From positions 1 through 56,050 of the forward strand of contig JAFDAJ010000004.1 in the NCBI GenBank assembly GCA_019313915.1: a stretch of DNA of 56,050 bases, given 5' to 3'. Made by a program: the position numbers and the translations under genes. The notes below the pieces were generated by a model. It made no database searches, was not told where the DNA came from, and worked only from the letters and a program-made list of their open reading frames with translations. This DNA is from Deltaproteobacteria bacterium. Lineage in GTDB: Bacteria; Myxococcota_A; Polyangia; Polyangiales; Houyiibacteriaceae. Below, piece by piece: positions 1 to 56,050 of this stretch; positions within the stretch are counted from its first letter, which is position 1; each line of letters starts with the position of its first letter.

Positions 1-1
1 C

Positions 2-55
2 TCGTCGTACATGGCGTACGAATGGGCGCGGGATAACTCACCCCTAGAAGACTAG
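2..55 (+). CDS. possible 3' end of a truncated gene at the window edge
   Basis: One plus-strand frame is open from the window edge to a TAG at 53-55 and gives a plausible protein tail of 17 residues ending NSPLED. It would converge on the lipoprotein gene downstream. Only the tail is inside the window, so no function can be named. The frame could be chance. Confidence 0.25.
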   Translation, partial: SSYMAYEWARDNSPLED

Positions 56-74
56 AGGACTAGAGGACTAGAGG
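51..74. repeat. three tandem copies of an 8-bp unit (ACTAGAGG)
   Basis: Three exact copies of ACTAGAGG run from 51 to 74, preceded by a partial degenerate copy (CTAGAAG). They lie between the possible plus-strand gene end at 55 and the stop of the minus-strand lipoprotein at 124. No gene is visible in the rest of this short gap. The function is unknown; slippage is a sufficient origin. Confidence 0.8.
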
Positions 75-123
75 AGTGACGCGGTCGCCGCGTGGCGGCG
101 CCGCGTCTCCTCCAGACGAGCGC

Positions 124-996
124 TTAGATGCAAGCTGGGCAGCTGCCGCCGCAGTCGATGCCCAGTTCGTCCCCGTTCTGAAGACCATCGTCACACGTGG
201 GGCCCCCGTCTGGGCGTCCTTCGAGGCGACTCTGCACCGCGGAAATCTCAACCATGGAACGGCTTCCCGTTGAAATACGGAGCGCATCGACGACGCCGAT
301 GAGGTGCTCATCGTCGTCATCCTCAAAGAAGACCGCGTTGGCTAGGGGATCTGTAAACGAGCCCAGGTAGCCTGCTGGAGTCGTGCCAATCATGGCGCCG
401 TTGAGATAGACGTCGATCAGAAGCTCCATGCTCTCCTCGCGCGAGACGATTGCAATGTAGTGACGCTCGTCTTCGACGAATGGTTCGCCCACGTCGGGGA
501 CGGGAGTGCCATAATACCATCCCTCATCCAGCGTATCGTCGTATCGGAAGAGGCGCCGATAGTCGTAGGTGTCGGTCGGCACGAGCACCAACTCGATGGT
601 GAATGGATGTGTGATCAGGTCTTTGTAGGCGTCCCAGTTGATCCCCTGAGGGCCCATCCCGAGAACGCGCAAACCTTGTCCAAACTCGGTGGCGACGAAG
701 TCCCCGCCGAGGAGCGTTCCGTCTCGCCCCTCGTCGCTGCCGTCCGTCACGTCGCCATTGAGCTCCATCACCGCCAGTGTGCTGCCATCCACCTCGAAGA
801 TGTCGTCTGTGCCGATTCCGCTTCCTCCGCCACCAGCGCTTCCTCCAGTGCCAGCGCTTCCTCCGCTGCCTGCGCTTCCTCCGCTACCAGCGCTTCCTCC
901 ACTGCCGCCATCTCCGCCACTGTCATCGCTGCAACCGACGACCATCAGCGCAAGGCTGAGAGCGAGCGCACCACTCCAACATGAAATTTTCTTCAT
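124..996 (-). CDS. secreted LamG-like lipoprotein with Gly/Ser linker and Cys-rich tail
   Basis: The product is a predicted outer-surface lipoprotein of about 290 residues. It has a lipoprotein signal peptide (MKKISCW start, lipobox VVGC), then a low-complexity linker of GGSAGS-type repeats. A beta-rich domain resembling LamG/concanavalin jellyroll domains follows (motifs FTIELVL, DVYLNG), and the tail carries closely spaced cysteines (CDDG...DCGGSCPAC). The start at 996 is chosen because GGAGGGGAG lies about 6 bases upstream and it opens the signal peptide directly; an in-frame start 21 bases further up lacks this logic. The family is typical of myxobacterial surface proteins. The ligand is unknown; sugar or protein binding is an inference from the fold. 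Confidence 0.8.
   Translation of the reverse strand: MKKISCWSGALALSLALMVVGCSDDSGGDGGSGGSAGSGGSAGSGGSAGTGGSAGGGGSGIGTDDIFEVDGSTLAVMELNGDVTDGSDEGRDGTLLGGDFVATEFGQGLRVLGMGPQGINWDAYKDLITHPFTIELVLVPTDTYDYRRLFRYDDTLDEGWYYGTPVPDVGEPFVEDERHYIAIVSREESMELLIDVYLNGAMIGTTPAGYLGSFTDPLANAVFFEDDDDEHLIGVVDALRISTGSRSMVEISAVQSRLEGRPDGGPTCDDGLQNGDELGIDCGGSCPACI
834..905. repeat. four tandem 18-bp repeats inside the lipoprotein gene
   Basis: Four imperfect 18-bp units (834-851, 852-869, 870-887, 888-905) encode the AGSGGS-type linker of the lipoprotein. Because 18 is a multiple of 3, copy-number change would lengthen or shorten the linker without breaking the frame. Confidence 0.85.
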
Positions 997-1175
997 CCAC
1001 AACTCCCCTCCAGGCAACGCGCCCGGTAGCCCACCATGCTAGCGGGGATGAAGCCCTCGACAAAAAAGATGCTGCCGATCTAAGGAGCCCGGGTCCCCGC
1101 TCCCCGTGCCGATGATCAAGCCCCTGAAATTGTCGACCGGCACGGACCTGTTACCCTGCACGCCGTGGTTACGTT

Positions 1176-1613
1176 ATGATTCAAACGCTTTTCGTATCGT
1201 TCGCTTCCATTGCGGTGGTCCTGGCCACCTGTGGATGTGCCAACAGCGAACCGAACGCGAAGCCGACATTGCACGCAACGAACAACACTGCGGCGCAGAA
1301 TAAGGAAATCGCCCGCTACTTGATTCGGACCGAATACTCGCAGTGGGACAACGCGCCCCAGTTGCAATGCCTCGACAACCTGTGGCAGGCGGAAAGCCAT
1401 TGGAACCATCGCGCACGGAACAAGCGCACAGGCGCATGCGGTATCCCGCAGTCTTACCCTTGCAAGAAGATGTCCGCATCGGGGAAGGCCTACGGGGTCG
1501 ACCACCGAACAAACCCCTGGCCGCAAATCGCCTGGGGCCTGCAATACGTCGACAAGCGCTACGGGACTCCGTGCGCCGCCTGGAAACGCTTCCAACGCGG
1601 CGGCGGCTACTAA
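1176..1613 (+). CDS. small exported lysozyme-like (APF C-terminal/SLT-like) protein
   Basis: This protein of 145 residues has a hydrophobic N-terminal export segment (about residues 4-18) ending near CGC, which may or may not be a lipidation site. The C-terminal half matches the lysozyme-like domain found at the end of aggregation-promoting factors and transglycosylase-like proteins. It has a WQAESHW segment carrying the likely catalytic Glu, GACGIPQ, a KM pair, WGLQYVDKRYG and a final aromatic-rich end. Predicted role: cleavage or remodelling of peptidoglycan. It stands alone and converges on the TRAP protein gene. No clear ribosome binding site precedes the ATG. Such domains are best known in Gram-positive bacteria, so transfer is possible but not shown. 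Confidence 0.65.
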   Translation: MIQTLFVSFASIAVVLATCGCANSEPNAKPTLHATNNTAAQNKEIARYLIRTEYSQWDNAPQLQCLDNLWQAESHWNHRARNKRTGACGIPQSYPCKKMSASGKAYGVDHRTNPWPQIAWGLQYVDKRYGTPCAAWKRFQRGGGY

Positions 1614-1620
1614 CGGAAAG

Positions 1621-1653
1621 GGGCCCAAGGCCCGTGGACGATGCGAAGCATCG
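1621..1653. terminator. two small hairpins between convergent genes
   Basis: GGGCC-CAA-GGCCC (1621-1633) and CGATGC-GAA-GCATCG (1639-1653) lie in the 50-base gap between two converging genes. Neither has a T tract, so they may simply block read-through; termination is an inference. Confidence 0.3.
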
Positions 1654-1663
1654 ACGTTGCGGA

Positions 1664-2656
1664 CTACTTCCCCAGGATCTCCTGCACCCGACTCAGGAGT
1701 GCCCGGGAGTACATTCGCCCGACGAGTGACTCTCGAGCTGTGAACTGCACTTCCTCCCACTGACGCTGGGCTCGGAAGAGGTTGATCACCTTGAGCTTCT
1801 TCGAGAGCATCACAGCGGCCTCGTCGTCGATCTTGCGGCCTTCCACGCGCAACCTGTCTTCGGTCTCGCCAGAGACCTCGTCGAGATAGTCGCGGGCCTC
1901 TTGGGGAAGGGTCGCCAGATGGTCCAGTCTGATGACGAAGGCGCCGGTGACGATGCCACCCGCCTGCTTGGCCATGGTCTTGAGCTTCGTATGCCATTGG
2001 AAGGCCAGCACGCCGACGGAGGACGCGATGATCGTGTCGATGATGCCGGTTTGCAATCCGGAGTACACCTCGGGCAGGTTCAGCAACACGCCGTTGGCCC
2101 CCGCGGCCTTGATGAACGCCCTCATCGTCGCGGAGTCTTTCCACACCCACGGCCGCACGTTCTGCAAATCGGAAGGTCCAAAGATCTTGCTGGTGGAGAA
2201 GATCCGAGTCTTGCCGGCATCGCCCCAAGCGACGAGCTTGTATCCGGCTTTCTCAAACAGCGCTTCGAACTGCGGCGCGAGGTCTTCACGCACCGCGTCG
2301 AGCTCGGGGTAGCTTCGGATGAGGCCAGGCGCCTCCATGACGAGTACCTGCCGAACGAGGGCGGACAGGCCGGTCGAGGTGATCAACGCACCGTCGAGTT
2401 GCCCAACACGCATCTTCCGAACGACGGTGATCTCGTCGCCGGCGATGCCCCCGTAGTACATCTTCACGTTGACCGCGCCGTTGGTCGCCTTCTTCATCCC
2501 GATCTTGAACGTCTGATAGATATCGCCGAGCGAAGACTGCCGGGGCGCCAACGTCGCGATTCGGATTTGATGCGTCTCTTCGGCATCGACCCGACTGGTG
2601 AATGAGTCGCCGCTGATGAGGAGGCCAAGAACGAACAGGAGGAAGATGTTGCGCAT
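1664..2656 (-). CDS. TRAP-type (DctP family) periplasmic substrate-binding protein
   Basis: The 330-residue product begins with a signal peptide (MRNIFLLF..., cleavage about residue 25). It then shows the DctP-family pattern: IRIATLAP near the mature N terminus, a GQLDGALITSTGL segment, WGDAG, and the LPEVYSGLQTGIIDT motif that precedes the long hinge helix. Such proteins capture an organic anion in the periplasm and pass it to a DctQ/DctM membrane pair, or act with TatT lipoproteins. None of these partners is encoded nearby, so the substrate and partner are unknown. A TTG start 36 bases upstream is possible, but the ATG at 2656 begins the signal peptide. It lies downstream of dapD on the same strand after about 110 bases. 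Confidence 0.8.
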   Translation of the reverse strand: MRNIFLLFVLGLLISGDSFTSRVDAEETHQIRIATLAPRQSSLGDIYQTFKIGMKKATNGAVNVKMYYGGIAGDEITVVRKMRVGQLDGALITSTGLSALVRQVLVMEAPGLIRSYPELDAVREDLAPQFEALFEKAGYKLVAWGDAGKTRIFSTSKIFGPSDLQNVRPWVWKDSATMRAFIKAAGANGVLLNLPEVYSGLQTGIIDTIIASSVGVLAFQWHTKLKTMAKQAGGIVTGAFVIRLDHLATLPQEARDYLDEVSGETEDRLRVEGRKIDDEAAVMLSKKLKVINLFRAQRQWEEVQFTARESLVGRMYSRALLSRVQEILGK

Positions 2657-2764
2657 CCGCGCATCTAAACACGAATGGGCCGTGGACTTCAACGGAGGAA
2701 TCCAAAAGCCTGGCAGAAACCGCGTCCTAGAGGTCTCGCCTCGGGTTTGCGCGCAAGAGACAGG

Positions 2765-3598
2765 TTACGCAGAGACGCCGAAGTCTCGGAGCGCGTCGTT
2801 GAGCGTGACCTTCTTGTCCGTGCTTGCCTTTCGCTGGCCGATAATCAGGGCAACCGGGATTTGGTATTCGCCAGCGGGGAACTTCTTGGGGCGGGTGCCG
2901 GGAATGACCACCGAGCGCGGAGGGACGTAGCCCCGGGTTTCGACGGGCTGTGTGCCGGTTACGTCGATTATCTTCGTGCTGGAGGTGATCACGACGTTGG
3001 CGCCGAGGACCGCCTCTTCACCGATGCGGGAGCCTTCAACGACAATCGAGCGGGAGCCGAGAAAGGCACCATCTTCGATGATCACCGGCTTTGCGCCGGG
3101 AGGTTCGAGGACACCGCCGAGGCCGACACCTCCCGAAAGATGAACACCCTTGCCGACCTGTGCGCACGAGCCGACCGTGGCCCAGGTATCGACCATCGAG
3201 CCTGCACCTACGTACGCGCCGATGTTCACGTAGCCGGGCATCAGAATGCTGCCGGGCTCCATGTGAGCGCCGTAACGAATCGTACCGGGCGGTACGACTC
3301 GTACGCCCTGCTCATCGAGGTGCTTCTTGAGGGGAATCTTGTCGTGGTACTCGTACGCGCCGACCTCGACGCGTTCCATCCCGCGGATGCCGAAGTAGAG
3401 AAGGATCGCCTGCTTGGTCCACGCATGGACGGTCCACTCACCGTCGTCACCGCGCGTCGCGACGCGAACCTTCCCCTTGTCGAGCAGCTCGATTGTCTCT
3501 TCGACAGCGCTGCGGTACTGCGCACCTGCGAGCTTCGAACGGTCTTCGAATGCCTGCTCGACGAGTGTGCGCAACTGGTTTTCGCTCGTGTCGACCAT
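2765..3598 (-). CDS. dapD: 2,3,4,5-tetrahydropyridine-2,6-dicarboxylate N-succinyltransferase
   Basis: DapD transfers succinyl from succinyl-CoA to tetrahydrodipicolinate in the succinylase branch of lysine and diaminopimelate synthesis, in the cytoplasm. The product (277 residues) has the usual length, an N-terminal helical part, and a long left-handed beta-helix of hexapeptide repeats from about residue 105 to 215, with GSMVDTWATVGSCAQ and GGVGLGGVLEP typical of the family. It starts only 3 bases after the ndk stop and is probably co-transcribed with it. Confidence 0.95.
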   Translation of the reverse strand: MVDTSENQLRTLVEQAFEDRSKLAGAQYRSAVEETIELLDKGKVRVATRGDDGEWTVHAWTKQAILLYFGIRGMERVEVGAYEYHDKIPLKKHLDEQGVRVVPPGTIRYGAHMEPGSILMPGYVNIGAYVGAGSMVDTWATVGSCAQVGKGVHLSGGVGLGGVLEPPGAKPVIIEDGAFLGSRSIVVEGSRIGEEAVLGANVVITSSTKIIDVTGTQPVETRGYVPPRSVVIPGTRPKKFPAGEYQIPVALIIGQRKASTDKKVTLNDALRDFGVSA

Positions 3599-3601
3599 GG
3601 C

Positions 3602-4021
3602 TTACTTGAGGAGATACTCGGGGAAGAAGTAGGCGACTTCGATCTGGCCGTTCTCGACGCTGTCCGAGCCGTGGCAGGCGTTCTCTCCGATGTCGGTGCC
3701 GTGGGCTTTACGGATCGTGCCTTCATCCGCCTCGGCGGGGTTGGTCGATCCCATCAGGGTGCGGTAGCGGGCCACGCCGTCGTCTGCCTCGAGCGCGGTG
3801 ACGACCACGGGGCCGCGCGTCATGAACTCGACGAGCTCGCCAAAGAACGGACGCTCTTTGTGGACCTCGTAGAAGCCCTCGGCCTGCGCGCGGCTCAGGT
3901 GCAGCATGCGCGTCCCGAGAACTTTGAGACCCGCGCCCTGAATCATGGCGAGGATGTTCCCTATGTTGTTCTGCTCGACGGCGTCGGGCTTGATGATGCT
4001 AAGGGTGCGTTCGACAGCCAT
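3602..4021 (-). CDS. ndk: nucleoside diphosphate kinase
   Basis: Ndk moves the gamma phosphate of ATP to nucleoside diphosphates through a phosphohistidine. The product (139 residues) carries the signature NACHGSD with catalytic His117, the N-terminal [10 protein letters not shown] strand, and the HKERPFF segment of the nucleotide site. A good ribosome binding site (GAGGAG, about 5 bases from the ATG) sits upstream. dapD follows after 3 bases. Confidence 0.97.
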
Positions 4022-4057
4022 ATCGGCTCCTCTTTTCTTGCTATTCGGGGGCCGGAG

Positions 4058-4119
4058 CCCGGTGGCGCCAGGGCGCTTTACGAGGCGAAGTCCCGTGGTG
4101 CCGAAGGCACTTTACGGGG
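4058..4119. repeat. two imperfect ~27-bp direct repeats, each able to form a hairpin
   Basis: Copy 1 (about 4058-4085) and copy 2 (about 4091-4119) share the pattern CCxGTGGxGCC...GGCxCTTTACGxGG. Each holds a small inverted repeat (GCGCC/GGCGC and GTGCC/GGCAC). They fill the gap between the alpha/beta hydrolase stop and ndk. Copy 2 runs into the hydrolase stop codon. They may act as a terminator or mRNA-processing site ahead of ndk; this is inference. Confidence 0.55.
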
Positions 4120-5002
4120 TAGCGCGTTTTGATTGCTGGGCAATGTCCTGCGCGAAGGTGGCGATATGCGCAGCGATGACCGCCGGATGCTCCTCTTGAA
4201 GGAAGTGGCGGGCGTCGACCATGTGCTCGGCTCGCAACCGGAACACCTGCTTGATGTAGTGCAGCTGCGACTTCGGAATCGCGATCTCTTGCTCCCCCCA
4301 GACGAGCTGCATCGGTTTGTCGATCGCGAGCAAACCGTCGCGTAGCCAGTCTCGGTGGTGTTCCGTCAGGTCGAAGCCCTGCATGATCTTGAGGAAGCTG
4401 TGGTGGCCGCCGTTGTTCTTGAGCAGGTAGATGTAGCTCGCGACGACGTCTTCATCGATGGCCTCAGGATTCTTGACACCGCTGTACCTGAACAGCTTCA
4501 GCATCGTTGGGACATTCATGGTCGAAAAGGCCACGTGCCGCATCGCCGGCAGACGGAAGGTCCACATCGGAAACGGCGGGGTGAAGTGGGCGACATCCAG
4601 CAACGTATTGGTGACGGTGATCGAACGAACCTTCACCGGGTTCTGAATCGCCCATTCCGCGCCAATCGGCCCCGCGATGTCGTGTAAGACGAGATGGACC
4701 GGTGGAAGGGCCAGTGTATCGACGACACGGCCAACCCATTTCGCCAGCGCATGCCAGTCGTAGTCGATGCCCTTGGGCTTATCGCTCAGGCCGACGCCGG
4801 GAAAGTCGAAGCTGACCGCCCGAAGGCCACGCGCGGCAAGCTCTGGGAGCATCTTCCGAAACAGGAACGAGCTCGAGGGCACGCCATGCAGCAACAGGAC
4901 CGGTTCGCCCTCGCCCTCTTCGCGGACGAAGATGTGCTGACCGTCCACGACGATGCGCTTACCTTCCGCTTCGTGCTCTTCAACCAGCCTGGGCTTTCGC
5001 AT
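4112..5002 (-). CDS. alpha/beta hydrolase of the Asp-nucleophile (epoxide hydrolase/dehalogenase-like) type
   Basis: This 296-residue alpha/beta hydrolase shows the oxyanion-side HGVPSSS motif, SFDFPGVGLSDKP, and a nucleophile elbow of the form HDIAGP. Asp, not Ser, is at the nucleophile position, as in haloalkane dehalogenases and epoxide hydrolases. The late His is in DARHFLQEE. True haloalkane dehalogenases usually have Asn or Trp after HG and Trp after the nucleophilic Asp; here these are Val and Ile, so an epoxide or ester substrate is as likely. The open frame continues upstream over mdh, but the ATG at 5002, with GGAG 7 bases before it, begins the conserved part. It lies 32 bases after mdh. 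Confidence 0.8.
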   Translation of the reverse strand: MRKPRLVEEHEAEGKRIVVDGQHIFVREEGEGEPVLLLHGVPSSSFLFRKMLPELAARGLRAVSFDFPGVGLSDKPKGIDYDWHALAKWVGRVVDTLALPPVHLVLHDIAGPIGAEWAIQNPVKVRSITVTNTLLDVAHFTPPFPMWTFRLPAMRHVAFSTMNVPTMLKLFRYSGVKNPEAIDEDVVASYIYLLKNNGGHHSFLKIMQGFDLTEHHRDWLRDGLLAIDKPMQLVWGEQEIAIPKSQLHYIKQVFRLRAEHMVDARHFLQEEHPAVIAAHIATFAQDIAQQSKRATP

Positions 5003-5034
5003 ACGGGCTCCGCTTCGATAGGATTGGCCGAAGC

Positions 5035-6018
5035 CTAAACCAGATGTGCGACTGCTGCAGCTTCCTCTTGAAGCTCCGCAGCAGTGGCATCCATCTTGGC
5101 CCGGCTGAACTCGTTGATCTCGAGCCCCTGGACGATGGACCACCTGCCGCCACTGCAGGTGCAGGGGAAGCCGTAAAGAATGCCTTCGGGCACGCCGTAG
5201 CTGCCGTCGGACGGAACCGCCATCGAGGCCCAGTCGCCGTCCGGAGTGCCGAGGTGCCATTCGCGGATGTGGTCGATCGCCGCGTTCGCCGCCGAAGCCG
5301 CGCTCGAAAGGCCGCGTGCGTCGATGATCGCCTTACCGCGCTGCTGCACGGTAGGAATGAAGTCGTTCTCGATCCAAGCCTGGTCGTTGATGAGGCCGGC
5401 CACGCTCTTACCGTCTATTTCGGCGTTGAAGAGGTCCGGATACTGGGTCGCCGAGTGGTTGCCCCAAATGGTAACCTTCTTGACGTCGGTGACGGGGCGC
5501 CCGGTCTTGGTCGCGACCTGGGACATCGCGCGATTCTGATCGAGACGCACCATGGCGGTGAAGCACGACGAATCGAGGTCAGGCGCGTTCTTCATCGCGA
5601 TGTAGCTGTTGGTGTTGGCTGGATTGCCAACGACGAGCACCTTGACGTCACGGCTGGCCGCGTCGCTCAGCGCTTTACCTTGCCCCGTGAAGATCGCACC
5701 GTTGGCCTCGAGCAAGTCCTTGCGGAGCATGCCCTTGCCTCGCGGCCGCGCGCCGACGAGCAGCGCGACGTCAGTGTCCTTGAACCCCGTCGCCGGATCG
5801 TCGCTGGCTTCCATGCCGGCGAGGAGCGGAAACGCGCAATCGTCGAGCTCCATCATGACGCCGCTCACCGCCTTCATCGCCGGCGGAATATCGACGAGCT
5901 GGAGGATGATCGGTTGGTCGTCGCCGAGCATCTGGCCCGCGGCAATTCGGAAAAGAAGGCTATAGCCAATCTGGCCTGCGGCACCCGTGACCGCGACACG
6001 CATGGGTTTCTTCGACAT
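5035..6018 (-). CDS. mdh: malate dehydrogenase (NAD-dependent)
   Basis: Mdh oxidises malate to oxaloacetate in the TCA cycle. The 327-residue product has the NAD-binding GAAGQIG loop (residues 12-18), the acidic DIPP region, the substrate Arg pattern ARPRGKGM, the VRLDQNRA Asp, and the catalytic His in [11 protein letters not shown]. This pattern belongs to the cytosolic-type MDH group rather than the LDH-like group. It lies 27 bases downstream of sucD, giving a sucC-sucD-mdh TCA block. Confidence 0.97.
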
Positions 6019-6045
6019 CGTTATCCTCCCGCCCCGTTCTTGTTA

Positions 6046-6915
6046 CTAGAGAAGGCTCTGCAGTGTGGTGCCCATGTCGGACGGCGTCGGCGCAACCTTC
6101 ACGCCGGCGTCCTCGAGGGCCTCGATCTTGGCATCCGCGGTGCCTTTGCCCCCGCTGATGATGGCGCCCGCATGACCCATGCGCTTGCCGGGAGGCGCCG
6201 TGCGCCCCGCGATGAAACCGGCAACCGGCTTCTTGAAGTTCTCTTTGATCCAGGCTGCGGCCTGCTCCTCTGCGTTGCCGCCGATTTCGCCGATCAGAAT
6301 CACCCCGTCGGTATCCGGATCGTCGTTGAAGAGCTTCAAGACGTCGATGAAGTCGGTCCCGTTGATCGGGTCGCCCCCAACGCCGACCGCTGTGCTCTGG
6401 CCAATGCCAAGGGCGGTGAGCTGTCCGACCGCTTCGTAGGTCAAGGTGCCGCTCTTGGAGACGACGCCGATGCGCCCAGCCTTGTGGACATGGCCCGGCA
6501 TGATGCCGATCTTGCACTGATCCGGGGTGATGACCCCGGGGCAGTTCGGCCCGATGAGGCGCGTCTTATCCTGCGAAGCTAGAACGCGTCGAATTTTGAT
6601 CATGTCCATCACGGGGATGCCCTCCGTGATGCAGACGACCAGCGGCATCTCAGCGTCGACCGACTCGAGGATTGCGTCGGCGGCAAAGGGCGGCGGCACG
6701 AAAACACAAGATGCGTTGGCCCCGGTCTGCTTCACGACGTCGCGCATCGTGTCGAAAACCGGCACGTCCATTAGGGACTGGCCGCCACGGCCGGGGGTGC
6801 ATCCCGCCACGACATTGGTGCCATAGGCGAGCATCTGCTCGGTGTGGAACTTGCCAACGCTGCCGGTCATGCCCTGAACGACGAGCCTGGTATCCTTATC
6901 TACGAGAATCGACAT
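6046..6915 (-). CDS. sucD: succinyl-CoA ligase, alpha subunit
   Basis: SucD binds CoA and carries the phosphohistidine of succinyl-CoA synthetase, coupling succinyl-CoA hydrolysis to nucleotide triphosphate formation. The 289-residue product has the N-terminal CoA-binding Rossmann fold ([12 protein letters not shown]), the IGPNCPGVI motif, and the active-site His248 in [14 protein letters not shown]. It follows sucC after 5 bases, as expected for a co-translated heterodimer. Confidence 0.97.
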
Positions 6916-6920
6916 CGCCC

Positions 6921-8099
6921 CTATCCCTTTGCCAATTCGACGATTTTCTTGGCGCCCTCGGCCATCGTGGCCGCGGACGTAATGGCCAGCCCCGACTCGT
7001 CGAGGATCTTCCGACCCTCGTCGACCTTGGTGCCCTCGAGCCGAACCACGAGCGGAACCTGCAGGCCGAGCTCTTTGGTGGCCGCGACCACGCCGTTGGC
7101 GATGGTGTCGCAGCGCATGATGCCGCCGAAGATGTTGACGAAGATGCCCTGGACCGTGTCGGACTGGAGGATGATCCGGAACGCCTTGGTGACGGATTCC
7201 TGGCTCGCGCCGCCGCCTACGTCGAGGAAGTTCGCGGGCTCACCGCCGTAGTACTTGATGGTGTCCATGGTGCTCATGGCGAGACCCGCGCCATTGACCA
7301 GGCAACCGATGTTGCCGTCGAGCTGGATGAACGAAAGCCCGGCTTCCTTGGCCTCGGTCTCGGTCGGCGCCTCCTCGGAAAGGTCACGCAGCGAATCCCA
7401 GAAGGCTTTGTGGCGGAACTCGGCGTTGGAATCGAAGGTCACCTTGGCGTCGAGTGCGATGACCTGCTCGTCCTCGGTTAGAATGAGCGGGTTGATCTCG
7501 GCGATCGAGCAGTCTTCCTGTTCGAAGAGCTTCGCAAGGCCCGTGAGGAGCTTGCCGAAGTTCTTCTGCTCTTGCTTAGACAGCCCCAGCCCGAACGCGA
7601 GCTGACGAACCTGATAGCCCTGCAGCCCCACCGCCGGGTCGATGGAGATAGTGTGGATCTTCTCCGGAGCGCTCGCGGCGACCTCTTCGATATCCATGCC
7701 GCCTTCGGTCGATGCCATGATCGCGATTCGACTGGTCTCGCGATCGACGACGAGTGCGAGGTAGAGTTCGCTCTTGATCGCGAGGCCTTGCTCGACGAGC
7801 AGGCGCTGCACGACCTTGCCCTCCGGACCGGTCTGATGCGTGACGAGCGTCTTGCCAAAGATGTCATTCGCAGCATCGGTGGCTGCGGCGACGCCCTTCA
7901 CCACCTTCACGCCGCCGGCCTTGCCTCGGCCACCTGCGTGAATCTGCGCCTTGACGACGACGACATCACTGCCGGTTTCTTCGATGAGCTTTGCAGCCGC
8001 TGTGGTCGCCTCCTCGGGCGACATGCAGGCGATACCCTTCGGCACCGGAATTCCGTACTTCCGGTAGAGCTCTTTTGCCTGATACTCGTGAATGTTCAC
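6921..8099 (-). CDS. sucC: succinyl-CoA ligase [ADP-forming], beta subunit
   Basis: SucC supplies the ATP-grasp nucleotide site and binds succinate. The 392-residue product begins [11 protein letters not shown], shows GGRGKAGGV in the ATP-grasp fold, NPLILTED for metal binding, and the C-terminal [10 protein letters not shown] power-helix region. The start is GTG, with GAGGAGG about 8 bases upstream. It is first in the sucC-sucD-mdh group. The 85-base gap before it holds no gene and probably its promoter. Confidence 0.97.
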
Positions 8100-8184
8100 G
8101 GCGCTTGCCTCCTCAATGTCGTCTCTATTGCGTGCAGAGCGGCAGGCCTATAGCACGAGTCCACAGAGGCGCCCGAATCCAGAT

Positions 8185-8706
8185 TCAGTCGGCTTCTGCA
8201 GGCAAATCAACGAGCACGCGGCGCTTCCCGAGCAGGGTCGACGTGCGAACGATCTCCTCGACTTCGGTCGAGGTCACGCCTCGATACACCACCGCATCAC
8301 GTCGTACGAAGCTTTGGGCGTCAGCGATGATGCGCTCGTGGTTGCTCGAATCATCCGGCAGTGTGACGACGAGGTAGTGAGCGAACCGGAAGCCGAGCGC
8401 GTCGGAATCGCAGATCTCGATCTGGGGAGCCCCGTCGGCGTAGAGCTTCTCGACAAACGTCTCGACGTAGTCGGGCCGGCGAACGTATTGCCGAGTTGTC
8501 GAGGAAGAAATGTACCCCCGAGCCTCATGGAGCTGGCACTTGCTCTCACGGAGAGCGCGGTCTACCCAGCGTTCTGCCGCACTGCGATCTCCTTCGCGGG
8601 CCGCATCGAGGCCGTGCTCGGCTGCGTTCTGACGCCAGGTGTTCAACCCCCAAGCGATAGTCACCGCTGCTACGAGCCAGACAAGTTTTGGAAGGGTCAT
8701 CCTCAC
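8185..8706 (-). CDS. hypothetical single-pass membrane or secreted protein
   Basis: I do not recognise this 173-residue protein. A hydrophobic segment (about residues 8-22) near the N terminus anchors it or serves for export. The rest is mixed, with no repeats or clear motifs; several Cys and a C-terminal TLLGKRRVLVDLP are visible. The GTG start at 8706 is preferred because AGGAG lies 9 bases upstream inside the end of the previous gene; an ATG two codons later is also possible. It follows the 9374-start gene after 5 bases, so the two are probably one transcript. Confidence 0.7.
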   Translation of the reverse strand: MRMTLPKLVWLVAAVTIAWGLNTWRQNAAEHGLDAAREGDRSAAERWVDRALRESKCQLHEARGYISSSTTRQYVRRPDYVETFVEKLYADGAPQIEICDSDALGFRFAHYLVVTLPDDSSNHERIIADAQSFVRRDAVVYRGVTSTEVEEIVRTSTLLGKRRVLVDLPAEAD

Positions 8707-8711
8707 GGGGC

Positions 8712-9374
8712 TCAGCTCCTAAGTGTAGCGACGAGGTCGAACACCCCGCCTCCGAGGAAATAGATGCCCAGGCCGTCGAAGCCGATGCCCATCCAGTCGG
8801 CTTCACCGCGCAGAACCGAGTTGCCGAAGAACCAGCCGATCGCGAGGATGGCAACGCCGGAGACGATGGTTCCCACGGCTTGGCGGACGAACCTGCGCCG
8901 CTGCTGGTCGCGCGACGCAGCCAACAAGGAAGCGCTGATCCTGCGCGGTTCCTCCGCTTCCGATGGCGGCTCGGTTCGGGCTACCGGCATAGGCGGAATG
9001 GGGTCATCGACGGAAATGCGCGGCACCCCGGCTTCGGTAGCTGGAGCGAACGGATCGATCGCCGAGACGCGGCCGGCCGGAAACAAGTCTGCGCCGGGCG
9101 GATGAAACACCGCAGCGCTTTGCGGACCGCTCGCACTCGGAACTGGCTTGGCGTCTCGCGCGGGCCGGCACTCGACTACCGCACCAATCGCCTCTAGCGC
9201 CTGCCGCATTTCCCCCGCCGCCTTGGCGGGAACGCCGTGCTTGACCACCTTGGGTAGGCTCTGTTCCAGGGATTGTGCGCTTGCCGCATCGATGCCGAAC
9301 GCGCTTTGCAGGCGTTCCGCTGGTGCTGAGTCCCCTGGCTCGAAGCGAATGATCCACACGTCGAACGTCGACAT
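8712..9374 (-). CDS. membrane protein with an N-terminal ribosomal L7/L12-like segment
   Basis: The 220-residue protein has three parts. The N-terminal region contains a stretch (VVKHGVPAKAAGEM, about residues 42-70) like the C-terminal fold of ribosomal protein L7/L12. A Pro-rich linker spans about residues 75-145, and two hydrophobic segments end the protein (about 166-185 and 195-215). The role is unknown. A TATCCT box lies 7 bases before the ATG and no Shine-Dalgarno sequence is in a usable place, so a leaderless mRNA is possible. It is followed directly by the 8185-8706 gene. Confidence 0.7.
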   Translation of the reverse strand: MSTFDVWIIRFEPGDSAPAERLQSAFGIDAASAQSLEQSLPKVVKHGVPAKAAGEMRQALEAIGAVVECRPARDAKPVPSASGPQSAAVFHPPGADLFPAGRVSAIDPFAPATEAGVPRISVDDPIPPMPVARTEPPSEAEEPRRISASLLAASRDQQRRRFVRQAVGTIVSGVAILAIGWFFGNSVLRGEADWMGIGFDGLGIYFLGGGVFDLVATLRS

Positions 9375-9454
9375 CGCTCCAAGGATACCGAGTCTTCGGC
9401 CGCGGGGCGATTACTTGAACGAACCAGCCAGAAGCCCTGAACCTGTGATCACAA

Positions 9455-10348
9455 TTACCCGCGAGGGTGATACCGCTCGTGCATCTTCCGCAGATGCTCC
9501 CCGCTGACGTGGGTGTAGATCTGCGTGGTCGAGATGTCGGCGTGCCCCAGCATCGTCTGCACCGAACGGAGGTCCGCACCGCCGGTAAGCAGATGCGTCG
9601 CAAACGAGTGACGGAGCTTGTGGGGTGAGATCGGCTTTGTGATGCCCGCGGCACGGGCGTACTTCTTCACCAAGATCCAAAAACTTTGGCGAGTCATCGC
9701 CTTGCCGCGCGCGGTAACGAAGCAAGCACGGCTCGCCGGTCGCGCCCACTTGGGCCTTACCTCAGCAAGATACTCGACCATGGCTGCACGCGCGTGCGCC
9801 CCGATGGGGACGATGCGCCGCTTGTTACCCTTGCCCAGCGCGGAAACGAATCCCTCCTCGAGGTTCACGTCCGAGAGATCTAGATCGATGAGCTCAGTCA
9901 CTCGAAGGCCAGCCGCGTACATGGTGTGCAACATCGCGCGATCGCGAATGCGGTTCGGCTTGGACCCCGCCGGCGCGCTGAGAAGCCGCAAGACTTCATC
10001 TCGGTTCAAGATGTCCGGAAGTTTCCGCAACAAGCGTGGCCCTTCAAGGAGTTCGGTAGGGTCAGCCTGCAGGCGCCGCTCCTGAATGAGAAAGCGAAAG
10101 AATCCCCGAATGGCGCTGAGCGCCCTCGCCTGCGTACGCGCGCTCAGGCCGTCCCGTGAGAGCGTGACGAGGTATCCCGCAACACGCGCTTCATCGATTT
10201 GGTCGAGTGAAGCTGGTTCGTCCGCAAACCAGGCACCGAAGCGAACGAGATCCCGAGCGTACGCATCCACCGTATGTTTCGAAAGGCCTCGTTCCACACG
10301 CAGATGCTGAATGTAGTCATCCAACGCGCCGTCGAATGCGGCGGACAT
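9455..10348 (-). CDS. xerD: site-specific tyrosine recombinase XerD
   Basis: XerD acts at the chromosomal dif site with XerC to resolve chromosome dimers at division. The 297-residue product has an N-terminal SAM-like core-binding domain (residues 1-90) and a complete catalytic set: Arg149, Lys173, His243, Arg246, His269 and nucleophile Tyr278. The GGADLRSVQ...[10 protein letters not shown] end is closest to XerD rather than XerC. No integrase neighbours, attachment sites or mobile genes are nearby, so a housekeeping role is most likely. Confidence 0.93.
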
Positions 10349-10459
10349 ACTATCTCGCTACCACAATCCGATCCGTGAGCCCATTTTGTGTACGTTCACA
10401 ACCGACCTGTGGGCGCCCCCGTAAAACGACTCCGTCACCACGGGGCTAGGCCCACTTCG

Positions 10460-10488
10460 TTGATGCGGATCCGGACGCGTGGTATTTT
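10460..10488 (+). promoter_or_regulatory. sigma70-like promoter for the amidotransferase gene
   Basis: TTGATG (10460-10465) and TATTTT (10483-10488) are separated by exactly 17 bases, each matching four of six consensus bases. They sit in the 197-base divergent gap between xerD and the amidotransferase and point toward the latter, giving a leader of about 50 bases. The rest of the gap shows no gene. Confidence 0.4.
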
Positions 10489-10545
10489 TGGATTGGGGAC
10501 CGATGATGCACTACTCCACTTACCCTTTACTTGGATGTTCGAGCA

Positions 10546-11358
10546 ATGAGTAGGCTCATCGGTTATGTTGCGAATCGAGGCGACCGGATGCGCGATGCGC
10601 TCTATCAAGAGCGAGCGGTGCTTCGCCAAGAGACGGCGCCGGCTGACGCAAGTGGCTGGGGCATCGGTTTTTATCACGGCGACGAAGTGCTCCATAAGAA
10701 GCGCCCGACCCGGGCCGGAGAACTCGTCGATTGGCAGAACAGCGCAGGCGACGTTCGTTCGGATTGCGCGGTGTTGCACATGCGCCAGCCGACGGTCGGA
10801 GACTTCCGAGCGGAGAACGCGCACCCATTCCGAATGCGTAGCTGGCTCTTCGCGCACCAAGGGACGATTGGGCGCTTCGACGCGATGCGCGAGAACCTTG
10901 CGGAGATGATTCCCGATTTCCTGCGCCGCAACATTCGTGGCCAGACCGACAGTGAGTATCTCTTCCACACCGTGCTCACTCTGCTCCACGATGCGGGACA
11001 ACTCGACAACCCCGACGTCAACGAGGCGCAGGCACTGCCGGCGCTAAGCGCCGCAATCACGTTGCTCGAACGGGTCGCCGCCGAGGTAGGCAGCACCGAC
11101 GCCGGACTGAGCTTCATCCTGACCAACGGACGCTCGATGTACGCTGTGCGCCACGGTGCACCAATGACCTATGTCGAACGCCAGGGGCTTCACGATCCGC
11201 CCGACGACTACACGCCCCCGCCCGCCAGCAGCACGCAACTGCGGTATGTCATGGTGGTGAGCGGCATCGACGAAAATCCAGTCGGCTACGAGCCTATCCC
11301 GGAACGCTCCGTGGCCGTCATCGATCGCGACCTTGGCGTGACGGTTCACGCACTTTGA
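10546..11358 (+). CDS. class II glutamine amidotransferase-like protein with altered active site
   Basis: This 270-residue product has the fold markers of the YafJ/EgtC-type class II glutaminases: MxRLIGY at the N terminus, GWGIGFY, HMRQPT, NAHPF, FAHxGTI and GQTDSE. Two active-site residues differ. The N-terminal nucleophilic Cys2 is Ser, and the oxyanion Asn of HNG is Gln105 (HQG). Both are clear at the codon level (AGT at 10549; CAA at 10858). Arg, Asp and Gly of the site remain. Whether it still hydrolyses glutamine is doubtful. The ATG at 10546 gives the canonical N terminus; a TTG 15 bases upstream would add residues ahead of the required N-terminal nucleophile. cutA follows after 13 bases. 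Confidence 0.88.
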   Translation: MSRLIGYVANRGDRMRDALYQERAVLRQETAPADASGWGIGFYHGDEVLHKKRPTRAGELVDWQNSAGDVRSDCAVLHMRQPTVGDFRAENAHPFRMRSWLFAHQGTIGRFDAMRENLAEMIPDFLRRNIRGQTDSEYLFHTVLTLLHDAGQLDNPDVNEAQALPALSAAITLLERVAAEVGSTDAGLSFILTNGRSMYAVRHGAPMTYVERQGLHDPPDDYTPPPASSTQLRYVMVVSGIDENPVGYEPIPERSVAVIDRDLGVTVHAL

Positions 11359-11371
11359 GTATGCTCGGCCG

Positions 11372-11698
11372 ATGAGCGCCGAAGACCAGCTAATCGTCGT
11401 CCTTTGCACGGTGCCTGACGAGGCCATCGCTGAGAAGCTCGCCAAAGGCCTCGTTGATGACCGATTGGCAGCCTGCGTGAACGCAATTCCCGGCGTGAGG
11501 TCTTTCTATCGCTGGCAGGGGAGGACCGAGAGCGATACCGAAGTTCAGCTGCTGATCAAGACGCGCCGTGGGCGGTTCGACGAGCTGGCGGTGTGGATCA
11601 AGGCGAATCATCCGTATGAAGTGCCCGAGATCGTGGCGATACCCGCGGAACGGGTGAGCGAGGAATACCTCACCTGGGCAGTCGAGCAGACGAGCTAA
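11372..11698 (+). CDS. cutA: divalent-cation tolerance protein CutA
   Basis: CutA is a small trimeric ferredoxin-like protein linked to copper and divalent metal tolerance. The 108-residue product has the usual length and motifs: VVLCTVPDEAIAEKLA, LAACVN, SFYRWQG, ELLIKT-like QLLIKTRR, and the C-terminal HPYEVPEIVAIP. A TATGCT box ends 6 bases before the ATG with no ribosome binding site, which fits a leaderless transcript, though co-transcription with the preceding gene is equally possible. Confidence 0.95.
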   Translation: MSAEDQLIVVLCTVPDEAIAEKLAKGLVDDRLAACVNAIPGVRSFYRWQGRTESDTEVQLLIKTRRGRFDELAVWIKANHPYEVPEIVAIPAERVSEEYLTWAVEQTS

Positions 11699-11703
11699 TC
11701 CCG

Positions 11704-11746
11704 GTCACTGGCACTGGCGGATCGCGTCGCGCCGGGCCCCGGTGAC
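11704..11746. terminator. possible stem-loop between cutA and the patatin gene
   Basis: GTCACTGG (11704-11711) can pair with CCGGTGAC (11739-11746) with one G-T pair, followed on the plus strand by a TC-rich CCTCTTTTAT. The loop is long, so the call is weak. Confidence 0.3.
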
Positions 11747-11763
11747 TCGATCCTCTTTTATCC

Positions 11764-12684
11764 CTAAGCTTCGCCTATACTGCGGACGTTCGGCGCAACT
11801 TCGAATACTCCGCGCCGCTTCGCCTTCGCCAGAATGCGCAACGCGTCGCGGTAGCCGCGCCGGAGCATGGTCCGCGCGTGCAACCGCGACGTAAATGGCA
11901 AGCGGCCGAGATCCGGTGAGACCACTAGGACTTGCACCTGAGGATACATCTTGTGGATCAAGTCGATGCCTCGCTTTTCCTTTTCGTTGAGAATGATGTT
12001 CAACGATTGGCGGACTACTGCGAGACCGCCTTGGTACACCAGTGAGCGACTTCCGGCACGGCCAACATGAGGGCGGTACACGTTGGATACGATGACGACG
12101 TCGGCGCCGGCCTCGACTGCCAAGTCGATGCTCAGAGTGCGGACGACCTCGCCGTCGATGTAGAAACGGTCACCAATGCGGTGCGGGCGGAAGAGCCCTG
12201 GCATGCACGTCGACGCGGCCAATGCCTTGCTGATCGGGACGTCGTCACGGTACCCGCGGCCGAATACCACGCGGCCGCGGCCGTCGATGTCAGCGGCGGT
12301 GATCAGCAGGCGCTTCTCGAGGTTGCGAAAATCGTCCGTCGGCAGCTGGGCGGCGACGAAGCGCTCGAATCGGTCGATAGAGAGAAGGCCGCTGGAGAGA
12401 TATCCCCAGCTTCGCCGCTGCTCTTGATTGGGGAGGCCGAGGAAATAGCGAGCCTTGAGCGGTGGGGCTTCGAGACCTCGCTGCCAGAACGGGCGAAACC
12501 AGTCGATCATCTGCGCTGGCGTGTAGCCCTCGGCGTAGAACGCGCCGGCAATCGCGCCGGCTGACGCGCCCACGCAGATATCAGCCTCGATGCCGAGCTC
12601 CTCCATCGCGCGCAGCACACCGATGTGGGCTACGCCTTTTGCAGCGCCGCCGGAACCTACGAATGCAACACGCGGCCGGGCCAT
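11764..12684 (-). CDS. patatin-like phospholipase (RssA/YlbK type)
   Basis: The product is a serine acyl hydrolase of 306 residues. The oxyanion loop (GSGGAAKG, from residue 10), nucleophile elbow GASAG with Ser41, and the DG dyad in FYIDGEVV are all present, as are the RP-H-R pattern before it and a C-terminal basic region. Likely action: hydrolysis of phospholipids or lysophospholipids at the membrane. No signal peptide is seen. The ATG at 12684 begins the conserved ARPRVAFVGSG strand; a GTG 18 bases upstream is possible. It lies downstream of the TPR gene on the same strand. Confidence 0.85.
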   Translation of the reverse strand: MARPRVAFVGSGGAAKGVAHIGVLRAMEELGIEADICVGASAGAIAGAFYAEGYTPAQMIDWFRPFWQRGLEAPPLKARYFLGLPNQEQRRSWGYLSSGLLSIDRFERFVAAQLPTDDFRNLEKRLLITAADIDGRGRVVFGRGYRDDVPISKALAASTCMPGLFRPHRIGDRFYIDGEVVRTLSIDLAVEAGADVVIVSNVYRPHVGRAGSRSLVYQGGLAVVRQSLNIILNEKEKRGIDLIHKMYPQVQVLVVSPDLGRLPFTSRLHARTMLRRGYRDALRILAKAKRRGVFEVAPNVRSIGEA

Positions 12685-12746
12685 CAATAGACAACGTGGC
12701 ACACGTCACGGGCAGAGTCGATGCACACTTGTTACCCCGCAGCCTA

Positions 12747-13652
12747 CTAGGGAGCGCTAGGCGGAACGGCCATCGTGGCCTTCTTCCCGAGATAAGCCTC
12801 GCGCGTCACCTCGCGAAGTAGAGGCCTCGCGTCGCGCGACAAGGCCGACCGCGGCCACTTCTTGATTAGAATTTTGAGCGCGTCACGAGCCGTGTCCAGA
12901 TCGTCGTCATCACGCGCGCACAACGCGACGAGCCACCAGCCATCCGGTTGCAGAGCGCTATCGGTGGTTTGGTCCGCGACTTGCTGCGCCAGTATGAGGG
13001 CTTCCGCGGAACGCTTCTCCTTGCGTAGCGAAAGCGCGAGGCTGTGCTTGACGGCCGGAATGTGTGAACCGTCCGGGTGCAGCTCGGTCGCCTCTTCAAA
13101 GCGCTTGATCGCCTCGGCGTACTTTTTTCCCTCCACTAGCGCGAGGCCCTTCTGATACGCCTCGAGGGACAGATCCTGTCGGAACCGCTGCTCGAAGTCC
13201 CGGAACACCGCGGCCTCCGCAGGCGACAGCGCCTCCTTGGACATCGCCGGATACTCACGAACGACCTCCACACGCTTCCGGGCCCGAATCAGATCGTAGT
13301 ACCTCGTGGCCTTGGCGGCGGCCGTCGCCCGATCCGAAGCTCGGCGGACCTCGTCGCTCAGGTCGTTGCGGAGCTCTTCGACGCTGGTTTCGGCCGCGCT
13401 CATTTCGGACCGCATGCCTCCCGTCTGCGCGTCGAAATAGAGCTTCAGCCCGGCGAACGAGATCGCGCCAATCACCGCGATCGCGACTCCGCTATTCCAG
13501 TTCAGCCGCCGCTCGTACCCCGCCTGGCGCTTGGCGATCGATTTGATGTCGGCGCCGAGAGCGTTGACCAGGTTGTTGGTCTTGATGATCAGGCCACGGC
13601 TCTCGACGATCTCCTTCTTGATCTGGCGCACCTCGTCGTCGACGTCTCGCAT
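12747..13652 (-). CDS. membrane-anchored coiled-coil/TPR protein
   Basis: I do not recognise a named family. The 301-residue protein starts with a charged helical region, has one transmembrane segment (about residues 52-72), then a coiled coil (about 80-125) and TPR-like helical pairs (about 160-270; LVEGKKYAEAIKRFEEA). The end is Ala/Pro-rich. Such proteins often scaffold envelope or secretion complexes. The open frame runs further upstream but over a region shared with the divergent lipoprotein promoter; the ATG at 13652 is the most economical start. Confidence 0.65.
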   Translation of the reverse strand: MRDVDDEVRQIKKEIVESRGLIIKTNNLVNALGADIKSIAKRQAGYERRLNWNSGVAIAVIGAISFAGLKLYFDAQTGGMRSEMSAAETSVEELRNDLSDEVRRASDRATAAAKATRYYDLIRARKRVEVVREYPAMSKEALSPAEAAVFRDFEQRFRQDLSLEAYQKGLALVEGKKYAEAIKRFEEATELHPDGSHIPAVKHSLALSLRKEKRSAEALILAQQVADQTTDSALQPDGWWLVALCARDDDDLDTARDALKILIKKWPRSALSRDARPLLREVTREAYLGKKATMAVPPSAP

Positions 13653-13746
13653 GAAACCCGGAGTACAACCGACCTGGGCGCTAGGCAAGGGCAGGCGCTT
13701 GACGTCGCTTGACGGGCCGCCTACAAGCCGAGACGTGGAGGACTTC

Positions 13747-14154
13747 GTGGGGCTGCGCCTTATCTTACTGATCACGATTTCGATGATCGCCAGCTGCCAT
13801 CCACCGGGCGACTACGCACTGGTTGGCAGTGCCTATGTGCCGGCGGCGCAAGGGCAGGTCGACGTCGAGAGGATCGACAGGGAAGAAATCCTCATCACCG
13901 TCACGCTAGATCATCTCGTCCCACCCCAGAAGATCGAGCTCGGCCTGACGCACTACATCGTTTGGTTCTCCTCAATGGGCGAATATCCGGTGTACCAAAC
14001 TGCGCTCGACTATGATCCCGAGCTTCAGACGGGCCGGGCATCGATTCCGACCTCGCTGCGCGAGTTCGAGGTTCAGGTCACGGCCGAGAACACCGAGACT
14101 CCCAATCAACCGAGCGACCTTCTCGTCGCCTCTCAGAAAATTCGCGAGAACTGA
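13747..14154 (+). CDS. small lipoprotein of unknown function
   Basis: This 135-residue product has a lipoprotein signal peptide of 17 residues ending in the lipobox IASC. The mature part is soluble and acidic with a beta-rich look and no known motif. The GTG start at 13747 is chosen because GGAGG lies 5 bases upstream (13737-13741) and it begins the signal peptide; longer starts only add out-of-character sequence. It ends 4 bases before the efp start codon, so it may be co-transcribed with efp-epmA. The 94-base gap before it is a divergent promoter region shared with the TPR gene. Confidence 0.7.
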   Translation: MGLRLILLITISMIASCHPPGDYALVGSAYVPAAQGQVDVERIDREEILITVTLDHLVPPQKIELGLTHYIVWFSSMGEYPVYQTALDYDPELQTGRASIPTSLREFEVQVTAENTETPNQPSDLLVASQKIREN

Positions 14155-14158
14155 TCCC

Positions 14159-14722
14159 ATGGCAGATACCTCAGACATCAAAAAAGGCTTCAAGATGCTC
14201 ATCGACGGCGTTCCCTTCGCGGTCGTCGACCACCAGTTCGTGAAGCCAGGTAAAGGCCAGGCTTTCGTCCGCACTCGCATCAAGAACATGATGACCGGCG
14301 CCGTGATCGACCGGACGTTCAAGAGCGGCGAGAAGCTAGAGAAAGCCGACACCGAAGAACGCACGATGCAGTATCTCTACCCTGAGGGCGATGCTCGCGT
14401 TTTCATGGACACCCGGAGCTACGAGCAGATCTCGCTCTCGAACGAGCAACTCGGGGACAATGTGCACTATCTCCTCGATGGGACGGAGGTGGACATAATG
14501 CTCTTTGAGGGGCGCCCCATCGGCGTGACTCCCCCCACCTTCGTGGAGTTGCTGGTCACCGAGACGGAACCTGGGTTCAAGGGCGACACCAGCAGCAACA
14601 CCACCAAGCCCGCAACTTGCGAGACCGATCTAGTGGTCAACGTGCCGCTCTTCGTCAATGCCGGCGACAAGCTGAAAATCGACACGCGCACGGGCGACTA
14701 CGTCGAGCGCGTCAAACGCTGA
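14159..14722 (+). CDS. efp: translation elongation factor P
   Basis: EF-P binds between the P and E sites of the ribosome and rescues stalling at consecutive prolines. The 187-residue product has all three beta domains. The tip loop reads KPGKGQAF; Lys32 corresponds to the lysine that EpmA beta-lysylates in E. coli. The next gene is epmA, 8 bases downstream, which supports that modification here. The ATG at 14159 gives the standard N terminus. Confidence 0.97.
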   Translation: MADTSDIKKGFKMLIDGVPFAVVDHQFVKPGKGQAFVRTRIKNMMTGAVIDRTFKSGEKLEKADTEERTMQYLYPEGDARVFMDTRSYEQISLSNEQLGDNVHYLLDGTEVDIMLFEGRPIGVTPPTFVELLVTETEPGFKGDTSSNTTKPATCETDLVVNVPLFVNAGDKLKIDTRTGDYVERVKR

Positions 14723-14730
14723 GTACAGCA

Positions 14731-15651
14731 ATGGCGGCACCAGCCGATCCCGCTGTCCTGCAGGTCTTGGCGCTGCGGGCCGTGGCGCACCGCTCTATTC
14801 GGCGCTTCTTCGAAGAACGTGATTTCGTCGAGGTAGAGACGCCGGCGATCGTGCCTTCCCCCGGTCTCGATGTGCATCTGGCAGCATTCGAGGTGAGAAA
14901 CCCGAAGGGGGAACCGGCCGGATGGCTCGCGACGAGCCCCGAGTACCAGATGAAGCGTCTGCTGAGCGCCGGCGCCGAACGTATCTTTCAGCTGGGCCGA
15001 AGCTACCGCGCGGACGAGCACGGCCGACATCACGAGCGAGAGTTCACGATGCTCGAGTGGTACCGCGCCGACTCGACATCGGACGACGTGATTCGTGACA
15101 CCGAGGAGTTGGTCGCATTCGTGGCCAACGCGCTCACAGAAAAAGGGGAACTGTCCCCTTTTTCTGTGCCTTGGCAACGGCTGACGGTGGATGAGGCGCT
15201 GCAGGTTCATGGCGACGTTGCGCTCGACGCGGTGATACACGACGAGGAGCGATTCTTTCGCGTGTGGGCCGAGGAGGTTCAGCCGCGGCTCGGCAATGAG
15301 CGACCCGTTATCGTGACGGATTGGCCGTCCTCGATGGCGTCGCTTGCGAGGCTCAAACCAAACGGAATGGCGGACCGGTTCGAAGCATTCTTCCGGGGCG
15401 TGGAGCTCTGCAATGGCTTTGGCGAACTGACCGACGCGGCGGAACAGCGACGACGCTTTGAACGGGACCAGGCCGACCGCCAGGCCGCAGGCGCGCCGGT
15501 CTATCCGATCGACGAGCGGTTTCTGGACGACTTGGAGCGGGGCATGCCGGAAAGCGGTGGCAACGCGCTCGGCGTCGACCGGTTGTTGATGCTACTGCTC
15601 GGCGCCGACTCAATTCAGGCCGTTATGCCGTTTCCCGAAGAACGACTGTAG
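14731..15651 (+). CDS. epmA: EF-P lysine ligase EpmA (PoxA/GenX)
   Basis: EpmA is a truncated class II lysyl-tRNA synthetase paralogue that attaches (R)-beta-lysine to EF-P. The 306-residue product lacks the anticodon-binding domain, as expected. It shows class II motif 2 (FQLGRSYRADE) and motif 3 (GNALGVDRLLMLLLG), plus the VELCNGFGEL substrate segment. It pairs with efp just upstream. EpmB, which makes the beta-lysine, is not in the window. A perfect palindrome (15135-15168) lies within the gene and encodes residues about 135-146 (EKGELSPFS) in a loop before LTVDEAL, without breaking the frame. Confidence 0.93.
   Translation: MAAPADPAVLQVLALRAVAHRSIRRFFEERDFVEVETPAIVPSPGLDVHLAAFEVRNPKGEPAGWLATSPEYQMKRLLSAGAERIFQLGRSYRADEHGRHHEREFTMLEWYRADSTSDDVIRDTEELVAFVANALTEKGELSPFSVPWQRLTVDEALQVHGDVALDAVIHDEERFFRVWAEEVQPRLGNERPVIVTDWPSSMASLARLKPNGMADRFEAFFRGVELCNGFGELTDAAEQRRRFERDQADRQAAGAPVYPIDERFLDDLERGMPESGGNALGVDRLLMLLLGADSIQAVMPFPEERL
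15135..15168. repeat. perfect 15-bp-arm palindrome inside epmA
   Basis: The left arm (15135-15149; CACAGAAAAAGGGGA) and right arm (15154-15168) are exact reverse complements around a 4-base loop (ACTG). The composition (A run, G run) is unlike the surrounding GC-rich coding sequence. The frame stays open. I saw no second copy in this window. It looks like a small palindromic insertion of the type that can survive inside coding sequence. Confidence 0.9.
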
Positions 15652-15681
15652 TCGTGCTTGGAACGTAGAATGGCCCTAGCG

Positions 15682-16467
15682 CTACCGCTTGCGTTCGGCG
15701 GCTTTCGCGCGCTCCCACATCTCATCGAGCTCCGGCTCGTCGTAGTCGCGAAGGCTCTTGCCCTCGGCGTGGGCGGCGACCTCGCAATGCCGGAATCGGG
15801 AAGAGAAACGATGGAGCGAACCGCGAAGCGCGGCCTCGGGGTCCAGCCCTTGCTTACGGCCATAGGTCGCGAGGGCGAACAAGAGATCACCGAGCTCGTG
15901 CTCGAGGGCGGTCATGTCTTGGTCCGCGGCGGCCTCGTCGAGCTCTTTCAGCTCTTCATCGACCTTGTCACGCGGACCGCCGGCGTCGGGCCAGTCGTAG
16001 CCAACGGCGCTGGCCTTTTCCCCGATCCGCACCGCGCGCAGAAGACTCGGCAACGCCACCGGCACGCCGCTCAGCGCGCCTCGCTCCTTCTTCTCCTTGG
16101 CCTTGATCGCTTCCCATCTGTTGATTGCGCCGCTCGCGTCGTCGACTTCTTCGTCGCCGAAAACCCATGGGTGCCGGCGCACCAGCTTCTCGCATATCGC
16201 ATCGACCACGCCATCGATGTCGAACCATCCCTTTTGGTCCGTGAGCGCAGCCTGGAAAACCACTTGTAATAGAAGGTCGCCCAGCTCTTCCCGGAGCATC
16301 TCCGGTGTTCCATGGTCGATCGCATCGACGACCTCATGCGCCTCTTCGATCACGTACTGCCGGAGGGTCTCGAGCGTCTGTTCACGATCCCAGGGGCAGC
16401 CGTTGGGGCCAAGCAATGTGCGCATCAGCTCGACGAGGCGCGTTAGCGACTGACCTTGTTCACTCAC
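15682..16467 (-). CDS. mazG: nucleoside triphosphate pyrophosphohydrolase MazG
   Basis: MazG hydrolyses NTPs and dNTPs to monophosphates and limits (p)ppGpp or damaged nucleotides. The 261-residue product has the usual two tandem MazG domains. The N-terminal one has the metal-binding EEAHEVVDAID and EELGDLLLQVVF motifs, and the C-terminal one has EELKELDEA and HELGDLLFALATY. The start is GTG with no clear ribosome binding site. It converges on epmA with a 30-base gap. Confidence 0.94.
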   Translation of the reverse strand: MSEQGQSLTRLVELMRTLLGPNGCPWDREQTLETLRQYVIEEAHEVVDAIDHGTPEMLREELGDLLLQVVFQAALTDQKGWFDIDGVVDAICEKLVRRHPWVFGDEEVDDASGAINRWEAIKAKEKKERGALSGVPVALPSLLRAVRIGEKASAVGYDWPDAGGPRDKVDEELKELDEAAADQDMTALEHELGDLLFALATYGRKQGLDPEAALRGSLHRFSSRFRHCEVAAHAEGKSLRDYDEPELDEMWERAKAAERKR

Positions 16468-16527
16468 GGGGCGGCTCTAGCACAAGCGGTTGACGAGCCC
16501 CAGGAGCACGCGTCATTGTCTCCATTC

Positions 16528-17133
16528 ATGGCGTACGCAAAGAGCGCGGTCAGCTCCCAGCAGATCATCAGCGCGGCGATCCGCGTCCTCGCGCGCCAGG
16601 GGTACGCCCGGACCAGCCTGCTCGAAATCGCCAAAGAAGCCGGCATGAGCAAAGGCGCGCTGCACTATCACTACCCGACCAAAGAGGCGCTCATTCACGC
16701 TGTCCTCGAGACCGCCTGCAATGTCGTCCAGGCACGCACGGTCCAGGCGTGGTCCCCGTCGGACAATCCATTCGAGGCGCTCCGGAAGTCGCTGGAGGAG
16801 CTGTGGGCGGCACGAGCCGAGCGCACCGACGAGGCGCTGGTCGTCGCGGACCTGATCGCGCTGAGCTTGTACGACGAATCGCTCCGGCCGAAGCTGGCGG
16901 AGTTCTACGAGTTGGGCGCCCAGCAAATCCGTGACTACCTGCAAGAGAACCTGGTGTCCCTGGGCCTGGAGCCTCGGATCTCGCTCGACCTCTTGCCCCG
17001 AATCGTCATCGGCTTACTCGACGGGCTGGTGATGCAGGCGTTCGTCGATCCGGATGCATTCTCGCCCGACGAAGTGGTAGATGCCGTGCAGACGATCGCG
17101 ATTTCGATCTTCACGGGAGGCTCGGACCGGTGA
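16528..17133 (+). CDS. TetR/AcrR family transcriptional regulator
   Basis: The 201-residue product has an N-terminal TetR DNA-binding domain: QQIISAAIRVLARQGY, then the helix-turn-helix LLEIAKEAGMSKGALHYHYPTKEAL (about residues 27-52). The C-terminal half is an all-helical ligand domain. The ligand and target are not evident. Its stop overlaps the GTG start of holB (GTGA), so the two are translationally coupled, which is unusual for a regulator and a polymerase subunit. Confidence 0.9.
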   Translation: MAYAKSAVSSQQIISAAIRVLARQGYARTSLLEIAKEAGMSKGALHYHYPTKEALIHAVLETACNVVQARTVQAWSPSDNPFEALRKSLEELWAARAERTDEALVVADLIALSLYDESLRPKLAEFYELGAQQIRDYLQENLVSLGLEPRISLDLLPRIVIGLLDGLVMQAFVDPDAFSPDEVVDAVQTIAISIFTGGSDR

Positions 17134-18113
17134 GCGCGCTGGATTCGGTGCGGGCTCAGGATGGCGCTATTCGAGCACTCCGCAGGGCGCGCGAGCACGG
17201 CCGTGTCGCCTCTGCCTATCTGTTCGACGGGCCTAGTGGGGTTGGGAAGGAACGCACCGCCGTTGCGTTTGCGACCGACGTCGTGGCGGGCGGAGATCTA
17301 CACGTAGCCGACCGCATCGAATCAGGGTCGCATCCCGACGTGCGGGTGTTTCGGCCGCGGGACGAAGGCAAGCGTAACATCCAAGTCGAGGTATTGCGCA
17401 GCGAGATCCTGCCACTTGCACAGTTCGCGCCGTTCGAGGCCGCTTCGACTTTCTTCATCTTTCCAGAGGCGGATGTCTCCTTCCCGGTCTTTCAGCCGGA
17501 GGCGGCCAACGCCTTGCTCAAGACGCTCGAGGAACCACGCCCGAACGTACACTTCATTCTCACCTCGGAGCGCCCCGATTCGTTGCTGCCCACCATTCGT
17601 TCTCGATGCCAACGGATTCGCTTTGCCCGTCTGCCCCATTCGGTTCTGCGCGACATCCTGCAGTCCGAGGGCGCTCCACAGGAGTCGATCGCGCCCGCGA
17701 TCGCGCTAAGCGCGGGACGGGCCGACGTCGCACTGGCGCTTGCGAGGGATGGCGCAGTGGACGCCCTGATCGAGCTGGTGATATCGGTCGACGACGCAGT
17801 TCGCGGCTCTGGTCCCGGGGTGTTGGTCGAGCTTTCCGAGCAGCTGGCACGGAGGGATGACCTGGAGCTTGCGCTTCTCACGCTCCAGACCTTCTACCGA
17901 GACCTCTCGGTAACCTCCCTTGGTCTTCCAGCGGAGGCGCTCGGATTCTCCGAGCGGGAACAAGACCTCGAGGAGCGGGCCACCTCGGTCTCTTCGAGCG
18001 CTGCGGCCGCTCGAGTCTCTCTGATTCACGAGTGCGTGCAATCCATGCAGCGCAACGCGAATAAGCAGGTTGCGCTGGACTCACTGCTGTTTGGTCTGCG
18101 AAACCTGCGGTAG
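17130..18113 (+). CDS. holB: DNA polymerase III, delta' subunit
   Basis: Delta' is a clamp-loader AAA+ subunit. The 327-residue product has GPSGVGK (residues 34-40), the HPDVRVFRP strand, PEAANALLKTLEEP and the SRC motif (SRCQRIRF). In E. coli a four-Cys zinc module lies between the first helix block and HPD; here that segment is only about 18 residues with no Cys, so the zinc module is absent. The GTG start overlaps the TetR stop. metG lies 200 bases downstream. Confidence 0.9.
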   Translation: MSALDSVRAQDGAIRALRRAREHGRVASAYLFDGPSGVGKERTAVAFATDVVAGGDLHVADRIESGSHPDVRVFRPRDEGKRNIQVEVLRSEILPLAQFAPFEAASTFFIFPEADVSFPVFQPEAANALLKTLEEPRPNVHFILTSERPDSLLPTIRSRCQRIRFARLPHSVLRDILQSEGAPQESIAPAIALSAGRADVALALARDGAVDALIELVISVDDAVRGSGPGVLVELSEQLARRDDLELALLTLQTFYRDLSVTSLGLPAEALGFSEREQDLEERATSVSSSAAAARVSLIHECVQSMQRNANKQVALDSLLFGLRNLR

Positions 18114-18313
18114 ACCGGTTCGTGCTTGACGTGATCGGATGATCGCGGGTCCAGAGCGTCGAGGCGGCCGCCGAGAAGACGAAGGACATGCACCGCATAT
18201 TCGAGGATGAGCGGTGGACGGATCGGCGCTTTGGGGCCGCGAGGGCCGATCCGGTCAAGCACGAAGGGGTCTAACTGGCGTCTTGGCCGATTTTGGCTAG
18301 TCTCGGGCGCGCA

Positions 18314-19948
18314 ATGGCTCGCCCCTTCTACGTCACCACGCCGATCTATTACGTCAACGATCGGCCCCACATCGGACACGCGTACTCCACGGTGGCCGCG
18401 GACGTGGTGTCACGGTATGCGCGCCTTCGCGGAAAGCCCACGTACTTCCTGACCGGTCTCGATGAGCATGGATTGAAGATCGAGCGACGCGCGAAGGAAG
18501 AGGGCCTTGCTCCGCAAGACTTCGTCGACCGGATGGCCGCCCCATTCCGGTCGACGTGGGAAGAGCTTGGCTGCGCCCACGACGGCTTCATCCGCACGAC
18601 GTCGGTCCAGCACCGCGAGAACGTTCAGGCGCTGTGGAAGCTCATGCAAGACAGGGGCGACATCTATCTCGACGACTACGAAGATTGGTACTGCGTTGGG
18701 TGCGAGTCGTTCAAGACCGAGAAGGAGCTGCTGGAAGGCAACCTCTGCCCGATTCATCAGACACCCGTCGAGCGCATCAAGGAGCGCAGCTACTTCTTCC
18801 GATTGAGCAACTACACACAGCCGCTGCTCGATTATTACGAAGCGCATCCCGAGTTCGTGCGACCCGAAGCGCGCTTCAACGAAGTGAAGGCATTCGTCAA
18901 AGAGGGGTTGCGTGATTTATCGATCTCGCGGACGAGCTTCCGGTGGGGCGTCCCAGTACCCGAAGACCCAGAGCACGTCGTGTACGTCTGGCTCGACGCG
19001 TTGATGAACTACGTGAGCGGGCTCGGCGGACCGGCCGAGGAAGGCGAAGCCCCGCTCTATGACGAGTTCTGGCAGTCGTCCGGGACGATCACGCACATCG
19101 TTGGCAAAGACATTCTACGTTTTCACACGATCTACTGGCCCGCGTTCTTGATGAGCGCGGGAATCCGGCTGCCCACTCAGATCTGGGCGCACGGATGGCT
19201 CACGGTCAACGGCGAGAAGATGTCGAAGTCGCTAGGCAACTTCCTTGCGCCGGGCCCATTGGTCGAGGCGTTCGGTGCGGATGTGTTGCGGTACTACTTC
19301 ATGCGAGAGGTTGGCTTCGGTCAAGACGGCGACTTCAGTCATCGCAACCTGATCAATCGTTACAACGGCGAGCTTGCCAATGGGCTCGGCAATCTCATGA
19401 ATCGGATTGTGGCCGGCATCGTGAAGAAAAACCTGGACGGCCGCGTCCCGAAGGTGGACCTCGATGCCCTCGAGGACATCGACCTCGAGCTGATCGAGAA
19501 GGCGACTGCGGCGTCGAAGCAGGCCGCGAAGCACCTCGAGGCGCTCGCTTTCCACCGCGCTCTCGACACCATCTGGGAGCTCGTGTCGGCGGCCAACAAG
19601 TACGTCGATTCGACCGAGCCCTGGAAGCTCGCCAAGCAAGACGACAAGACGCGCTTGGAGCAGGTCTGCTACACGGTGCTCGAAACCCTGCGGTGGCTAT
19701 CGGTCATGTTGTTCCCAGTGATGCCCAACAAGTGCAACGAGCTTCGTGCGCAGATAGGGATGGGTCCGCTGCTGCCAACGGAGCAGGCCGACCTCTGGCC
19801 GAGCGCCTGGGGCGGGCTCCGGGCAGGCACCCAAACGCAGACCGCCACCCCACTCTTCCCGCGGTTCGACGAAGTTCAGGAGCGCTCGGTGTTGGAGCGC
19901 CTCGGTGTCGAGGTTAGAGACGTCGAGCCCGGGTCGTCCGCGAAGTGA
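18314..19948 (+). CDS. metG: methionyl-tRNA synthetase
   Basis: MetG charges initiator and elongator tRNA(Met). The 544-residue class I enzyme has HIGH (residues 19-22), a zinc knuckle of one C-x2-C (127, 130) plus C-P-x-H (145, 148), and the KMSKS loop in GEKMSKSLGN. The C-terminal EMAP-type tRNA-binding domain of longer MetG proteins is missing, as in many bacteria. The ATG at 18314 is chosen over a TTG 21 bases upstream since it begins the ARPFYVTTPIYY strand. The 200-base gap before it holds no convincing gene. Confidence 0.96.
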   Translation: MARPFYVTTPIYYVNDRPHIGHAYSTVAADVVSRYARLRGKPTYFLTGLDEHGLKIERRAKEEGLAPQDFVDRMAAPFRSTWEELGCAHDGFIRTTSVQHRENVQALWKLMQDRGDIYLDDYEDWYCVGCESFKTEKELLEGNLCPIHQTPVERIKERSYFFRLSNYTQPLLDYYEAHPEFVRPEARFNEVKAFVKEGLRDLSISRTSFRWGVPVPEDPEHVVYVWLDALMNYVSGLGGPAEEGEAPLYDEFWQSSGTITHIVGKDILRFHTIYWPAFLMSAGIRLPTQIWAHGWLTVNGEKMSKSLGNFLAPGPLVEAFGADVLRYYFMREVGFGQDGDFSHRNLINRYNGELANGLGNLMNRIVAGIVKKNLDGRVPKVDLDALEDIDLELIEKATAASKQAAKHLEALAFHRALDTIWELVSAANKYVDSTEPWKLAKQDDKTRLEQVCYTVLETLRWLSVMLFPVMPNKCNELRAQIGMGPLLPTEQADLWPSAWGGLRAGTQTQTATPLFPRFDEVQERSVLERLGVEVRDVEPGSSAK

Positions 19949-20955
19949 TCCCGCCGCTCGCACCCAAGTTCGAGGCGGCACTCCGCGACGTGCGAGCTCA
20001 ACAACCGCGTTTTCGCGGCGCCGCTGCCGCTCGGCTTGGCGAGCCCCCTTCAGATCGGCGAGACGAGGCGGTGCAGGGATTACTGGTACTGGCAAGGGAC
20101 GACATCGGTTCGGTACGCGAGGCGGCGTACGAGGCGCTCGGCGTGCTCGCTGCAATCGAGGCACTCGACACATTGCTCGACTCTTTCGGCGACCAGCACA
20201 TGGGCGCACGACAAGCCGCCGTGCTGGCCGTGGGTCGAGTCGCTCCTAAAGAGGGAGCCGATGCGATTGCCGCCCTACTCGAAGATCCTCGCCCGGAGAT
20301 GCGCTTCTCGGCGATCTGGACCTTGTCATACCTCGGCCCGGGTCACACCGATCGAATCGCGGCGGGCGTGGGCGACCAGGACGAAGAGGTGCGCCTGCTC
20401 GCCGTGCAGTGTCTGGGTGAGCTCGGCGCCACCAACAATGCAGACGCAATCGCGGGCTTGCTCGAGGATCCATCCGACACCGTCCGATTCTCGGCGGCAA
20501 CGTCACTTGCGGCATTGGGCGATACCAGGGGGGCGGCCACGCTGCGCGCGTCTCTCGGCTGGCCGGAGCGGGCCTTCCCTGCAGCGATCGCGCTCGGCGA
20601 CTTGGAAGACCGTGACTCATTGGGAGCGCTCACGCAGTTGGCAAGACATCGGTGGCGTTCCCCGATCTTGCGCGCAGCCGCCGCGCGTGCGCTCGTTCGC
20701 CTTGGCGACCCGGCGGGCGTCGACGTAATTCGGAGCATCGTCCGAAGCTGGCGCATCGAAGCCAGGCAGTACGCCGTACAACTGGTCGGGGAGCTCGGGC
20801 TCACTTCACTGGTGCCCGACCTGGCCCGCGCGTTTCGAAGAAGCCGAAAAGCCGAACGCCCCGTCTACGAAGCCGCGCTCGAGCAGCTCGAGCCGAAAAG
20901 CCCCGAGGCGAAGGCCTTGCTTGCTTCGCTCCGCCAGGCGAATCAGTCTGTGTAA
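19945..20955 (+). CDS. HEAT-repeat protein
   Basis: The 336-residue product is built almost wholly of HEAT/PBS-lyase-type helical repeats of about 30 residues (e.g. VREAAYEALG, ARQAAVLAVG, MRFSAIWTLS, VRLLAVQCLGELG, VRFSAATSLAALG). There is no signal peptide or catalytic motif. Such proteins are binding scaffolds; the partner is unknown. The GTG start overlaps the metG stop (GTGA), so it is translated with metG. It lies before a TatD nuclease gene. Confidence 0.85.
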   Translation: MIPPLAPKFEAALRDVRAQQPRFRGAAAARLGEPPSDRRDEAVQGLLVLARDDIGSVREAAYEALGVLAAIEALDTLLDSFGDQHMGARQAAVLAVGRVAPKEGADAIAALLEDPRPEMRFSAIWTLSYLGPGHTDRIAAGVGDQDEEVRLLAVQCLGELGATNNADAIAGLLEDPSDTVRFSAATSLAALGDTRGAATLRASLGWPERAFPAAIALGDLEDRDSLGALTQLARHRWRSPILRAAAARALVRLGDPAGVDVIRSIVRSWRIEARQYAVQLVGELGLTSLVPDLARAFRRSRKAERPVYEAALEQLEPKSPEAKALLASLRQANQSV

Positions 20956-20967
20956 CGGAAGCTAGCG

Positions 20968-21747
20968 ATGCTCTTCGATACCCATTGCCACCTGGACGAC
21001 CCGCGCCTTTTCGAAGAGCTCGATGCGGTGCTCGAGCGCGCGAGCGAAGCAGGCGTGCGGCGCATCACCGCAATCGGATGCGCGAGCGATGTCGCCTCGG
21101 TGAAGTCGGCGGTCGAACTCGCACTGCAGCATCCGGACCGCATCTCGGCAACCGTGGGTGTTCATCCGCATGACGCCAAGCACCTGGATGATGCGGTCTG
21201 CGATGCAGTGCGCGAGGCAGGCGCCGACCCGTCGGTGGTCGCGATCGGTGAAACCGGTCTCGACTTCCACTACGACCACTCTCCCCACACCGCCCAAGAA
21301 GAAGCGTTTCGAAGACAGATCGCGATCGCCAAGGAGCTCGGCAAGCCCCTGGTCGTCCACACGCGGTCCGCGCCGAAGCAGACGCTCCAAATCTTGCGCG
21401 AGGAGCAGGCCAAGGACGTTGGCGGCATCATTCATTGCTTCAGTGAGGACGCACCTTTTGCCGCCGCCGCCCTCGATCTGGGTTTCGTCTCCTCGTTCAG
21501 CGGAATCGTTACCTTCAAGAAGGCCATCGCGGTCCAAGAAGCTGCAGTGAAACAGCCCTTGGACGCCCTGCTCATCGAGACTGACGCCCCCTATCTGGCC
21601 CCGATCCCGAGGCGGGGAAAACGCAATGAACCCGCGTATATAGCCTATACGGCCGCTCGAATCGCGGAGCTCCGCGGGCTGGACCCCGAGGCGCTCGCTC
21701 AGGCCACCTATGAAAACGCGCTCCGCATCTTCGGAATCCAAGAGTAA
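20968..21747 (+). CDS. TatD family metal-dependent hydrolase (DNase-like)
   Basis: The 259-residue TIM-barrel product has the full TatD metal set: the N-terminal FDTHCHLDD, Glu in GETGLDFHYD, His in VVHTR, His in GGIIHCFS, and Asp in ETDAPYL. TatD proteins are exonucleases or related phosphoesterases with roles in DNA repair. It follows the HEAT gene by 12 bases, and in many bacteria tatD is found next to metG, as here. Confidence 0.93.
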   Translation: MLFDTHCHLDDPRLFEELDAVLERASEAGVRRITAIGCASDVASVKSAVELALQHPDRISATVGVHPHDAKHLDDAVCDAVREAGADPSVVAIGETGLDFHYDHSPHTAQEEAFRRQIAIAKELGKPLVVHTRSAPKQTLQILREEQAKDVGGIIHCFSEDAPFAAAALDLGFVSSFSGIVTFKKAIAVQEAAVKQPLDALLIETDAPYLAPIPRRGKRNEPAYIAYTAARIAELRGLDPEALAQATYENALRIFGIQE

Positions 21748-21778
21748 TCGGGCATTGGGGCGGCGGACCGCGTCCGCC

Positions 21779-21806
21779 TTGACTCGCCTCCGCCCATCAC
21801 TATCTT
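21779..21806 (+). promoter_or_regulatory. sigma70-like promoter for rplC
   Basis: TTGACT (21779-21784) and TATCTT (21801-21806) are 16 bases apart in the 87-base gap before rplC. The leader would be about 22 bases with GGGGAG ending 7 bases before the GTG. This gives rplC its own transcription start outside any ribosomal operon. Confidence 0.45.
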
Positions 21807-21834
21807 TGCGGCCCTTTTCCCGGGGAGAATACCT

Positions 21835-22560
21835 GTGAATACGAATCCCGGCCTCATCGGCACCAAGCTTGGCAATACCCAAATCTTCCTCGACGACGGG
21901 GAGGTACGACGCGTCACTGCAATCAAGGCAGGGCCCTGCATCGTGGTGGGGAAGCGCACCCCCGACAAAGACGGCTACGCCGCCTTGCAACTCGGATTCG
22001 GCAGTCGCCGCGAGAAGCTGGTGAGTAAGCCCGAAGCCGGCAACTTCAAGAAGGCCAACGTCGAGCCGCCGCGAGTCGTTCGCGAGTTCCGCATCGATGA
22101 GTCGCTCCTCGAGCGCTTCGAGGTGGGCCAGAGTCTCGGCGTCGCCGACATCTTCCAGGACGGTCAGTTCGTGGATGTCTCCGGCACGAGCAAGGGCCGC
22201 GGCTTCACTGGCGTCATGAAGCGCCACAACTTCGCGGGCGCCGGCACGGTGGGTCACGGTACGCACGAAGCCAAGCGCCATGGCGGATCAATCGGCATGA
22301 ACATGACGCCGGCCCGCACGCACCGCGGTATGAAGATGCCCGGCCAACACGGCAACAAGAAGTGCACCATGCTAAATCTGCGCATCGTAAAGGTGCTGCG
22401 CGACGAGAACATCGTCCTCGTGGACGGTGGTGTCCCAGGTTCGCGCAACGGTTTCGTCACGGTGAAGGGCTCCATCAAGAAGGCGACCGTGCCGCTCCCC
22501 GAGCCTCCGGCCAAAGAAGCCGCCGCTGGCGAAGCGCCGGAAGCCACCGAAGAGGGCTAA
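21835..22560 (+). CDS. rplC: 50S ribosomal protein L3
   Basis: L3 helps start assembly of the large subunit and reaches toward the peptidyl-transferase centre. The 241-residue product has IGTKLG, the SGTSKGRGFTGVMKRH core, HGGSIG and the TPARTHRGMKMPGQHG loop. The E. coli segment GQNQ, which contains the PrmB-methylated Gln, reads GMNM here. The tail is Ala/Glu-rich. The start is GTG with a good ribosome binding site. L3 normally lies in the S10 operon between rpsJ and rplD; here it stands between a tatD-like gene and rlmE. It could be the only copy or a second one. Confidence 0.95.
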   Translation: MNTNPGLIGTKLGNTQIFLDDGEVRRVTAIKAGPCIVVGKRTPDKDGYAALQLGFGSRREKLVSKPEAGNFKKANVEPPRVVREFRIDESLLERFEVGQSLGVADIFQDGQFVDVSGTSKGRGFTGVMKRHNFAGAGTVGHGTHEAKRHGGSIGMNMTPARTHRGMKMPGQHGNKKCTMLNLRIVKVLRDENIVLVDGGVPGSRNGFVTVKGSIKKATVPLPEPPAKEAAAGEAPEATEEG

Positions 22561-23151
22561 CTGCCCCCCCGCCGCACGCAGGATCATCACGGACGCCGGG
22601 CTCGGCGCGAAGGATATCCTGCCCGCTCGGTTTACAAGCTTCAGGAAATCGACCGACGCGTGGGTCTCTTCAAGAAGGGCCAGCGCGTTCTCGATCTCGG
22701 CGCGAGCCCCGGCTCTTGGACGCTCTACGCCGCGAAGCAAGTCGGCCCGAACGGCCGCGTGCTCGGGATCGATCTGAATGATGCCCCAATTGCCCTGCCA
22801 CCCCAGGCCGAGATCCTCACCCTCGACGCCTTCGAAGTCGACCCCGAAACGTTGGGCGGGCCGTTCGACCTCGTCATCAGCGACATGGCCCCGAAAACGA
22901 GCGGACAGCGTCACGCCGATCAGTATCGGAGCTACGAGCTCGTCATGCGCGCGCTAGAGCTGACGAAAATCGTGCTGAAACCGGGCGGCACCTTCGTTGC
23001 CAAGATCTTCCAGGGCGCCGAGTTCGAAGACGCGCGCAACGCGGTTCGCGAGGTGTTCGGCAAAGTGCGGATCCTCCGCCCCAAGGCCACCCGAGACGAA
23101 AGTTACGAAGTGTTCCTAGTTGGCTTGGGGTTCCAGCCGACTACTCCTTGA
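22561..23151 (+). CDS. rlmE: 23S rRNA 2'-O-ribose methyltransferase RlmE (FtsJ), probable CTG start
   Basis: RlmE methylates U2552 of 23S rRNA. From 22561 the frame encodes the expected N-terminal RREGYPARSVYKLQEID, with catalytic Lys26, then the SAM-binding VLDLGASPGSW, Asp in ISDMAPK, Lys in AKIFQG and Glu in DESYEVF, completing the K-D-K-E tetrad. The first standard start is GTG at 22660, but that would remove the catalytic Lys and leave 163 residues. The only start-like codon upstream is CTG at 22561, immediately after the rplC TAA and in the same frame, with GAGG 6 bases before it. That gives 196 residues, close to the usual length. A 7-C run (22564-22570) follows. The end overlaps the converging TPR gene by 11 bases. 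Confidence 0.8.
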   Translation: MPPRRTQDHHGRRARREGYPARSVYKLQEIDRRVGLFKKGQRVLDLGASPGSWTLYAAKQVGPNGRVLGIDLNDAPIALPPQAEILTLDAFEVDPETLGGPFDLVISDMAPKTSGQRHADQYRSYELVMRALELTKIVLKPGGTFVAKIFQGAEFEDARNAVREVFGKVRILRPKATRDESYEVFLVGLGFQPTTP

Positions 23152-24145
23152 GTACTTCGAGTCGGGCGCGCGCCCGGTCCGCGTAAGGCCCGTCAGGATC
23201 CAGCTTCGCAGCGCGCCTCAGATGCGCACGGGCTTTGCCGAGCTGACCCTGTCTGGCGAGGATCGAGCCGTAGGCGTACTGCAGGGCGGGGTCGAGCTCG
23301 TTTTGAGCAACGGCGCGCCGCATCGTTGCTTCCGCCGCATCGAGATCCCCACTGGCGTAGTAGGCCAACGCAAGCTCGGCGAGAAGCTCCGTGGGAGGTG
23401 GTTCGGGTGCTTGGCTCAGCGCCGTGCGCAACACCGGGACGGCCTCCTCCGGCAAGCCAGACCGTCGGAAGCCCTCCCCCACCGCGATCGAGAGCAAGAC
23501 GTCACCCCGCACCATCGGCCGGGCGGCGCGAAGCTGCACGGCGGCGTCCTCTCGCCGTCCCATGTCGAGAAGCATCATCGCGAGGTTGATACGGGGGACC
23601 GGATCGCTCGGCAGCCCATCGATCGTTGCGAGGTATTCTCGCTCGGACGCCGCGAGTTTCCCCTGCTCTTCGTACGCAAGACCGAGGTTGAATCGGGCGG
23701 CGGTGAGCTGCGGGTCCAGGGCGACAGCGCGCTCGAGCATCGTCGTCGCCTCGGCGAGCTTGCCGCCTTCACGCAAGAGCACACCGAGATTGTTGAACGC
23801 CTCAGCGAAGTTGCCGTCGATCTCGGTAGCGCGGCGGTAGGACTTCTCGGCAGCCGCGAAGTCGCCCGTCTCCTCGTGCGCCAACCCCACATCGAGCCAC
23901 GCGCGCGCGTCGTTCGGATCAGCGTCGAGCGCCTGCTCCAAGATGCGTTTGGCTTCATCCACCTTGCCTTCGGCGAGCAGACGCTCTGCGCGTAAGACAT
24001 CTGGACTCGCCGCAGGACGGCTGACCACCTCGACGGGCGGAGGTCGGGGCGGCGCGTTGTGAGCGGAGCCGCACCCGGCCGAGAGCACGATCAGGAGCGC
24101 GATGGGGGCCGGCCACCGACGAAGGGGACCGTCCACGATCTTCAC
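23141..24145 (-). CDS. TPR-repeat lipoprotein
   Basis: The 334-residue product has a lipoprotein signal (lipobox LSAGC, about residue 25), a Pro-rich stretch, then about seven tetratricopeptide repeats through to the C terminus (e.g. AERLLAEGKVDEAKRILEQA, AWLDVGLAHEETGDF, AFNNLGVLLREGGKL, RFNLGLAYEEQGKL). It is a likely periplasmic or outer-membrane scaffold. The GTG start overlaps the glnD stop (GTGA), so it is coupled to glnD. Its 3' end overlaps rlmE by 11 bases on the other strand. Confidence 0.85.
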   Translation of the reverse strand: MKIVDGPLRRWPAPIALLIVLSAGCGSAHNAPPRPPPVEVVSRPAASPDVLRAERLLAEGKVDEAKRILEQALDADPNDARAWLDVGLAHEETGDFAAAEKSYRRATEIDGNFAEAFNNLGVLLREGGKLAEATTMLERAVALDPQLTAARFNLGLAYEEQGKLAASEREYLATIDGLPSDPVPRINLAMMLLDMGRREDAAVQLRAARPMVRGDVLLSIAVGEGFRRSGLPEEAVPVLRTALSQAPEPPPTELLAELALAYYASGDLDAAEATMRRAVAQNELDPALQYAYGSILARQGQLGKARAHLRRAAKLDPDGPYADRARARLEVLKE

Positions 24146-26832
24146 GGCTCCTCGGCACGAGCGTGCAGAGCTAGGATGCGATCATAGAGCACTCGCTGCA
24201 GGCGCTTCATGCGGTCGGGGTCTTGGATTTTCTTCCCGTCCGCGTCAGCAACGTAGAACACGTCCGCCACACTCTGACCCTCTGTGTTGACCTTGGACAG
24301 GGAAATGGTGAGATCCAACTGGTGGAGGGTGCGGGCAATTTCGTGCAGGAGGCCCACCCGGTCTCGGGTGAAGACATCGATCACCGTGTATCGCGCCGAC
24401 GCGTTGTTATCGACGCTGATGTGCGTGGGAACTTCGGGCCCCGGACGCACGGACCAGGGAGGCGGCGTGCTCTGCCGGGCGATCAGGTCCTGCGCCGACA
24501 CTCGATTTGTGAGTCGCTGAGCGATATCTTCTCGGAGGGCCTCGGCGAGCCTGGTGGGCGTTGGGGTGTTGTCTCCCACCTTGACCCAGAACACGTCGAA
24601 CACTTCGTCTCCGCCCTTTCTCTCACGCGTGTAGAGTTGCGCCGTGAGAATCGAGAGGTCGTGCGCAGCGAAGACCGCGGTGAGGTCGGCGAGCAGGCCG
24701 GACCGATCCGGTGACACGACCACCACCTCTTCCACGTCTTCGCCCGGACCCGGGCCCACCCGCACCGTCACGACACCTCTAGCGCGGTCGCGGGAGATTC
24801 GCGCATGCCGACGCACGACGTCGACGGGATTCGCGAGGAAATAACGATCGGGCATTTGGTCGATGAAGCTCTGAAGCTCGTCCTGGCCGGCGTCCCCTGC
24901 GAATCCAACGACAGCTTGGAGCTTGACCTCCAACACGCGGTTCTCGGTCTGGGCCGGAGCGCTCCCCGATTCGATCTGAGCCAGGGTCGCAAGGTAGAGG
25001 TCCTCGAGCGCGCGAGCCTTCCACGAGGTCATGGCCTTTGGATTGACCGTCGAGATGATCGTGACGGTGCATAAGAACAAGTCGCGAAGACGTTCCGGTG
25101 TTTCAGCCATCTTCACGACCTCGTTCAGGCCCTGGGGATCGTGAATGTCACGCTGCGTTGCCCATCGGTAGAGCGATTTCTGCTCACGAACGAGCCACGC
25201 CACGTGCTGCGCGTCGACGGCAGTTAGCCCCAGGCGCAGCGCCACGCTCTCCGCAAGACGGGCTCCCGCTTCCTCTTGGTCGCGCCCACGTGCCCGGCCG
25301 AGCGAATGCAGCAGCACGGCCAAGAACAAGGGGAGGCGCCTAGGGGCCTCCGCGGCGAGGCGAGCGGATAGCGGGCGCCCGCGGCTCTCGCCCCGGGTTA
25401 GCGCTTGCAGGTGCTCGAGGGCCTTGATCGCGTGAATGTCGGCGGTGTAGACGTGAAATACGTCGTGGTAGACGCGCCCGACCAGCGGCCCGAACTCGGG
25501 GATCATCGCGGAGACCAGTCCCACCTCGTGCAACTCGGCGATGGTGGACCCGCTTCGGAACGGGGACTCATCGACGTTCTTCAGCAGCCCCAAGAATAGC
25601 TGGGTCGCCTCTTCCGAACCCTGCAACCGCAGCCGCCATCCCTTGTCGGGCGCGATGCGGGCGATTGCGTCCAGCGCGGAGTGATCAGGCCGCTTCTGAT
25701 AGCGCAGCGCTTGGCGATAGAATCGAAACGCTAGAGCAGGATCAGCTTCGAGTCGCTGGGGGTTCTCTAGCGAGATGACGCCGTCTGCCAGAATGATCCC
25801 GTGGGCGAGCTTTCGAAAGGTTGTGGCGCGTGTGCGACTGCGCGGGCGTGCGCGGTCGAGCATCCGCTCGGCGGTGAGCGCCACGATGCGGGCGTGGCGG
25901 TAGTAGGTCTGCATGAATTGTTCGACCCCGAGGGTCACGCCATCGACGAAACCCAGCTCCTGCGCGATGTCTTCCTGATCGCCGAACGTCAGCCGGTCCT
26001 GCTGGCGGCCGGCGCGCAAGTGCAGAAGGTTGCGGACTCGCCAGAGCATTTCGCGGGCGTCTTCGAGCTCATGAACCTCACGCGCCAAGAGGGCGCCCGT
26101 TCGCACGTAGTCCTGCTCATCGCGGGCTCCCCAACGAGCCCGGGCGGCCCATTCGGCCACGTCCAGGTCCCTCAAGCCACCGCGACCCTGCTTCACGTCA
26201 GGCTCGAGAAGATAGAGGCTGCCTCCGAATCGGCGGTGGCGCGTCCGGGTGTCCTGCTCGAGCGCACCGAGGAAGTCGATCAAGTGCGGCTCGAAGACCT
26301 GCTCGCGCGCGCCGCGCTCGAGATCGTCGAGGAGTGGGCCGCTGCCCGCGACGCGCCGAAAGTCGATCAGCGTCGTCGTGGTTCGGATGTCCTCGCGAGC
26401 TAAGCACAGCGTCTCATCGATGCTTCGAACGGCATGTCCGATGTCTACCCCGAGATCCCACAGGGGGTAGAGCAGGCCCTCGGCTAACGCGCCGACGAAG
26501 GGGTCGTCCGAGTCGTCGCACAGGAACACGACGTCCACGTCGCTATTCAAGCCGAGCGTCATCCGGCCGTAGCCGCCGACCGCAACGAGCGCGACGCGAC
26601 CACGAGGCTCGCGACCGAGCGCCCGCGTAGCCGCGTCGGCAGCGCAATATAGGGCGCTCAACAGACCATCGAGGGCGCGCGCATGCGAGTGAGCCGTGGC
26701 CACGCCCGCGTCTCCACGGCGCACCGCGTCCTCGAACGCTCGGCGGTATCCACCGAGGTACCCGCGACAGGTTTTGCCGAGCGCAGGTGCGAGCCCACCT
26801 AGATCGACGACCGGACTGGATCCTTCCGACAA
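24142..26832 (-). CDS. glnD: bifunctional-type PII uridylyltransferase GlnD with a degenerate HD domain
   Basis: GlnD adds UMP to PII proteins when glutamine is low and removes it through a separate HD domain when glutamine is high. The 896-residue product has the full architecture: nucleotidyltransferase (GGYGR 86-90, SDVD 97-100), HD region (about 455-570) and two ACT domains (about 700-790 and 815-890). The transferase motif is intact. The HD motif is not: the canonical HD-IAKGRGGDHS reads HS-LGRARGRDQE (509-520), so Asp and a metal His are lost, and the later His after WLV is Gln/Lys. The uridylyl-removing activity is probably gone. The start is TTG at 26832, just after a promoter-like element. 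Confidence 0.93.
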   Translation of the reverse strand: MSEGSSPVVDLGGLAPALGKTCRGYLGGYRRAFEDAVRRGDAGVATAHSHARALDGLLSALYCAADAATRALGREPRGRVALVAVGGYGRMTLGLNSDVDVVFLCDDSDDPFVGALAEGLLYPLWDLGVDIGHAVRSIDETLCLAREDIRTTTTLIDFRRVAGSGPLLDDLERGAREQVFEPHLIDFLGALEQDTRTRHRRFGGSLYLLEPDVKQGRGGLRDLDVAEWAARARWGARDEQDYVRTGALLAREVHELEDAREMLWRVRNLLHLRAGRQQDRLTFGDQEDIAQELGFVDGVTLGVEQFMQTYYRHARIVALTAERMLDRARPRSRTRATTFRKLAHGIILADGVISLENPQRLEADPALAFRFYRQALRYQKRPDHSALDAIARIAPDKGWRLRLQGSEEATQLFLGLLKNVDESPFRSGSTIAELHEVGLVSAMIPEFGPLVGRVYHDVFHVYTADIHAIKALEHLQALTRGESRGRPLSARLAAEAPRRLPLFLAVLLHSLGRARGRDQEEAGARLAESVALRLGLTAVDAQHVAWLVREQKSLYRWATQRDIHDPQGLNEVVKMAETPERLRDLFLCTVTIISTVNPKAMTSWKARALEDLYLATLAQIESGSAPAQTENRVLEVKLQAVVGFAGDAGQDELQSFIDQMPDRYFLANPVDVVRRHARISRDRARGVVTVRVGPGPGEDVEEVVVVSPDRSGLLADLTAVFAAHDLSILTAQLYTRERKGGDEVFDVFWVKVGDNTPTPTRLAEALREDIAQRLTNRVSAQDLIARQSTPPPWSVRPGPEVPTHISVDNNASARYTVIDVFTRDRVGLLHEIARTLHQLDLTISLSKVNTEGQSVADVFYVADADGKKIQDPDRMKRLQRVLYDRILALHARAEEP

Positions 26833-26841
26833 CGGTCACCG

Positions 26842-26870
26842 AGTATGACCGTCCGCTTCGGACCGGGCAA
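26842..26870 (-). promoter_or_regulatory. sigma70-like promoter for glnD with an inverted repeat in the spacer
   Basis: On the minus strand, TTGCCC (26865-26870) and CATACT (26842-26847) are 17 bases apart. The spacer holds an inverted repeat, GTCCG-CTT-CGGAC (26851-26863), which could be an operator. The predicted transcript start is within a few bases of the TTG start codon at 26832, so the leader would be very short. Confidence 0.35.
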
Positions 26871-26879
26871 CCTATTCGA

Positions 26880-28094
26880 CTAGCGAGCCAGAAGGTACGA
26901 AGCGATCCCAGATGCGATGCCATCGGCAAGGGCACGGCGATAATTGCGCCGGGTCAACGCGCGAGCCTCGGGCTCATATGTCAGAAAGGAGGCCTCCACG
27001 AGAACCGAGGGCATCCGGGCACCAACCAAGACGTAGAACATGGCGCGCCGCACACCACGATCGGAGAGCTTCGGGAGAACGGAGCGGCCGCGCTTCAGGG
27101 TGTGGCGTTGAATCTTGCCAGCCAGGGTCAGGGAGCCTTCCGCTTGGTGCTGCCGGTGATACTTCGCAAGCAGGCCCTGGATTCCGGTCACTTCGGCCAC
27201 GCGCGTTCCGTTCTCGCGTGCGGCGAGTCGGAGCGCCTGCCGGTTGTTCGTCGTGTCGAGCACGAAAGTAGTCACTCCGCCTTTTCGGACGGGTTCCGAA
27301 CTCGCGTTCAAATGAATCGACACGAACGCGTCCGCCTCCATTGCGTTGGCCAGAGCGCACCGCTCTTCGAGCGACAGGTCGACGTCAGTCGACCGGGTGA
27401 GCATGACGCGCGTGCGGGGCATGATCGCGCGGAGTCGGCTTGCCGTGAGCTCGGCCAGATCGAGCGCTACTTGCGACTCGACGAGACCGAGCGCATCGTT
27501 CGCCGCACCCGGCTCGCGACCGCCATGCCCCGGGTCCAGCACGACGAGCGGCCTTCGCTTTCGACGCGAATGAGTGGCTACGCTGACGTCGATGACGATG
27601 CGATACGGATCAGTGAGATAGAAGACCCGGCCGCTGGCCCCGGGTTGAAGGTCCAGCACCACTCGCGGATTGGGAGTCGCAAGCCGGACGCGCTGCAAGC
27701 CGCCTCTCTCGACCAACTGGGAAACAGGGACGGTTTCACCCCACTCGGCATCTTCGAGCTCTATCGCAATGCGAGCTGGCAAGATCCCTTGCGGCGGGAG
27801 CTGTCGCTGGTGAAACAGCGGAGCCCCTTCGAACAGAAGCACCACCCGAGTGCCGGCCGCGTCAACGGCTCCAGCGCCGTAGACGTCGATTCGAACGAGA
27901 CGGGCTTTCTCGTGGCCTGGCTTGACCCGCTGGGCAAGCTCGGGCAGCGGCTTGGGGAGGGCCTGATTGGGCTTCGGGGGCGAGCCCCCCTGGCAGCCTG
28001 CCGCGAGTAGCAGCAGCCCAAACAGACCGAGTTTCGATGTCGTTGTCCAGCCCCGAATCCAAGCGTGTTTACGCGACGAGCCGACGATCGTCAA
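26880..28094 (-). CDS. N-acetylmuramoyl-L-alanine amidase (AmiC-like, AMIN plus Amidase_3)
   Basis: The enzyme splits the bond between MurNAc and L-Ala in peptidoglycan during cell separation. The 404-residue product has a lipoprotein-type export signal (LLLLAAGC), an AMIN-like beta domain (about residues 65-185) for septal peptidoglycan binding, and a C-terminal Amidase_3 domain. The zinc and catalytic residues are visible: His in DPGHGG, Glu in VESQVAL, His in SIHLNA and Glu in SVLVEASF. A lipobox is unusual for AmiC, which is normally Tat-exported and free. The only usable start is TTG at 28094. glnD follows after 47 bases. Confidence 0.88.
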   Translation of the reverse strand: MTIVGSSRKHAWIRGWTTTSKLGLFGLLLLAAGCQGGSPPKPNQALPKPLPELAQRVKPGHEKARLVRIDVYGAGAVDAAGTRVVLLFEGAPLFHQRQLPPQGILPARIAIELEDAEWGETVPVSQLVERGGLQRVRLATPNPRVVLDLQPGASGRVFYLTDPYRIVIDVSVATHSRRKRRPLVVLDPGHGGREPGAANDALGLVESQVALDLAELTASRLRAIMPRTRVMLTRSTDVDLSLEERCALANAMEADAFVSIHLNASSEPVRKGGVTTFVLDTTNNRQALRLAARENGTRVAEVTGIQGLLAKYHRQHQAEGSLTLAGKIQRHTLKRGRSVLPKLSDRGVRRAMFYVLVGARMPSVLVEASFLTYEPEARALTRRNYRRALADGIASGIASYLLAR

Positions 28095-28108
28095 CGGAGC
28101 GCCGCTCG

Positions 28109-28137
28109 TTGACCCGCCCCAACCGATCGCCTAGCTT
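28109..28137 (+). promoter_or_regulatory. sigma70-like promoter placing the purM start at +1
   Basis: TTGACC (28109-28114) and TAGCTT (28132-28137) are 17 bases apart in the 50-base divergent gap before purM. Only 7 bases separate the -10 box from the ATG, so the transcript would begin at or beside the start codon. No ribosome binding site is present, which fits a leaderless mRNA. Confidence 0.45.
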
Positions 28138-28144
28138 CCGCGGC

Positions 28145-29170
28145 ATGGCGGGCCTGACCTATCGCGACGCCGGCGTCGACATCGAAGCGGGCGAGCAATT
28201 CGTCCAACGGATCAAACCGCTCGCGCAATCGACTCGCTCCGAGCACGTGCTCGGGTCGCTCGGCGGCTTCGCAGGCCTTTGCTCGCTACCGAGCGATATC
28301 GAGGACCCGGTGCTCGTCTCCGGAACCGACGGCGTCGGGACCAAGTTGAAGCTGGCCTTCGAGCTTGATCGCCATGACACGATCGGCATCGACCTCGTGG
28401 CCATGTGCGTCAACGACATCATCACAGTCGGTGCCCGACCGCTGTTTTTCCTGGACTACTTCGCCACGTCGAAGCTCGACGTCGACCAAGGAGAAGCGGT
28501 CGTGAAGGGCATCGCCGAGGGGTGCCGCCAGTCGGAGTGCGCGCTTCTCGGAGGCGAAACGGCGGAACTGCCGGGCTTCTACGCTTCGGGCGAGTACGAC
28601 TTGGCCGGCTTCGCGGTAGGCGTCGTCAGTCGAAAGTGCATCATCGATGGCAAGGCAGCTCGGCTGGGCGATCAAGTCGTCGGGGTCGCGTCTTCGGGGC
28701 TGCACTCGAACGGCTTCTCGTTAGCAAGGCGCGTGCTGTTAGACGGCGATGTACCGCTCTCCCTAGACGATCCCTTCGAGTCGGGAGGAACTCTCGGTGA
28801 AGCCCTGCTCCAGCCGACGCGAATCTATGTGAAGGCCGCGCGAATCGCGGTCGAGCATCATGTGCACGCGATGTGTCACATCACAGGCGGCGGTCTGCCC
28901 GAAAACCTCCCTCGCGTTACACCCGAGGGTCTTGGAATCGCCATCGATACGACCTCCTGGACTCCCGACCCCATCTTCGCTCTGATCCAGGAACGAGGGG
29001 GCGTCTCCGTCGCCGAGATGCGGCGTACGTTCAATATGGGCGTCGGCTTCACGATGGTCGTCGCCCCCGAGCGCGCCGCAAGCCTGGTCGATGCGCTCAA
29101 CGCGAGTGGCGAGCACGCCTTCGTCATGGGCGAGGTCACCGACGGCGAAGGTGTTTCGTTCTCGGCATAG
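28145..29170 (+). CDS. purM: phosphoribosylformylglycinamidine cyclo-ligase (AIR synthetase)
   Basis: PurM closes the imidazole ring of aminoimidazole ribonucleotide in purine synthesis. The 341-residue product has the ATP-binding GTDGVGTKLKLAF, the substrate region MCVNDIITVGARPLFFLDYFA, LLGGETAELPGFY, and the C-terminal HITGGGLPENLPR. The ATG at 28145 gives the typical MAGLTYRDAGVD start; the open frame upstream overlaps the divergent promoter. purN follows after 8 bases. Confidence 0.96.
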   Translation: MAGLTYRDAGVDIEAGEQFVQRIKPLAQSTRSEHVLGSLGGFAGLCSLPSDIEDPVLVSGTDGVGTKLKLAFELDRHDTIGIDLVAMCVNDIITVGARPLFFLDYFATSKLDVDQGEAVVKGIAEGCRQSECALLGGETAELPGFYASGEYDLAGFAVGVVSRKCIIDGKAARLGDQVVGVASSGLHSNGFSLARRVLLDGDVPLSLDDPFESGGTLGEALLQPTRIYVKAARIAVEHHVHAMCHITGGGLPENLPRVTPEGLGIAIDTTSWTPDPIFALIQERGGVSVAEMRRTFNMGVGFTMVVAPERAASLVDALNASGEHAFVMGEVTDGEGVSFSA

Positions 29171-29178
29171 GGCGCCCC

Positions 29179-29817
29179 ATGGACGTAGTGGTTCTCGTTT
29201 CTGGTCGTGGCTCCAACCTGAGAGCGATCTGCAGTGCGATCGACGCGGGCACCTGCCATGCCAACATCGTAGGCGTCGTTTCTGATCGGAAGAAGGCCGC
29301 CGCGCTGGAGTTCGCTGAGGGGCGCGGAATCCCCACACGAGTCGTGTCACTCCGCAAAGGCGACGACCGCAACGCGTGGAACGACTCACTTACCGCAGAG
29401 GTGGCCTCGCTCGAGCCCGACCTGGTCGTCTTAGCAGGCTTCATGCGCGTGCTTGGCGCTCCGTTGCTCGAACGGTTTCCGGGTCGAATCATCAACGTGC
29501 ACCCTGCCCTGCTCCCGTCGTTTCCCGGGCACAGTGGGCCGCAAGATGCCCTCGACGGGGGCGTTCGTGTGAGCGGATGCACGGTGCATATCGTCGACAC
29601 CGGCGTCGACACGGGTCCAATCCTCGCACAGGCCGCCGTCCCGGTGCTCGCAGACGACACCGTGGATACTCTTCACTCTCGAATCCAGGTTCAGGAGCAC
29701 CGGCTCTTGCCGCGCGTGATTCATCAAATCGCAATCGGCGCAATCACGCTCGACCCATTGACCATGAGCACCCCGGTCGCGGACCCGACTCTTTCGCTGT
29801 CCGTGCCGGACATCTAG
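29179..29817 (+). CDS. purN: phosphoribosylglycinamide formyltransferase (GART)
   Basis: PurN formylates GAR with 10-formyl-tetrahydrofolate, the third step of purine synthesis. The 212-residue product has the N-terminal VSGRGSNL phosphate loop, the folate-site INVHPALLPSFPG with catalytic Asn and His, and HIVDTGVDTGPI with the catalytic Asp. The usual HPSLLP is HPALLP here. It starts 8 bases after purM and forms a purM-purN pair. Confidence 0.95.
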   Translation: MDVVVLVSGRGSNLRAICSAIDAGTCHANIVGVVSDRKKAAALEFAEGRGIPTRVVSLRKGDDRNAWNDSLTAEVASLEPDLVVLAGFMRVLGAPLLERFPGRIINVHPALLPSFPGHSGPQDALDGGVRVSGCTVHIVDTGVDTGPILAQAAVPVLADDTVDTLHSRIQVQEHRLLPRVIHQIAIGAITLDPLTMSTPVADPTLSLSVPDI

Positions 29818-29821
29818 ACCC

Positions 29822-31345
29822 GTGCCAACCAGCTTCTACGACGTCGTCGTTCTGGGCACACACCTCGAGCCGCTCCTATGCGCCGCGCTGCTCGCACGCG
29901 CGGGTCTCCGGGTGCTGGTACTCGGGCAAGGTGCACCCGAACCTTCGTACGCCGTGGCGGATGTGGAAGTCGAGCCGCACGGACTGACAATCACCGGCGC
30001 GCAGAGCCCCATCGTTCAGAACACGCTGGACGAGCTGGCGCTCAGGCAAGACGTTCGGCAGCGCATGGTGGACCGCATCAACGTGTTTCAGTTGCTGCTT
30101 TCGGAGCACCGGCTCGACGTGCACCCAGAGGCCGACAAGTGGCTGGCCGAGCTGGCTCGCGAGCTTCCGAACGTGAGGCGACAGGCAGCCGACATCACTC
30201 GAACGCTCGGCGAGGTGCGTGGAGAGCTCGACGCCGTGGTGGAACGTGGGCTGGTCTGGCCACCAGAGACTTTCCTGGAGCGCCAACAGTTCTCCCTGAC
30301 GACCACGGCGCAACGCTACGACCGGCAGGGACAAGGCTGGACATCGTGGAATCAGCTCGCAATAGGGCATCCGCTGCGCGCCGCGTTCGAAGCACTCCTT
30401 CCACATGTCTCGGGTTTGCTCCCAGCGCAGCATTCGGATGCCACGCGCGCACGACTACACGGCCACGTACTTTCGGGCGTGACGGAGCTCACGGGTGGCT
30501 GGACTTGGTTCCGCGAGGCGCTGTTCGCACGCATTCGATCTTGGGGGAGCGATGTAAGGCCACGCGACCGCGCAGCGTCGCTTCGCCACGAAGGGCGACG
30601 CGGGCACACGATTCGACTCGCGCGAACCGACGAAGAGATAGGCTGCTCCCAAATCGCGCACGGCACGCCGATCAGCGAGCTCTTACAATTGCTTCCCGAA
30701 CGCGGACCGATGACCGCCATGTTCGAGCGCGTGGGTGAACCCCGGTCTCGCGCATATCGCAGCTCGGTGCACGTCCTCATGGACAAGCGAGGGCTCCCGA
30801 GCGCTCTCGAACCGCTGGCTTTGGTGCGTACCGGTGCGACCAACCACGAGAAGGCATTCCTGCTGCGGAGCCGCGATGTCGATGAAGACCGAGTCCTACT
30901 CACAGCGAACCGCCTGATCGAAGAGCATCTGATCGACACGGGGTCGTCTCCTCTGCGCTTCGTGCGCGAGGAAGCACTGGATGCGATCCGCAGCATCGTT
31001 CCTTTCTTCGACGACCACGGGATCTGGATCGACAGCCCGCATGATGGGCTGCCTCCGTGCGCGCTCCGCAACGACATGGAGCTTTCGTGCAGTGACCCCT
31101 GGACGAGAGGTCCCCACACGATGAGACCGGTGTACGAGTATCCGACGCGACGAGCGCTCGGCGTGTGTGCTCTGCCCACACGCACCCCCGTGCGGGGAGT
31201 GTTCCTGTGCAATGAGCAGGTGGCCCCGGGCCTTGGCTTCGAGGGGTCTTTTCTCACCGCGACGTCAGTCGCGAAGATCATCGGATCGCACTACCGCAGA
31301 CAAGACTGGTTGCGGCGAGGTCCTTGGGCGCGCCGTAGCGTTTAG
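29822..31345 (+). CDS. FAD-oxidoreductase-like protein with a degenerate dinucleotide loop
   Basis: The 507-residue product begins with a Rossmann strand, FYDVVVLGTHLEPLLCAALLARAG, in the pattern of phytoene-desaturase-like FAD enzymes. The GxGxxG loop is replaced by GTHLEP. The C terminus keeps a flavoprotein-like end (APGLGFEGSFLTATSVAKII). The middle has no motif I can name. It may be a flavoprotein that has lost or changed its cofactor. The start is GTG, 4 bases after purN, so it is probably co-transcribed with purMN. pilT follows after 35 bases. Confidence 0.65.
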   Translation: MPTSFYDVVVLGTHLEPLLCAALLARAGLRVLVLGQGAPEPSYAVADVEVEPHGLTITGAQSPIVQNTLDELALRQDVRQRMVDRINVFQLLLSEHRLDVHPEADKWLAELARELPNVRRQAADITRTLGEVRGELDAVVERGLVWPPETFLERQQFSLTTTAQRYDRQGQGWTSWNQLAIGHPLRAAFEALLPHVSGLLPAQHSDATRARLHGHVLSGVTELTGGWTWFREALFARIRSWGSDVRPRDRAASLRHEGRRGHTIRLARTDEEIGCSQIAHGTPISELLQLLPERGPMTAMFERVGEPRSRAYRSSVHVLMDKRGLPSALEPLALVRTGATNHEKAFLLRSRDVDEDRVLLTANRLIEEHLIDTGSSPLRFVREEALDAIRSIVPFFDDHGIWIDSPHDGLPPCALRNDMELSCSDPWTRGPHTMRPVYEYPTRRALGVCALPTRTPVRGVFLCNEQVAPGLGFEGSFLTATSVAKIIGSHYRRQDWLRRGPWARRSV

Positions 31346-31364
31346 GGCGTATCGCCGAGGCCTC

Positions 31365-31373
31365 TGGTATGCT
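31365..31373 (+). promoter_or_regulatory. extended -10 element just upstream of pilT
   Basis: TG-G-TATGCT (31365-31373) matches an extended -10 promoter. It ends 7 bases before the pilT ATG, so a transcript from it would be leaderless. No good -35 box is at the usual spacing. Confidence 0.35.
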
Positions 31374-31380
31374 CTAGCCC

Positions 31381-32508
31381 ATGGCAGCACCTCAGGAGGC
31401 ACCGAGACTCACCCTTCGACAGTTGCTCCGGCTGATGGTCGAACGCGGCGCTTCCGACTTGCACATCACCACGGGGTCGCCGCCGCAACTGCGTATCGAC
31501 GGCGCTCTGGTCCCTCTGCGCACACCGCCTCTGAAACCGCGCGAAAGCAAGACGCTTTGCTACGAGGTCATGACCGAGGACCAGCGTCTGCGTTTTGAAA
31601 AAGGGCATGAGATCGACTTCTCCTTCGGCGTCAAGTCGCTATCACGCTTCCGATCCAACGTCTTCTTGCAGCGGGGCGCGGTCGCCGGCGCTTTCCGTGC
31701 GATTCCCTTCGAGATTCGACCGCTGTCCGACCTCGGTATGCCGCCTATCGTCACAGAGCTCTGTACGCGGCCTCGCGGGCTGGTGTTGGTCACGGGCCCG
31801 ACGGGCTCTGGCAAATCGACCACCCTCGCGTCGATGATAGACAAGATCAACTCTGAAAACCGTCATCACATCGTGACGGTCGAGGATCCGATCGAGTTCC
31901 TTCATTCGAACAAGCTTTGCGTCGTGAACCAACGAGAGGTTGGTTCCGACACTTCCAGCTTCAAGGACGCGCTCAAATACGCTCTACGTCAGGACCCTGA
32001 CGTCGTTCTCATCGGCGAGATGCGGGACCTGGAAACGATCGAGGCAGCGCTGACGATTTCTGAAACCGGACACTTGGTGTTTGCGACGCTTCACACCAAC
32101 ACCGCTGTGCAGTCCATCAACCGAATCATCGACGTGTTCCCCGCCGGACAGCAGAGTCAGATCCGAGCTCAGTTGTCGTTTGTTCTTCAAGGGATATTGA
32201 GTCAGATGTTGCTGCCCCGTGCCGACGGACCGGGCCGCGCCATGGCGTGCGAAGCGCTCGTTCCGAACGCCGCCATTCGAAACCTGATTCGCGAGGACAA
32301 GGTCCATCAGATGTACGGCATCATGCAGACCGGCCAGGGTACGTCGGGCATGCAGACGATGAACCAGTCGCTGCTACACCTGGTTGCCCATGGGGCCCTC
32401 GACCGCGAGCTGGCCGAGATCCGGTCTCCGGAGCCCGACGAATTCCGGCAAATGTTGGTTCATTTAGACCAAAAGGGTTATCAGCAGGCGATTCGCGGGG
32501 GCGGCTGA
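31381..32508 (+). CDS. pilT: type IV pilus retraction ATPase PilT
   Basis: PilT is the hexameric ATPase that depolymerises type IV pili and drives twitching motility. The 375-residue product has an N-terminal PAS-like domain (RGASDLHITTG), Walker A GPTGSGKST (139-147), the Asp box (TVEDPIEF), Walker B with DVVLIGEMRD, the His box (HLVFATLHTN), and the PilT-specific AIRNLIRE near the C terminus. It opens the pil group of this window. pilB is not adjacent, unlike the pilB-pilT order common in myxobacteria. Confidence 0.95.
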   Translation: MAAPQEAPRLTLRQLLRLMVERGASDLHITTGSPPQLRIDGALVPLRTPPLKPRESKTLCYEVMTEDQRLRFEKGHEIDFSFGVKSLSRFRSNVFLQRGAVAGAFRAIPFEIRPLSDLGMPPIVTELCTRPRGLVLVTGPTGSGKSTTLASMIDKINSENRHHIVTVEDPIEFLHSNKLCVVNQREVGSDTSSFKDALKYALRQDPDVVLIGEMRDLETIEAALTISETGHLVFATLHTNTAVQSINRIIDVFPAGQQSQIRAQLSFVLQGILSQMLLPRADGPGRAMACEALVPNAAIRNLIREDKVHQMYGIMQTGQGTSGMQTMNQSLLHLVAHGALDRELAEIRSPEPDEFRQMLVHLDQKGYQQAIRGGG

Positions 32509-32554
32509 TTCGGCTTCCCGCCAGTTTCTTACTATTGTTAACAGCGGGATCTAG

Positions 32555-33538
32555 GTGATGGGAACCACAACCAAACGCCGGCGCTGGGCGCCGCGGCTCG
32601 CTTTCACATTTTGCCTGCTATTTTCCGTTGTGGCGGCAGCTGATGGGTCGCCGGCAGACCCAGGGAACATTTCGGTCGAGGAGCGCGCGGAAGCCGCCGA
32701 TGCATACGACCAAGGAACCTCGGCGTACCTCTCGGAACGCTACGAGCTCGCGGCCCATTGGTTCGAGCGAGCCTATCGCTTGGTGCCGACGTCAACAGCA
32801 CTGCTGCAAGCCGTTCGCGCGCACCACAAGGCCGGCAACTCGATTCGAGCCGCCAACCTCGCGCTGCAAGTGCGAGACGAATATCCGACGGATGAGCGCT
32901 CGAAGCCAATCACCGAGGCGGTGCTCGGCGCAGTGCAGCCAACACACGTGTTGGTCCAAGCCGAATGCGAAAAAGCATGCACGCTCGAGCTGGACGGCGC
33001 CCTGGTTCGACATCCAAGCTTTTTCGTAACGCCCGAGGTGGAACACTCGCTGAAGGCTGCTTTCGACAAGGGTGAGACATCGACGTTCGTGCAGGGCGCG
33101 GCGGGATCCACGAAAAAGGTGACGCTGACCGCACCTGCATCGCCCTCCGCTCCGCCGATTCCGCGATGGGCTTTCTTCTCGTCGCTTGGGGCGACCGTTG
33201 CATTGGGCGCGGTCACGGTGTGGTCGGGAATCGATGCCAATAATGGCGTGAGCGCGTACGAGTCGGCCGCGCGGAGCGCCAGCTCCCCGGGCATCAACAA
33301 TGGCGCCTCCCCGACTCCCGCAGAGCAGGCGCAATCACTGCTCGATGAGGGTCGGGAGAAGGAGCGTCGGACCAACATTCTGATCGGTGTGACCGTCGGA
33401 ATGGCCGCAACCACTGCCGTTTTAGGTGTGTTCACCAATTGGAAGGGAGAGTCTCGCGACGCCGCTTCCAAACGCATCGAACCCTCGATCGGGGTAAGCA
33501 GAAACGGCGGCGCCTTGACGATCAAGGGACGCTTCTGA
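32555..33538 (+). CDS. exported TPR-like protein with two C-terminal transmembrane segments
   Basis: The 327-residue product has a signal peptide (basic KRRR then about 20 hydrophobic residues ending VVAAADG), a TPR-like helical region (ADAYDQGTSAYLSERYELAAHWFERAY), a beta-rich middle like PEGA-type modules, and two transmembrane segments (about residues 205-225 and 270-290). I do not know its function. The start is GTG at 32555 or ATG at 32558. The stop shares one base with the start of the kinase gene (TGATG), so the two are translationally coupled and may work together. Confidence 0.75.
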   Translation: MMGTTTKRRRWAPRLAFTFCLLFSVVAAADGSPADPGNISVEERAEAADAYDQGTSAYLSERYELAAHWFERAYRLVPTSTALLQAVRAHHKAGNSIRAANLALQVRDEYPTDERSKPITEAVLGAVQPTHVLVQAECEKACTLELDGALVRHPSFFVTPEVEHSLKAAFDKGETSTFVQGAAGSTKKVTLTAPASPSAPPIPRWAFFSSLGATVALGAVTVWSGIDANNGVSAYESAARSASSPGINNGASPTPAEQAQSLLDEGREKERRTNILIGVTVGMAATTAVLGVFTNWKGESRDAASKRIEPSIGVSRNGGALTIKGRF

Positions 33539-35130
33539 TGAACTCATCCGCCGGCGCGCGGCTGTCCCGACCGATGGCAGGTCGCCAACTCGGGCGGTAC
33601 GAAATCCTGACGCAGCTGGCCTCGGGCGGAATGGCCTCCGTGTACGTCGCGCGCGCGCAAGGCGTTGCGGGCTTCGAGAGACTCGTCGCAATCAAGGTGT
33701 TGCATCCTCACCTCGCGTACGAGCAGGAGTTCATTTCCATGTTCCTCGACGAGGCACGCCTCGCCGCCAGGATCCGTCACATGAACGTCGTGCCGACGCT
33801 CGACATCAGCGACAGTCCGGGCGACGGGTACTTCCTCGTGATGGAGTACATCGAGGGCGATCACCTGGGAGCCCTTCTCGGTCGCGCGGCCAACAAAGGC
33901 GAGCGGTTGCCGCAGCCGTTCGTGTGTCGGGTGCTCGTCGATACGCTGCAGGGTCTCAGCGCTGCGCATCGCCTCACGGATGAACATGGCACACCACTGA
34001 AGCTCGTCCATCGAGACGTCTCACCGCACAACATCCTCATTGGAACCGACGGCATCGCCCGGCTCACAGACTTTGGCGTTGCGAAGGCCGACGTGCGCAT
34101 GGCCTCGACGAGGGCCGGCCAGTTCAAGGGCAAGCTGTCGTACATGGCGCCCGAGCAGGCGTCTTCGAACGAAACCGACCAGCGCTCCGATCTTTTTAGC
34201 GTAGGAATTATCCTTTGGGAGTCGTTGACCGGAAGGCGCCTTTTCAAGGGCGAATCCAATGCTGCGACACTCAACAAGCTGCTCAACGACACGATCGCGA
34301 AGCCATCGGACCTCTGGCCCGACGTCGAGCCGTTCGACGATGTGGTGATGAAAGCCTTGAGCCGAAATCCCGACGGCCGATTCCAAAGCGCCGACGAGTT
34401 CGGCGAAGCACTCGACGATGCGGCCGGGCGCACCGGTGTGGCCAAGACGCGTGACGTCGCCGAAGTGGTTCGCTCCTTGGACGCCGACAAGCTGCAGGAT
34501 GAACGTCAGCGGGTGCGCGACTCCATCGAGTTGCTTGGGCGCGCTGAGATCGCGTTATCGAAAGTCCCGATGCCGCGTGAACGTATGCCGTCCGGAAGCC
34601 AGGCCTACGATCAAGATGCCGGCACGGAGTCACATGTGCACGGGAGCGCCTCCGGAGTCCTCAGCGACGGCACACCGGTTGTAGTACGAACGGCGACACC
34701 CGACTCCCATGCGCTGAAGTGGTTCGTGATGGTTCTTGCCGTGGTCGTCTTCTTGTACGCCGGCTTCTTGGTACTGCAGCTCTTGCGAACCACGCCGGCG
34801 CAAGGGCCCGTGGAGCCAAGCCCTGCCGCCGAGGTGGAGCCGCCTCCATTCGACCAGGCGGCGGAAGCCGTCGCTGCGGAGCCGGTGGTGACGCAGACCG
34901 AAGGTGTGGACGCTAAGAAGACTGATGAGCCGCCAGACGGGGCCAAACAGGCACCGGAACGTAAGGACAGCACCCCAGCACCGCGGGCTCGCCGGCGACG
35001 GGCCCAACCGAAGAGCCAGCGCTCGCCCAGGTCCACTTCAGAGTCCGTAAAGCCCGCAAAAAAGACGCGCACCCGTGCGCCCGATGCGGATCCGGCCGAT
35101 ATCGATATGCAGAACCCCTACCGGAACTAG
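33538..35130 (+). CDS. membrane-anchored Ser/Thr protein kinase (Hanks type)
   Basis: The 530-residue product has an N-terminal kinase domain with all key residues: the Gly-rich LASGGMASVY, Lys53 in VAIKVL, HRD (158-160) with SPHN, DFG (178-180) and APEQ. A linker, one transmembrane segment (about 395-415) and a Pro/Lys/Arg-rich tail of about 110 residues ending QNPYRN follow. There is no PASTA or other sensor domain. The start overlaps the TPR gene stop. It lies between pilT and pilC, so a link to pilus control is a reasonable inference, but a target is not visible. Confidence 0.93.
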   Translation: MNSSAGARLSRPMAGRQLGRYEILTQLASGGMASVYVARAQGVAGFERLVAIKVLHPHLAYEQEFISMFLDEARLAARIRHMNVVPTLDISDSPGDGYFLVMEYIEGDHLGALLGRAANKGERLPQPFVCRVLVDTLQGLSAAHRLTDEHGTPLKLVHRDVSPHNILIGTDGIARLTDFGVAKADVRMASTRAGQFKGKLSYMAPEQASSNETDQRSDLFSVGIILWESLTGRRLFKGESNAATLNKLLNDTIAKPSDLWPDVEPFDDVVMKALSRNPDGRFQSADEFGEALDDAAGRTGVAKTRDVAEVVRSLDADKLQDERQRVRDSIELLGRAEIALSKVPMPRERMPSGSQAYDQDAGTESHVHGSASGVLSDGTPVVVRTATPDSHALKWFVMVLAVVVFLYAGFLVLQLLRTTPAQGPVEPSPAAEVEPPPFDQAAEAVAAEPVVTQTEGVDAKKTDEPPDGAKQAPERKDSTPAPRARRRRAQPKSQRSPRSTSESVKPAKKTRTRAPDADPADIDMQNPYRN

Positions 35131-35234
35131 TCCGTCCCTGGCCAGTAACAACGGAATTTCGCCTGGCTTTTGACCACGTGATCCCAAATCAGCTAGGATT
35201 TTGAAAGACCCAGAGGGGATCGGGCGGAGAATTC

Positions 35235-36446
35235 ATGGCCGAGTGGGTATACGAAGCGCGCACCCGTGCGGGCGAAGTTCAAACGGGAATCATCGAGGCG
35301 GACAGCAAGGAAGCCGTGCAGTCGAGGCTGCGCGCGCGGCAGCTCAATCCGGTCAAGATCAAGAAAAAGGGACGACAGCTCAGCCTCTCGTTGGGTACCG
35401 GCGTCACCCCGAAGGAGTTGGTCGTCTTCACGCGTCAGTTCGCGACGATGATCGATGCAGGCCTGCCCCTGGTTCAGTGCCTGGATATCCTATCGACCCG
35501 AGGTGATAACAAGGCCCTCAACACGATCCTCAAGGACGTGAAAGATTACGTCGAGCAGGGCGGTACCTTTTCGGAAGGTCTAGGACGGCACCCCAAGCTT
35601 TTCGACGAGCTCTTCGTCAACCTGGTCCGCGCCGGTGAGATGGGCGGTATTCTCGACACGATTCTAAACCGCCTTGCGGGATACATCGAGAAGCGCGTCA
35701 AACTCGCCCGGCAGGTTCGCGGCGCGATGGTTTACCCAGTCGCGATTTTCATGGTCGCAATCATCGTCGTGGTGGTCATGCTCGCGTGGGTCATTCCGAG
35801 CTTCAAGAGCATGTTCTCGGAATTCGGAGGCGAAGACTCCTTGCCTGCGCTCACTCAGATGGTGATCTCGACGTCGGAAGGCTTTCTGTCCAACATTCAC
35901 TGGATCGTCTTGGGAACCGGGGCATTCGTCTTCGGCACCACATGGATCTATCGTCAGCCGGCAGGCAAGCATTTCTTCCATAGGACGTTGCTGGTGCTGC
36001 CGATTCTCGGGCCGGTGATGCGCAAGATCTCGGTCGCCCGGTTCACTCGTACGCTGGGCACCCTGCTCTCTGCTGGCGTTCCGATCCTCGACGCGCTCGA
36101 CGTCGTGAAGAAGTCGGCCGGCAACGTCGTCGTCGAAGCAGCGATTCAGGAGACGTCGAACAAGATCCGCGAAGGCCGCACGATGGCCGAGCCCCTCATG
36201 GAAACCAACGTATTCCCGCCGATGGTCGTGCAGATGATCGGCGTCGGTGAGCAGACGGGCGCCCTAGATACCATGCTCAACAAGATCGCCGACTTCTATG
36301 AAGACGAGGTCGATATCGCGGTGGCCGCGCTCACCTCGTTGCTCGAACCCCTGATGATGGTGTTCATCGGCGGCATCGTAGGCGTGATCCTCATATCGAT
36401 GTACCTGCCGATCTTCTCGATCGCCGGTAAAGTCAACGCGGAGTGA
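35235..36446 (+). CDS. pilC: type IV pilus inner-membrane platform protein PilC
   Basis: PilC (GspF family) forms the inner-membrane platform turned by the assembly and retraction ATPases. The 403-residue product has two repeated T2SSF helical domains (VTPKELVVFTRQFATMIDAGLP and the later VARFTRTLGTLLSAGVPILDAL) and three transmembrane segments (about 170-190, 220-240, 375-395). GGAG lies 6 bases before the ATG. The 104-base gap before it holds no gene. Its stop overlaps the GTG of pilS. Confidence 0.95.
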   Translation: MAEWVYEARTRAGEVQTGIIEADSKEAVQSRLRARQLNPVKIKKKGRQLSLSLGTGVTPKELVVFTRQFATMIDAGLPLVQCLDILSTRGDNKALNTILKDVKDYVEQGGTFSEGLGRHPKLFDELFVNLVRAGEMGGILDTILNRLAGYIEKRVKLARQVRGAMVYPVAIFMVAIIVVVVMLAWVIPSFKSMFSEFGGEDSLPALTQMVISTSEGFLSNIHWIVLGTGAFVFGTTWIYRQPAGKHFFHRTLLVLPILGPVMRKISVARFTRTLGTLLSAGVPILDALDVVKKSAGNVVVEAAIQETSNKIREGRTMAEPLMETNVFPPMVVQMIGVGEQTGALDTMLNKIADFYEDEVDIAVAALTSLLEPLMMVFIGGIVGVILISMYLPIFSIAGKVNAE

Positions 36447-38158
36447 CTCCGTCTCGAGAGAGCCTCACCGGACAGCCCGAGGATCCCAACGCGAACCGGC
36501 GGCTGCAGTGGGTTCTTGGCGGTCGGCTCATCATCGCGACCGTTCTGCTCGGAACGACCATGTACCTGGCGCTGGACGCCATTCGGTACGGCCACTTCAC
36601 ACCCACGTTCCTGCTAATTCTGATCTCGGCGATCTATGGATCATCGATCCTGTTCGGCGTTTGGCTGCTCCGTGCCCGTCAGGAGAACATGGTCGCGATC
36701 GCCGTCACGACCTTGGACGTGCTGCTGATCACCGGCTTGGTGTATCTGACCGGCGGCGCGGGAAGTATCTTCTCCTTTCTCTACGGCGCGCAGATCCTCA
36801 CCGCGGCCCTCACCCTCGGGACGAACGCTGCCTACTACACCGCGGCTGCAAGCCTCGCTTGCTACTTGCTGCAGGGGATCGGCCTGAACGTGGGCTGGTT
36901 GCCCCCACCGCCCGATCAGCCGCTCAGTCAGTACGTGCTCAGCTCGCGAGATTTCCAGCTGGCCTTGGTCTCCAACATGGTGGGCATTGCGGCCGTCGCG
37001 CTGCTGGCGACCAACCTCGCACGGCGAGCCCAAGTGGCGGGCGCGCGGCTCATCGAGGCGCAACAAAGCACAGCCCGGGTGGTGCGACTCAACGATGACA
37101 TCGTTCGGTCGATTGCATCCGGCCTCATCACCGCCGACGACGACGGGCGGATCCTCGGCGTCAACCGCGCGGCAAGCGAGATTCTGAGGGACCGCGAGGG
37201 GACGCTCGTCGGCAAGCCTCTGTCGAGCGTGCTCCCCACCCACGCCGCCCAATCGCTGGGCGAGCCGCCTAAGCGGGCGGATGCGGACGGAAGGCGGGCC
37301 GATGGGAGCGAGTTCCCGATGGGATACACGCTCAGCAGCCTGCTCGATGCGAACGGAAATCCCTCCGGTCTGCTTCTGGCCTTCCAAGACCTGACCGAGA
37401 TTCGGACACTCCGAGATAGAGCCGAGACGGCCCAGCGCCTCGCCGCGCTCGGACAACTCGCAACCGGGCTCGCGCACGAGATCCGAAACCCGCTGAGCTC
37501 GATCTCCGGCTCCGTCGAAATGGTCCGCGAAGGAAACGCGCTTGGCGCTGAAGACAGACGGCTGTTGGGCATCGTCATCTCGGAAGTGGATCGGCTGAAC
37601 TCCCTGGTGACGACGATGCTGCAAGTCGGACGCCCGAGTCAGATCGAAACGGAGCCGATCGACCTTCGCGCGATCGCGAACGAGGTCGTCGCCGTGGCCC
37701 GTGGCGAAGCGACCGTGAGCAACGGGCTACGAATCGACGAGAGCGGGCCGGAGGAGCCCATCATCGTCACTGCTGACCCGGACAGGATACGTCAGGTGGT
37801 TTGGAACCTCGTGAGGAACGCGGTCCAGGCGTCACCTCATCGCGGCAAGGTGGAGGTCCGTACGGGACGCGACCCAGCGGGCCGTGCCTTCCTGGAAGTC
37901 GTAGATGAGGGCGCGGGTATCGGCGCTGCGCAACGAGACCAGCTCTTCGACATGTTCTACTCAGGCCGAAGTCACGGTGTTGGGATCGGGCTCGCCCTGG
38001 TGAAGCAGATCGTCGACCAGCACCAAGGACGAATCGAGATTATCGACCGGAACATCGCAGGCACCTGCTTCAGAGTGACGCTCCCGCGAGACGAGGAGTT
38101 GGTCATACCGAGGTCAACAGCTCCGACAGCCGAGCGCCCGGATCCTCGAACCGCATGA
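36443..38158 (+). CDS. pilS: membrane sensor histidine kinase PilS-like
   Basis: The 571-residue product has six transmembrane segments (about residues 22-193), a PAS domain (about 215-330), a dimerisation domain with phospho-accepting His345 (GLAHEIRNPLSS), and an ATPase domain with N (NLVRNAVQAS), G1 (DEGAGIG) and G2 (GVGIGLALV) boxes. This is the PilS architecture and it follows pilC with a GTGA overlap. The cognate NtrC-type regulator PilR, normally next, is absent: the next gene is trpC on the opposite strand. The last 56 bases overlap trpC. Confidence 0.88.
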   Translation: MTPSRESLTGQPEDPNANRRLQWVLGGRLIIATVLLGTTMYLALDAIRYGHFTPTFLLILISAIYGSSILFGVWLLRARQENMVAIAVTTLDVLLITGLVYLTGGAGSIFSFLYGAQILTAALTLGTNAAYYTAAASLACYLLQGIGLNVGWLPPPPDQPLSQYVLSSRDFQLALVSNMVGIAAVALLATNLARRAQVAGARLIEAQQSTARVVRLNDDIVRSIASGLITADDDGRILGVNRAASEILRDREGTLVGKPLSSVLPTHAAQSLGEPPKRADADGRRADGSEFPMGYTLSSLLDANGNPSGLLLAFQDLTEIRTLRDRAETAQRLAALGQLATGLAHEIRNPLSSISGSVEMVREGNALGAEDRRLLGIVISEVDRLNSLVTTMLQVGRPSQIETEPIDLRAIANEVVAVARGEATVSNGLRIDESGPEEPIIVTADPDRIRQVVWNLVRNAVQASPHRGKVEVRTGRDPAGRAFLEVVDEGAGIGAAQRDQLFDMFYSGRSHGVGIGLALVKQIVDQHQGRIEIIDRNIAGTCFRVTLPRDEELVIPRSTAPTAERPDPRTA

Positions 38159-38900
38159 GCCCTTCGCCGATCAGCACAGCGTCTGCGCGCCCCTGAGCGA
38201 CATCGCTGAGGTCGTCCGCCGAATGCACTCCGCTCATGAAGACCGCGACGCACTCCATCGGGATGCGTGCAACGCAATCCCGCGCCGCCTCCTTATCGAC
38301 TCGAAAGGTGCTCAAGTCGCGCGCGTTGACGCCAACGATCGTCGATCCCGCCGCAAGCGCGCGATCGATTTCGTCTGAGTTGGCGGCCTCGACGACAGGC
38401 TCCATGCCAAGTGAGCGAATCTGCTGAATCAGGGCGCGAAGCTCGATGTCTTCCAAGGCTCGCACCAGCAACAGGACCAGCGATGCGCCCACGTCGTATG
38501 CCAGGTCGACCTGAACCGGATCGAGAACGAACCCCTTGTAGAGCACGGGCACGCTGACCGCCTGCACGACCCGCCGTACGAGCAAAGGCGAGCCCCCGAA
38601 GCCCGGGCCATCGGCGAGGACGCTAACGGCCGAGGCGCCGCCGCGCTCATAGCCCTGGGCGATCCGGATGCCCTCGCCCGGACTCCAGGGGTGGATCTCT
38701 CCTGCGCTTGGACTTCGAAATTTCACCTCCGCGACCACCGAAGGCGACTCACCGGGCGCGCGTCGTAGGGCGCGAATGCCTCGTTCGGAACGCTCGGGTT
38801 GCGGGACGCGTTCGACTGGCTGCATCGCCGCAACGTGTCGGCGCCGCCGGGAGTTTTCCCGCCGCTTGCGCGCGAGAATCGCCGAGAGGACGTCGGTCAT
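38103..38900 (-). CDS. trpC: indole-3-glycerol phosphate synthase, divergent
   Basis: TrpC closes the indole ring in tryptophan synthesis. The 265-residue TIM barrel keeps Glu58 and Lys60 (AEVKFRSPS), Lys122 (YKGF), Glu171 (VVEAAN), and Asn192/Arg194 (GVNARDL). The usual SESG, whose Glu takes part in catalysis, reads FMSG (Met222), and the Asp after the catalytic Lys is Gly. The N terminus is rich in Arg. It may be active but altered. The start overlaps the trpD stop (ATGA). The 3' end overlaps pilS by 56 bases on the opposite strand. Confidence 0.85.
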   Translation of the reverse strand: MTDVLSAILARKRRENSRRRRHVAAMQPVERVPQPERSERGIRALRRAPGESPSVVAEVKFRSPSAGEIHPWSPGEGIRIAQGYERGGASAVSVLADGPGFGGSPLLVRRVVQAVSVPVLYKGFVLDPVQVDLAYDVGASLVLLLVRALEDIELRALIQQIRSLGMEPVVEAANSDEIDRALAAGSTIVGVNARDLSTFRVDKEAARDCVARIPMECVAVFMSGVHSADDLSDVAQGRADAVLIGEGLMRFEDPGARLSELLTSV

Positions 38901-39913
38901 GAATCTCGCGTGAATTGCGCCCAGCGCTCGAGCGTTTCGGTGGCCGCGCCGCTGTCGACCGCCTCGGCGGCCCGCTCTGCGCCGGCCCTTGGATCATTGG
39001 CGACCCCCGCAACACACAGAGCCGCGGCCGCGTTGAGCAGAACGGCAACACGCGCCGGCCCCTGCGCGCCACCCAGTACGTTGCGAATGATGTCCGCGTT
39101 ACGCGCCGCGTCTCCACCCCGAAGCCCGTCGAGAGGCACCGCCGAGAAGCCAAAGTCCTCAGGACTGACTTCGAACGTACTGACGTGGCCGTTCCGTAAC
39201 TGAGCCACCGCGGTGGGTCCGGACGGGGAGACCTCATCGAGTCCGCCCTGGCCATGAACGACCCAGGCCGCGGTCAACCCCAGCGAACCGAGCGCCTGCG
39301 CCAATTGCTCGACCTTGTTCGAATCGTAGACTCCAACGACCTGATGTGTCGCTGACGCCGGATTCGACAGAGGCCCGATTAAGTTGAAAAGCGTGCGAAT
39401 CCCGAGTTCCCGGCGCACCGGCGCGGCGTGCCGCATGGCAGCGTGATGACTCGGTGCGAACAGGAAGCCGATTCCCACTTGCTCGATGCATTGCTGAACT
39501 CGTTCCGGCGTGAGGTCGATGCGTACACCGAGCGCTTCCAGCGCGTCGGCGCTGCCCGCCTGTGACGACACGGCACGGTTGCCATGTTTTGCGACGGCAA
39601 CTCCACACGCCGCCGCCACCACTGCCGCGGCTGTCGAGATATTGAAGGTGTGAAGGCCATCCCCGCCCGTTCCACAGGTGTCGAGCAGTGGGCCGTCGAC
39701 GTTCGGTCGAATCGCTTCGGAATGCTTCCGAAGCGCGCGCGCCGCCGCGGCAATCTCGTCGGCGGACTCACCCTTCATGCGAAGTGCCACGACGAAGGCG
39801 GCGATTTGGGCGCCGGACGCTTCTCCGCCAAGGATGGCATCCATCGCAGCCTCGACGGCGGCAGGGGACAAGTCATGCCCCGCGACGACCTCTTTGATTG
39901 CGTCCGCAATCAC
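38897..39913 (-). CDS. trpD: anthranilate phosphoribosyltransferase
   Basis: TrpD joins anthranilate to PRPP. The 338-residue product has the PRPP loop DTCGTGGDG, the FNISTAAA segment, [21 protein letters not shown], and the metal-binding late region VHGQGGLDE. Its start overlaps the trpG stop by 4 bases (ATGA) and its end overlaps trpC, giving a tight trpG-trpD-trpC operon. Confidence 0.96.
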
Positions 39914-40494
39914 GACGGCCCCGCTGCCGGAAGCGACGACAGCCAGTTGCGAATCAGATCGTGACCGTGCTCGGTCAGAAAGGACTCGGGGTGGAACTGA
40001 ACGCCTTCGATCGGGAGCCGGGTGTGTCGAAGTCCCATCACTTCGTCTCGGTCGGTCCAGGCGGTGACCTCGAGCTCGTCGGGGATGGTGTCCCGCTTGA
40101 CGATCAACGAGTGGTAGCGCGTGGCGGTGAATGGGCTTGGGAGGCTCTGGAATACGCCCCGACCCTCATGGAGAATCTCGGACGTGCGACCATGCATGAG
40201 ACGCTCTGCCCGCACTACTGAGGCCCCGAAATGCTGCGCAATGCTCTGGTGGCCTAGGCAGACGCCAAAGATGGGAGTCTCGGCGCCCAGCTTCGCGATC
40301 AGTTCCAAGCTGACGCCGGCCTCCTCGGGCCTTCCTGGGCCAGGGCTGATCAGCACTCCGCTTGGCGCGATCTCACGGATGTCGTCCACGCTCACCGCAT
40401 CGTTGCGCTTGACCACGACCTCGGCCCCGAGCTCCCCCAAATACTGGACGAGGTTGTAGGTAAAAGAGTCGTAGTTGTCGATCACTAGAATCAT
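39910..40494 (-). CDS. trpG: anthranilate/aminodeoxychorismate synthase glutamine amidotransferase subunit
   Basis: This class I amidotransferase supplies ammonia to TrpE (or PabB). The 194-residue product has [18 protein letters not shown], the catalytic GVCLGHQ Cys, and the His-Glu pair in [14 protein letters not shown]. Clustering with trpD and trpC supports the TrpG role; a shared PabA role is possible. trpE is not in the window. Confidence 0.94.
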
Positions 40495-40528
40495 TGGTTT
40501 CGATCGCTAGCGGCTCGCGCAGAGCGCG

Positions 40529-41425
40529 TCAACCGGCCCCCACCTGTGCCGCTTCATAGCCGCGCTCCCGCCAGAACTTCTCGAGCCTCAAGTTGACCAT
40601 CTCCGGATACTCCAGCGCCGCGTAGTGCGTCGCACCCGGGAGGACCATTATCTCCGACCCGCGCGTGCGCCGGGCCATGCGCTCGGCTGCCGACCGGGGC
40701 GTGAAGACGTCTCGCGACCCAACGATGATCAACGTGGGCACATCGATGAGCGGAAGGAGATCCCACCCATCGTGCTCCCCCATCCGCTCGAGAAGACGAA
40801 TGAACGTGTCCATGTCGAGCTCGCGGAGCTTCGCGACCAGCTCGCCCACCACCTGCTCATCAAGCGTGCTCGCTGCCAGTCCAATCCGCTTCGCCCACTC
40901 GCCGGGGTCAGGGAGGCGCGTCGCCTGACCGACGACCACCTCAATCGCTCGAGGGACCGAGCGCAGGCCGCGAAGGAAGGGAGGCAATAGTCGTCCAACC
41001 AGAGTCAGATTGAAGACATAATCCCATGGCCGGCCAGCCACGCCATTGAGCATCGCAAGCGAGGCCACCCGCTCCGGAGCGGCCCGAAACATCTCGAGGC
41101 CGACCTGAACACCCATCGACCACCCGACGATGGCGGCGCGGTCGGCCCCTTCTGCCTCGAGGAGGTGCAATGCGTCCCGGGCGTGATCGGTGATGCCCAG
41201 CGCACCGGGGTTGGCTGGGAGCGAGGAGCCGTAGAGGCCCCGGTAGTCCCAAGACAGAAGGCGGTAGCGGTCGCGAAAGTACTGAATCTGATGGCTCCAG
41301 GCCTCCCAGCTGCCCCCCAGGCCGTTGCAAAGCAAGATGGGGCGCCCTTGGCCCACGGCCTGATAGGCGATTTCAGTGCCATCAAATGACACAAAGCGGC
41401 GTTCTTCGACGGGGGGTGGCATCAT
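40529..41425 (-). CDS. alpha/beta hydrolase (serine type)
   Basis: The 298-residue product has the N-terminal CNGLGGSWEAW oxyanion loop, WDYRGLYGSS, nucleophile GWSMG, Asp in GSRDVFTP and His in GATHYAAL. The fold covers esterases, lipases and C-C hydrolases; the substrate is unknown. Start is the GTG at 41425 region or ATG at 41422. It lies 34 bases upstream of trpG on the same strand, so it may lead the trp transcript; it has no clear place in the pathway. Confidence 0.85.
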   Translation of the reverse strand: MMPPPVEERRFVSFDGTEIAYQAVGQGRPILLCNGLGGSWEAWSHQIQYFRDRYRLLSWDYRGLYGSSLPANPGALGITDHARDALHLLEAEGADRAAIVGWSMGVQVGLEMFRAAPERVASLAMLNGVAGRPWDYVFNLTLVGRLLPPFLRGLRSVPRAIEVVVGQATRLPDPGEWAKRIGLAASTLDEQVVGELVAKLRELDMDTFIRLLERMGEHDGWDLLPLIDVPTLIIVGSRDVFTPRSAAERMARRTRGSEIMVLPGATHYAALEYPEMVNLRLEKFWRERGYEAAQVGAG

Positions 41426-41469
41426 GGCAAGGGGCCAAGCCTATCAGGGGCTGGTTGTGGACGCCCGCC

Positions 41470-41499
41470 TTGACAAGATCGGTCTTCCACGGATAAATT
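41470..41499 (+). promoter_or_regulatory. sigma70-like promoter for the 41513 gene
   Basis: A perfect TTGACA (41470-41475) is followed after 18 bases by TAAATT (41494-41499). GAGGA (41501-41505) then lies 7 bases before the ATG at 41513. The element sits in the 87-base divergent gap before this gene. Confidence 0.5.
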
Positions 41500-41512
41500 T
41501 GAGGAAGCTGAA

Positions 41513-42634
41513 ATGTCGGACGAACTCCAAAAATCCAAGCAAGGCCGCGATATACGCGAACGACTCGGCAGAAAGACGGCTCCACCGCCGTCAGGCAACC
41601 TCGAAGAGGGCAGCGTGGCACCGCCGCCGCCGCCGACGCTCGGAGGTGTAGCGCCGCCGCCAGGCTTCGTTGGAGGTCAGGCCGCCAAACGGTCCGGACC
41701 GTTTGCGGGGGCGACCTCACAGGCGGTAGCGCACCAGGAAGTGCGCATCGTCGTCGATGAGCAGGCCGTGACAAATGCACACGAGGGCAAGAGCCGGCGT
41801 GTTCGCAAGTTGATGATGATCACCGGCGGCGGAGCGGCGCTTCTCGGTCTGTTCCTCGGCATTCTTTCCTCGACCGTGATGAACAAGCGGAGCGAGTACA
41901 ATGTTGCGGTTCGCGATGGCAAGGCCGTATACGAAGGCGTTCGCGCGGCGGCCGACCAGGTGACCGAAGCCAAACGACTGCTCGATCGAGCGGCGGGTGC
42001 GGCCAAGGCGAGGCCCGGAGAGGGTCCTTCCGTCGACTACGAAGCGGTTGAGCAGCTTCGCGCACTGCCCACTCCGTTTACGGCCGCTGACTTCACGGGC
42101 CTTCACTACACCAAGTTCAGCCGCGAGACGGTCAACTCTTTGTTCGTGTACGCCCGTCAGGTAGACCAGCTTTGGGACAAATTCGACAGGCTGGCGGGGG
42201 CAGTCCTTCCGGAGTCCCGTCGCACCGAACTCAACGAGGCTGCTCAGGACGAGACCGCCATCACGACCAGCCCTACCGGCTGCGTCCCCACGCTCGGTGA
42301 GGGCGGCTTTCGATGTGGCCTGGTGTACGTCGACATGCCCGACGGAGATTTGGCGTCGAAGAAGCTCAAGGTTCGCGTGACGCGGAGCGGCAAGCCGTTC
42401 GAGAAGGAACTCTACGTGGGTCAGGACTTGCGCCAAAATGCAAGCAACTACGTGATTCTCACTAACCCCGAACAATCTGCCGGGGTGCTCGGCCAACGCA
42501 AAAACGCGTTCGCCTCGTACCGCCGGGACCTGGCAGAGCTCTCGCGTCTCATGGACTCGACTCTGGAGACGCAAGGCAGCCTGGAAAAGGGCCTCGGGGC
42601 CGTGGCTGGGCTCGAAGAAATCGCCAACTTCTGA
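41513..42634 (+). CDS. single-pass membrane protein of unknown function
   Basis: The 373-residue product has a cytoplasmic N-terminal region rich in Pro and Gly (about residues 23-60), a basic patch (GKSRRVRK), one transmembrane segment (about 100-120) and a large outside domain with helical stretches. The outside part holds a two-Cys pair (GCVPTLGEGGFRCG). No family is recognised. It lies upstream of the FHA gene on the same strand (34-base gap) and is probably co-transcribed with it. Confidence 0.75.
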   Translation: MSDELQKSKQGRDIRERLGRKTAPPPSGNLEEGSVAPPPPPTLGGVAPPPGFVGGQAAKRSGPFAGATSQAVAHQEVRIVVDEQAVTNAHEGKSRRVRKLMMITGGGAALLGLFLGILSSTVMNKRSEYNVAVRDGKAVYEGVRAAADQVTEAKRLLDRAAGAAKARPGEGPSVDYEAVEQLRALPTPFTAADFTGLHYTKFSRETVNSLFVYARQVDQLWDKFDRLAGAVLPESRRTELNEAAQDETAITTSPTGCVPTLGEGGFRCGLVYVDMPDGDLASKKLKVRVTRSGKPFEKELYVGQDLRQNASNYVILTNPEQSAGVLGQRKNAFASYRRDLAELSRLMDSTLETQGSLEKGLGAVAGLEEIANF

Positions 42635-42668
42635 CCTGAATTTCCGTTGAGGTATAAAAGGGTTTCGC

Positions 42669-43643
42669 GTGCGCTTCATTCGACGCGCGGCCCCTCCAAC
42701 TGCTACCTTAGTACGTGGGGTGCCGCGCTATAGACTGCGATATCAGTCGACCAATCTCGAGATGCCGCTCGGGGAGTTTGCGATTGGTCGAAGCTCGTCA
42801 TGCAACCTTGCATTGGCCGACGGACTGGTCTCTCGAAAGCACGCTGTCCTTCACGTTGGTCCCGAAGCAGTCGTGGTCGAAGACCTCGGTAGCCGCAACG
42901 GAGTAGCCGTCAACGGAGTGCGCATCAACGCACCACGTCGATTGTCGCACATGGACCGCGTGTACATCGGCTCACAAGAGCTCGTCCTGATCGACGCTGC
43001 GAAGCTGAGGGAAGGCACGAAGGAAACCGCCGAGTACGTCATCTGCATATCCTGCGGTGCAGTCAACGGCTCTGCAAAGCGGCGCTGCGGGGAGTGCGGC
43101 AAGCGGCTCTCGTCGACTGCGGGTGAAACCATGGCCAGCACGAACAGCCGTGTGGACTCGTCGTCCCATGCGTGGGGCGCAGAGGACACTCGCACCGCGC
43201 GCGCCCTCGACGTGATCGCCGGCATTGCTAGCAAGGCAATCGCCATGGGTCGTTTCGAAGAGGCCGAGCGCATCCTGCTACCGCATCTGGACACACTGCT
43301 CGAGCGGGCCCTCGCGCACCAGCCGTTGAGCGAGTCCGAGCAAGACGATTCCGAGGCACTCTTCGTAGGAGCAACCACCTACGCGTTGCAGTTGGCTGAA
43401 GGGCTGCGCGAGACGAGGTGGATCGATTGGGTCTTCCGGACTCACACGGCCTTGGGGCGGCTCATGGAAGCGGAGACCATCGAATCGCTGCACAACCTCG
43501 TGCGGACCAACAAATACTCCAAGCCCGGATACCTTCGCGCATACCTGCACGTGATCCAGAACCGCGCAGCGGACTACGGCGCATCCGAGCGGTTTCTCGT
43601 GCGGCGTCTCGAAGGACTAGAGCAAGTCGTTTCAGCGCACTAG
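42669..43643 (+). CDS. FHA domain/zinc-ribbon/helical-repeat protein (copy 1)
   Basis: The 324-residue product has an N-terminal FHA domain, which binds phosphothreonine (GRSSS 40-44, SRKH 55-58, SRNG 75-78). A C-x2-C-x10-C-x2-C zinc ribbon follows (126, 129, 140, 143). The C-terminal region of about 170 residues is TPR-like (MGRFEEAERILLPHLDTLLE). The same order and Cys spacing occur in the gene at 43681-44487. The GTG at 42669 has AAGGG before it; a second GTG at 42720 would place the start exactly where the paralogue starts. It is likely a reader of Ser/Thr kinase signals. Confidence 0.85.
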   Translation: MRFIRRAAPPTATLVRGVPRYRLRYQSTNLEMPLGEFAIGRSSSCNLALADGLVSRKHAVLHVGPEAVVVEDLGSRNGVAVNGVRINAPRRLSHMDRVYIGSQELVLIDAAKLREGTKETAEYVICISCGAVNGSAKRRCGECGKRLSSTAGETMASTNSRVDSSSHAWGAEDTRTARALDVIAGIASKAIAMGRFEEAERILLPHLDTLLERALAHQPLSESEQDDSEALFVGATTYALQLAEGLRETRWIDWVFRTHTALGRLMEAETIESLHNLVRTNKYSKPGYLRAYLHVIQNRAADYGASERFLVRRLEGLEQVVSAH

Positions 43644-43671
43644 TGTGCGGATCTTTTTCCTCGCACACTAG
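43640..43671. terminator. bidirectional stem-loop terminator between the FHA genes
   Basis: CTAGTGTGCG (43640-43649) and CGCACACTAG (43662-43671) are perfect 10-base complements around a 12-base loop that holds TTTTT. The stem covers the stop codon of the plus-strand FHA gene and lies 10 bases from the end of the minus-strand one. Confidence 0.65.
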
Positions 43672-43680
43672 GTTCTTGGA

Positions 43681-44487
43681 TCAAACACTAGTCCGGACCT
43701 CAGCCGGGCCAGCATGGCGCAACGCGCTCATCGCGTCGGCAAGACGGACGTCCGCCGGCAACTCATCTACGAGGGCGAGCACCTCGCGCGAAGGGGGCTC
43801 ACCGGCGCGCCCATACAACCGGGCTCCTATTTCGAGCCAGCGCGCGCTCCTGAGCACACAACCAAGGTGGGCGGCGCACTCGGCCACGCCCTTGACGCGG
43901 CTCGGCTCGATGTCGATGCCCTCCTCGATTTGCTCCTCGAGCTCCGACACCCCACGGGACATCATCCGTTCGGCGTCGGCGAGGCGGCCCTGGTCGATGG
44001 CTCGGTCGACGACCTGCGAGAGCAGATGGAAGGTCCAGCCGGAGGCGGCGACGTCGCGAACCGAAGTGCTCACGCCCTGCTCGGTCGAAATCGCGCCGCA
44101 GTGAGGGCATTGTGCACTCGTGCTCGGATAGGGAACGGCGCACCCGACGCAGAATGTGAGACCGCAAGTCGTTCGATGGTTCTTCTTCACGGCGTTCGGA
44201 CTCAGGAACACCAGCTCCTGCGTTCCGATGCGGATGCGGTCTCCATCTTGGAGCGTGGCGCGGCCAACGAGAGGCCGGCCGTTGAGTTGAGTGCCATTGC
44301 GGCTGTGAAGGTCTTCGAGCGTTGGCTCCGAACCGGAAAGGTCGATTCGAATGTGCTGACGCGACAGCATCGGATCATCGATCGTCACGTGGCCCAGCGA
44401 GCCTCGCCCCACGACAATCTCGTCGCCTGTGAGGTCGACCTCTTGTAGATGAAACCGCAGACGATATCGTAAGCTGGAAACCTTCAC
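43681..44487 (-). CDS. FHA domain/zinc-ribbon/helical-repeat protein (copy 2)
   Basis: The 268-residue product is a paralogue of the plus-strand gene it faces. It has an FHA domain (GRGS 27-30, SRQH 42-45, SRNG 62-65), a zinc ribbon with the same C-x2-C-x10-C-x2-C spacing (113, 116, 127, 130), and a helical C terminus with a matching repeat (QGRLADAERMMSRGVSELEE). It is about 40 residues shorter in the tail. The start is GTG with a weak ribosome binding site. The gene upstream on this strand is the secreted unknown at 44549-45379. Confidence 0.85.
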   Translation of the reverse strand: MKVSSLRYRLRFHLQEVDLTGDEIVVGRGSLGHVTIDDPMLSRQHIRIDLSGSEPTLEDLHSRNGTQLNGRPLVGRATLQDGDRIRIGTQELVFLSPNAVKKNHRTTCGLTFCVGCAVPYPSTSAQCPHCGAISTEQGVSTSVRDVAASGWTFHLLSQVVDRAIDQGRLADAERMMSRGVSELEEQIEEGIDIEPSRVKGVAECAAHLGCVLRSARWLEIGARLYGRAGEPPSREVLALVDELPADVRLADAMSALRHAGPAEVRTSV

Positions 44488-44548
44488 GACTCATCAGGCT
44501 AACTGGGACGATGGGGCGGTGTAAATCCTACCCCTACCTACGTCAGCG

Positions 44549-45379
44549 CTATTTCTTTTCGGCGACGTCCGGGGCCTCGTGCCGTCGAATCTCGCCGGTG
44601 ATGCGGTCGGCAATGTCGGCGTGCCGGTCGTCGTCGCTCTCGTCGGCAACCATGTCGACCAGCGTGTCGCTAGCCTCGGCCGGGGCCGCCTTGTTCTTTC
44701 GAAGCTGGCCCAGCCGCGCGACGGTCTTCGGGTCCTCGAGGATCAGGCAGTAGAAGCCATAGAATTCGTTGTTGTCGACGGCCCGTGCAAGCACCCGGGA
44801 CTCCCTCCACTCGTACCATTGCGTCGGCTCACTGCCTGCCACGAGGGACCTGCTCTTCTTCTTCGCCTTGCCGTAACGCTGCTGAAGGGCACTTCCGAAC
44901 TGGGCGAACGTCGCTCCCTCGAACACCGACGCATCGAACGCGCGGTATCGCTTCCACAGGCGCTCTTTGATGAAGAAGAAGTAATCCTGCGTGCCCTTCG
45001 TTCGGACCCGAATCAGCGACTCGCCGTTTCTGTGAGTGAACTCACCTTTCAGATAGCCGGAGTCGTACGCACTTGGCGTGCCGTCGAACTCGAAATACGA
45101 GTCGCGAATCTGAGCGGACTCCTGAGCCATCTTGTGGCGAATCCGATCTTCCTCGATCGCATCAGTCGTCTTCGAAATAGCCTCGTGATACGAGGCCTCG
45201 ATATTCTTCTTGAGGTGCCGGTACACCTGCTTCGGCGTCCAACCCCATTGAAGGTCCCCCATCGATTGCTCGAGCGCGCTAGGCCCCCGATTACTGGCAC
45301 TCCCGGTGTCCGCATAGACGCCCGCACCAAGCACCAGCCCAAAGGCCACCAAGAACGCCCCATATGATGAACGTCGCAT
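44549..45379 (-). CDS. secreted protein of unknown function
   Basis: The 276-residue product has a signal peptide (MRRSSYGAFLVAFGLVLGAGVYA) and a mature domain with coiled-coil helices, a central beta region (EFTHRNGESLIRVRTKG, FFFIKERLWKRYRAF) and a Lys/Ala/Glu-rich tail. No family is recognised. The ATG at 45379 is favoured because AAGGGG lies 7 bases upstream; an ATG two codons earlier is too near that site. It is followed by FHA copy 2 after 61 bases. Confidence 0.7.
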   Translation of the reverse strand: MRRSSYGAFLVAFGLVLGAGVYADTGSASNRGPSALEQSMGDLQWGWTPKQVYRHLKKNIEASYHEAISKTTDAIEEDRIRHKMAQESAQIRDSYFEFDGTPSAYDSGYLKGEFTHRNGESLIRVRTKGTQDYFFFIKERLWKRYRAFDASVFEGATFAQFGSALQQRYGKAKKKSRSLVAGSEPTQWYEWRESRVLARAVDNNEFYGFYCLILEDPKTVARLGQLRKNKAAPAEASDTLVDMVADESDDDRHADIADRITGEIRRHEAPDVAEKK

Positions 45380-45426
45380 ACCCATTCCCCTTGCCGTACA
45401 GGTTAGCACCCGCCGAATGAGCCCAC

Positions 45427-45468
45427 AAAAACCCGATCGCCCAACGTCCAAGATCCAGGACAACGGGC
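45427..45468 (-). terminator. possible terminator after the EI24 gene
   Basis: On the minus strand a stem of GCCC/GGGC and GTCC/GGAC with a 3-base internal loop (45439-45468) is followed 8 bases later by TTTTT (45427-45431). It lies just past the EI24 stop and would end the MCE-EI24 transcript. The gap to the T run is larger than usual. Confidence 0.35.
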
Positions 45469-45482
45469 ACGGGCCAGTTTGG

Positions 45483-46304
45483 CTAGTGGGAGCTGTCCAG
45501 GTCCTGGAGCGCCACAAAGAGCATGGTGCCACCGGCCACCGCGGCGGGCATGAAGAAGAGGTTGACCAGGGGGATGAAAAGAAGGAGCCAGACGCCGGTG
45601 CCAAAGCCCACCACGGCGGGAAGCTGGCTACGGGTGAAGGCGACTCTATCGCGTACCGACCAGTTGCGGCGCGCGGCGGGCCAGTCGATGTAGTCGATTC
45701 CGAGGTACACCGCGGTGAGCGCGAAACCGACGAGCGAAATGACTTGGCCGACCCCAGGGATCACGAACGATGCGAGGAACATCGGCCCGACGACGGCCAG
45801 GTAGACCAACACCTTCAAGAGCTCGAGCCGGATCGTGCGTGCGATGTCCGCGAGCATGCGACTAAACGAAAACGGCGGCGCCGGCTCGCCGGTCAAGATG
45901 TGTTCGACCGCTTCGCTGAGCGCATCGTTGAAGGGAGCCGCCACGATGCTCGACAGCAGCAGGACCAACACCAATCCAAGAACCGTAATCAGAATTCCAG
46001 CGACCAGCTCGATCAGCCAGCGCAGCGCGCCCAGCAGCCCCCCGACCCACCCAGTGGCCTCGTTCCAACTCTCCGGAAACAGAGACCACACAGCCCCGCC
46101 GAGGTCGTCGTAGTAGCTCCCGGCGCCGTAGAACACGGCTCCCAGGGCGAACATTGTGATCAGGATGGGCAACACCCAGTAGCGAGCGAGCTTGGGATGC
46201 TGGAGGTAGACAAACCGCATGCCTCGAAACCCGTACGACAATCCGCGCGCGAAACCGATCGGCGACTTCACAACGGCCCCCGCTCCTCGCGCTACGCGCC
46301 TCAT
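45483..46304 (-). CDS. EI24/CysZ family membrane protein
   Basis: The 273-residue product has the EI24/CysZ layout: an N-terminal SPIGFARGLSYG amphipathic stretch, long hydrophobic hairpins (about residues 45-65, 90-125, 165-205, 230-262), and the VAAPFNDALSEAVE motif between the second and third. CysZ proteins carry sulfate; other members have unknown roles. There are no sulfate genes nearby. It is joined to the MCE gene by an ATGA overlap, so a shared envelope role is an alternative to sulfate transport. Confidence 0.85.
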   Translation of the reverse strand: MRRVARGAGAVVKSPIGFARGLSYGFRGMRFVYLQHPKLARYWVLPILITMFALGAVFYGAGSYYDDLGGAVWSLFPESWNEATGWVGGLLGALRWLIELVAGILITVLGLVLVLLLSSIVAAPFNDALSEAVEHILTGEPAPPFSFSRMLADIARTIRLELLKVLVYLAVVGPMFLASFVIPGVGQVISLVGFALTAVYLGIDYIDWPAARRNWSVRDRVAFTRSQLPAVVGFGTGVWLLLFIPLVNLFFMPAAVAGGTMLFVALQDLDSSH

Positions 46305-47761
46305 AGGGCGACGGCGCCAAGCGGGATCAGGGGCTTCAAGTCTGCGTCATCGAAGCGCAACTGAAGACCGAGGAAGTAGTCTCGGCCTCCGTTGATGATG
46401 TCGTCGATGCCAGCGAGCAGCCAAAACCTGCGTATGATCTCGAACCCGGCGCGGATGCGCATTCGCGGCCAGACGCGTCTGCCGAACTCGAAGATGTCAG
46501 TGTTGATCTCGAGCCGGTCCTTGATGACCTTGATGTCCATGCCGAGGCCGCCGGTCGACTCGATGATGCCAAACCGAAAGGTCGCAAAGGAGATCGATTT
46601 GCCAAACTGCGCCGAGAACTTGAGGCGGTTCGTGCGTGAGATCTCGGTTCGCTTGAACTCGTTCGGGTAAAAGAGCGGTGGTGGGCTCTGACGGACGATG
46701 GTCTCCGTCACGCTGATCGATCCACGCGGGTCGTCGATGACTTGAACCAGGAAGTAACGCCCTTCCCGTGGCTTCAGATAGATCGAGAAGTACGTCTTGA
46801 ACGCGTTCGATAGCGCATAGTATTCGCTCCTGAGCTCGACGATGGTTCGGAGGCGATTCAGCCCACCCACGAAGTTGTTCAACCCCTCGGCGATGCCCTC
46901 GACCTCGTCGATCAGCGCTTCGTCTTGCGTGAGGCGCCCGATGGTGCCCTCGCCTCTCGCCGTTCGGCCGGTCACCTCTTTCACGTCTGCGAGTACGGCG
47001 TTGAGTTGTTCGGCTGCGCGGTGGATCGACGCGATAGTGTCGTCGACCTCCGCAACCCCGCGGTCGATGTCCCCTTTGCGCTTATGGATGATCTCACTCA
47101 GGTCGCCCGTGGCAAGCTCGACGTTCTCCATGATGCGAACGATCCGCGGGCCCGCCTCATCGGTCACCTCCTTGATGTTCTCGAGAGCGTCGCTGAGGTT
47201 GCGCAACGCGCTCTGCATTCGGTCGCCTGCTTCCTCGGTACCGAACGCCCTTTCCATCTGAGTCGTGATTTTCTTCACGCTTTGGGCGATGTCGTTGACG
47301 GTCACGATGATGTCGTCGGTCTGGACCCCCTTATCGGCGGAGAGGATCTGCCCGCCATCCGGAATCTCCGGAAGGCCCGGCGTACCCGGATGAATCACCA
47401 GTGCGCGCTCCCCGAGCAGTGAGAGGCTCCTCATGGTGACCCGAGCATCTTCGTAGAGCGTCAGCCCCCCTTTGATGCGGATGTCGACCCGGGCAACCGT
47501 GCCCTCCAGCCGGATCGAGGAGATGTAGCCAACCGGTATGCCCGCTACCAAGACCCGAGATTTGGCGATCAGGCCCTGAACATCGTCAAAGTGCGCATAG
47601 ACCCCATACCCGGAGTCGGTGGACGCTCGCTCATCGACGTAGCGATAGACGGCAAAGGTGACGACCAGTCCGAGAACCACCATCAGGCCGACTCGGGCCG
47701 CGTTCCAAGTCTCTCGCATAGAGCCGGCCGAATCGTAGTCGAAGCGGACCCAAACGGCCAT
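46301..47761 (-). CDS. MCE (MlaD-type) lipid-transport protein
   Basis: The 486-residue product has one N-terminal transmembrane segment (about residues 22-42), an MCE/MlaD domain (DVQGLIAKSRVLVAGIPVGYISSI), a long helical coiled-coil region (about 140-300) and a beta-rich C-terminal part resembling an outer-membrane-type barrel segment. MCE proteins form hexameric rings or tubes that move phospholipids across the periplasm. The usual partners MlaE and MlaF are not adjacent; instead a CysZ/EI24 gene follows. The start is ATG at 47761 or GTG at 47764. It is divergent from uppP across a 58-base gap. Confidence 0.88.
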   Translation of the reverse strand: MAVWVRFDYDSAGSMRETWNAARVGLMVVLGLVVTFAVYRYVDERASTDSGYGVYAHFDDVQGLIAKSRVLVAGIPVGYISSIRLEGTVARVDIRIKGGLTLYEDARVTMRSLSLLGERALVIHPGTPGLPEIPDGGQILSADKGVQTDDIIVTVNDIAQSVKKITTQMERAFGTEEAGDRMQSALRNLSDALENIKEVTDEAGPRIVRIMENVELATGDLSEIIHKRKGDIDRGVAEVDDTIASIHRAAEQLNAVLADVKEVTGRTARGEGTIGRLTQDEALIDEVEGIAEGLNNFVGGLNRLRTIVELRSEYYALSNAFKTYFSIYLKPREGRYFLVQVIDDPRGSISVTETIVRQSPPPLFYPNEFKRTEISRTNRLKFSAQFGKSISFATFRFGIIESTGGLGMDIKVIKDRLEINTDIFEFGRRVWPRMRIRAGFEIIRRFWLLAGIDDIINGGRDYFLGLQLRFDDADLKPLIPLGAVAL

Positions 47762-47819
47762 CACCGCGTGCTCGAAAGGCCAGGCTCACCACTCCTTGCA
47801 GCTATCCACAACAACCGCT

Positions 47820-48629
47820 ATGGCTTGCAACTTGTCTGAGGGGATCGACGCGCTGACGGCAGCGGCACTGGGTGCACTACAAGGGCTGACCGAGTTTCTT
47901 CCAGTATCGAGCAGCGGGCACGTCGCCATCGGCGCGCACTTCTTCGACATTCGCGAGAACTCCCTTGCCCTGGTGATTCTGCTGCATTTGGGAACATTGC
48001 TCGCTACGGTGATTCTCTTTCGGCGCGACATAGCAGCCCTTGCCGTGGAAGGAATTGCTGCCTTACGCGATCCCGGTCGCTTGCGCGCGACCCCGGAGGG
48101 GCGAGCCCTCGTCGGCATCGCGATCACGACCCTCATCACTGGCATCCTCGGATTGCTGCTGCGCAACGTGGCTGAGGCATTCTCCGAGGATCTCCGCCTC
48201 GTCGGATACGGCTTTCTCATATCCGCGGCGTTCCTGGTCGCGAGCGGGGTCGCCCGCGGGGCGAGCGGCGAGGTGTCGTGGTTGCAAGCTGCCGGAATCG
48301 GCTTCGCACAAGGGGTGGCTGTCCTCCCTGGCATCAGCCGGAGTGGGGTAACGATCGCCGTCGCCATGCTCCTGGGCGTCCAACCTAGCTCGGCGTTTCG
48401 GTTTTCGTTCCTGGTCTCGCTGCCCGCGATCGCCGGCGCAGCACTGTACGAGGCAACCGGAGCCGAGGGTCTAGGCTCCTTGGGCCCAGAGGCGTGGGCT
48501 GGAGGCCTGACGGCCCTGGTGACGGGATACGTCGCCCTTGTTATCCTCCGCGAGATCATCCTCGTCGGACGTATGTGGACGTTCGCGATCTACCTCGTGC
48601 CTCTCGGGCTCTTCCTCATTACCCGCTGA
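47820..48629 (+). CDS. uppP: undecaprenyl-diphosphate phosphatase (BacA)
   Basis: UppP recycles undecaprenyl diphosphate to the monophosphate carrier for cell-wall and glycan synthesis. The 269-residue polytopic protein has the two catalytic motifs GLTEFLPVSSSGH and PGISRSG, with about seven hydrophobic segments. The ATG at 47820 is chosen over a TTG 24 bases upstream. manC follows after 15 bases, forming an envelope-glycan group. Confidence 0.94.
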   Translation: MACNLSEGIDALTAAALGALQGLTEFLPVSSSGHVAIGAHFFDIRENSLALVILLHLGTLLATVILFRRDIAALAVEGIAALRDPGRLRATPEGRALVGIAITTLITGILGLLLRNVAEAFSEDLRLVGYGFLISAAFLVASGVARGASGEVSWLQAAGIGFAQGVAVLPGISRSGVTIAVAMLLGVQPSSAFRFSFLVSLPAIAGAALYEATGAEGLGSLGPEAWAGGLTALVTGYVALVILREIILVGRMWTFAIYLVPLGLFLITR

Positions 48630-48644
48630 GACGGCGGCAGCCTC

Positions 48645-49721
48645 ATGACGAACACCAACAAAGCATACGCAGTGATCATGGCGGGAGGCTCCGGCACGCG
48701 CTTCTGGCCACTGTCGCGCCGCGCCCGGCCCAAACAGCTCCTCGCCCTTGGGTGCGATGATCGCTCCCTACTCCGCGCAACTGCCGAACGCGTGTGGGAC
48801 ATGCTTCCTGTTGAGCGCACCTTCATCGCAACCTCCGAGCTGCTCCGCGAACAGGTCGCGCAGGAGCTTCCCGAGCTTCAGCCGCATCAAATTCTCGCCG
48901 AGCCGGTTGGACGCAACACCGCCCCCTGTATCGGTTGGGCGGCGACCCATGTGAAGCGGCTCGATGAAGACGCGATCATGTGCGTGCTGCCGGCCGACCA
49001 CTACATCTGTGAGACCGAAGCATACGTCGACACGCTGCATCGCGGGATCGAAGCGGCGACGCACGGGGACTACGTCACGATTGGGATCCGCCCGACCCGA
49101 GCGGAAACTGGCTACGGCTACATCGAGGTGGGTCCCGAGCTCGACCCTGGTGTGTTTCGCGCGCGCCGCTTCGTCGAAAAGCCCAATCGTCAGCGTGCCG
49201 AGCAGTTTGTCGCGGGGGGGAGATACCTCTGGAACAGCGGGATGTTCTTCTTTCTGGCCTCTCGAATTCTGGAAGCGATCGACCAGCACCTGCCCGGACT
49301 CGGCCAGGAGCTTCACCGCTACGACGAGGCGGCGAAGCTCGGCAAGGAAGCGGAGCTAGTCAAACAGACCTATGCAGCACTGCCCGCGGTGAGCATCGAC
49401 CACGGGATCATGGAGAAGGTCAGCGCGGTCAGCGTGGTGCCCGGGTCATTTGAATGGTCCGACCTCGGGAGCTGGACTTCAGCGTGGGAGCTCGCGCCGC
49501 AGGACGCGCACGCCAACGTATTGCCCGAGGGTGGCATTGCGATCGACGCGACTGGAAACTACACCTTGGCACCCGAAGGCAAGCTCGTGGCCCTGGTCGG
49601 CGTCGACGACTTGGTTGTGGTGGACTCGGGCGACGCGCTGCTCGTAATGCCGAAGGATCGTGCACAAGATGTGCGTGAGATCATCGAGGCGCTTCGCGAG
49701 CGCAACGACCCTCGACGGTGA
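48645..49721 (+). CDS. manC: mannose-1-phosphate guanylyltransferase
   Basis: The enzyme makes GDP-mannose from GTP and mannose-1-phosphate. The 358-residue product has the nucleotide signature MAGGSGTRFWPLSRRARPKQ, VLPADHYI, ETGYGYIE and the FVEKPN strand. It lacks the phosphomannose isomerase domain found in long type II enzymes. It lies between uppP and manB; together they supply activated mannose for surface glycans. Confidence 0.95.
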   Translation: MTNTNKAYAVIMAGGSGTRFWPLSRRARPKQLLALGCDDRSLLRATAERVWDMLPVERTFIATSELLREQVAQELPELQPHQILAEPVGRNTAPCIGWAATHVKRLDEDAIMCVLPADHYICETEAYVDTLHRGIEAATHGDYVTIGIRPTRAETGYGYIEVGPELDPGVFRARRFVEKPNRQRAEQFVAGGRYLWNSGMFFFLASRILEAIDQHLPGLGQELHRYDEAAKLGKEAELVKQTYAALPAVSIDHGIMEKVSAVSVVPGSFEWSDLGSWTSAWELAPQDAHANVLPEGGIAIDATGNYTLAPEGKLVALVGVDDLVVVDSGDALLVMPKDRAQDVREIIEALRERNDPRR

Positions 49722-49725
49722 AATC

Positions 49726-51081
49726 GTGAACCCGCACGTCTTTCGCCAGTACGACATTCGAGGACACGCCGAGCGCGACTTTGATGACGGCTTCGTCCGA
49801 TCGTTGGGGTTGAGCCTCGGCACATTCTACTCGAAGCGCGGCTTGCGCCGAGTCGCCGTGGGGCGCGACTGCCGCCTGAGTTCGCCACGCCTTCACGAAG
49901 CCCTTTGCGCGGGGCTGCGCGCGACGGGCCTGCAGGTGGTCGACATCGGCATTGGCCCAACGCCCCTCTTATATTTCGCCGTATACGATCTCGACCTCGA
50001 AGGCGGGATTCAGATAACCGGCAGCCACAACCCGCCCGACGAAAACGGCTTCAAGATGATGGTCGGCAAGGACTCGTTGTATGGCGACGACATCGTCGAG
50101 CTCCGCACCATCATGGAGAATGAGGACTTCCATCGCGCCCCAGGCGGAACACTCGAGACGGTCGACCCTACGTCGGCATACGTGAAGAAGGCTGCGGCCG
50201 ACATTCATATCGGCCGGCGCGACCTTCGTTTTGCGATCGACGCCGGCAACGGTGCGGGAGGCCCGCTGGCTCTCGAAACGATGAAGGCTTTGGGACTGAA
50301 CCCGGTGGCGCTGCTCTGCGAGATGGACGGAACGTTCCCGGTCCACCATGCCGACCCGACCGACCCCGAGACGCTGGAGCTGCTGAAGGAACGCGTCGTC
50401 GAAGACGGACTCGACATAGGCTTCGCGTACGACGGCGATGCGGATCGTGTCGGCGTGATCGACGCCCACGGGGAGATCATTTGGGGCGACAGGCTCATGA
50501 TTATCCTGTCGCGCGCGCTCCTCGCGAAGCATCCGGGTGCGACGATCATCGGTGAAGTGAAGTGCTCGCAAACGATGTACGACGACATCGAGGCGCACGG
50601 CGGGCGTGGCGTTCTTTGGAAAACCGGCCACTCACTGATCAAGACCAAAATGAAAGAGGAGCGCGCGCTCCTGGCCGGCGAGATGAGCGGACACATCTTC
50701 TTTGCCGATCGGTACTACGGCTTTGACGACGCGATTTACGCCACACTTCGAATTCTCGAGATCATGTCCCACAGCGACGTGCCGCTCCACGACATGCTCA
50801 GCGACGTGCCCAAGACGTTCGCAACCCCAGAGATCCGGATCGAGTGCGACGATGCGCGGAAGTTTAGCTTGGTGCAGCAGGTGATCGACCACTATCGCCC
50901 CACGCACGACCTGGTCGATATCGACGGGGCGCGCATCCAGTTCGATGGAGGTTGGGCGCTGGTCCGTGCCTCCAACACGCAACCAGTGCTGGTCTTGCGC
51001 TTCGAAGCGGACTCCGAGCAGCAGCTCGAGTCGATGCGAGGCGAAGTCGAGTCAGTTCTCCGGCGTTTCCGGAACGACTGA
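49726..51081 (+). CDS. manB: phosphomannomutase/phosphoglucomutase
   Basis: The enzyme interconverts hexose-6- and hexose-1-phosphates, feeding ManC. The 451-residue product has the phosphoserine loop ITGSHNPPDENGFK, the metal loop DGDADRVG, GEMSGHIFF for sugar recognition, and the C-terminal phosphate-binding RASNTQPVLVLR. The GTG at 49726 gives NPHVFRQYDIRG as the N terminus and lies 4 bases after manC. The last 30 bases overlap the converging PEGA-like gene. Confidence 0.94.
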   Translation: MNPHVFRQYDIRGHAERDFDDGFVRSLGLSLGTFYSKRGLRRVAVGRDCRLSSPRLHEALCAGLRATGLQVVDIGIGPTPLLYFAVYDLDLEGGIQITGSHNPPDENGFKMMVGKDSLYGDDIVELRTIMENEDFHRAPGGTLETVDPTSAYVKKAAADIHIGRRDLRFAIDAGNGAGGPLALETMKALGLNPVALLCEMDGTFPVHHADPTDPETLELLKERVVEDGLDIGFAYDGDADRVGVIDAHGEIIWGDRLMIILSRALLAKHPGATIIGEVKCSQTMYDDIEAHGGRGVLWKTGHSLIKTKMKEERALLAGEMSGHIFFADRYYGFDDAIYATLRILEIMSHSDVPLHDMLSDVPKTFATPEIRIECDDARKFSLVQQVIDHYRPTHDLVDIDGARIQFDGGWALVRASNTQPVLVLRFEADSEQQLESMRGEVESVLRRFRND

Positions 51082-52764
51082 CGCTGAAAGCGCCGGGAGC
51101 TGAACTTGCAAGCTCGCGCGATGGGTGCCTGGGCCCGCAGCCGCTTGCCAATCGCTCGGCCCAATCACCGCACGCCTGGTTTCGTGCTCTGGGTGATAGA
51201 CCAACACTTCCTGCCCTTCGTGAATCGAGGCGGCGGGAATCTGTGCGGTTGGACCTACGCCGATGAAACGATAGACCTTCGCTCCCTGAGGGTTCGTGAT
51301 GATGCGAATCGCTCCCAAGTCGCCGGCCTTGGTGGAAACGGGCGTGGTCTCGGGGTTTCCAAAATCGAGTGCGTCCGAAGGCGCCGTGGCAGCCTGGGCC
51401 TGCGCAGCGAGCTCGTAGAGCAAACCGTTGTCGGTCGTCGTCCAGGTCGCGCTCTCGGTCACGATGGCCCTCGAAGGGCGTAGGCCGCGATCGAACACGA
51501 TGAACTCATGCGCGCGGTCCACGGACAAACCGGCGGCAAGCGCCGGACCTCGCCCAACGAAGACGAAGATTTGCGCGTCAGCGGGCGTAACCGTCACATC
51601 GATGACGCCGCTTGCCGCAGGCGTGGCCACGGGCGCCGCGGGTCGGCGCACCGCATCGAGGCCGCCCGTAGTGATGAAAGCATAGGCGCCGAGGCCCAAG
51701 GCTGCCGCAAAGAGCAAGACACCCAGACCGCCACGGCGCTTCGTCGGAAGTGGTTCCGGCAATGACTGCCGATCGTAGCCAGGCGCAGGCGCAGGAATCG
51801 ACCCGCTCATACGCTGAGGCGCCGACGCTGCCACTGGTTCTGCTGCTGTCACTGACTCTGCCACTGACACTGGCTCTGCCCCTGCCCCTGCCACGGAGGA
51901 CGCCGGCTCTGATGCTGGCGCTTTCGCAGGCCATTTCCGAATCGTCGCGGTGATCGGTTCTGGTCCCGGCTGCGGGGGTTGCTCGAGGATGGGTGCCGCT
52001 GCTGGTGTAGCGACTGGCGGCGGCTCGAGATTGGGAACGGGAACCGAAGCGCTCGCAAGCGCGGGCTCAGAAGAGGGAGCGCGAACGGTCTCGGGCTGGG
52101 GATCGAGATCGGGGACGGGAGGCGCAAACGAGACAGGGGCGGTGTCAGAGTCAGTATCAGTGCCAGTGTCCGCTGCCCTTGGCATCCGAATGCGCTCGGT
52201 GACCGGCCCCTCGTCGTCGTGCGGCGGTAAGTTCGCCTGCGGCGGCTCGAGCGTCCGCGACACCGGATCGCGCAACAGCTCGTCCAGTTCTGCGTCGAGC
52301 TCGTGCGGGTCGACTCGAGGTGCCTCGGGCGCTGGTGGCCGATCGCTTTCGCGGACCAGGCGCGCGAGAACGCGGCGGGACGCTCCGCGGTTGATTGGGA
52401 TGAGCGACGCCTCGATGGCGTCATGAAGATGACGCAGGTCGCGCGGGTTCTGTCCGGTCGTGGTCTCTTGGATGAGCTGCAAGAGGTGCGGAGGAACGCC
52501 GGGACCCGCGGCGACGAGCAGTCGCGCGAGAACCGATACCAAGGATCGCGCCGCCTCATCGGGATCCGCCCGCTCCGCCGACCCAGCGACGACGACCGAG
52601 CCGTCCAGGGTCACGCGGACGTCGTCCGCCGCGAGCTTCACCGACTCTTGAAGCAGACCTTCGCAGGCCTCGAGGGCGACGAAGGCGCCAATCTCGAACG
52701 GGAGGCGATCGCCACGCTGCTCTAGCTCTTCCACCAGTTGGCCCACACCGACGTCTCTGCTCAT
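51052..52764 (-). CDS. membrane protein with a helical N-terminal domain and two PEGA-like repeats
   Basis: The 570-residue product has an alpha-helical N-terminal domain (about residues 1-150; LPFEIGAFVALEACEGLL, RSLVSVLARLLVAAGPG, RVLARLVRE) and a long Pro/Ala/Glu-rich linker (about 150-340). One transmembrane segment (about 346-368) and two related beta modules follow (GVIDVTVTPADAQIFVFVGRGP and the matching AIRIITNPQGAKVYRFIGVGP). The modules resemble PEGA surface repeats. It starts 9 bases after hisF with a strong GAGGGG site, so it is co-transcribed with the his genes, though its role is likely envelope signalling. Confidence 0.8.
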   Translation of the reverse strand: MSRDVGVGQLVEELEQRGDRLPFEIGAFVALEACEGLLQESVKLAADDVRVTLDGSVVVAGSAERADPDEAARSLVSVLARLLVAAGPGVPPHLLQLIQETTTGQNPRDLRHLHDAIEASLIPINRGASRRVLARLVRESDRPPAPEAPRVDPHELDAELDELLRDPVSRTLEPPQANLPPHDDEGPVTERIRMPRAADTGTDTDSDTAPVSFAPPVPDLDPQPETVRAPSSEPALASASVPVPNLEPPPVATPAAAPILEQPPQPGPEPITATIRKWPAKAPASEPASSVAGAGAEPVSVAESVTAAEPVAASAPQRMSGSIPAPAPGYDRQSLPEPLPTKRRGGLGVLLFAAALGLGAYAFITTGGLDAVRRPAAPVATPAASGVIDVTVTPADAQIFVFVGRGPALAAGLSVDRAHEFIVFDRGLRPSRAIVTESATWTTTDNGLLYELAAQAQAATAPSDALDFGNPETTPVSTKAGDLGAIRIITNPQGAKVYRFIGVGPTAQIPAASIHEGQEVLVYHPEHETRRAVIGPSDWQAAAGPGTHRASLQVQLPALSASVVPETPEN

Positions 52765-52773
52765 CGCTTCCCC

Positions 52774-53550
52774 TCAGTCCTGCTCAGGCGGGCGCACACA
52801 TACCCCTTGGTCGAGCAAGTACTTCTTGACCTCGGCCACAGTGTAGTGACCGTCGTGAAAGATAGAAGCCGCAAGCGCTGCATCCGCCCCTCCGCCTGCA
52901 AGACCTTCGTGCACGTGCTCGAGGGTCCCCACGCCACCCGAAGCTACAACTGGAATCGAGATTGCGTCCACAACTGCGCGAGTTAACACCAGATCATAGC
53001 CGTCCTGAGTCCCGTCGCGGTCCATGCTGGTGAGGAGAATCTCGCCCGCGCCGTAGTCGGCCATCTGCTTGGCCCAAGCGATCGCGTCGAGCCCCGTGTC
53101 ACGCCTCCCGCCATGGGTGTAGACAGTCCACTTGTCGGTTTCGCCCGAGACGCGCTTTGCATCGATCGCCACTACGATGGCCTGCGCGCCGTAGGCCTCG
53201 GCCATGTCTTTGATGAAAGTCGGATTGGCCACGGCGGCGCTGTTGATCGACACTTTGTCGGCCCCGGCATGCAGAAGCTCGCTGACGTCCCGCCGCTCCC
53301 GCACCCCACCGCCCACGGTCAGGGGCACTGCCACGGTCGAGGCCGTGCGGTCGACGAGGTCGAATAGCGTTCGGCGGTTCTCGTGCGACGCGGTGATGTC
53401 GAGGAACGTGATCTCATCGGCCCCGCCGGCGCTGTAGCGCTGGGCACATTCCACCGGATCGCCGGCATCGCGGAGGCCAACGAATTTGACACCCTTCACG
53501 ACGCGTCCGTCCTTGACGTCGAGACAGGGGATGATTCGTTTGGCCAGCAT
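52774..53550 (-). CDS. hisF: imidazole glycerol phosphate synthase, cyclase subunit
   Basis: HisF uses ammonia from HisH to make IGP and AICAR. The 258-residue beta/alpha barrel has the catalytic Asp in [12 protein letters not shown] and the second Asp in AIDAKR, plus phosphate sites GGVR and SGGVGT. The start overlaps the hisA stop by one base (TGATG). The ATG at 53550 is canonical; the frame above it belongs to hisA. Confidence 0.97.
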
Positions 53551-54269
53551 CAGGCCTCTTCTAGCGCCGCAAAGGCTTCCGCCAACGTGAACGCACCCGA
53601 ATAGAGCGCGCGCCCACACACGGCCGAGCGAACCCCCGCGACCGAAAGCGCCCGAACGTCGTCGAGCGCTCCGATCCCGCCGGAGGCGATGACCGTCGTG
53701 TCGACATGCGACTGCAGCGCGGCGGTTCCCTCGACGTCCGGCCCTTCACGAGTGCCGTCCTTGTAAATGTTGGTGAACAGGATGGCCCCGATGTTCCACT
53801 CGTCGACTTCTTCGGCGAGCTCGATGACATCCCGGCCGCTCTGTTCTTGCCAGCCTTCGACGGCAACCTTTCCGTCACGCACATCGAGCGCCATGACCAC
53901 CGCCTTGGGATAGCGGTCACAAATCGCCCGGGCGACGTCGGGTGCTTTCACGACCACGGTCCCAAGCACGACGCGCGCTGCGCCTGCGTCCATCCACTGC
54001 GCCGCAACATCTTCGTTTCGCACGCCGCCGCCGATCTGCACTTGGAGATGAGTTTCCCGCAGGATACCCTGAATGATCGCAACGTGCGCAGGCTTACCGC
54101 GCCGCGCACCTTCGAGGTCGACCACATGGAGCCTCGACGCGCCTTGGTCCTCGAAGCGCTTGGCCATGGCGACGGGGTCGTTGTCGTAGACGGTGACCTC
54201 GTCGTACTTACCTTGGTGCAACCGCACCACCTTGCCGTCGAGCAGGTCGATCGCTGGAATCAACTCCAC
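53550..54269 (-). CDS. hisA: ProFAR isomerase
   Basis: HisA opens the ribose ring of ProFAR in the fourth step of histidine synthesis. The 239-residue barrel has the catalytic Asp in [20 protein letters not shown], and the later [12 protein letters not shown] with the second Asp. The GTG at 54269 has AGGAG 7 bases upstream and gives the family-typical VELIPAIDL start. It overlaps hisH by 10 bases and hisF by 1. Confidence 0.96.
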
Positions 54270-54889
54270 GATACATCTCCTAGGAAGTGCCCGATCAACC
54301 GCGCACCAGCGTGCTGGCTCTTCTCGGGGTGGAACTGGCACGCCATGACGTTATCCCGAGCAATCGCCGAGCAGAAAGTAGCGCCGTAGTCGGTCGTGGC
54401 TACGACTAGTCTTTCATCGTCGGGAACACAGTAATAGCTATGCACGAAGTAGTACCACTCCCCGTTCTCGAACACGGGATGTGTGCTTTCGATTTGGTTC
54501 CAACCGATGTGCGGTACTTTGAGCCGGCGGCCTTCGGCGTCGCGAAGGTCCGCATCAAAACGCTTCACGGTCCCAGGGAAGATGCCGAGGCCCTTCTCGC
54601 CTGGCGCTTCCTCGCTCGCTTCGAACAACGCTTGCATCCCGAGGCAAATGCCGAGATACGGACGACCGCTGTCGATCCACGAACGCACCGCCTCGCCGAT
54701 CTCTCCGTTTAGCACATGCGCGCACTCCTTGAATGCGCCCTGCCCGGGCATGACCAAGCGATCCGCACGCAGTAACACGTCAGGATCCGAGCTGAGCTCC
54801 GCGTTGGCACCAGCGCGTTCGAATGCCTTGGCCACGCTGTGCAAGTTCCCGAGGCCGAGATCTACAATCGCCACCCGGCCGGTAGTCAT
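54260..54889 (-). CDS. hisH: imidazole glycerol phosphate synthase, glutamine amidotransferase subunit
   Basis: HisH hydrolyses glutamine and channels ammonia to HisF. The 209-residue product has DLGLGNLHSV, the oxyanion PGQGAF, catalytic Cys82 in GICLGMQ, and the His-Glu pair in CQFHPEKS. Its ATG overlaps the hisB stop (ATGA). Confidence 0.97.
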   Translation of the reverse strand: MTTGRVAIVDLGLGNLHSVAKAFERAGANAELSSDPDVLLRADRLVMPGQGAFKECAHVLNGEIGEAVRSWIDSGRPYLGICLGMQALFEASEEAPGEKGLGIFPGTVKRFDADLRDAEGRRLKVPHIGWNQIESTHPVFENGEWYYFVHSYYCVPDDERLVVATTDYGATFCSAIARDNVMACQFHPEKSQHAGARLIGHFLGDVSWS

Positions 54890-55479
54890 TCGGTCAGCGT
54901 ACCCTTGGTCGAAGGCACGCCAACGACACGGGGGTCGAGCTCGGTCGCTTCGCGAAGCGCACGCGCAAATGCCTTGAAGCTGATTTCAATCACGTGGTGG
55001 AGATTGTCTCCAGCGTGTTGACGCATGTGCAGGTTGCACTGGCTGCCTCGGGCGAAGCCCTCGAAGAACACTTCAGCAAGCTCTGAATCGAAGTCGCCGA
55101 TCTTGGCCTTTGGCAGTGTGACTGCCCAGACGAAGTACGGACGCCCGGACAGATCTAGCGCACAGGTCACGCACGCCTCGTCCATCGGCAACGTGGCCGA
55201 GCCGAAACGGCGGATCCCAGCCTTGTCGCCCAGAGCCTGGGTGAACGCTTGGCCGAGCGAGATCGCCAAGTCTTCGGTCGTGTGGTGTCCATCGATGTGC
55301 GTATCGCCTAGGGCACGCACCTTGAGGTCGAACAGCCCGTGCTTGGCGAGCTGCTCTACCATGTGCGTGAGGAACCCAATGGGCGTTTCCACCTGGTACT
55401 GACCGCTCCCATCGAGATCGACCTCCACGCGGATGTCGGTTTCTCTGGTTTGACGTTCTATCGTCGCTGTTCGTCCCAT
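54886..55479 (-). CDS. hisB: imidazoleglycerol-phosphate dehydratase
   Basis: HisB is the manganese enzyme that makes imidazole-acetol phosphate. The 197-residue single-domain protein has the metal motifs DGHHTTEDLAISLG and the second HxxxE-type repeat HHVIEISFKAFARAL. It is the monofunctional form, without the phosphatase domain of E. coli HisB. It is the first his gene of this group in the window; hisG, hisD, hisC and hisI/E are not present. Confidence 0.97.
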   Translation of the reverse strand: MGRTATIERQTRETDIRVEVDLDGSGQYQVETPIGFLTHMVEQLAKHGLFDLKVRALGDTHIDGHHTTEDLAISLGQAFTQALGDKAGIRRFGSATLPMDEACVTCALDLSGRPYFVWAVTLPKAKIGDFDSELAEVFFEGFARGSQCNLHMRQHAGDNLHHVIEISFKAFARALREATELDPRVVGVPSTKGTLTE

Positions 55480-55492
55480 GACGCCGCTACCT

Positions 55493-55516
55493 TAGCCCGG
55501 AAATCGGTCCGGGCTA
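55493..55516. promoter_or_regulatory. perfect 9-bp stem-loop before hisB
   Basis: TAGCCCGGA (55493-55501) and TCCGGGCTA (55508-55516) pair perfectly around AATCGG. It sits in the 42-base gap between the J-domain gene and hisB, 14 bases upstream of the hisB ATG. There is no T tract. It may reduce read-through, protect or process the mRNA; the role is inferred. Confidence 0.5.
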
Positions 55517-55521
55517 CTACA

Positions 55522-56004
55522 CTAACGTGACTTCATCCGTTCGAGAACTTCTTCGAGCTTAGCTTTGAGCTCGTCGTTGTCGGGCTCATTCTGGATCGCC
55601 ATCTTGAGGTTGAGCTTCGCCTGAGCCCAGTCCTCGGATTTAATGGCTCCGTGTGCTCGCGTGAAAAAAACGCGGGCCTTGCTGGACCGCAGCACGACGC
55701 CGCCGGGCGGCCGCATCGTTCGGCGCTTCTCCTTGGCGCGGTCCTCCGAGTAGCGGACCAATCCTCTGCTGAGGCCTTCATCGTAGAGCTTGCGCTTCGT
55801 CGGATCGAGGAGCACGCGGTAGGCCTCGCTGCCGTGCTGATAGAGCTCGGTGTGTTGCTCAGTGTCTTCTAGTGAACCGACGAAGTTGTCCGGGTGATGT
55901 TCGCGAGCAAAACGATGGAATGCGGAGCGAATTTGATCGGCGTTAGCCGTGCGGATGATCCCTAGAAGCTGGTAGTAGTCGGGAACTTCGTCTGCGCCGG
56001 ACAT
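55522..56004 (-). CDS. J-domain (DnaJ-like) protein
   Basis: The 160-residue product has an N-terminal J domain (about residues 9-75; DYYQLLGI, HHPD motif, SEAYRVLLDPTKRKLYDEG) that would stimulate a DnaK-type Hsp70. It lacks the Gly/Phe and zinc regions of DnaJ. The C-terminal half has a TPR-like helical pair (AIKSEDWAQAKLNLKMAIQNEP) and a final charged helix. The start is ATG 56004 or GTG 56007. It precedes hisB on the same strand. Confidence 0.88.
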   Translation of the reverse strand: MSGADEVPDYYQLLGIIRTANADQIRSAFHRFAREHHPDNFVGSLEDTEQHTELYQHGSEAYRVLLDPTKRKLYDEGLSRGLVRYSEDRAKEKRRTMRPPGGVVLRSSKARVFFTRAHGAIKSEDWAQAKLNLKMAIQNEPDNDELKAKLEEVLERMKSR

Positions 56005-56007
56005 CAC

Positions 56008-56050
56008 TTAGCCGAGCTTCGCCTCGTGGCGTTTTGTGAGCTCCTCGATC
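56008..56050 (-). CDS. 3' end of a truncated gene at the window edge
   Basis: On the minus strand the last 14 codons before a TAA at 56008-56010 read IEELTKRHEAKLG, a charged helical tail. The gene continues outside the window and ends just before the J-domain gene. Too little is present for a name. Confidence 0.4.
   Translation of the reverse strand, partial: IEELTKRHEAKLG

Follow-up and report, generated by a model that had tools for sequence, protein, structure and literature searches.

A perfect palindrome inside the epmA gene of a Myxococcota-like genome is, in our reading, one copy of a REP/REPIN element confined to the genus, which landed in the gene once, as an inverted doublet, and was retained in a tolerant loop of the protein. 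The copy in the window (the whole stretch of 56,050 nt that was analysed) would be a deletion derivative of that doublet. We give this reading a probability of roughly 0.7. REPs carry "extragenic" in their name, and those found within genes have for the most part been catalogued genome by genome. In the present genus, with 19 genomes searched, the same insert in a translation-factor modification enzyme is met as an intact doublet, as decayed doublets, as half-deleted forms and as empty sites, and a lipoprotein-transporter permease contains REP-derived segments as well. This provides a tractable system in which to see how mobile hairpins become tolerated and then become protein sequence.

The palindrome is read in frame within a loop of EpmA

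The palindrome consists of two 15-nt arms that are 100% complementary, separated by a 4-nt loop (CACAGAAAAAGGGGA, loop ACTG, then TCCCCTTTTTCTGTG), at the position and with the arms that an earlier note on this DNA had described (Table 1). It is the sole perfect hairpin of the 56-kb window with arms of at least 15 nt and a loop of 3 to 20 nt; no such hairpin was observed in 12 dinucleotide shuffles of the window, and about 0.002 are expected. The host gene encodes an intact class II synthetase-type EpmA, since its product scored 323.9 bits with the EpmA/GenX equivalog model TIGR00462 (cut-off, 286.9) and its predicted structure resembles the GenX structures 3g1z and 3a5z (TM 0.85). The best named database neighbours of this EpmA are Myxococcota MAGs. 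The palindrome encodes T136-EKGELSPFS-V146, in agreement with the in-frame EKGELSPFS of the earlier note. That note had also proposed modelling the loop. In an AlphaFold model (pLDDT 91.9), residues 136 to 146 form a coil between a helix (117-135) and a strand (149-152), and the length of this loop varies among EpmA homologues. The simplest reading would be toleration in a variable loop, and the insert is presumably neutral for function. An antisense frame of 180 aa (window 14698-15240, minus strand) also spans the palindrome and is probably a by-product of codon composition.

Table 1. Features of the window and of related loci (bare numbers are window positions; G, genome, G000 being the window genome; L, locus; C, contig)
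Feature	Location	Strand	Remarks
efp, elongation factor P	14159..14722	+	ORF; EpmA substrate; directly upstream of epmA and beside it in the loci of the genus
epmA, EF-P lysine aminoacylase (EF-P--(R)-beta-lysine ligase)	14731..15651	+	intact ORF, 306 aa; ATG at 14731, stop at 15651
Perfect palindrome	15135..15168	.	arms 15135-15149 and 15154-15168; loop ACTG 15150-15153
Insert-derived codons	15136..15168	+	in frame; EpmA T136-V146 (TEKGELSPFSV)
REP core AAAAAGGGGAACTGTCCCCTTTTT	15140..15163	.	24 nt; family consensus AAAAAGGGGACTGTCCCCTTTTT has 23 nt
mazG-like gene	15682..16467	-	ORF converging on epmA; named from sequence
lolC/E-type permease gene	L006:298-1998 (G000, C379)	-	linker with two in-frame REP cores
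RAYT gene of the window genome	L061:1060-1880 (G000, C443)		between leuS-like and mglA-like genes
RAYT-type gene of G013	L202:1180-1966 (G013, C95)		adjoins a purS-like gene; one inverted REP copy on each side
Sister repeat GGGGTCAGACCCC, G010	L354:2029-2041, 3162-3174, 3270-3282		at lolC/E and in nearby DNA
Sister repeat GGGGTCAGACCCC, G008	L346:2011-2023		at lolC/E
EpmA loop, G014			intact doublet, two perfect in-frame cores; EKGDSPLF...KRGLSPFS; EKGDSPLFPGVNSSSGKRGLSPFS
EpmA loop, G004, its sister G007, and G009			decayed doublets, same frames
EpmA loop, G018, G016			left-half remnants
EpmA loop, G000			one 24-nt core
EpmA loop, G008, G012, G017 and the G013 clade			without insert (DQPAPE[VL]QP)
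EpmA loop, G003, G010, G015, G001			without insert

The palindrome belongs to a new, genus-specific REP family

The 4.4-Mb window genome contains 55 exact copies of the 13-nt core GGGGACTGTCCCC and none of a reversed control pattern; this count leaves out the copy in the window, which has one extra A. With up to three mismatches over 21 nt, about 80 copies were found, a figure that rests on strand counts of 76 and 79, most copies matching both strands. The family consensus is TTAACCCTTTCAAAAAGGGGACTGTCCCCTTTTT, followed in full copies by GAAAGGGTTAA. With its 23-nt core and these copy numbers, the repeat fits the description of REPs as imperfect palindromes of 20 to 40 bp in high copy number. 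Among 58 genomes searched, 17 carried the repeat, all of them from the genus of the window genome; none of the 39 genomes outside the genus contained it, and it was not found in 2 of the 19 genus members. Most congeners have from a few to more than 100 copies. A literature search for the exact core sequences returned no paper with a match. We thus conclude that the dispersed repeat is a new REP family. Tandem hexamer arrays of the GGCACT/CACTGG type directly adjoin many of the REP copies (L015, L018, L067 and L078; also L216, L218 and L226 in G014).

The copies are mostly extragenic, and convergent gene pairs are their commonest setting. The median distance to the facing stop codon was 7 to 32 nt in four genomes; these figures are approximate because the codon-usage gene model was trained on the window. 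For the window genome, 66 copies were tested, and an intragenic location was confirmed for only three of them: the one in epmA and two in the linker of a lolC/E-type permease, with L020, L303 and L308 counted on neither side. The copies at L017, L290 and L313 were rejected as intragenic, since the frames spanning them have no Pfam domain and look like antisense frames, and so was the copy at L294, located ahead of where a GST-like gene probably starts.

In G014, 11 of 20 doublets are inverted with a 41-nt spacing around AAAGGGTTAACCCTTT, which is the commonest doublet there and has the architecture of a REPIN. Doublets are few in the window genome, where most copies are singlets. The RAYT-type gene of G013 exceeds the cut-off for PF01797 and reaches 75.7 bits with NF047646, just under the cut-off of 80; flanked as it is by the repeat, it is a candidate for the autonomous source of the family. 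A REP-flanked RAYT of this kind was looked for in the window genome and was not found, and no RAYT was detected in the REP-rich G016. The RAYT that the window genome does have is distant from that of G013 (35% identity) and is flanked, in inverted orientation, by diverged GGGGTAGATCCTGTCCCC-type repeats (GGGGTAGA[TG]CCTGTCCCC). Since these flanks resemble those in other congeners, this gene probably belongs to an old, separate REP system. Sequence, doublet architecture, genomic location and the RAYT-type gene between two copies together assign the element to the REP/REPIN class.

The EpmA insert is patchily distributed in the genus

We compared the EpmA loop, in the region after the helix ending in ...VA.AL, in the 19 genomes of the genus. 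The insert or its decayed remnants were observed in 7 of the 19 (Table 1), always in this single loop, with the same junctions and frames. The other 12 lack it, including the nearest sister (88% identical), which has the nine residues DQPAPELQP at the position of the insert. The earlier note had suggested searching the genome for the 34-bp sequence and comparing epmA among relatives, and had named uniqueness in the genome combined with conservation in all relatives as the outcome that would mark an ordinary part of epmA. This is not what we found, given the 55 other exact cores and the absence of the insert from the nearest relatives.

The junction offsets are identical on both sides in G000, G014, G004 and G009, and both halves are in the same frames. 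The two epmA cores are spaced at 46 nt in three genomes (G014, G004 and G007) and at 43 nt in G009, compared to the canonical 41 nt. The shared junctions and frames and the noncanonical spacing favour one insertion, later inherited or exchanged, over several. Trees were built from efp, epmA and mazG, and in a second version with lolC/E added. Monophyly of the insert-bearing crown species gave AU p values of 0.05 and 0.026, and monophyly of the DQPAPE[VL]QP species gave 0.025 and 0.0008. A simple vertical history with a single gain is therefore rejected, both possible monophylies being rejected or borderline. Since presence of the insert is patchy on the tree, one origin is tenable only if the insert was lost several times or alleles were exchanged. 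At least one process out of recurrent loss, exchange of short alleles and some renewed insertion must have been at work, and the shared features of the insert would point to one origin followed by loss or exchange.

A second host gene carries the repeat in a protein linker

The lolC/E-type permease of the window genome scored 324 bits with TIGR02212, below the cut-off of 362, and its FtsX domain is over the cut-off. In G012, the linker likewise contains two exact in-frame cores with the 66-nt spacing of the window genome. G013 and G016 have one in-frame copy each, and the copy of G017 is decayed. In G008 and G010, the linker carries the sister repeat GGGGTCAGACCCC, in which one A-T stem pair is swapped to T-A; other species have GGGGACAGTCCCC in the same region. 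This sister repeat was read inside lolC/E in G008 and, in G010, inside lolC/E as well as in nearby DNA beside the gene, with a GGGTTAA half; the linker copy of G010 thereby matches the extragenic repeat of G010 itself. It is conceivable, if rather improbable, that the REPIN-derived segments of epmA and lolC/E are no passive relics and are still being replaced, whether by new insertions, by conversion or by allele exchange with the genomic REPs. If so, a mobile hairpin family would continually re-edit the same protein loops within a genus.

Origin of the window copy and alternative explanations

We propose that the epmA loop was entered once, as an inverted doublet, by a non-autonomous hairpin of the type that RAYT transposases move, presumably with such an enzyme as its mobiliser. 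The insert would have been retained because it is open in the frame used and occupies a length-variable region of EpmA, where it is placed between helix and strand. Indeed, when read directly, all six frames of the REP core are free of stop codons. One forward frame of the REPIN centre does contain a stop, which would let only compatible frames survive; the GTTAA centre avoids a stop in the frame that is used. An in-frame deletion would then have fused the left half of REP 1 (frame EKG) with the second half of REP 2 (frame LSPFS), and the additional A in the loop would compensate for the difference in frame between the two halves. The window copy starts in the frame of REP 1 (GAA AAA GGG) and ends in that of REP 2 (CTG TCC CCT TTT TC), and its core, longer by one base, reconciles the two, which makes an in-frame deletion derivative of the doublet the most likely origin. 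A single REP that gained one base by simple insertion would account for the extra A just as well.

The patchy distribution on the species tree might also mean that the EpmA loop is a hotspot which received REPINs independently in different species, the window copy being a fresh single REP whose frame was mended by the extra base. Such a history is consistent with the coexistence of nearly perfect copies (G014, G018) and decayed ones in other genomes, and with the species-dependent occurrence of GGGGACAGTCCCC or GGGGTCAGACCCC in the lolC/E linker. Independent insertions would, however, have had to hit upon the same offsets on both sides in four genomes, with both halves in the same frames, and upon the 46-nt spacing common to three, and we consider them unlikely. 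A chance palindrome in ordinary epmA sequence would fit the variable length of the loop among homologues, but the genomic copies, the chance expectation per window and the absence from the nearest relatives rule it out for practical purposes.

We also considered that the hairpin might be more than tolerated and might serve the epmA mRNA, for instance in pausing of translation, in mRNA stability or in attenuation. The RNA hairpin is very stable, its predicted folding being far stronger than that of shuffled sequences (z -5.5), and its A-tract, GC stem and T-tract are similar to an intrinsic terminator. Moreover, the arms run past the REP core: the flanks outside it are ACAG/CTGT in the window versus GCCG/CGGC in G014, so that two pairs differ and the changes are complementary. 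Templated quasi-palindrome repair would give such changes equally well, which is suggestive only, and the hairpin is missing or decayed in most congeners. A consensus scan for terminators found one, against a shuffle mean of 0.8, and we rejected a functional intrinsic terminator in epmA on this shuffle-level result. A role in the mRNA is thus very improbable, and a single REPIN insertion with later deletion in the window lineage remains our preferred reading.

Comparison with known systems

The earlier note had proposed a small palindromic element tolerated in frame, of the kind known from Rickettsia. The dispersed, in-frame element absent from the nearest relatives held up; the Rickettsia type did not, the element being of the REP type. 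Rickettsia palindromic elements (RPE), the classic in-frame palindromes, measure 105 to 146 bp and are specific to Rickettsia (reviewed in Delihas 2007, PMC2229807). The present element resembles them in being a palindrome inserted in frame into a conserved enzyme, where it seems to be tolerated, and in its absence from relatives. It differs in its core of 23 to 24 nt (doublet of about 66 nt), its Myxococcota-like genome and its mostly extragenic location, and RPE proper were rejected on size and sequence. The evidence thus supports an element that works like an RPE but belongs with REP/REPIN.

With the REP/REPIN elements and their RAYTs (Bertels and Rainey 2011, PMC3116915; Nunvar 2010, PMC2817692), the family shares short extragenic palindromes that number from tens to hundreds, doublets in inverted orientation whose fixed spacer lets them form a long hairpin and, in one congener, a RAYT-type gene with these REPs on both sides. 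It differs in its new core with a palindromic GGGTTAACCC centre, and in that the window genome has mostly singlets and no cognate RAYT was found there. REPs of the GTAG and CGTC types, often as dimers, have been described wholly inside conserved ORFs, including tRNA synthetase genes, and some of these ORFs are the sole such ORFs in their species (Di Nocera 2013, PMC3733652). REPs within genes, also as dimers and in conserved genes, are therefore already published. The consensus read from our copies, TTAACCCTTTCAAAAAGGGGACTGTCCCCTTTTTGAAAGGGTTAA, contains neither a GTAG nor a CGTC tag (nor their complements) and falls outside the tagged superfamilies. What we describe is a new family and an unusually traceable case, in which one genus displays the same inserts in intact, decayed, deleted and absent states.
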